This document shows, one piece after another, positions 1 through 25,944 of a stretch of DNA of 25,944 nucleotides. Made by a program: the position numbers and the translations under genes. This DNA is from a virus. The stretch spans positions 1 to 25,944 of the IMG/VR virus record IMGVR_UViG_3300006789_000132; one strand, 5' to 3'. Each line of letters starts with the position of its first letter. Within the stretch, counting starts at the first letter, position 1. Below the pieces are notes generated by a model. That model saw only the letters and a list, made by a program, of their open reading frames with translations. It searched no databases and was not told the origin of the DNA.

Positions 1-257
1 TTAATGCTGGTGTAAAACTCGGAATCTCATCCCGTGGATTAGGCTCAGTTAACGAAGACATGAGCGGACAATCAGTTGTAGCCGAAGACTTTCAGCTTAT
101 TTGTTTTGATATCGTATCAGAACCTTCAACCCCAGATGCCTATGTGTATCCGGACGAAAAACGCAACGCTCTTGGCTCCGACATGTTTAAAGTCAAGATG
201 AGAGAAAACAAAGAAAACCAAATAGATAATCTATTTAATAAGATATTGAGGGATTAA
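1..257 (+). CDS. 21: Prohead core protease, gp21-like (3' end only)
   Basis: This is the C-terminal part (84 codons from base 3) of a T4 gp21-type prohead protease; the 5' end lies outside the window. The visible piece opens with GISSRGLGS, a motif conserved in this family near the catalytic serine, followed by a segment with the pattern VVAEDFQLICFDIVSEPSTP typical of the protease core's last strands. The tail is charged and probably disordered. In T4 the enzyme acts inside the prohead, cutting scaffold and capsid proteins after Glu at hydrophobic-x-Glu sites. The scaffold and capsid genes lie downstream in this window, which supports the call. The last codons overlap a candidate promoter for the next gene, which starts directly after the stop codon. 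Catalytic residues upstream cannot be inspected. Confidence 0.85.
   Translation, partial: NAGVKLGISSRGLGSVNEDMSGQSVVAEDFQLICFDIVSEPSTPDAYVYPDEKRNALGSDMFKVKMRENKENQIDNLFNKILRD
230..237 (+). promoter_or_regulatory. Candidate late promoter (TCTATTTA)
   Basis: The octamer TCTATTTA lies in the last codons of the protease gene, 20 nt before the ATG at 258. Spacing and sequence match the other CTATTTA sites that precede late genes here. No -35 element is evident. Because it is inside coding sequence it is less certain than the intergenic copies. Confidence 0.5.
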
Positions 258-674
258 ATGAACAAGAATGAATTAAAACAAATGCTCAAACCATTGATAA
301 AGGAGTGCATCAAAGAAGTTATTTTCGAAGACGGAACTCTTTCGTCAATTGTATCTGAAGTAGCAAGGGGAATGGGACAACAGACAATCGTTGAGACCAA
401 ACAAGTTTTTCCAACAAAACAAAAGCCACAATATGAAACAGACGATCAGGCTAGAAAAAGACTTGATGAGAAAAGAAATAAGATGATGGAAGCAATTGGC
501 GGAGATGCATATAACGGAGTAAATCTCTTCGAAGGCACGACACCAACACCAACACCAACAAGCGATAACAATCAGGGGCCATTGTCAGGAGTTGACCCTA
601 ATGATGCCGGTGTTGATATAACATCAGTTATGGGGAAATCAGCGGCTATATGGTCGAAAATGGCAGGTAAGTAA
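258..674 (+). CDS. Unknown protein, probable capsid- or virion-associated (138 aa)
   Basis: I do not recognise a named family. The first 40 residues form an amphipathic, charged segment (ELKQMLKPLIKECIKEV) that looks helical. A Lys/Arg/Glu-rich middle follows, then a Thr-Pro linker (TPTPTPTS, encoded by a short CCAACA tandem repeat near 541-561) and a short conserved-looking tail (GVDITSVMGKSAAIWSKMAGK region). Such two-ended proteins with a low-complexity linker are common next to head genes of T4-like environmental phages, which suggests a minor head or scaffold-associated role; this is inference from position only. The start directly follows the gp21 stop, with GAGGG about 8 nt upstream as ribosome site. 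Its stop overlaps the start of the next gene (TAATG), indicating translational coupling. Confidence 0.75.
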   Translation: MNKNELKQMLKPLIKECIKEVIFEDGTLSSIVSEVARGMGQQTIVETKQVFPTKQKPQYETDDQARKRLDEKRNKMMEAIGGDAYNGVNLFEGTTPTPTPTSDNNQGPLSGVDPNDAGVDITSVMGKSAAIWSKMAGK

Positions 675-880
675 TGGGCATAAACTATTCAGTAAAAGTC
701 CGAAGAAAGGACAATATTGAACGTGTTATAAAGCGTTTTATAAAAAAATGTAAAAAACTTGGTATAATTGATGAGGCGAAAGATAGACGCCACTATACCA
801 AACCTTCGGAAAAAAGGCGACGCGCAAAAGAACGAGCCATCCGAAGACGCAAGAAAGAAGAGAGAAAACGTAGAAAATAG
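674..880 (+). CDS. rpsU: Phage-encoded ribosomal protein bS21
   Basis: The 68-residue product matches the bacterial small-subunit protein bS21 along its length. The N-terminal strand SVKVRRKDNIERVIKRF is followed by the helix KKCKKLGIIDEAKDRRHY, then the hallmark KPSEKRRRAKERAIRR and a very basic tail. Cellular bS21 is about 65-75 residues and sits on the 30S platform near the anti-Shine-Dalgarno end of 16S rRNA, where it affects initiation. The wording HYxKPSEKRxRxKxxAIRR is close to that of several proteobacterial bS21s. The ATG overlaps the upstream stop (TAATG) with no strong SD, so it is probably translated by coupling to the 138-aa gene. Its stop is immediately followed by a candidate late promoter. 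Phage bS21 homologues are known from environmental phages; its place among capsid genes implies late expression. Confidence 0.88.
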   Translation: MGINYSVKVRRKDNIERVIKRFIKKCKKLGIIDEAKDRRHYTKPSEKRRRAKERAIRRRKKEERKRRK

Positions 881-888
881 ACTATTTA
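881..888 (+). promoter_or_regulatory. Candidate late promoter (ACTATTTA)
   Basis: ACTATTTA begins on the base after the bS21 stop codon and lies 22 nt before the ATG at 911. The site reads ACTATTTATAGT, a near inverted repeat. An AAGGAG ribosome site follows at about 899-904. It is one of the best copies of the recurrent motif. Confidence 0.65.
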
Positions 889-910
889 TAGTAGTTTTTA
901 AGGAGTTAAA

Positions 911-1375
911 ATGTCAGTACATAAACATACTAGTTGGGGACGCACTAGAAGTCCCAAAAATTTAGCAGGTTCACATGGAACAGCAATAACAGTTTTAGCA
1001 AACACAAATACCCTTAGAGGTATAACTGCTACAACAGTTGGTTACAACACAGAAAATCAAAGATACCTTCACGTATTGGTCGAAGAAACAAATGATGGTA
1101 GCGACACAAATGCCGATGCAGTTTTCATCTATGGGTATTGCCATGCATTTCAAAGATGGTTTGAGATACCAGAGACAGAAACAGGAGGACAAGGACAGAA
1201 TGCTAGGAATGCACCATCAGAGATTGATCCAACAAATTCTTCTACATCCCCCGCCTTACATGTTCCGGGTTCTCGAGATTATAGAGTTTACGAAATTCAT
1301 GGCATCGACAAGGTTGCTTTTGTAGCCGGTAATGCTAGTAGGATTAATGTTTTTGCCGCATGTAGCACATTTTAA
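911..1375 (+). CDS. Unknown presumed virion protein (154 aa)
   Basis: I do not recognise the family. The protein has no signal peptide or membrane segment. It looks like a single beta-rich domain: short alternating hydrophobic stretches (AITVLANTNTLRGITATTVGY, YLHVLVEET, AVFIYGYCHAF) around a Gly/Asn/Ser-rich loop near residues 90-115, ending in KVAFVAGNASRINVFAACSTF-like strands. The size and fold impression would suit a capsid decoration, fibre base or tail-fibre adaptor. It is preceded by a candidate late promoter and an AAGGAG site, and followed after 12 nt by the giant fibre gene, so the two are probably co-transcribed and may assemble together. That partnership is inference from position only. 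Confidence 0.75.
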   Translation: MSVHKHTSWGRTRSPKNLAGSHGTAITVLANTNTLRGITATTVGYNTENQRYLHVLVEETNDGSDTNADAVFIYGYCHAFQRWFEIPETETGGQGQNARNAPSEIDPTNSSTSPALHVPGSRDYRVYEIHGIDKVAFVAGNASRINVFAACSTF

Positions 1376-1387
1376 AGAGAGGTTTAA

Positions 1388-4300
1388 ATGGGTGAATTTG
1401 GCTGGGCATATATTAGTGGAAGCAATGCTGGTGGTATTAACGATTCTATTCAAATTAAGAAGGATCAGGCATTCACCGGTTCTTCTAATTTTACATATAG
1501 TGTTGCATCATCAACGGTTGCGCTAACTGGTACACTGAATGTATCGGGTACTATAAATGCCAATGCTTTTAATTTAGATGTTACTAGTAAAAATGTAACA
1601 AATCTATCAGTTACTGGGTCTTCAAAGTTTGGTGACACAGCCGATGATGTCCACCAATTTACTGGTTCAATGAAAACAGCTGGTGCTGTTTCTTCTTCTT
1701 TAGGAAATAGTGCTCTTAGTTATGCTGGTATCAATGCGACAATGACGAATACCATTTCTAGCGCCATCGTCTCAGGATCAACAATGATCACTGGTGCTGC
1801 TGGGACCTTTGCATCAACTGTATCAGGTGGTGCTGGTACATTCACAACCCTTGCTGGTACTTCTTTAGCTTTACAAAACGGAGGAGTAACAAATGCCGGC
1901 TCCATTGCCGGTGCTACAACTGGTACTTTCTCCAGTACAGTAAGTGGTGCTGCTGGTACATTCACAACCCTTGCTGGGACCTCCTTAGCACTACAGAATG
2001 GTGGCATAACAAACGCCGGCTCTATTGCTGGTGGGACAACAATATCTGGAACTGTCGGGAACTACACAACATTAACAGGTACTTCGTTAAATCTTCAAGC
2101 CGGTGGTATAACAAACGCCGGCGCAATTGCTGGTGCTACAACAGTATCAGGGGGTGCTGGTTCTTTTGTTGCAATCACTGGGACATCATTGAACCTCCAG
2201 ACAGGAGGCATCACGAATGCTGGTGCAATCTCTGGTGTCACGACTATATCTGGCTCTTCTAATCTGCAAATAGGTGGAACAGTGTCTGGCTCTACGATGC
2301 ATTTAACAGGCTTGTCTGCTGGTACTGCTACCACATCGAGTTTTCTTGCTTTAGATACAAACAACAATATTGTTCTCACTTCATCTTCTGGCGGCACAGC
2401 AACTCAAAGCAAATTAGGTGCTGCTGAAGACGGTGACTATGCCGACGGTCTTTATACCGATTTAACAGCAGAGACTCTAATCGGGGTACCAATTGATCGC
2501 TTTAACGAAGTACTTAAAATATTGGCACCATCCCCAGCCCCAGCAGTAAATTCTATCAACGAAGATATCACAGATGGTATTACAGCAAAGCTATCATTTG
2601 GATCGTCTTATCCAATAACAGATTATACCTCCTCCGGTACCACAGCTGGCTTTAATGCTGTTGGTAGATCAGGCAGCTATTCAGCTGCAACATCTGGCTC
2701 TAACATAAGATTGGGAATATACGATGGAACACAAGACATAACAGGGTATATCAATCATGACACGGTTGAATCTGTTGCGAATGGGTACTTAGCTTATTCA
2801 AATGATGCGTTTGGGAATGCAAATGAAGGTACTCTGAAGCTGGAATTAAACGGAACAGTAATACATTCAGTTGCGTTATCTGGGTTGGCAGGGAGCGGGA
2901 ACCCCTTTACGGGATCTGCTAGTTCTCTTACAAGTCAATCAGGTTTTATTAATGTGTCCCTCACAGCTTCTTCCTATGATGGAAACAACGCAGAGTGGTA
3001 TATTTTTAAACATAGGACTGCCAAATTCAAGGTTGATGCTGGCGATCAAAAAGTTGGTTGGAACTATGCGAGAGTAATTCACAGTTTAACCATAGACAAC
3101 ACTACAAACTATATCGAATGGGTCAACGATCCATCAGGTGCAGTCAATGACCTATCTGTCTCAAATGGGAGAATAGAGGAGATAGCATTGGTCGGTACCA
3201 AATACCTTTCAGGTATTAAGTACAACACAGATGCCACAGCAAAATATAAGGTCGATATTAATAATTTATATCGAAATATATATGCTGCTAGCGGAACACC
3301 TATTTCTTTTACTGTTGCAAATAGTGCAACACCTTCCGCACAATCCGTCGCTGACATCGGAGCATCGGAAAACAATACAAAAGTCTTAGGTGTTACCGCC
3401 TCTTTGGATTTTAATGGCTCAACCTTATTTAGTGGCTCTATCACTAGCAATACAACTGTGACTCATCCGTTAAAGAATACAATTTCAAATCAGGGTGGCG
3501 CTACAACTGGTAATGGTTTTCTCATTGATAACAGAACATTGGCCAGTTCCGTTTGGGAAGAAAAGTTTCATGACGAGACATATAGAAAAGTATCTAGCTC
3601 GTATAACGACCAAGCTGCGACAACAAACGTCTCTTCGTATTGGAATTCTCAAACACACATGACAGGTTCCAATGTAGATGGGCACCAAGATGGTTTGCTT
3701 TTTCATAATCAAAGACTTTATAGCCCTGTTGATGGAGACATACCCCATGGAGGGAATATAGCTGCTCTTGATAATATTGCTAGTGGTAACCCAAACTATA
3801 GTGGAATAATTGGAACAAGAACATTTTATCGTGTTGTTTCAAACTCAAGCGGAGTAACAAAGAGGGACATGAAGATCGTCTCTACAAAAAGTTCAACTAC
3901 ATATAACAATTCATCACTCGCAGCGGCAAACCTTCATTTTTTCGTAAAGGTGCCCGGTGCCACAGGTTGGATGGACATTTCACAAAATTTTGTATATGGA
4001 AGCACATCAGATAATAATGGGGCTTTGATAGCAGGAGCGGCGAATGATGTTGATTCTGGCAACAATGCTCATTTTGTAACATTTGGAACAGAATCTATCG
4101 CTATCGGTGAAAATGTGATGGTTAAGATCCTAGCAGACGAAAGCTGGAGTGGATACCTTTCGGAACTTTCATTCAGTGTTGGAGCAACATCGAACACTGC
4201 TACTGAAACGGCGGCACTAGATGACATTGATGCGAACAATACTGGTGTTCCTTCTAAACTGTCCTTTGGAGCTGCAAATGGTGTAACAAATTACAGCAAT

Positions 4301-5965
4301 GCAACAGGATCTGCTATTTCTTTAAGTGATATTAATTCAAATGGATCCTATACGGTTAGTGGAGATAGAAGGGGTGTTTTCTCAACTAAACAAAATTTAG
4401 TAGGGACTCTAAACGAAGATGTTAATAGCAATGGTAAGAATTATCCAGCCAACTCCTTCAAAGATGCATATACGGGTTCTTTGACTTTAGAAGTGAATGG
4501 GATAGATGTACATACAATCAATCTGATCTCTTCTTTAAACGAGATTTCAAGCTCTAATGGAAACACCAGTGGTTTTATTGTCTCATCAGTCAGTTTCAGT
4601 ACGACTGTGGATAATATACCAGATTATACAAAAACTTATAGAACCGGTTCGTATTATGTCGGCCCAGCCGATCAAAACTTGGGATGGAACTATGCAAGAA
4701 TAAAACACATTATTGGTGGTTCAACAACAAATACAAATTATGTACAATGGGTTATAGATACAGATTCTAATGCCCTAGCGGCAACTTTTGTTTCTTGTTC
4801 TAATTTTGATCACTTAGATATTTATTATCAATCTGGAATTAAATACTTTGCTTCTAGACCATCTGCTTCATATTCTTATACTGCTGCTAATGTCTATAGA
4901 AATATCTATTCTAATGAAGTAAATGCTCTACAATTTCCAACAACCACAAATTGTTCGATATCTAATATCAAAGTCACAGGAGATGGGGTCTCAACGTTTA
5001 ATTCTGGTGTTTCACAGACCGGATTACCAAATCTTGACAATTCAACTGATTGTGAGCAGGACTCTATTGAAATAACAGGAACAGTTAGGTTTGATTCTCT
5101 TACATCTATTTCAGGAGCGTATGGATCTGCTGCTTTTACAAAATATGATATTTCTGTGAACTCTGCAATACATCATCCTTTGAAATCAGACTTAACTAGC
5201 TCAACACAAAGTAAAACTAGCTTTATGGTTTATTCAGGCTCTATTGGAAGTACCAATAGCACAACAAACGAATACTTTAATACAGAAACATACAGAATTG
5301 TTTCCGGAAACTATGCAAATCAAACAGACACCACCTCCTCTGCGAATGCTTGGAATTCACAAACTCACATGAATGCTGCTAATGCTCATGGTGATGGGGT
5401 GGTGACCATAAACGGTTACGCTATCTCTCCTTTAAAAATTGGAAACCTTGGAGATACAAGAAACTCTGGTCAAGGAGGTTCTCTACAGGCTCCAGCCGGT
5501 AATCCAAACTATTCAAGTTTAACAAATGCAACTAGATCATTTTATCGATATTTCCAAAATACAACAGGTCAGGCAAAGCCAACTTTTACAGTTACTTTAT
5601 ATGGAGATGCAAATATCATATCCAAATCAGGAGCTTTTTACACTGGTTACTTAGGTGCCAATAAGAACATAAATGTTGAATTAAAAATTCCATATGACAA
5701 CAATTTCACAGGCGATGATGATACTTCTACTGCTTGGGGAGATGTTGTAAAACCTTATTCTGCTGGTGTGCAACCAACAACGGATGGCATTGGAATTTAC
5801 AGCGGTGGCGGTTCTGGTTTAGATCAAACTGTTGACGGAAGTGGAGCAGCAATAGGTATACAACTCCAAGAAAAGCAAATAAGAAATAATCAATACTACG
5901 TAGTAAAAGTTACAGCCCATAAAAATTGGACAGGTCACTTATCAAGAATTTTGATAACATATTAG
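1388..5965 (+). CDS. Giant fibre/adhesin-like virion protein with duplicated module (1525 aa)
   Basis: A very long Gly/Ser/Thr/Asn-rich protein with the composition of phage fibres. Residues about 1-140 hold short beta repeats (LTGTLNVSGTINANAF, SKFGDTADDVHQFTGS). Residues about 140-295 contain four repeats around GTSLALQNGGITNAGSIAG, spaced 34-40 residues. After a linker come two related large modules: residues about 387-930 and about 943-1525. Both contain, in order, LSFG, GWNYAR, a SGIKY motif, YRNIY, HPLK, ETYR-VS, WNSQTHM, GNPNYS with FYR, and WSG/WTG-LS near the end. No peptidase S74 chaperone motif or collagen repeat was seen. GAGAGG just upstream gives the ribosome site, and no separate promoter is visible. 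It may be a host-recognition fibre or large capsid-surface fibre; which of these cannot be decided from sequence. Confidence 0.8.
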   Translation: MGEFGWAYISGSNAGGINDSIQIKKDQAFTGSSNFTYSVASSTVALTGTLNVSGTINANAFNLDVTSKNVTNLSVTGSSKFGDTADDVHQFTGSMKTAGAVSSSLGNSALSYAGINATMTNTISSAIVSGSTMITGAAGTFASTVSGGAGTFTTLAGTSLALQNGGVTNAGSIAGATTGTFSSTVSGAAGTFTTLAGTSLALQNGGITNAGSIAGGTTISGTVGNYTTLTGTSLNLQAGGITNAGAIAGATTVSGGAGSFVAITGTSLNLQTGGITNAGAISGVTTISGSSNLQIGGTVSGSTMHLTGLSAGTATTSSFLALDTNNNIVLTSSSGGTATQSKLGAAEDGDYADGLYTDLTAETLIGVPIDRFNEVLKILAPSPAPAVNSINEDITDGITAKLSFGSSYPITDYTSSGTTAGFNAVGRSGSYSAATSGSNIRLGIYDGTQDITGYINHDTVESVANGYLAYSNDAFGNANEGTLKLELNGTVIHSVALSGLAGSGNPFTGSASSLTSQSGFINVSLTASSYDGNNAEWYIFKHRTAKFKVDAGDQKVGWNYARVIHSLTIDNTTNYIEWVNDPSGAVNDLSVSNGRIEEIALVGTKYLSGIKYNTDATAKYKVDINNLYRNIYAASGTPISFTVANSATPSAQSVADIGASENNTKVLGVTASLDFNGSTLFSGSITSNTTVTHPLKNTISNQGGATTGNGFLIDNRTLASSVWEEKFHDETYRKVSSSYNDQAATTNVSSYWNSQTHMTGSNVDGHQDGLLFHNQRLYSPVDGDIPHGGNIAALDNIASGNPNYSGIIGTRTFYRVVSNSSGVTKRDMKIVSTKSSTTYNNSSLAAANLHFFVKVPGATGWMDISQNFVYGSTSDNNGALIAGAANDVDSGNNAHFVTFGTESIAIGENVMVKILADESWSGYLSELSFSVGATSNTATETAALDDIDANNTGVPSKLSFGAANGVTNYSNATGSAISLSDINSNGSYTVSGDRRGVFSTKQNLVGTLNEDVNSNGKNYPANSFKDAYTGSLTLEVNGIDVHTINLISSLNEISSSNGNTSGFIVSSVSFSTTVDNIPDYTKTYRTGSYYVGPADQNLGWNYARIKHIIGGSTTNTNYVQWVIDTDSNALAATFVSCSNFDHLDIYYQSGIKYFASRPSASYSYTAANVYRNIYSNEVNALQFPTTTNCSISNIKVTGDGVSTFNSGVSQTGLPNLDNSTDCEQDSIEITGTVRFDSLTSISGAYGSAAFTKYDISVNSAIHHPLKSDLTSSTQSKTSFMVYSGSIGSTNSTTNEYFNTETYRIVSGNYANQTDTTSSANAWNSQTHMNAANAHGDGVVTINGYAISPLKIGNLGDTRNSGQGGSLQAPAGNPNYSSLTNATRSFYRYFQNTTGQAKPTFTVTLYGDANIISKSGAFYTGYLGANKNINVELKIPYDNNFTGDDDTSTAWGDVVKPYSAGVQPTTDGIGIYSGGGSGLDQTVDGSGAAIGIQLQEKQIRNNQYYVVKVTAHKNWTGHLSRILITY
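1801..2262 (+). repeat. In-frame tandem repeats in giant fibre gene
   Basis: Four in-frame repeats encode variants of GTSLxLQxGGITNAGxIxG. Their cores start at about 1855, 1975, 2078 and 2180, giving periods of about 120, 102 and 102 nt. The first two units share an identical 27-nt stretch (1831-1857 and 1951-1977), which points to recent duplication or gene conversion within the array. Confidence 0.85.
2546..4186 (+). repeat. Giant fibre module, copy 1
   Basis: This part encodes residues about 387-930. Ordered landmark motifs shared with copy 2 are LSFG, QKVGWNYAR, LSGIKY, NLYRNIY, HPLK, ETYRKVSSSY, WNSQTHM, GNPNYS, TRTFYR and WSGYLS. The order is conserved, and the first GWNYAR lies about 543 residues before the second. 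The similarity is at protein level; the DNA has diverged. Confidence 0.8.
4215..5962 (+). repeat. Giant fibre module, copy 2
   Basis: This part encodes residues about 943-1525. It repeats the landmark series of copy 1: LSFG, QNLGWNYAR, QSGIKY, NVYRNIY, HPLK, ETYRIVSGNY, WNSQTHM, GNPNYS, TRSFYR and WTGHLS at the extreme C-terminus. It holds extra loops around residues 1170-1215 and 1440-1500 relative to copy 1. Confidence 0.8.
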
Positions 5966-5972
5966 GAAATAA

Positions 5973-7046
5973 ATGAGTACGGGAAAAACTAACAGAACAT
6001 CAACACAATTTGCGGCTAAGAAGCTGTTGGGGAAGGCCCATACCTCCAACGTATTTTCTGACGTTAATGAATCAATTCCTTCAAATGTTTCATTACCGTA
6101 TAGCACTATCTTTGCTGATGATATTCCAAATACACCCGCAACTGGTGCTTTTGCAATAAGTGGAGCTGTTGAGAAAGTTTATTTAGATGTTGTCTCTTTA
6201 TCAAATACGATTTATGATGCAAACGATGCAAATGGTGGTGGAGATGAGGCCTCAACAAATGGTGCTCATGGATATTATCTTAAACTTCCTTCAAACTACG
6301 AAACAACCTCATCCAATCCACAGCGAGGAACTGGGTCTTTCACAAACAGTACACGAATTTATAATACCAGAGGTGCACTACAACTTGTACCTCCATTAAT
6401 ATCAAATGCCAATCCGAACCTTTATTTCCTAAAATTATACAAAGGAACAGTTAGTGATGCCAATGAGATAACGTCTGGCGATGCTGTAGACTGGCAGATA
6501 GATTACTACTCAGGTGTTGTTTTTATACAGGACTATAATTCTTCAACAGTTCCTGTTTCAGCTTCTGCTTATCTGTATGTTGGAGATTACCTTGATACAA
6601 AGATAACAGAAATTTCTAGTAGTGGTACCGATATAACAGTTAAGGACGAGGGTTCAAACATATCAACAGAAGCTTCTTCTTTTGATTTTGTGGGTGCTGG
6701 TGTAACTGCTACCAATTCTAGTGACAACATCACTGTTACAATTCCCGGTGGAATAAACTATGCCAGAACAGCCGTAACTTCCACAGTAACCTCATCAATC
6801 TCCTCTAGAATATTGGGAATCTCCGCTTCAGCCGCATTAGAAATTAGATTACCAGCAGCATCTGGCTATACTTCTGGGCAATACTTTGTGGTTAAGGACG
6901 AAGCAGGAAATGCAGATTCAAACAATATAACGATTCTAACGACGGGAGCAGATACTATTGATGGTCAAACATCAATTGTGTTAGAATCTCCCTATGCAGC
7001 TGTAAATATTTACAGTAATGGTTCCGACAGTTTCTTTATCTATTAG
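5973..7046 (+). CDS. Fibre-like virion protein with C-terminal knob (357 aa)
   Basis: A probable phage fibre or head-fibre component. The N-terminal part (GKTNRTSTQFAAKKLLGKAH) is positively charged and could be an attachment peptide. The middle (residues about 65-205) looks like a globular beta domain. Residues about 210-260 carry the pattern DITVKDEGSNIS followed by FVGAGVTATNSSDNITVTIPGG, a strand-turn motif common in fibres of environmental phages. The last 95 residues form a beta domain with VVKDEAGN, TIDGQT and VLESP landmarks, shared with the ends of the two following fibre proteins. The start lies 7 nt after the giant fibre stop, with AGGA as a weak ribosome site, so the two genes are probably co-transcribed. 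A candidate promoter and two RNA hairpins follow the stop. Confidence 0.78.
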   Translation: MSTGKTNRTSTQFAAKKLLGKAHTSNVFSDVNESIPSNVSLPYSTIFADDIPNTPATGAFAISGAVEKVYLDVVSLSNTIYDANDANGGGDEASTNGAHGYYLKLPSNYETTSSNPQRGTGSFTNSTRIYNTRGALQLVPPLISNANPNLYFLKLYKGTVSDANEITSGDAVDWQIDYYSGVVFIQDYNSSTVPVSASAYLYVGDYLDTKITEISSSGTDITVKDEGSNISTEASSFDFVGAGVTATNSSDNITVTIPGGINYARTAVTSTVTSSISSRILGISASAALEIRLPAASGYTSGQYFVVKDEAGNADSNNITILTTGADTIDGQTSIVLESPYAAVNIYSNGSDSFFIY

Positions 7047-7067
7047 GGTAGATACCGAATTTTACTT

Positions 7068-7075
7068 ACTATTTA
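7068..7075 (+). promoter_or_regulatory. Candidate late promoter (ACTATTTA)
   Basis: ACTATTTATA is one of the best copies of the recurrent motif. It sits 80 nt before the ATG at 7156, much farther than the usual 18-34 nt. The extra leader contains two strong hairpins (7083-7100 and 7101-7127), so transcripts from here would start with a structured 5' end. Confidence 0.6.
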
Positions 7076-7082
7076 TAACGAA

Positions 7083-7127
7083 ATGGGCGTTCGCGTCCAT
7101 GAGTCCATATATTTTAATATGAGACTC
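7083..7127 (+). promoter_or_regulatory. Two tandem hairpins in the 5' leader of the 468-aa fibre gene
   Basis: The first hairpin pairs ATGGGCG (7083-7089) with CGTCCAT (7094-7100), one G-U pair, across a TTCG tetraloop. The second starts on the next base. GAGTC (7101-7105) pairs with GACTC (7123-7127), and CATAT (7106-7110) with ATATG (7117-7121), with a one-base bulge and a 6-nt loop. There is no T-run after either stem, so these are not ordinary terminators. A role in mRNA stability or ribosome access is inferred. Confidence 0.6.
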
Positions 7128-7155
7128 AGCTATTATATCTATGGAGGATTAAAAA

Positions 7156-8562
7156 ATGGCTTATAAATTTAACGTGGGGACCTTTAATATTAAAGGTGCC
7201 ATTGATATGAGTTCAGCTACATCTGTTGCTCATAAAGACCTATCAGTAGCAACAGCTGACCTTGCTGCTGACGCAGTTGACGGTACTAAACTTGCTGATG
7301 ATGCTATTGATTCAGAACACTATACAAACGGTTCGATTGATGGAGCTCACATTGCTGATAATGCAATTGATTCACAACACTATGCAGACGTTTCAATTGA
7401 TTCAGCTCACATTGCTGATAATGCAGTAACCCTTGCTAAAATGGATGGTATTGCCCGTGGTAAAATCATTGTTGGTGATGCTGCTGGTAACCCTTCGGTT
7501 CTTGCAGCTGGAGCTGTCGGCAAAATTCTTGTTGCCGATGGTTTTGGTGACCCTTCTTGGACCACCATGGCAGGCGATGCTACTATAAGCGGTGGTACAC
7601 TAACTATTGCTGACAATGCGATTGATAGTGACCAATATGTTAATGGCTCAATCGATCTTGTTCACATGAGCGCAGCTTCAGTTGGTACTGATCAGTACGT
7701 TACCGCTTCAGTGGTGAACGTCCACTTGGTGAATGACGGTATCACTATTTGCGGTACAGACACCTCACTCGGTGGTTCTATCGCTGCTAGTGTTATTGCT
7801 ACTGCTATTGATAGTGAAGACATGGCAATTACAGGCTTGACTGACCTTGACGTCAAGTCTGCTGGTAACATTACTATTCTTGACACAGTTGGAGCTAATA
7901 CTCTTACTGTTGGTGCTGCTAGCACAACTGTTTCTATCGCTGGTAATTTAGCTGTTGCTGGAACAACCACAACAATTAATTCAACTGATCTTCTTGTTGC
8001 AGACAAAATCATTCAAGTTGCTGCTGGCGCATCCAACCAAGCCACATCTAAAGATTCAGGTCTTTTGTTCGGTTTAGGTGATGTTAATGGTGCTCGACTC
8101 CTTTATGAAGTTGATGCTGGCAACAGTAACAATCAAGAATTAGTTGCAAGACAAGGTACCGGTACAAATAGCGCTAGTCTTATTAGCATTAAAGCTAAAG
8201 ATTTTATTGGTGATGGATCAGGTTTGACTGGCATTTCTGCTGATGCTGCTAGTGCAATGAGACATACTATGAGTAACATTACAGCTTCTAACACAATTTC
8301 TGCTGTGGGAATGGTTATTTGCAATCTTCAACCCAGTACAGCTGGTATATTGACGATTAGTGGGTCTTTCACACAAGGTGATCAGATTCTTGTTAAAGCT
8401 GGTTCGAATGTTGACACTACCGCTACTTTGACAGTTACTGGTGCTGCTGGTTATGGATATAACTTTGATGGTGCTCAAACTGCCGTATTAGAATCGCCTC
8501 GTGCAGGTTTCACTCTTGTTTATGATGGAGATGCACCTAACGCTCTATGGCACATTATGTAA
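7156..8562 (+). CDS. Tail-fibre-like protein with 20-residue repeats and C-terminal knob (468 aa)
   Basis: The product has the layout of fibres in environmental myoviruses. It starts MAYKFNVGTFNIKGAI, sharing MAYKF with the next fibre gene. Residues about 30-95 contain 20-residue repeats (IADNAIDSQHYADVSIDSAH and variants), with degenerate copies near residues 150-200. Residues about 100-135 carry GKIIVGDAAGNPS and GKILVADGFGDPSW. Residues about 235-300 carry GTTTTINSTDLLVADKIIQV and SGLLFG, and GDGSGLTGIS precedes the end domain at residues about 365-468. That end domain contains ILVK, FDGAQTAVLESPRAG and WHIM and resembles the ends of its neighbours. A GGAGG site lies 8 nt before the ATG. 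The gene stands alone between a candidate promoter and a terminator. Receptor binding by the knob is inference. Confidence 0.82.
   Translation: MAYKFNVGTFNIKGAIDMSSATSVAHKDLSVATADLAADAVDGTKLADDAIDSEHYTNGSIDGAHIADNAIDSQHYADVSIDSAHIADNAVTLAKMDGIARGKIIVGDAAGNPSVLAAGAVGKILVADGFGDPSWTTMAGDATISGGTLTIADNAIDSDQYVNGSIDLVHMSAASVGTDQYVTASVVNVHLVNDGITICGTDTSLGGSIAASVIATAIDSEDMAITGLTDLDVKSAGNITILDTVGANTLTVGAASTTVSIAGNLAVAGTTTTINSTDLLVADKIIQVAAGASNQATSKDSGLLFGLGDVNGARLLYEVDAGNSNNQELVARQGTGTNSASLISIKAKDFIGDGSGLTGISADAASAMRHTMSNITASNTISAVGMVICNLQPSTAGILTISGSFTQGDQILVKAGSNVDTTATLTVTGAAGYGYNFDGAQTAVLESPRAGFTLVYDGDAPNALWHIM
7291..7430 (+). repeat. 60-nt in-frame tandem repeat in fibre gene
   Basis: An exact 60-nt period (units starting at 7291, 7351 and, partial, 7411) encodes 20-residue repeats around ADNAIDSQHY and SIDSAHI. 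A diverged copy occurs near 7606-7668. Such repeats build elongated fibre shafts and are prone to length change by recombination. Confidence 0.85.
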
Positions 8563-8602
8563 TATTTTTTACAACAAGATTATTATCTTATGTTCTCAAA
8601 AG

Positions 8603-8629
8603 AAGGTCGGGCGAAAGCTCGGACTTTTT
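8603..8629 (+). terminator. Intrinsic terminator after the 468-aa fibre gene
   Basis: GTCGGGC pairs with GCTCGGAC across a GAAA tetraloop (8613-8616), with two G-U pairs and one mismatch, followed by five T (8625-8629). It ends transcription after the 468-aa gene. The T-run overlaps the next candidate promoter by one base. Confidence 0.75.
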
Positions 8630-8636
8630 CTATTTA
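8629..8636 (+). promoter_or_regulatory. Candidate late promoter (TCTATTTA)
   Basis: TCTATTTA starts at the last T of the preceding terminator run and lies 19 nt before the ATG at 8656, with AAAGGAG in between. Direct terminator-promoter abutment recurs elsewhere in the window. Confidence 0.6.
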
Positions 8637-8655
8637 TTGTTAAAGGAGAAACAGC

Positions 8656-10164
8656 ATGGCTTATAAATTTTCAAAAGGTTCACAAGTTATCGGAGACCTA
8701 AAAGCAGCAGATGATGCCGAAAGAAATACGCTGATAGATTTTGGAGAGGACCAAATAGAATTCCAAACAGGTGGTTCGACAAGATTGAAAGTAGATAATC
8801 AAGGAGTAGAAGTTACAGGTTCTATTCATGTTGCTACCGGTGGTACCATAAGAATCGGCAGTAGTTCAATCAATCAAAATGAACTAAGCAGAATTAGTTT
8901 GTCAGAAAATATTAATTCGAATGGTGATGCCTTTCTTTTGCTTGACTCCTACGGAGGATTTACCATTGAAGATTCTGACAATTCTAGTGCATCTATGGTG
9001 TTTAGTAATCCAAATGTCAGCAACAACGCCTCCTTAAAAATAAGAAAATCATTTTCAGAACAAGATTCTATTGAACTACATGCTTCAAGTGGATTATCAT
9101 TGGATGGTGGTTCAACGTTTATAACATCTGCTGAAATCAATGTTCTAGATTCTGTAACTGCTGGAACAGCAGCTGCTTCTAAGGCAGTTGTTGCGGATTC
9201 AAATATTGATATCACAGGAATCAACACAGGTTCATTTGGAAAGATTATCACTTCAAAGCTTTCTTCTAGTTCTGGTACAATGGAATTACAAACAGGTGGT
9301 TCAACAAGACTCAAGATTGAAAATGATGTTATAACCACAACCACTGCATTGCATATAAGTGCTTCCGTAACAGCGGGCTTAAGGATATCAAAAAATGACG
9401 CAAATTATAGAGAAATACAATTTGAAAATGATGGTTCAGAAGCCGGCTTCATACAAATTAATTCCTCAGAACACTTTGTTATTGGTAATCAAACCAATGG
9501 AAAAAGTCTCGGTTTCTTTACTACCGGTGGTGATGGTACTGCTGAAAGAGTGAGAATAGGATCAGGCGGTTATGTTGGAATTGGAACAGCTTCGCCATCA
9601 AGGGAACTACATGTTTCAGGGTCTGATGGCAGAATAAGAGTTGAAGGAAATGCCGGCAATCATCCGGGTTATGAGTGGGCCGAGGCAGGAACTAGAAAAT
9701 GGATAGTATATAACGACCCATCTGATGATAAGCTTGTGTTTAAAACAGACAGTACTGATAGAATGGTGATAGAACAGGACGGAAAGGTCGGCATCGGTAC
9801 GACATCTCCTAGCTATACACTAGATGTCAGTGGCTCAACAAGGAGCGCTGGTGCTGTATATAAGAACACAACTGTTGTAGATTCTTTTCCATACACAGTT
9901 ACGGCAAGCGATTATATATTGCTGGTAAAAGGATCAGGTGCTAGAACAATAAACTTTCCAGCCAAAGCCGCTGAACTAGGCAGAATATTAATAATCAAAG
10001 ATGCTCTCGGCAATTTTGGTTCCGGCACTGTTACAATAGATCCAAACGGTAGTGAAACGATTGACGGGCAAACGACTAAGCCAATGGCTGTCAACTGGAA
10101 ATCGATGACTTACGTTTGCGGTCCGGATGAATGGCACAGGGTCTCTGAATTTACAGCGAATTAA
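8656..10164 (+). CDS. Tail-fibre-like protein with VGIGT motifs and C-terminal knob (502 aa)
   Basis: The start MAYKFSKGSQVIGDL resembles that of the preceding fibre. Two copies of QTGGSTRLK followed by a short strand occur near residues 35-45 and 213-225. Two fibre-shaft motifs, VGIGTASPSRELHVSGS (about 310) and VGIGTTSPSYTLDVSGS (about 377), are like those found before intramolecular chaperone domains in many fibres, but the S74 endosialidase-type chaperone is absent. The last 100 residues (TVTASDYILLVKGSGA, LIIKDALGN, TIDGQT, W) form a beta knob homologous to those of the 357-aa and 468-aa proteins. AAAGGAG lies 9 nt before the ATG. It forms a single-gene unit behind its own terminator-promoter pair. 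Function as a fibre is likely; head versus tail location is undecided. Confidence 0.82.
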   Translation: MAYKFSKGSQVIGDLKAADDAERNTLIDFGEDQIEFQTGGSTRLKVDNQGVEVTGSIHVATGGTIRIGSSSINQNELSRISLSENINSNGDAFLLLDSYGGFTIEDSDNSSASMVFSNPNVSNNASLKIRKSFSEQDSIELHASSGLSLDGGSTFITSAEINVLDSVTAGTAAASKAVVADSNIDITGINTGSFGKIITSKLSSSSGTMELQTGGSTRLKIENDVITTTTALHISASVTAGLRISKNDANYREIQFENDGSEAGFIQINSSEHFVIGNQTNGKSLGFFTTGGDGTAERVRIGSGGYVGIGTASPSRELHVSGSDGRIRVEGNAGNHPGYEWAEAGTRKWIVYNDPSDDKLVFKTDSTDRMVIEQDGKVGIGTTSPSYTLDVSGSTRSAGAVYKNTTVVDSFPYTVTASDYILLVKGSGARTINFPAKAAELGRILIIKDALGNFGSGTVTIDPNGSETIDGQTTKPMAVNWKSMTYVCGPDEWHRVSEFTAN

Positions 10165-10203
10165 TAAAAAATTATTCTTTCAAACAAGCACCATTACTCT
10201 CTC

Positions 10204-10232
10204 TTGACAATAGAATGTTCTTTTCTTATTCA
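10204..10232 (+). promoter_or_regulatory. Possible host sigma-70 promoter upstream of scaffold gene
   Basis: A perfect TTGACA (10204-10209) is followed after 17 nt by TATTCA (10227-10232), a 3-of-6 match to the -10 consensus. It lies just upstream of a candidate late promoter. The weak -10 makes this tentative. Confidence 0.25.
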
Positions 10233-10236
10233 TTAA

Positions 10237-10244
10237 ACTATTTA
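10237..10244 (+). promoter_or_regulatory. Candidate late promoter (ACTATTTA) for scaffold and capsid
   Basis: ACTATTTATTG lies 32 nt before the gp22-like ATG. No terminator is seen between the scaffold and capsid genes, so this site would drive both. A 12-bp palindrome follows at 10251-10262. Confidence 0.62.
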
Positions 10245-10250
10245 TTGTTG

Positions 10251-10262
10251 ATAAACGTTTAT
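10251..10262 (+). promoter_or_regulatory. 12-bp perfect palindrome before scaffold SD
   Basis: ATAAACGTTTAT is a perfect inverted repeat placed between the candidate late promoter and the AGGAG ribosome site (10264-10268) of the scaffold gene. It could be an operator or part of the transcript start region; no function is proven. Confidence 0.35.
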
Positions 10263-10276
10263 TAGGAGATGTATTA

Positions 10277-11356
10277 ATGTCATCAATGTTAGAACAAGCA
10301 ATCGTAGACGCTCAGGCGTTGCGTGAAGCAGCATTAAAAAATGCTGAACAATCTGTAATTGAGAAATACGCACCAGAAATTAAAGCTGCTGTTGAATCTC
10401 TATTAGAAGGTAAGGAAGTCATCGAGGAACAGATCGCTGATGAGGCTGCTGCTGTAGGTGGTGCTGCTCAATTTGATATACCTTATGCTTCTGATCCCGG
10501 GATGGGAACTGGAGAACAAGTCGAGATGGAATTAGAATTTGAATTTAACCCAGAAGACTTCAAATTGGATCTTGAAAGTATTAAAGATCAAGCTCAGGCT
10601 GACCCATCATCTGCTGGTGAGACAACTGAAACAACCGCTGACCTTGCTGGTGAGTTAGGTTTGGGTGGAGATGAGGTTATTGCTGAACCTGCCACAGAAG
10701 ATGCTGGTGGACTCGAGGGGCTCTTGGAAGAATCCCAAAACGATGAAGATCAAATGATTGCAGAACTTCTTGCACTCCTAGAAGAAACAGATGAAGAGGA
10801 AGTTATCGACGAAGCTCTTACTGTTGATGTTGGAGCCGAGAAGCATGGTTGGATAACAACCGACGATGCAACGAGAAAATACGACCAAGAATTAGAATTG
10901 GCAAAACGCCAATCAGACGAATATAAAGATAGTGCCGAGCAAATGACCGGAGAGCTAGAAGGCTTGAAGAATTCATTGGCAACTTATCAAACAAATCAAG
11001 ACAAGCTTCACAAAGTTATCACAGATATAACAGACAAGCTTGAAGAAGCATTGATTAGCAATGCCCGTTTACTATATACAAATAAAGTTTTAAGCGATGC
11101 CTCCTTGAATGAGCGACAAAAGTCAAAAATTGTCGAAGTCATCGTTAAGGCAGAAACAATAAAGGAAGCCAAGTCTTTGTACGAGACCCTTAAAGAAGCT
11201 ACAGTGGGAGCAACCAAAAAGTCTCCACAATCACTTAGTGAGTCCGTAAATCGAAGATCCAATCTTTCCCACGTTATGCCACGCCGCAAGCAAGAGACTT
11301 TAAATGAAAATCATTCTTTCTCTGAGAGAATGAAAAAGCTTGCTGGTCTAGACTAA
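10277..11356 (+). CDS. 22: Prohead scaffold (core) protein, gp22-like
   Basis: The 359-residue protein sits immediately before the major capsid gene, as in T4, and has scaffold composition: long, acidic, helical and poor in aromatic residues. Residues about 75-180 are very acidic (DEEEVIDE type), and residues about 200-260 form a predicted coiled coil (QELELAKRQSDEYKDSAEQM). A conserved-looking C-terminal helical part contains LLYTNKVLSDASLNERQKSK, typical of phage core proteins, and the end is SERMKKLAGLD. T4 gp22 is 269 residues and is degraded by gp21 during maturation; a candidate gp21-type site is LLEE before SQN in the acidic part. The start has AGGAG 8 nt upstream. It is co-transcribed with the capsid gene across a 26-nt gap. 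Identity rests on position and pattern. Confidence 0.85.
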   Translation: MSSMLEQAIVDAQALREAALKNAEQSVIEKYAPEIKAAVESLLEGKEVIEEQIADEAAAVGGAAQFDIPYASDPGMGTGEQVEMELEFEFNPEDFKLDLESIKDQAQADPSSAGETTETTADLAGELGLGGDEVIAEPATEDAGGLEGLLEESQNDEDQMIAELLALLEETDEEEVIDEALTVDVGAEKHGWITTDDATRKYDQELELAKRQSDEYKDSAEQMTGELEGLKNSLATYQTNQDKLHKVITDITDKLEEALISNARLLYTNKVLSDASLNERQKSKIVEVIVKAETIKEAKSLYETLKEATVGATKKSPQSLSESVNRRSNLSHVMPRRKQETLNENHSFSERMKKLAGLD

Positions 11357-11382
11357 AAAATACAATTAAGGAGGTATAAAAA

Positions 11383-13197
11383 ATGTCTATAATTGAAAAA
11401 TTAACAGAAGGCATCGTCAACCGTGATATGAAAGCGGAAGGTAGTGCACTTCTAAACAAGTGGTCCTCAACTGGACTTCTTGAGGGTCTTGAGACCCAAC
11501 ATAAAAAGGCGACAATGGCTCGTCTTTTGGAAAACCAAGCAAAAGAACTTCTTCGAGAGTCTTCTAGCATGGCTGCTGGTGACGTTGAAGGTTTTGCTGC
11601 TGTTGCTTTCCCTATCGTTCGTCGTGTATTCGCCGGACTTATTGCAAATGATCTTGTAAGTGTTCAACCGATGTCTTTGCCATCTGGCTTGATCTTCTTC
11701 TTAGATTTCAAATTCTCACCAGATGCTGGTGGAACTACTGCTGTAATGCCTCGTATGGGTAATGCTGCTGAAGGTTCTATCTATGGTACTGATAAGTTAG
11801 GTTCAGGAATCATTGATGGTGTTAATCTTGTTGATGCTGGTGGAAAAGAAGATTTTAGTGGTCCCGGTCGTGGAGGATCTGTAGGTTATGCTTATGCATC
11901 TCCAAGCGGCTCTATTGCTGCTGTTGCTACTGGTGACGGTCGCGCACTCGTCTTTGATCTAGATGGTGCTGTAACGGACGCAAACAAGAAAATCATTAAG
12001 TTTGATCCTGATCTTTTAACTATTGATGATAGTACTTATAAAATTGTCGTTGTAGATCTTAAAACCTCAGCATTTACTTGTTCCACTGGTGATGTTGATT
12101 ATGACAATCTATCTGCATTCCAGTTTGACGTTACTGACTTAGCTACAGATATTACTGCTGTTTCTAATTCAGCTACAATGAAGCAAATCCGTCGTTTGAC
12201 TGATAAGGTTACTACTGCTGAGTCTTTGAATGGTCAAGGCGAATCAGTTCGTTTTATCTTCTCAATTGAGACCGGCGGAGCCGCTGTCGCTGTTCAAGCT
12301 GCTTTGGCTAACGCCACCAACGCTGCTCATATTACAGTTCCTATCAAGGATCAATATGACAACGTTGGCGCAACCTCGGTTGGTGCCATTGTTGGTGATT
12401 TATTTGCACTTGAAGGGTTAGCAGAAATCCCAGAAATCGACATCAGTGTTGATTCAACTGCGATCACAGCCCAGACCAAGAAGCTTAAAGCTAAATGGAC
12501 ACCTGAGTTGGGTCAAGATTTGAATGCTTACCATAATATTGATGCTGAAGTTGAATTGACTTCTATTCTTTCTGAGCAAATTGCTCTTGAGATTGACCGT
12601 GAGATCCTTGCTGACCTTGTAAATGGCGCAACTGCTGCCACTTACTACTGGGCTCGTTCTCCCGGACTATTTGTAAACAGAGAAACTGGTACTGAAATTG
12701 GTGCAACTTCTGCTGCTCCTGACTTTACCGGAACTGTTTCTGAATGGTATGAGACTCTTATTGAAACTATCAATGACGTTTCTGCTCAAATCCACAGAAA
12801 GACACTTCGTGGCGGAGCTAACTATGTAGTTTGTTCTCCTGAAGGTGCTAATATCCTTGAGTTCACCTCTGGATTCCGTGCTAACGTAACTGCTGACGCT
12901 GATAAAGGTGACATTGGTGCTGTTAAGGCCGGAAGTCTTTCTCGCAAGTTCGACGTTATCGTTGACCCTTACTTCCCTCGTAACTTAATGCTCGTTGGAC
13001 GTAAAGGTGGTTCTTTCTTAGAATCAGGTTACGTATATGCACCTTATGTGCCTCTACAAGTAACTCCAACTATCTTCGGACCAGAAGACTTTGTTCCTCG
13101 TAAAGGTGTAATGACTCGTTATGCTAAGAAGATGGTACGTCCTGACATGTACGGTCTTGTTATCATTCGTGGTCTCCTTGGCGAATCTGGAGCTTAG
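11383..13197 (+). CDS. 23: Major capsid protein, gp23-like (604 aa)
   Basis: This matches the T4 gp23 family in layout. The N-terminal delta region (LLNKWSSTGLLEGLE, ARLLENQAKELLRE) corresponds to T4's LLNKW and ENQEK segments, followed by the conserved VRRVFAGLIANDLVSVQPMSLPSG stretch (residues about 77-102). Near the end lie NYVVCSPEGANILE, FDVIVDPYFPRN and YAPYVPLQ. A predicted gp21 maturation cut lies after Glu59 (LLRE before SSS), close to the T4 cut after residue 65. At 604 residues it exceeds T4's 521; much of the excess appears to be an extra Asp/Thr-rich region around residues 170-340. The ribosome site AAGGAGGT, 7 nt before the ATG, is the strongest in the window, fitting the most abundant virion protein. 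A terminator follows 38 nt after the stop. Confidence 0.93.
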   Translation: MSIIEKLTEGIVNRDMKAEGSALLNKWSSTGLLEGLETQHKKATMARLLENQAKELLRESSSMAAGDVEGFAAVAFPIVRRVFAGLIANDLVSVQPMSLPSGLIFFLDFKFSPDAGGTTAVMPRMGNAAEGSIYGTDKLGSGIIDGVNLVDAGGKEDFSGPGRGGSVGYAYASPSGSIAAVATGDGRALVFDLDGAVTDANKKIIKFDPDLLTIDDSTYKIVVVDLKTSAFTCSTGDVDYDNLSAFQFDVTDLATDITAVSNSATMKQIRRLTDKVTTAESLNGQGESVRFIFSIETGGAAVAVQAALANATNAAHITVPIKDQYDNVGATSVGAIVGDLFALEGLAEIPEIDISVDSTAITAQTKKLKAKWTPELGQDLNAYHNIDAEVELTSILSEQIALEIDREILADLVNGATAATYYWARSPGLFVNRETGTEIGATSAAPDFTGTVSEWYETLIETINDVSAQIHRKTLRGGANYVVCSPEGANILEFTSGFRANVTADADKGDIGAVKAGSLSRKFDVIVDPYFPRNLMLVGRKGGSFLESGYVYAPYVPLQVTPTIFGPEDFVPRKGVMTRYAKKMVRPDMYGLVIIRGLLGESGA

Positions 13198-13234
13198 TCC
13201 TTGACTGAGTAAGAAGATAACCTTAAAATGAAAT

Positions 13235-13262
13235 GCCCCTTATCTTCGGATTTGGGGCTTTT
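13235..13262 (+). terminator. Intrinsic terminator after major capsid gene
   Basis: GCCCC (13235-13239) pairs with GGGGC (13254-13258). Inside, TT faces TT and a short ATC/GAT stem carries a TTCG tetraloop. Four T follow. The stem build matches the terminator at 14515. GAAGATAA (13213-13220) is complementary to TTATCTTC (13240-13247) within the hairpin. Confidence 0.85.
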
Positions 13263-13269
13263 CTATTTC
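13262..13269 (+). promoter_or_regulatory. Possible late promoter variant (TCTATTTC)
   Basis: TCTATTTC, one mismatch from the recurrent motif, directly follows the capsid terminator. It is 131 nt before the ATG at 13401, but only about 25 nt before the structured RNA at 13295, so it could start a transcript led by that RNA. Confidence 0.35.
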
Positions 13270-13294
13270 TAGATACTAATTACTACGACTTGAA

Positions 13295-13366
13295 TTCTGG
13301 TCTCCTTTGAGCGAGGCCCCTGCTCACTGTCTCTACCGGAATGGGGCTGGTAGAAACTGACCAGAA
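13295..13366 (+). ncRNA. Candidate three-way-junction RNA with kissing loops
   Basis: P1 is an 8-bp perfect stem: TTCTGGTC (13295-13302) with GACCAGAA (13359-13366). P2 is TGAGC (13308-13312) with GCTCA (13322-13326). P3 is TCTACC (13332-13337) with GGTAGA (13349-13354), extendable past one mismatch by GT/AC. The 9-nt loop of P2 contains GCCCC (13316-13320) and the 11-nt loop of P3 contains GGGGC (13343-13347), so the loops can kiss with five G-C pairs. The element is visibly more GC-rich than its surroundings and lies between the capsid terminator and the ribosome site of the 149-aa gene. The architecture recalls purine riboswitches, but their conserved junction bases are not present. It may be a leader element or a free small RNA; I do not recognise a described class. 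Confidence 0.5.
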
Positions 13367-13400
13367 AACGGGTCCATAATTATAAAAAAGGAGAAATATT

Positions 13401-13850
13401 ATGGGAAATCGAAGAATGGGCTTAGGCCGAATGGAAAAACTGTTAGAAACAGTAGATAGAGATTTAGATCTCACAAACTCAACATTGACAGCGCCAAGCA
13501 TCTCAGGTGCCGCAGCTTTGTCTTTAGGCACAGAAGCCATTACTGCTGCTGGAGCTGCTAGTATAACTGTACCAGTATCTCTTGTTACGTCAGATGGTGA
13601 CACAATGGCTGTTACATTGGCTAATGGTACAACTGTTGGGCAGCTTAAATACTTTGTAAGCTTACATGCTACAAACGCGTTTCAAGTAACTCCAGCTACA
13701 ACAGCTGGGAGTTATAATACTTTTACTCTGACCAACATTGGTGAAACAGTGACTTGTATTTGGACTGCTTCTGGTTGGGCATTACTCAGCAGATCAAGCG
13801 GTGCCGCAGAAGCTGTTAATTCAATTGCTGCTGCTCCTCTCGTGCAATAG
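13401..13850 (+). CDS. Probable capsid decoration or surface protein (149 aa)
   Basis: An unrecognised beta-rich protein encoded directly after the major capsid gene. The first 30 residues (MGNRRMGLGRMEKLLETVDR) are basic and helical, followed by DLDLTNSTLTAPSIS and a Gly/Ala-rich stretch. Residues about 60-130 look like a small beta sandwich (YFVSLHATNAFQVTPATTAG, TCIWTASGWALLS), with a loose resemblance to the C-terminal knobs of the upstream fibre genes. A helical N-terminus with a beta head, plus this position, suggests a capsid decoration or short head fibre. That is inference. AAAAGGAG lies 8 nt before the ATG. The gene has its own terminator and possibly its own structured leader. Confidence 0.78.
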   Translation: MGNRRMGLGRMEKLLETVDRDLDLTNSTLTAPSISGAAALSLGTEAITAAGAASITVPVSLVTSDGDTMAVTLANGTTVGQLKYFVSLHATNAFQVTPATTAGSYNTFTLTNIGETVTCIWTASGWALLSRSSGAAEAVNSIAAAPLVQ

Positions 13851-13876
13851 TAAAGAGTTTCAAAAGAATACCACAC

Positions 13877-13914
13877 AAACCTCCTTCCTTTTGGTTGGGG
13901 GTTTTCTTTTTTTT
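13877..13914 (+). terminator. Intrinsic terminator after 149-aa gene
   Basis: AAACCTCC (13877-13884) pairs with GGGGGTTT (13897-13904), with one G-U pair. Inside, TT faces TT and CC/GG close a TTTT loop. A long T-rich tract follows to 13914. It repeats the UU/UU internal-loop build of the two neighbouring terminators. Confidence 0.85.
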
Positions 13915-13918
13915 AAAA

Positions 13919-13926
13919 ACTATTTA
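13919..13926 (+). promoter_or_regulatory. Candidate late promoter (ACTATTTA)
   Basis: ACTATTTAAT lies 5 nt after the preceding terminator tract and 18 nt before the ATG at 13945, with AAGGAG in between. Confidence 0.62.
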
Positions 13927-13944
13927 ATAAACCAAGGAGACAAA

Positions 13945-14076
13945 ATGAAAGAACAAAGAATCCAAGTTTTAGAACAACAAGTCCGAGACCTTCAAGAACA
14001 ACAAAAGAATCTTTTAGAATACATAAAAGAGTTAGCATTAACCATTACAGAAACCAGAGTGGACAAAAGCGATTAA
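13945..14076 (+). CDS. Small coiled-coil protein (43 aa)
   Basis: A 43-residue peptide starting MKEQRIQVLEQQVRDLQEQQ. Its sequence is a short heptad pattern with Ile, Leu and Val at core positions through residue about 33, ending in a charged tail (ETRVDKSD). The reading frame is open upstream, but the ATG at 13945 is chosen because it has AAGGAG 8 nt upstream and a candidate late promoter just before it, and because upstream in-frame sequence crosses the terminator. No family is recognised. A dimeric or trimeric coiled coil is likely; it could be a small virion or assembly factor. It is small enough to be missed by automated calling. Confidence 0.6.
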   Translation: MKEQRIQVLEQQVRDLQEQQKNLLEYIKELALTITETRVDKSD

Positions 14077-14080
14077 TGAT

Positions 14081-14088
14081 ACTATTTA
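14081..14088 (+). promoter_or_regulatory. Candidate late promoter (ACTATTTA)
   Basis: The motif ACTATTTA lies 24 nt before the ATG at 14113, inside the small inverted repeat ATACTATTTAGTAT. AAGGAG follows at 14101. Confidence 0.58.
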
Positions 14089-14112
14089 GTATAATATCAC
14101 AAGGAGACAAAT

Positions 14113-14487
14113 ATGTCAAGCAAAGTTAAATTTATAAGCAGAGCCCGTAAGGCAAAGCTATTACAACAACTTTCACAGGTTCAAGAAGGAACTCCCGAAG
14201 CAAAAGCAATAAGAGAACAACTTGGCGCCCATGCTCCTATTGATCCAATCGAAGAAGCCAAAAAGAAAGCTGCTGCCGAAGCCGTTATCAAAGCCGCTCA
14301 AGACGCAGCTCGAAAAGCTCAACAAGAAGCCGAAGCTAAACGAAAAGCACAGGCCGAAGCTAAGCGTAAAGCCGAAGAAGCCGCTCGCAAGAAAAAAGCA
14401 GAAGCTGCTGCTAAACGAAAAGCTGAAGCTGCTAAAAAGAAAGCCAAAGACACTAAGAAAAAAGTAGATTCTCCTAAAGAAAACTAA
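14113..14487 (+). CDS. Lys/Ala-rich histone-like basic protein (124 aa)
   Basis: Residues 1-45 form a mixed N-terminal part (KFISRARKAKLLQQLSQVQ, REQLGAHAPIDPIEEA). Residues about 48-118 are almost entirely Lys, Ala, Arg and Glu in repeating units such as AEAKRKAQAEAKRKAEEAAR, ending KKKAKDTKKKVDSPKEN. The composition resembles bacterial histone H1-like tails and the TolA helical rod. With no membrane segment or signal peptide, and given the location among capsid genes, a DNA-binding or packaged-genome role is plausible, but a rigid single alpha-helix linker is an alternative. AAGGAG lies 7 nt before the start. The unit has its own candidate promoter and terminator. The Lys-rich +1 frame at 14222-14467 is a shadow. 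Confidence 0.75.
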   Translation: MSSKVKFISRARKAKLLQQLSQVQEGTPEAKAIREQLGAHAPIDPIEEAKKKAAAEAVIKAAQDAARKAQQEAEAKRKAQAEAKRKAEEAARKKKAEAAAKRKAEAAKKKAKDTKKKVDSPKEN

Positions 14488-14514
14488 TTACTAATATTAT
14501 ATTAGTCCTCCGTT

Positions 14515-14541
14515 GCCCCTTGCATATGCTTGGGGCTTTTT
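14515..14541 (+). terminator. Intrinsic terminator after histone-like gene
   Basis: GCCCC (14515-14519) pairs with GGGGC (14532-14536). TT faces TT inside, and GCATATGC makes the inner self-complementary tip. Five T follow. The outer stem and internal loop are the same as those of the terminator at 13235. Confidence 0.88.
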
Positions 14542-14553
14542 CTTTAAGGCAAA

Positions 14554-14561
14554 ACTACTTA
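14554..14561 (+). promoter_or_regulatory. Possible late promoter variant (ACTACTTA)
   Basis: ACTACTTA differs by one base from ACTATTTA. It follows a terminator and lies 22 nt before the neck gene ATG at 14584, the standard spacing. Confidence 0.4.
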
Positions 14562-14583
14562 CAATAGAACGGAGATACAATGA

Positions 14584-15855
14584 ATGTCATTACCAACTTT
14601 AACACCAACATCAACAACAACAGCAATAGTTTTACCAAAAACAGCTAGCTTTAATGGGTCCACTGCTGCGCTTTCGGAAGTTACAGATGCATGCCCCATA
14701 GGCGCCTACTCTGGTTCTGTTGCTTTTGTCACAGGAGCAGTAGCTCAAGTTGCTTTTGTATATAAAAGACTTGGCGGAGATATATTAGATGTCGAGATAA
14801 CAAGTGGAAGTGTGTTTGCTGCTTATGAAGAGTCATGTCTTGAATATTCTTATATCATAAATATGCACCAAACCAAGAATGTAATCGGCTCTGCTCTTGG
14901 TTCAACGACTGGTTCGTTCAACCATCGAGGCGAAATAACAGACGGTCCTCAAGATTATGCATTAAAGTATCCTAAGTTCTCATTTGAGGCGGCTTTTCGC
15001 ATTGGTGATACGTTTGCCACCGAGGCTGGAATAGGCGGCACACAGACCGTTTATAGTGCCTCCATAGATATCGTAAGTGATAAACAAGATTATGACCTTC
15101 AAAGTGTTGTATCTTCATCGGCAAATGACAGTAGTTCACCTTTCTATAATAAAATGGTCGGGAACCCAAGAGTTAAAATAAGACAGATGTATTATGTTTC
15201 CCCTCAACAAATGTGGAGATTCTATGGATACTACGGTGGCTTAAATGTTGTTGGCGATATGCACACCTACGGTCAATATGCTGATGATTCAACATTTCAG
15301 GTTATCCCAGCTTGGCAAAACAAGTTGCAAGCGATGTCTTATGAAGATCACCTCTATACAAGAACCTCTCATTATTCATATGAGATAATCGATAATCAAC
15401 TTAGGTTGTTTCCGATTCCAAGTTCAGTATCTCCGGAAAAATTCTGGTTTAAATTTACAATTGAAGATGGAGAAATTTGGACTGATGATAATAATATGGG
15501 ATTAGATGGTGTAAACAACATGAATACAATCCCTTTTGAGAATCTTCCATACGAAAAAATTAACTCCATCGGTAAACAGTGGATTAGAAGATATGCTTTG
15601 GCCTTATCTAAGGAAATTCTTGGTCAAGTTAGAGGAAAGTTCGGTGGTAATATTCCAATTCCCGGAGACAATATCAGTTTGAACGCTTCGGACTTGTTGG
15701 CTCAAGCAAAAGAAGAGAAACAAGGGCTAAAAGAAGAGCTCCAGAAACAATTGGATGAAATAACCTATAGTAAGCTTATAGAAACCGATGCGGCTATGAC
15801 CGAAAAGGCAAAAGACATCATCTCGGATGCACCTCTCAAGATATTCGTAGGATAA
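14584..15855 (+). CDS. 13: Head completion / neck protein, gp13-like (423 aa)
   Basis: The C-terminal third matches the T4 gp13 pattern: QWIRRYALALSKEILGQVRG (residues about 333-352), then KFGGNIPIPGDNISLN, a Glu/Lys-rich helix, and the end PLKIFVG, equivalent to the end MFFIG in T4. Earlier landmarks include YEESCLEYSYIINMHQTKNV and MYYVSPQQMWRFYGYYGG. T4 gp13 has 309 residues; the extra length here is largely in the first 200 residues. In T4, gp13 and gp14 form the neck that closes the filled head and binds the tail. The next two genes look like gp14 and gp15, preserving the T4 order. GGAG lies about 9 nt before the chosen ATG; an ATG 4 nt upstream is in another, short frame. Confidence 0.8.
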   Translation: MSLPTLTPTSTTTAIVLPKTASFNGSTAALSEVTDACPIGAYSGSVAFVTGAVAQVAFVYKRLGGDILDVEITSGSVFAAYEESCLEYSYIINMHQTKNVIGSALGSTTGSFNHRGEITDGPQDYALKYPKFSFEAAFRIGDTFATEAGIGGTQTVYSASIDIVSDKQDYDLQSVVSSSANDSSSPFYNKMVGNPRVKIRQMYYVSPQQMWRFYGYYGGLNVVGDMHTYGQYADDSTFQVIPAWQNKLQAMSYEDHLYTRTSHYSYEIIDNQLRLFPIPSSVSPEKFWFKFTIEDGEIWTDDNNMGLDGVNNMNTIPFENLPYEKINSIGKQWIRRYALALSKEILGQVRGKFGGNIPIPGDNISLNASDLLAQAKEEKQGLKEELQKQLDEITYSKLIETDAAMTEKAKDIISDAPLKIFVG

Positions 15856-15859
15856 ATAA

Positions 15860-16351
15860 ATGGCCGATAATAAATGGAAAAAACCAGATGCACCACCACC
15901 TCCGATGTTCCTTGGAGAGAAGGAAAAGAATCTTGTAAAGCAAGTTAATGATGAGATTATCGAACGGGTCGCTGGTCAGCAGTTGCTCTATTTCCCAATT
16001 GACATCCAGCACACTAATTTTCACCCATTATATGGAGAAGCAATCGAGAAAACGTTCCTTCCACCTATAAGAGTGTATGCTCGAGTGGAATATGGAGGAG
16101 TCGAGACCAATTTCCTCGAGAACATGGCTCTCGATAAGAAGACCGGCTTAAAGGTTATGTTTCACAAGCGACGTTTAACCGAAGATCAAGACCTATTTAT
16201 TAGAGAGGGAGACTTTGTAAAGTATGGAAAGATATTTTACGAGATAGTCAAAACAAATGAACCAAAACACTTGTTTGGACAAGCAGACGTTCAGTTTGAA
16301 GTCATAGCAGAGTGTATTAGAGCACGAGATGGAGTATTTAATGCCGAGTAA
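15860..16351 (+). CDS. 14: Neck protein, gp14-like (163 aa)
   Basis: Called from pattern and position between gp13- and gp15-like genes. The core (residues about 48-155) has HPLYGEAIEKTFLPPIRVYA, a variable segment, then EGDFVKYGKIFYEIVKTNEP and VQFEVIAECIRAR. This order of a strand, a PGD-like EGD turn and a final strand with a cysteine resembles the gp14 family. At 163 residues it is shorter than T4's 256. The N-terminus is Pro-rich and charged. It starts 4 nt after the gp13 stop with a weak AGGA site, and its 3' end overlaps the next gene, suggesting translational coupling. Confidence 0.65.
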   Translation: MADNKWKKPDAPPPPMFLGEKEKNLVKQVNDEIIERVAGQQLLYFPIDIQHTNFHPLYGEAIEKTFLPPIRVYARVEYGGVETNFLENMALDKKTGLKVMFHKRRLTEDQDLFIREGDFVKYGKIFYEIVKTNEPKHLFGQADVQFEVIAECIRARDGVFNAE

Positions 16352-17183
16352 CGATGAATATATACACTTTCAAGCCTCAACAATCGAGACAATAGACACT
16401 GGGTTGTTCGAATGGGTTGATGGTGATTTAGATGTACACACAAGGACCAATAGAGGAATTTACAAAGTTCCCGTATTGTGGCTTGGTACTGAAAGGGTTT
16501 GGCAAATTAAAAAAGACGCAAGAATCAGAGATAAAGTTGGAAAACTGATACTTCCTTTGATAACAATAAACCGCTCATCGATGACAAAAGACCCGAACTT
16601 CAAAGGAGCTTATCAAGCGAACGTATTAGAAGTTGATGATTACAAAGGAGGATCTGTTCCTGTTGATTCTAGAATAAATCAAGATAAAACTCAAAACTTT
16701 CAATCCTCTATAGTTCAACAAGACAGTAAGAACAAACAACAAACAGGAAAGGTTGACGAAAATAATCAAATTATTTACGAAACATATAACTCTCCAATAC
16801 CTGTTTATGTTACTATGGTCTATTCGATCACTTTGAGGACAGAGTATCAGCAACAAATGAACGATTTGATGCAACCGTTCATAACAAGAACTGGTCAAAT
16901 AAATTCTTTTATATTTCAAAAAGATGGCCATAGATACGAAGCGTTCATCCAACAAGATTTTTCTATGAACAATAATGCTGCAAACATCGGTGAAGACGAA
17001 AGAATGTTTGAGACAAAAATTGATATAAAAGTACTTGGTCACCTCAACGGAGAGGGATATTCTAGAAAGAAACCAGACCTTGCTAGGAGGGAAAACCAAG
17101 TAAAAGTTAGAATCACAGGAGAGCGTAGAATTATTGGAGACCAAATCCCTTGGAAAAAGAAAGACAAGGATTACAGAGATTAG
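16341..17183 (+). CDS. 15: Tail completion / sheath terminator, gp15-like
   Basis: The product (280 residues from this start) fits T4 gp15 (272 residues) in order and pattern: KVPVLWLGTERVWQIKKDA, then LPLITINRSSMTKDPNF, the YNSPIPVYVTMVYSITLRTE strands, QMNDLMQPFITRTGQ, and a final EGYSRKKPDLARRENQVKV segment. In T4 it forms the ring at the head-proximal tail end and binds gp14 and sheath. The start at 16341 (MPSNDEY) is preferred over the in-frame ATG at 16329 because GGAG lies 6 nt upstream. The gene overlaps the gp14-like stop by 11 nt. A small hairpin follows its stop. Confidence 0.78.
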   Translation: MPSNDEYIHFQASTIETIDTGLFEWVDGDLDVHTRTNRGIYKVPVLWLGTERVWQIKKDARIRDKVGKLILPLITINRSSMTKDPNFKGAYQANVLEVDDYKGGSVPVDSRINQDKTQNFQSSIVQQDSKNKQQTGKVDENNQIIYETYNSPIPVYVTMVYSITLRTEYQQQMNDLMQPFITRTGQINSFIFQKDGHRYEAFIQQDFSMNNNAANIGEDERMFETKIDIKVLGHLNGEGYSRKKPDLARRENQVKVRITGERRIIGDQIPWKKKDKDYRD

Positions 17184-17198
17184 AGCGTTTGCGCTTTT
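17182..17198 (+). terminator. Weak hairpin, possible terminator after gp15-like gene
   Basis: AGAGCG pairs with CGCTTT (one G-U) around a TTTG loop, starting within the stop codon, with four T at the end. The stem is short, so termination may be partial. A candidate late promoter follows within 6 nt, like at other sites. Confidence 0.4.
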
Positions 17199-17203
17199 AT
17201 CTT

Positions 17204-17211
17204 ACTATTTA
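17204..17211 (+). promoter_or_regulatory. Candidate late promoter (ACTATTTA) for tail sheath
   Basis: ACTATTTATA lies 34 nt before the sheath ATG; AAGGAG occurs at about 17232-17237. Confidence 0.65.
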
Positions 17212-17245
17212 TAAGAGATAAATGTATTAATAAGGAGATATTTTA

Positions 17246-20200
17246 ATGCCTAGAAAATTTGATTTTGTTTCACCCGGTGTATTGATAAGTGAAATTGACG
17301 AGAGTCGCATACCAGATGTTGTATCTGATGATGTCGGACCTTTGATAATTGGAAGAGCTCTATCAGGCCCCGCAATGAAACCAATTAAGGTTAAAACACT
17401 TGATGACTTTAATACCATCTTCGGAAAAGGAATTTCCGGTAAAGGTGGACAAGACAATGACGTATGGAGAGATGGAAATAGTTTGGGACCAACTTATGGT
17501 GTCTATGCTGCTCAGGCTCACCTTGCTTCACAAACAACACCTGTTACTTTTGTAAGACTTCTTGGAGAAGCTGATGCTTCTGCTGATTCTAACGCTGAAT
17601 CTGCTGGATGGTCGGTTGACACAAATTCTAACCCGAATAAATTACCAGATGCAACGAATACAGCTTATGGACTTTTCATTATCCCTTCTTCCTCGTATGA
17701 TACCGCTGAACAGGTCTCTACCGGTTCACTTGCTGCTGTCTTTTATACAAAAGGAGCTGCTTTAGCTCTTTCTGGAACAGTTGCTGGAACGGCCTCTGAT
17801 GCTACTTCTTCTGCTGGTACTTTGATAAAGTCTCTTGGTGGAAGTGCAAATAAGTTTAAAATGTGCCTTTTCACAGCAAATGACGTTCAAACAGCAAACG
17901 AAGGAACGGCGGCTGCTGCCGAGTTCACATTCGATATGACTCCCGGATCTAAAGATTACATCCGAGACGTATTCAACACTAACCCACAATTGCTTCAAGC
18001 AAACAAAAACTTCGGCTTAACTGATCAAACTTATTTCTTAGGTGAAACCTATGAGGTCGCTGTTGCTGGAAATACCAGCACATCACTTGGAGCACAACAG
18101 GCAATCCTTGTGGCTCTTGATTCTGGTTCTTTGAACTGGTCAGACCATTACAAAGACATGCTTCCTGCCAAGTCTGGTTGGTTTATCAACAGACAACCAA
18201 CTCAGGAAAAACTATTCCGAGCTGTTGCTTTGAGTGATGGTGAATGGCTACAAAATAACTATCATATTAATATACGAGATTTGGCTTTAGGGAACACTTT
18301 AAGTCCAAATTCAACATTTACTTTAGAAGTTGTTAAAAAGAACGGAGATGTTGTTGAACAATTCTCTGGTTTGAATCTTGATCCTTCTTCTGAAAACTAT
18401 ATTGCCAAAATCATTGGAGATCAATATCTTTCTTGGGACTCAACAAACGCAAAATATAATGTTCGTGGAGAATATGCAAATAACTCTGACTACATCTATA
18501 TCGAGGTAGCTTCTGGAGTTAAAAATCAACAGTTAAGCGACAGACATGCTCTTCCTGTTGGATTCTACGGACCTCTTCGTCCAAAAGGATTCTCATTGGT
18601 CTATGGCTCAAAGGGAGTCAATGCACTTGGCGATTTTGATCAAACTGGTGATGGTGTTCGAGCCACAGCACAAGTCGTATATACTCTTGATCATCCGGAT
18701 GCTGCTGCTAAGTTGATTTTTAATCATCCCGATGGAAAGATTTATGAGATTGAAAGTCTTGCTGGTGGAGCCCACAGTACTACTTGGGAAGTGAATGGTG
18801 CTGGATACCTATGGAATATAGACAATACCGTTGCGACCACCCATGAAACTTATGCAGCACAAGTTGCTGTTGCCCTTGACGCATTAGCAGGTTATTCAGC
18901 TACAAACTCTACCGCCACTGTTACAATTATTGCTGATTCGGCTGGTTCTCACTGGACCTTTACTTGGTCCGAATCGGGAGATGGTAGCAATAATCAGGCT
19001 CCCGGTGTTGTTACTGCTGGTACAGACACAGATGACTTTGCTCACTCTTTTGTTCTTGCAAATGAGGTTGTTGCTTGTCATGGTGGAGACGCTGATCTTT
19101 TCGCAAGTCTACCTCATCGATATTCAGCTTCGGTAACATTCCCGTCACTTCGTTTGACCGAAGAAAACTCAAATTCAAATGGTAAAAACTTTGGTGCTTC
19201 TGCCTTACAAGGTGTGAGACACCATAAAGGCACATCAATTCGCCGTGATGATTCTTACAATGATATCATCCGTGTTCTACCAACAAACGCTAGCAATACA
19301 CTAACACACCACTTAGGTGAAGGAGAGGCTCTTCCAGATTCTCTTGAGTATTCTTTCGTCTTCTCTATGGACGATATTTGTTCAGGTAGTGCTGCTAGAA
19401 CTAATGAATTCTTTCATCAGTCAGGATCTTATGTTTCTGGTGCTACATCAAACCACTCAATCGCTGGAGATACTGGGCTTGGGCTCTCTAAACTTCTAGA
19501 GAAGAAAGTTAAGCAGTTTAGTGCACCATTGTTCGGTGGACACGACGGACTTGACTTAACAGAAGTTGAGCCATTCTCAAACAAAAACCTAGCAGACAAG
19601 ACAAGACTTTCATCATATGCATATAACTCTATCTTCAAAGCTATTGAAAGTATCTCTGATGCTGAGACAGTCAACTATGACCTCATTTCGGCACCCGGAC
19701 TTACAAATACAGATATTACAGACGAAATTATGTCTCTTGCATCTACCAGACAAGACTGTCTTGCTATTGTAGACATTCCCGGCGGTTACAAGCCCGGATT
19801 TGAAAACAACGGTTCAGTCACCACTGGAGATATCAACGGAACAATTACAAATCTTGAAGGTCGTTTGATCAACAACTCATACGCTGCAACTTATTATCCA
19901 TGGGTAAGGTTGAGAGATAGAGTTGGTGGACAAGGAGATGTACTTTATGCACCTCCATCGGTTGCTGCTATCGGAGCCCTTGGTAAATCTCAAGGGATGA
20001 GCGAACTTTGGTTTGCACCAGCAGGCTTTAACAGAGGTGGTATTAACGAGTTAGGCGGACCAGAAGGACCTATTATTACAGGAACTTGGGAACACCTCAC
20101 GAAAGACGACAGAGACCGTCTATATCAAACAAATATCAATCCAATTGCAAGATTCCCTTCTCTAAACCAGATAGTTATCTTTGGACAGAAAACCCTCCAA

Positions 20201-20530
20201 CAAACAAGTTCTGCATTAGACAGAATCAATGTTAGAAGACTTCTGATCTATCTCAAGTATAGAATTGGTTTAGTATCAAACACTATCCTGTTTGATCAAA
20301 ATGTCAAAACAACTTGGAGACGTTTTAAGTTCCAAGCAGATAGAATCTTAGCCGATACACAGAGTCGTTTGGGTATTAGTGAATATAAATTGGTTCTAGA
20401 TGAGACTACAACGACAGCTGATTATGTTGATAGAAACATAATGTATGCAAAAATATTTATTAAGCCAACACGTTCGGTAGAATTCATAGCAGTAGATTTT
20501 GTTATTTCAAGATCTGGTGTTCAATTCTAA
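17246..20530 (+). CDS. 18: Contractile tail sheath protein, gp18-like (1094 aa)
   Basis: A clear sheath protein. It starts with the family N-terminus (FVSPGVLISEIDESRIPD, residues 7-24), then GPLIIGRALSGPAM and KTLDDFNTIFG. The C-terminal core includes DCLAIVDIPGG (about 837), SYAATYYPWVRLRD (about 877), APPSVAAIGALGKSQG (about 902), WFAPAGFNRGG and FGQKTLQQTSSALDRINVRR (about 977), ending in the strands used for sheath subunit linking. At 1094 residues it is far longer than T4 gp18 (659). The excess lies between about residues 150 and 800 and includes a Gly/Thr/Asp-rich inserted region near 460-605 (LIFNHPDGKIYEIESLAGGA). The tube gene follows behind its own candidate promoter. The sheath contracts to drive the tube through the host envelope. 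Confidence 0.93.
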   Translation: MPRKFDFVSPGVLISEIDESRIPDVVSDDVGPLIIGRALSGPAMKPIKVKTLDDFNTIFGKGISGKGGQDNDVWRDGNSLGPTYGVYAAQAHLASQTTPVTFVRLLGEADASADSNAESAGWSVDTNSNPNKLPDATNTAYGLFIIPSSSYDTAEQVSTGSLAAVFYTKGAALALSGTVAGTASDATSSAGTLIKSLGGSANKFKMCLFTANDVQTANEGTAAAAEFTFDMTPGSKDYIRDVFNTNPQLLQANKNFGLTDQTYFLGETYEVAVAGNTSTSLGAQQAILVALDSGSLNWSDHYKDMLPAKSGWFINRQPTQEKLFRAVALSDGEWLQNNYHINIRDLALGNTLSPNSTFTLEVVKKNGDVVEQFSGLNLDPSSENYIAKIIGDQYLSWDSTNAKYNVRGEYANNSDYIYIEVASGVKNQQLSDRHALPVGFYGPLRPKGFSLVYGSKGVNALGDFDQTGDGVRATAQVVYTLDHPDAAAKLIFNHPDGKIYEIESLAGGAHSTTWEVNGAGYLWNIDNTVATTHETYAAQVAVALDALAGYSATNSTATVTIIADSAGSHWTFTWSESGDGSNNQAPGVVTAGTDTDDFAHSFVLANEVVACHGGDADLFASLPHRYSASVTFPSLRLTEENSNSNGKNFGASALQGVRHHKGTSIRRDDSYNDIIRVLPTNASNTLTHHLGEGEALPDSLEYSFVFSMDDICSGSAARTNEFFHQSGSYVSGATSNHSIAGDTGLGLSKLLEKKVKQFSAPLFGGHDGLDLTEVEPFSNKNLADKTRLSSYAYNSIFKAIESISDAETVNYDLISAPGLTNTDITDEIMSLASTRQDCLAIVDIPGGYKPGFENNGSVTTGDINGTITNLEGRLINNSYAATYYPWVRLRDRVGGQGDVLYAPPSVAAIGALGKSQGMSELWFAPAGFNRGGINELGGPEGPIITGTWEHLTKDDRDRLYQTNINPIARFPSLNQIVIFGQKTLQQTSSALDRINVRRLLIYLKYRIGLVSNTILFDQNVKTTWRRFKFQADRILADTQSRLGISEYKLVLDETTTTADYVDRNIMYAKIFIKPTRSVEFIAVDFVISRSGVQF

Positions 20531-20538
20531 TAACGAAA

Positions 20539-20546
20539 ACTATTTA
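20539..20546 (+). promoter_or_regulatory. Candidate late promoter (ACTATTTA) for tail tube
   Basis: ACTATTTAAG lies 22 nt before the tube ATG at 20569, with AAGGAG between. No terminator is visible after the sheath gene, so the tube could also be transcribed by read-through. Confidence 0.62.
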
Positions 20547-20568
20547 AGATAACAAGGAGAAATAAGAC

Positions 20569-21120
20569 ATGGCAGACAACAAATTTTGGACAGATGTTTC
20601 GGCGGAGCCAAAAAGAAAATTTAGATTTAAGGTAACAATCTTTTCAGATAGCATAGCATGGTACGCTAAGTCGATCACGGCACCTTCATTTGAAATTAGC
20701 TCTGTGGAGCACCACTTCAGTGATCACGTTTTCAACTATCCCGGAAAAGTTAAATGGAATGACGTTTCAGTCACTCTTATCGACCCGGGTGGTTCTCAAG
20801 ATGTAGTTAACCAAACTCTATTTCTTATTGAATCAGCAGGATATAGACTTCCTAAGCTCGGTGACCTAGAGGGAGATGCTTTTGATACATTTTCAAAATC
20901 AGAATTGGTAACCAATAACGGACAGGTCTCACTTATCGCAACAGACGAAAGCGGGCAGGACTTGGAAACTTGGACTCTCAATAATGCCTTTATCACATCT
21001 GTTAAGTTTGGAGACTTTGACTATTCTTCTGAAGATATGAGAGAAATTGAACTTACATTTAAGTATGATTGGGCTTCTTGTGACGTTGCTGGTGGCGGAA
21101 ACTACTTCGAAAAGGGGTAA
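20569..21120 (+). CDS. 19: Tail tube protein, gp19-like
   Basis: A 183-residue protein directly after the sheath gene, as in T4 (18-19; T4 gp19 has 163 residues). The tube-fold landmarks are FRFKVTIFSDSIAWYAKSIT near the start, the central VKWNDVSVTLIDP strand pair, and the C-terminal ETWTLNNAFITSVKFGDFDY followed by SSEDMREIELTFKYDWA. These match the myovirus tube family, whose hexamer rings stack to form the inner tube. AAGGAG lies 9 nt before the ATG. The next gene is a divergent paralogue. Confidence 0.9.
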   Translation: MADNKFWTDVSAEPKRKFRFKVTIFSDSIAWYAKSITAPSFEISSVEHHFSDHVFNYPGKVKWNDVSVTLIDPGGSQDVVNQTLFLIESAGYRLPKLGDLEGDAFDTFSKSELVTNNGQVSLIATDESGQDLETWTLNNAFITSVKFGDFDYSSEDMREIELTFKYDWASCDVAGGGNYFEKG

Positions 21121-21123
21121 ATA

Positions 21124-21771
21124 GTGTGGTGGTCTAATATCGTAAATCATCAAATGTCCTATAACTTTGAAGTACGCATAGGAAACAAAGATATTGGTAT
21201 TTTATGGGATGCTAAAAGAGTAACCCTTCCAAAGTATGATGTAGAAGTAAAAGAAGACCTCGTAGGTAACGTAAGCTTATACTCAACTGGTAAGGGTACT
21301 TGGAACCCTGTTGAGATTGAAATATACGATATAAAACTAATAACCGGCATTGGTATCAATAAAGAAGCATACATGTCTAATGCCCATAGGGTGTTTGGAA
21401 CACTAGTTGATACCAAAGGTTCAGAAAAAGTCACCGGAAAAGGTTCTTTTGATATCAGTGATGGCTCAACATTCACAGAATTACATGAGGATGGACAGGG
21501 GCAAGTGCGTAAGGTTACTGAAATAACAATTGAAAAGTTTTACGCCCAACGTTTCAAAACCGCAGAAGAGTTTTCAGATGATCCAACTTTGGCGGCTAAT
21601 ATGGGCGTCGGACCAGATCTAGACGGTCAAATTTCAGAAACTTGGACTTTGATAAATCCAGTTCTAAAAGGCGTTGACTTCGGGACACTTGACTATTCTT
21701 CCGAAGAGATAAACACAGTCACTATGATTTTTCATTACGAATATGCTATTTTAGGCAAAACTAACACATAA
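21124..21771 (+). CDS. Second tail-tube-family protein (215 aa, GTG start)
   Basis: A paralogue of the preceding tube gene. YNFEVRIGNKDIGILWDAKR matches the first tube strands, GTWNPVEIEIYDIK the central ones, and ETWTLINPVLKGVDFGTLDY then SSEEINTVTMIFHYEYA the C-terminus. It has an insert at residues about 85-145. The GTG at 21124 is favoured over the ATG at 21154: AAAGGGG lies 6 nt upstream, and the Trp near the N-terminus then aligns with that of the first tube protein. It begins 3 nt after the tube stop. Candidates are a second tube subunit, a tube-baseplate junction (gp48/gp54-like) or a tube terminator (gp3-like); sequence alone does not decide. Confidence 0.8.
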   Translation: MWWSNIVNHQMSYNFEVRIGNKDIGILWDAKRVTLPKYDVEVKEDLVGNVSLYSTGKGTWNPVEIEIYDIKLITGIGINKEAYMSNAHRVFGTLVDTKGSEKVTGKGSFDISDGSTFTELHEDGQGQVRKVTEITIEKFYAQRFKTAEEFSDDPTLAANMGVGPDLDGQISETWTLINPVLKGVDFGTLDYSSEEINTVTMIFHYEYAILGKTNT

Positions 21772-21785
21772 CAAGCGAGGTAAAT

Positions 21786-22625
21786 TTGAGTAATAGAAAT
21801 GAGGGTAGGATGGTAGCCCCTAATGTACCACAACCAAAAGAGCAGAAAAGCGGATTGCTCGACTTTGTATCCCCAACACAGTTTGTAGACCTTCCATCAA
21901 AAGGTCTTGGATATCCAGAGTCACATCCATTTTTTGACAATGATTCTGTCGAGATTAATTTTATGACAGCCAAAGATGAAGATATATTAAGTTCGGAAAC
22001 TTTATTGAGAAAAGGGATAGCCGTTGACCGCTTTCTAGAGAATGTTTTGGTGAACGAAAATGTGGCTGTTGATAGTATCTTAATAGGAGACAAGAACGCA
22101 ATTCTAATCGCAGCGAGAACATCCGGATATGGAAATCTTTATGAAACCCAAGTCTTATGTCCGAATTGTAATGCAAAGAATGATCTAATGTTCGATCTCA
22201 ACAAACAAGAGATACACCATGGCGATATACCAGAGGACAGTGAAATTACAAGAAACGAGAATGGAAACTTTATCCTAGAACTTCCTCTTTCAAAGGTAAC
22301 ACTCGAATTCAGGCTATTGACTGGAAAAGATGAAAAGAGTATGATCAAAAGAATGACTGATGCTAAGAAGAAGAAAACTGAGTCTACTTCTATTACTGAT
22401 CAGTACAAGATGATGACTGTTTCAGCCCAAGGAGAGACCGATAGGAAGCTTATTTCAAAGTTTATTGACCTTATGCCCGTTGGGGACTCAAAGCTCCTTA
22501 GAAAAGCATACAAGGCTGTTTCTCCGGACGTAAAAATAAAGGACGACTTCGAATGTACATCTTGCGGTTTTGAGCAAGAATTGGAGGTTCCGTTCGGCGC
22601 GGACTTTTTTTGGCCTAAACAATAA
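21786..22625 (+). CDS. 26: Baseplate/tail assembly protein, gp26-like, with zinc ribbon (279 aa)
   Basis: The product resembles the T4_baseplate (gp26) family: FVDLPSKGLGYPESHPFFDN, then a helical region (DEDILSSETLLRKGIAVDRF, residues about 62-80), and IAARTSGYGNLYETQVLCPN. Two CxxC pairs, Cys125/Cys128 (CPNC) and Cys257/Cys260 (CTSC), could bind one zinc. The end GADFFWPKQ is family-typical. T4 gp26 (208 residues) helps baseplate hub assembly; in related phages this gene and the next short frame precede the tape measure and act as tail chaperones. TTG is used as start, with GCGAGG 5 nt upstream; an ATG at 21810 is an alternative. A T7 run near the 3' end could allow a +1 shift into the next frame. 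Confidence 0.7.
   Translation: MSNRNEGRMVAPNVPQPKEQKSGLLDFVSPTQFVDLPSKGLGYPESHPFFDNDSVEINFMTAKDEDILSSETLLRKGIAVDRFLENVLVNENVAVDSILIGDKNAILIAARTSGYGNLYETQVLCPNCNAKNDLMFDLNKQEIHHGDIPEDSEITRNENGNFILELPLSKVTLEFRLLTGKDEKSMIKRMTDAKKKKTESTSITDQYKMMTVSAQGETDRKLISKFIDLMPVGDSKLLRKAYKAVSPDVKIKDDFECTSCGFEQELEVPFGADFFWPKQ
22605..22611 (+). other. Candidate +1 frameshift site (T7 run)
   Basis: Seven T (frame-0 codons TTT TTT TGG) occur 12 nt before the gp26-like stop codon. From here the +1 frame is open into the next small gene (FFGLNNKYMESV). A +1 slip of the P-site TTT would re-pair perfectly and yield a fused product. Confidence 0.3.
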
Positions 22626-22629
22626 ATAT

Positions 22630-22803
22630 ATGGAATCTGTCTACGAGCAGATCTTCAATTTAATGCATCATGGTAACTGGAGTTTTTCTGAAGCTTATAG
22701 TTTACCAGTTGGTCTAAGATACTGGTTTTTCGACAGAATGATCAAACAATTTGAAGAAGAAAGAAAGGCACAAGAAAAAGCTACAAAAAAGGCCCGGAAG
22801 TAA
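22630..22803 (+). CDS. Small tail-assembly chaperone-like protein (57 aa)
   Basis: A 57-residue protein: ESVYEQIFNLMHHGNWSFSE, then AYSLPVGLRYWFFDRMIKQF and a Lys/Glu-rich tail. The pattern W-F-x-x-AY-x-LPV-x-R-x-WF recalls the short partners of gp26-type genes placed before tape measures (gp51-like in some T4 relatives, though T4 gp51 is much longer). The ATG at 22630 is 4 nt after the gp26 stop and has no SD, so coupling or frameshifting is likely. The frame is open back to the T7 run, so an in-frame start at 22570 was not chosen. Its stop codon lies inside a terminator hairpin. Confidence 0.6.
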   Translation: MESVYEQIFNLMHHGNWSFSEAYSLPVGLRYWFFDRMIKQFEEERKAQEKATKKARK

Positions 22804-22816
22804 ATTTCGGGTTTTT
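22793..22816 (+). terminator. Intrinsic terminator overlapping a stop codon
   Basis: CCCGGAA (22793-22799) pairs with TTTCGGG (22805-22811), one G-U pair, with a 5-nt loop that contains part of the TAA stop (22801-22803). Five T follow, then G and more T. Confidence 0.82.
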
Positions 22817-22824
22817 GTTTTTAA

Positions 22825-22832
22825 ACTATTTA
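22825..22832 (+). promoter_or_regulatory. Candidate late promoter (ACTATTTA)
   Basis: ACTATTTACT lies 8 nt after the terminator T-run and 19 nt before the ATG at 22852. It would drive the unknown 120-aa gene, tape measure and baseplate gene. Confidence 0.62.
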
Positions 22833-22851
22833 CTATACCGAGGACTTTAAT

Positions 22852-23214
22852 ATGATACTAGATTTTACAAATAAGAAACTTTTAACGGAAAGTTGGATGA
22901 GGTCACTTGCCTCTTGGAACAAAACTTTCCTAAAATACCTTTATGATAAGGATGTTACCCTAACGGCTGATGTTAAGGGTTTAGACATGATGAAAGAGGA
23001 AGATGAAGACAATACTTTGACCTTCGTTATCCGTGGAGAAGAGAGAGATGTTCAAGCATATGCTCGAGCTATTATGGCGGAGAAAGAGTATTTGGATGCA
23101 TATATGCATTTTGGAGAAGATCACTTCCAATCCAAGAAAAAGAAAAACTTGTTAGATCAAGCAGTTCAGCAGTTTGAACAAACAACAGGCATTAAGTGGC
23201 CTTTCAAAGACTAA
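22852..23214 (+). CDS. Unknown protein upstream of tape measure (120 aa)
   Basis: I do not recognise it. It is soluble with alternating charged and hydrophobic segments: SWMRSLASWNKTFLKYLYDK near the N-terminus, then a strand-like stretch NTLTFVIRGEERDVQAYARA (residues about 55-75), an alpha-helical part, and an end QFEQTTGIKWPFKD. The size and position between the gp26-like chaperones and the tape measure suggest a tail-assembly factor or a small baseplate component. Translation likely uses GAGG upstream of the ATG. It is the first gene of the last transcription unit in the window and is followed after 12 nt by the tape measure gene. Confidence 0.72.
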   Translation: MILDFTNKKLLTESWMRSLASWNKTFLKYLYDKDVTLTADVKGLDMMKEEDEDNTLTFVIRGEERDVQAYARAIMAEKEYLDAYMHFGEDHFQSKKKKNLLDQAVQQFEQTTGIKWPFKD

Positions 23215-23226
23215 GAGGGTCGCTAA

Positions 23227-25566
23227 ATGTCAGAAGAAAAGAAAGAAGAGGTCAAATTACAAGAGAAGCTCAATGAACTATTGAAAGAGCAGTCAGTGCT
23301 GACAAAAGATCAAATCTCTGATCTTAGGAGCATGAATAGCCTCAATCAAGCATATTTTGAAGAAAAAAGATCGCAAGAAGCCATCCTTCTAGAGATTGCA
23401 GCCCTGAAAGAAGCAGCACTTACAGACGAAGGAACTCTCCTTGAAACACATCTTAAGGTCTTGAAGGAAGAAGCCGAATTAAGCGATGAAGAGCTTGAAA
23501 AATTAGAAAAGTCCGAAGACAAAGCTAAGACCCTATTGGAAATCCAAAAAGAAAGAAAGAGACTAAGACAAGAAGAGAAAGAGTTGTCTGATGAAATAGA
23601 AGCTACAGTCGGTGGAATAGCGACGAAAATGGGCATTGGAAATTCATATTTGACAAAAGGTGTGCTTAAGTACAAAAACATGGCCAAGAATATCCTTAAA
23701 AGCAAAAAAGGACAAGACGCCTTTGTTAGATCAATGCAACAAGCCTTTAGTGTTGGAAATCTTCTCGGAAGGATAGTTGAAAATACAATCGCATTAGCCC
23801 TTGCAACCGATAAAGCATCAGCAGAGTTTGCCAAAGCAACCGGAACAGGTCGAGACTTTCAAAGACAAATAGCTCTTATACAAAAAGAATCGATAGAAGC
23901 GAGAGTTGGTTTAGACAAAGCAGCCGGCGGTTTACAGGCTGTTAACCAGCAGCTTATTGGTGGCGCCCAGTTGTCTAAAGACCTACAAAGAGAGATAGGC
24001 TTACAAGTAGCTACATTTGACCGATTAGGCTTGGAATCTTCAAAGGTAGTAGCAATAATGAACGATATGCAAGCATCCATGGGACTCACAGCAGAAGAGT
24101 CGTTGGAAGCAACAAAAGCATTATCAATATCAGCAGTGCAACTGGGTATCGGACCAAAGACAATGGCAGAAGGATTTCAGAAAGCATCGGGTACTCTTGC
24201 AGTTCACGGTAGAAAGTCAATTGAGGTATTCAAAGGCTTGGCGGTGGCTGCTCGAAATGCAGGCACTTCTGTTGATTCGCTACTGTCTATCGCAAATCGT
24301 TTTGATACCTTCTCAGATGCTGCTGATGCCGCAGGCAAGCTGAACTCGGTCTTGGGTTCAACAATGTCAGCAACTGAAATGTTAATGATGACTGAAGATG
24401 AAAGAATTGAAACACTTATAAAAACTGTTAATGGTCAAGGTAGAGCATTTAAAGATATGGGTCGTTTCGAACAAAAAGCAGTGGCTCAAGCCGCCGGTAT
24501 CAAGGACATGGCTGAGGCTAATAGGATATTTGGAATGTCCTTGGGAGCATATAAGCAACAACAAAAAGAAACACAGAAAGCCGCCGATGTTCAGGCACAA
24601 TTCGCAAAAGCCGTTAGCGCAACAGTTCCGATACAGGAACAATTTGCATTTATGCTTCAAGAGATGGCTATGAACGGAGAGGTTGTTAATCAGATTGTAG
24701 ACGCCATGCACCTTGGGTTGTGGTTGTTTCAAAAGGTTGTTTGGGTTTTATCAAATGATGTTACACAATTTGTTTTGGTCCTTGCTTTGTTTGGTAAGGG
24801 CTTGGGGATGATCCCCGGAGTTTCACTACTGGCCTCATTGGCTATAAAAGGGCTTGCTAAATCATGGTTGGGTGCAAGCGTTGACGTAGGAACTGGGAGC
24901 AAAATAATTGCTGGTTCGGGGCCTACGATAGGAGCAGGTCTTTCGGCTGCTGTTGGGCCAATGCTGGCCTTTGGTGCAGCTGCTTTAATGATTGGTGGTG
25001 GTATTGGTTTAGCAGCTTATGGCTTGTCATTGCTTGTTACTTCTCTTGCGCCACTTTCCCTTCCGGGAATGCTAGCTGTTTCTCTTGGAATTCTTGCCAT
25101 TGGAGGAGCTGTTGGTGTTTTAGCTTTTGGATTAGGTTCTATGGCAAATCCTATTGTTGCGGCTGGGATCGGACTTCTTATTGGACTTGGAGCTGGTGTT
25201 GCTCTGTTAGGAGTTGGTGTATCTATGGCGGCTAACGGTTTTGAAAAGATGGTAAATAACATATCTCAAGTCGGAACAGCAGCTATTGGAATGGACAACT
25301 TGGTAGCCGGTGTTCAGCAGTTATCTTCCGCACTAGATAGTATAACTGGAGATCGTGAGGTCAAATTCAAAACAACATTGCAGAACCTTGCTCTTATAAC
25401 ATCAGGCAGAGCAGCAGGTATGACAGCAGCATCGGCTGGTGTAAAAGAGTTCAGTGCTAATATAGAAAATAGCGTAAAAAACAACATCGAGCTTGTAGTT
25501 AGGTTGGATGAAACTGATATTAGAGCTTATATTGAAAAAGTTCATCATAATATCGGTGAGACTTAA
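23227..25566 (+). CDS. Tail tape-measure protein (gp29 analogue, 779 aa)
   Basis: Residues about 1-140 are a charged coiled coil (KLNELLKEQSVLTKDQISDL, then EELEKLEKSEDKAK). Residues about 150-490 are helical, Ala/Gln/Lys-rich with recurrent LGxxxx motifs. Residues about 495-670 are a run of hydrophobic Gly/Ala-rich segments (WVLSNDVTQFVLVLALFG, PMLAFGAAALMIGGGIGLAA, GLLIGLGAGVALLGVG), the hallmark of tape measures that insert into membranes on infection. Placement after gp26/chaperone genes and after the tube genes agrees. T4's counterpart gp29 has 590 residues; a longer protein predicts a somewhat longer tail, roughly 115 nm at 1.5 angstrom per residue, an estimate only. The ribosome site is GAGGG just upstream. 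The protein is not similar enough for me to assign a T4 number. Confidence 0.82.
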   Translation: MSEEKKEEVKLQEKLNELLKEQSVLTKDQISDLRSMNSLNQAYFEEKRSQEAILLEIAALKEAALTDEGTLLETHLKVLKEEAELSDEELEKLEKSEDKAKTLLEIQKERKRLRQEEKELSDEIEATVGGIATKMGIGNSYLTKGVLKYKNMAKNILKSKKGQDAFVRSMQQAFSVGNLLGRIVENTIALALATDKASAEFAKATGTGRDFQRQIALIQKESIEARVGLDKAAGGLQAVNQQLIGGAQLSKDLQREIGLQVATFDRLGLESSKVVAIMNDMQASMGLTAEESLEATKALSISAVQLGIGPKTMAEGFQKASGTLAVHGRKSIEVFKGLAVAARNAGTSVDSLLSIANRFDTFSDAADAAGKLNSVLGSTMSATEMLMMTEDERIETLIKTVNGQGRAFKDMGRFEQKAVAQAAGIKDMAEANRIFGMSLGAYKQQQKETQKAADVQAQFAKAVSATVPIQEQFAFMLQEMAMNGEVVNQIVDAMHLGLWLFQKVVWVLSNDVTQFVLVLALFGKGLGMIPGVSLLASLAIKGLAKSWLGASVDVGTGSKIIAGSGPTIGAGLSAAVGPMLAFGAAALMIGGGIGLAAYGLSLLVTSLAPLSLPGMLAVSLGILAIGGAVGVLAFGLGSMANPIVAAGIGLLIGLGAGVALLGVGVSMAANGFEKMVNNISQVGTAAIGMDNLVAGVQQLSSALDSITGDREVKFKTTLQNLALITSGRAAGMTAASAGVKEFSANIENSVKNNIELVVRLDETDIRAYIEKVHHNIGET

Positions 25567-25578
25567 GGAGAGTAAGAT

Positions 25579-25944
25579 ATGTCCAAATTTGGAACAAAAG
25601 AATCACAAAATAGTGGGAAAGAGGGCGATACAAACCCGGCTCCTCAAGCTAGTAGGAGCACAACCCTTATTGCGGCTGGAGAGGCTTATAACGAATACAA
25701 ACAAAAAGTAGCAGAAAATGCACCAGATACTAGATTCTTTGAGATTACCAGTTTAATTAGCGGGGAGATTGCCGAGCTGGGTGGAGCTATAACAAATCTA
25801 TCAGATAGCTGGGCTCTAGCGTTTAATGAAGAGATAGTATATGGAAGAATAGACCCTATACCAACATACTCAAACACAACACGGACAATTAGCGTATCTA
25901 TGGACTTAATACCCGTCAAGAAAGGAAGTCAAGGTCGCTTAGAA
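25579..25944 (+). CDS. Baseplate or tail-tube junction protein, 5' end only
   Basis: The first 122 codons are visible; the gene continues past the window. The first 35 residues are polar and probably flexible. Residues about 80-120 carry SWALAFNEEIVYGRIDPIPT, then YSNTTRTISVSMDLIPVKKG. The pattern W-x-VYGRxDPIxxYxxTTRxIxxSxD occurs in baseplate and tube-junction (gp48/gp54-type) proteins of contractile-tail phages, which fits its place after the tape measure. AAGGAG lies 9 nt before the ATG, and the gap from the tape-measure stop is 12 nt, so they share an operon. Which baseplate protein it is cannot be fixed from the fragment. Confidence 0.65.
   Translation, partial: MSKFGTKESQNSGKEGDTNPAPQASRSTTLIAAGEAYNEYKQKVAENAPDTRFFEITSLISGEIAELGGAITNLSDSWALAFNEEIVYGRIDPIPTYSNTTRTISVSMDLIPVKKGSQGRLE

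Follow-up and report, generated by a model that had tools for sequence, protein, structure and literature searches.

A predicted +1 programmed frameshift joining a gp26-like chaperone gene to a small downstream reading frame in an IMG/VR viral sequence and its relatives

The frameshift between genes G and T of phage lambda is described as widely conserved in long-tailed phages with the exception of T4, and a +1 shift is considered very likely for the myovirus HSTV-2 in the same source (PMC5009743). For T4, the listed hub assembly chaperones include both gp26 and gp51; the latter is reported as absent from the final particle, and later genetic work is cited for the presence of gp26 in the hub (PMC3004832). 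The signals that direct a ribosome forward in a programmed manner are little understood, and according to PMC10885494 no general motif for forward shifts has been identified. In a 70S system, an upstream hairpin or a Shine-Dalgarno (SD) duplex beside the E site is reported to raise +1 and to lower -1 shifting, and a spacing of 8-11 nt is given for SD-stimulated -1 shifting (PMC6321510). Here, a viral locus was analysed in which a gp26-like gene and a small ORF in the +1 frame very probably form a chaperone pair of the lambda G/GT kind, expressed through +1 programmed frameshifting, as judged from sequence comparison.

The window, i.e. the whole stretch of DNA analysed, corresponds to the 25,944 bases of IMG/VR record IMGVR_UViG_3300006789_000132, and the features of the locus are collected in Table 1. 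The genes appear in the order tube (from 20569), tube-like (from 21124), gp26-like (from 21786), small ORF, 120-aa ORF and 779-aa ORF, with two overlapping ORFs lying between the tube gene and the gene in the tape measure position, as found for lambda G and T. The second tail-tube-like gene (21124-21771), beside the gp19-like tube gene, has a GTG start and matches phrog_4542 (2e-11). The 120-aa ORF (22852-23214), which separates the small chaperone ORF from the long one, presented no family match. For the 779-aa ORF, the family searches gave no match at a useful level, and its position and length suggest that it is the tape measure gene. The gp26-like gene matched PF12322 (T4_baseplate, gp26) with 44.4 bits against a curated cut-off of 24.5, and the baseplate hub family phrog_150 at 3.8e-14.

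Table 1. Positions of the features of the locus in the window, including predicted elements
Feature	Position	Strand	Basis
gp26-like putative tail/hub assembly chaperone, zero-frame product, 279 aa	21786..22625	+	PF12322, phrog_150, AlphaFold2
Internal Shine-Dalgarno GGAGGT, 16 nt 5′ of the first slip codon	22583..22588	+	
5′ hairpin UCCGU-UCGGC-GCGGA, ending 1 nt short of the slip site	22589..22603	+	-5.2 kcal/mol
Putative slip site UUU_UUU_UGG, with UUU in the P site re-pairing at +1 UUU and a Trp codon as A-site codon	22605..22613	+	
+1-frame extension, putative T-like domain, 63 codons and stop; free ATG at 22630 optional	22612..22803	+	
Predicted frameshift product, GT-like, 338 aa	21786..22803	+	translation; profile alignment
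Tail tube gene (gp19-like)	20569..21120	+	PF06841 1.8e-7
779-aa ORF in the tape measure position	23227..25566	+	position and length

The gp26-like protein was modelled with AlphaFold2 (pLDDT 92.7), and its structure was compared with 733 aligned chains, 22 of which reached a Z of at least 2. Among the 18 listed entries, the top one was 3fgx (residues 155-255, Z 5.0), followed by the HK97 tail assembly chaperone 2ob9 (residues 159-248, Z 4.4, rmsd 3.4 over 78 residues). Since these Z-scores are low and Foldseek returned nothing significant for this model, the chaperone-fold matches are considered supportive only. The zero-frame product would have a role like that of lambda gpG. The model of the small domain had three helices (pLDDT 85), and no significant fold match was found for it in the PDB. 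Sequence searches of the PDB gave nothing at E 0.1.

The gp26-like frame ends with the codons GAC TTT TTT TGG CCT AAA CAA TAA, and the run of seven T that the sequence-only reading of this DNA had reported at 22605-22611 was found in these final codons. That reading had also placed the small frame in +1, open from the run, which agrees with a +1 frame that is open from approximately 82 nt before the gp26 stop and stop-free through 22803, and a P-site TTT can fully re-pair after a step in that direction, as had been proposed. The ATG of the small ORF, 4 nt downstream of the gp26 stop, had been described as lacking an SD; its match to the anti-SD was just 3 nt, compared with 4-9 nt at 20 of 21 other gene starts, hand-picked from the ORF list of the window. 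That reading did not mention an SD inside the gene, a hairpin on the 5′ side of the run, the fact that the -1 heptamer is avoided, or the cyanophage -1 version of the locus.

According to the mechanism proposed, the majority of ribosomes would stop at 22625 and yield the 279-aa chaperone, while some would pause at UUU_UUU_UGG, where the A site holds the Trp codon. The P-site tRNA-Phe would then move one base forward, from UUU to UUU, and the slipped ribosomes would produce the 338-aa protein with a C-terminal helical T-like domain. Moreover, the internal SD and the hairpin would provide a duplex beside the E site, favouring +1 and opposing -1 movement, in keeping with the effect reported for the 70S system (PMC6321510). 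The open frame and its conservation, the missing starts, the SD and hairpin, the synonymous constraint and the lack of -1 heptamers are visible in the sequences, whereas the slip, its efficiency, any stimulation by the SD and hairpin and the function as a chaperone are inferred.

The conservation of this layout was examined in relatives. The window-type set comprised 86 loci, namely the window together with 5 and 80 loci from two scans of viral contigs, and it is skewed to close relatives because the second scan, with at least 600 candidates, was limited to the best 80. After removing sequences with at least 90% DNA identity, 81 non-redundant loci were considered, window included. The immuto-type set, which is more distant, was obtained with a protein of Flavobacterium phage immuto as the query; 79 of its 80 loci were usable, and the addition of L007-L009, which are named or public phages, brought the total to 82. 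The small ORF overlapped the end of gp26 in the +1 frame in all 86 window-type loci, and in 85 of them this frame extended at least 40 codons from the A-site codon, the remaining one (L081) ending at a contig edge. In the immuto-type set the +1 frame was stop-free past the slip in 82 out of 82 loci, two of which end at contig edges. The same direction was found in all 12 usable of the 13 SP-15-like loci (L180-L192), in six out of six Streptomyces-type loci (L234-L239), in the 18 MAG-contig loci examined out of 19, and in the named phages L010, L012 and L013.

The +1 frameshift that had been suggested to join the gp26-like and small frames is supported by these comparisons as a conserved programmed shift across relatives. 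In particular, relatives keeping both genes and either losing the run or having stops before the small gene, which had been named as the outcome that would speak against it, were not encountered, as 86/86 window-type and 82/82 immuto-type loci retain a slip site followed by a +1 frame free of stops. The expected conservation of the run held for the slip site but not for the exact seven T, which were replaced by TTTCTTT or TTCTTTT in 6 of 81 loci. The six bases preceding TGG were TTTTTT in 75 of the 81 window-type loci, TTTCTT in three and TTCTTT in three, and the immuto-type slip sequences were TTTTTT (62), TTTCTT (19) and TTTCTA (1) among 82. TGG followed the slip in all 86 window-type loci, the slip itself having been located by TGG in one count, and among the 82 immuto-type loci the A-site codon was TGG in 76, TAC in three and TTC in three. 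These variants also bear on transcriptional slippage as the cause of the frame change, for which a homopolymer of seven T would be suitable. However, the TTCTTTT and TTTCTTT variants, whose longest T runs are 4 and 3, keep the fusion frame, and such slippage would need neither an SD nor a hairpin, and we regard it as extremely improbable.

An assembly error was set aside as the source of the frame change, as divergent relatives, some of them with broken T runs, keep the frame. A search with tblastn using the small protein of one relative against the phage collection gave zero matches. In Microcystis phage Mel-JY01 (L007:4734-4970), the region overlapping the gp26-like gene in +1 is annotated as a separate hypothetical gene. 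It is likely to be the shifted extension, and the record may need a joined CDS.

The small ORF could alternatively be a separate gene, translated by termination and reinitiation at the ATG located 4 nt past the gp26 stop. The closeness of stop and start is compatible with this, and the ATG present at 22630 appears at the same place in 40 of the 81 window-type loci; the other 41, however, have I, S, N, T, A, Q or L there. No ATG was found between the slip and the conserved VYE motif in 41/81 window-type loci, the count over the first 10 codons being likewise 41/81, and 11/81 had no ATG, GTG or TTG at all from the previous stop onward. In the non-redundant immuto-type loci, ATG was missing from the first 10 codons in 72/74, and all three start codons were missing from the previous stop to codon 10 in 21/74. 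These relatives present a downstream ORF without its own start, reached by a predicted slip near the end of the first, while the window itself has an ATG. Weighing the other way, 42/81 loci have a candidate start with an SD of at least 4 nt, which precedes the slip in 30 and follows it in 16, both kinds being present in some loci. The Tyr codon between the slip and the ATG was TAT in 40 loci, TAC in 40 and TTT in one, i.e. only synonymous changes were found in 80/81, and the sequence ahead of the ATG is therefore constrained as a protein-coding region in the +1 frame. Synonymous constraint falls on the slip and the codons ahead of it rather than on the ATG. Reinitiation as the explanation of the small ORF is accordingly held to be very improbable, and it may coexist with the frameshift in some phages.

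Returning to the +1 shift, the identity of the slipping codon was considered. The codon before TGG was TTT in 78 of the 81 loci, CTT in three and TTC in none, a preference for TTT beyond chance given that 74% of the Phe codons elsewhere in the gene are TTT (binomial 1e-10, kinship ignored). The first slip codon is TTC in three window-type loci. Because the second slip codon is always TTT or CTT and never TTC, while the first can be TTC, the second Phe codon is the likelier P-site codon; for L008 and L010 the first fits better. The base before the run also showed a strong bias, being C in 66, G in 11, A in two and T in two of the 81 loci (C or G in 77/81), and the Asp codons at this place were GAC in 57/59, compared with a usage of 33%. 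The -1 heptamer T_TTT_TTN was found in none of the 81 window-type and none of the 74 non-redundant immuto-type loci, and in the two loci with GAT (L021 and L045) the heptamer is broken by TTC as the first slip codon. A -2 shift would lead into the same frame with one extra residue, and re-pairing from UUU to UUU would be possible on the seven T. Nevertheless, the -2 partners mismatch at TTC_TTT_TGG, TTT_CTT_TGG and CTG_TTT_CAG, where +1 works or nearly so (pairing judged by eye), and a -2 shift is therefore given hardly any weight.

The strongest synonymous constraint in the gene was found at codons 267-273, directly before the slip codons 274-275, with an observed/expected ratio of 1.44 (the best window of seven codons) versus a median of 0.97. 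Two elements agree with this peak, the internal SD and the hairpin that follows it. For the SD, a match of at least 6 nt was present in 76/81 window-type loci compared with 1.4% of 2025 control windows. The codon for Glu267 was GAG in 62/63, versus a GAG usage of 36%, and several loci without GGAGG at codon 267 (L018, L022, L045 and L070) had AGGAGG about 6 nt upstream instead. In the 69 loci with both elements, the distance from the SD to the first slip codon varied from 15 to 26 nt, with the hairpin in between, and this spacing was no more uniform when the hairpin was looped out (sd 3.0 vs. 3.1). The internal SD could also be seen as a true ribosome-binding site, with the small protein starting at a +1-frame codon before the slip. 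Such a start, 3-12 nt after an SD of at least 6 nt, was found in 14/81 loci, always upstream of the slip, five of them being ATG (L004, L030, L037, L060 and L067), but not in the other 67, the window included; in the 14 loci translation could also begin from the internal SD. Moreover, this would leave the TTT_YTT constraint, the C or G before the run and the hairpin unexplained, and it is given very little credence.

Concerning the hairpin that would act together with the SD in the +1 shift, the mean minimum free energy in the 81 loci was -5.4 kcal/mol versus -1.5 for synonymous shuffles (mean z -2.84), while 14 control places in the gene gave mean z values from -0.56 to +0.22. Individually, 60% of the loci had a P-value of 0.05 or lower and 40% fell short; the hairpin of the window taken alone (-5.2 vs. 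-4.2) showed a small excess that was not significant. The stem sequences diverge, as in GCCC-UUUG-GGGC (L014), CUGCCG-UUUA-CGGCAG (L022) and GGUUCC-UUUC-GGAACC (L068). An adjacent stem of at least 4 bp was present in 78% of the 81 loci, compared with a mean of 36% and a maximum of 60% at the control places, a measure that separates less well than folding, and 11/81 lacked an adjacent stem of at least 3. RNAalifold on an ungapped alignment of 80 sequences gave no consensus fold. The register of the stems differs from locus to locus, and each sequence was therefore folded singly and compared with its synonymous shuffles. In the window, a longer fold at 22579-22660 (-18.4 kcal/mol, z -1.40) would compete with the hairpin and pair the SD region. 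On the 3′ side, no consensus structure was found among the relatives, the value for 22612-22691 of the window being z 0.55. Both elements were weaker in the immuto-type set, with an SD of at least 6 nt in 38/74 loci versus 6% of 1258 control windows, and a mean hairpin z of -1.2 compared with -0.01 to -0.48 for the controls.

Furthermore, counterparts in the opposite direction were found at the homologous site. A cyanophage-type set (L245-L324) was collected with gp26 of S-SSM7 as the query, taking the best 80 of at least 600, of which 79 were usable. The small ORF, annotated as gp51 in S-SSM7, was in the -1 frame, with T_TTT_TTC in 79/79. After the removal of redundancy 70 loci were left, all of them with T ahead of the run, and an SD of at least 5 nt was located exactly 10 nt upstream in 40 and elsewhere in eight, the match being shorter in 22. 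No ATG was found in the first 14 codons in 6/70, and 4/70 had no start at all; since most keep an ATG, reinitiation is a live alternative in the cyanophage-type loci. A -1 frameshift from gp26 to gp51 is considered probable in these phages from the layout of their sequences. In a set of 41 distant gp26-like loci on GC-rich viral contigs (L193-L233), GGAGG lay exactly 10 nt before T_TTT_TTG or T_TTT_TTA in 30, with the small ORF in -1, six had other T_TTT_TTN layouts, three lacked the heptamer and two were cut by contig ends. A cruder call by the longest frame assigned 31 of 39 GC-rich loci to -1, six to frame 0 and two to +1. PA5oct, Atu_ph07 and RL2RES also presented T_TTT_TTN with the small frame in -1, whereas LR756511 and Pseudomonas Cygsa01 had no such slip site and an ATG overlapping the stop.

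The relationship with T4 was studied by means of family and profile matches. Both T4 proteins matched PF12322 (gp26 8.8e-64, gp51 3.9e-52), the match of gp51 stopping at residue 201 of 249, and they are encoded by two separate genes on opposite strands (L006:5803-7229). The extra C-terminus of T4 gp51 aligns with the shifted domain through intermediates. In the profile comparisons, the window-type fusion matched the -1 fusions (E 1.2e-20), and these matched the T4-type gp51 (3.6e-9). Against a profile in which T4-type gp51 and -1 fusions were combined, the fusion aligned over its whole length at 5e-19, a value helped by the -1 fusions. The direct comparison of the fusion with T4-type gp51 gave a weak match (E 0.0012, probability 19), and the small domain by itself gave none of significance (E 0.22). 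As the direct match is weak, the link to T4 rests on the -1 fusions as intermediates, and the replacement of the frameshift by a gene duplication in T4 is a hypothesis, suggested by the PF12322 family shared by its gp26 and gp51.

Taken together, we are inclined to read the T4-type gp26/gp51 pair as the lambda G/GT pair, with one FF slip site at the end of gp26 that is read in -1 by cyanophages and by some GC-rich systems, and in +1 by the relatives of the window. Which way the ribosome moves would depend on the base preceding the T run and on the position of the internal SD, with a hairpin added for +1, and T4 would have duplicated the gene into gp26 (short) and gp51 (permanently fused), which would explain its listing as an exception. 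If so, the +1 cassette would be a natural example of forward slippage driven by an SD together with an E-site hairpin. One forward layout is common to about 200 natural loci, and its -1 counterpart at the homologous site offers a matched comparison, which makes the rules of shift direction directly testable. The +1 direction, apparently used by a large group of phages related to T4, is of a rare kind, and the SD motif and usually the hairpin have been kept over long evolutionary times. A gp26/gp51 frameshift was not mentioned in the titles or abstract openings searched, a coverage from which subscription papers were mostly missing. With respect to the literature consulted, the novel elements are the predicted forward shift of these phages, its combination of SD and hairpin, and a homologous site seemingly tuned to -1 in cyanophages.

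Compared with the known systems, the locus resembles lambda G/GT in that two ORFs overlap ahead of the putative tape measure gene, the predicted slip falls close to the end of the upstream one, and a longer fused product would result. The shift is -1 in lambda and +1 in the window, but the -1 direction is not strictly defining for the G/GT type because HSTV-2 very likely uses +1. Other differences from lambda are that the upstream protein of the window is a larger PF12322 protein and that an SD and a 5′ hairpin flank the slip. PF12322 is shared with T4 gp26 and gp51, although T4 has separate genes and needs no shift. With the CUU_UGA +1 shift of prfB (RF2), as described in PMC3711429 and PMC6321510, the locus has in common the forward P-site slip on YUU_U and the internal SD, CTT_T being the slip sequence in 3/81 window-type and 19/82 immuto-type loci. 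However, prfB has a stop codon in the A site, whereas the window-type loci have a Trp codon, an SD 15-26 nt upstream with an intervening hairpin, and a putative phage chaperone as the product. Finally, the engineered hairpin stimulators described by Huang et al. 2018 (PMC6321510) place a hairpin beside the E site, a position where the one predicted here would likewise be expected to raise +1 and lower -1 shifting; those were reporter constructs, the strong one having a 12-bp stem, while the present loci have a short hairpin of natural origin that is accompanied by an SD.
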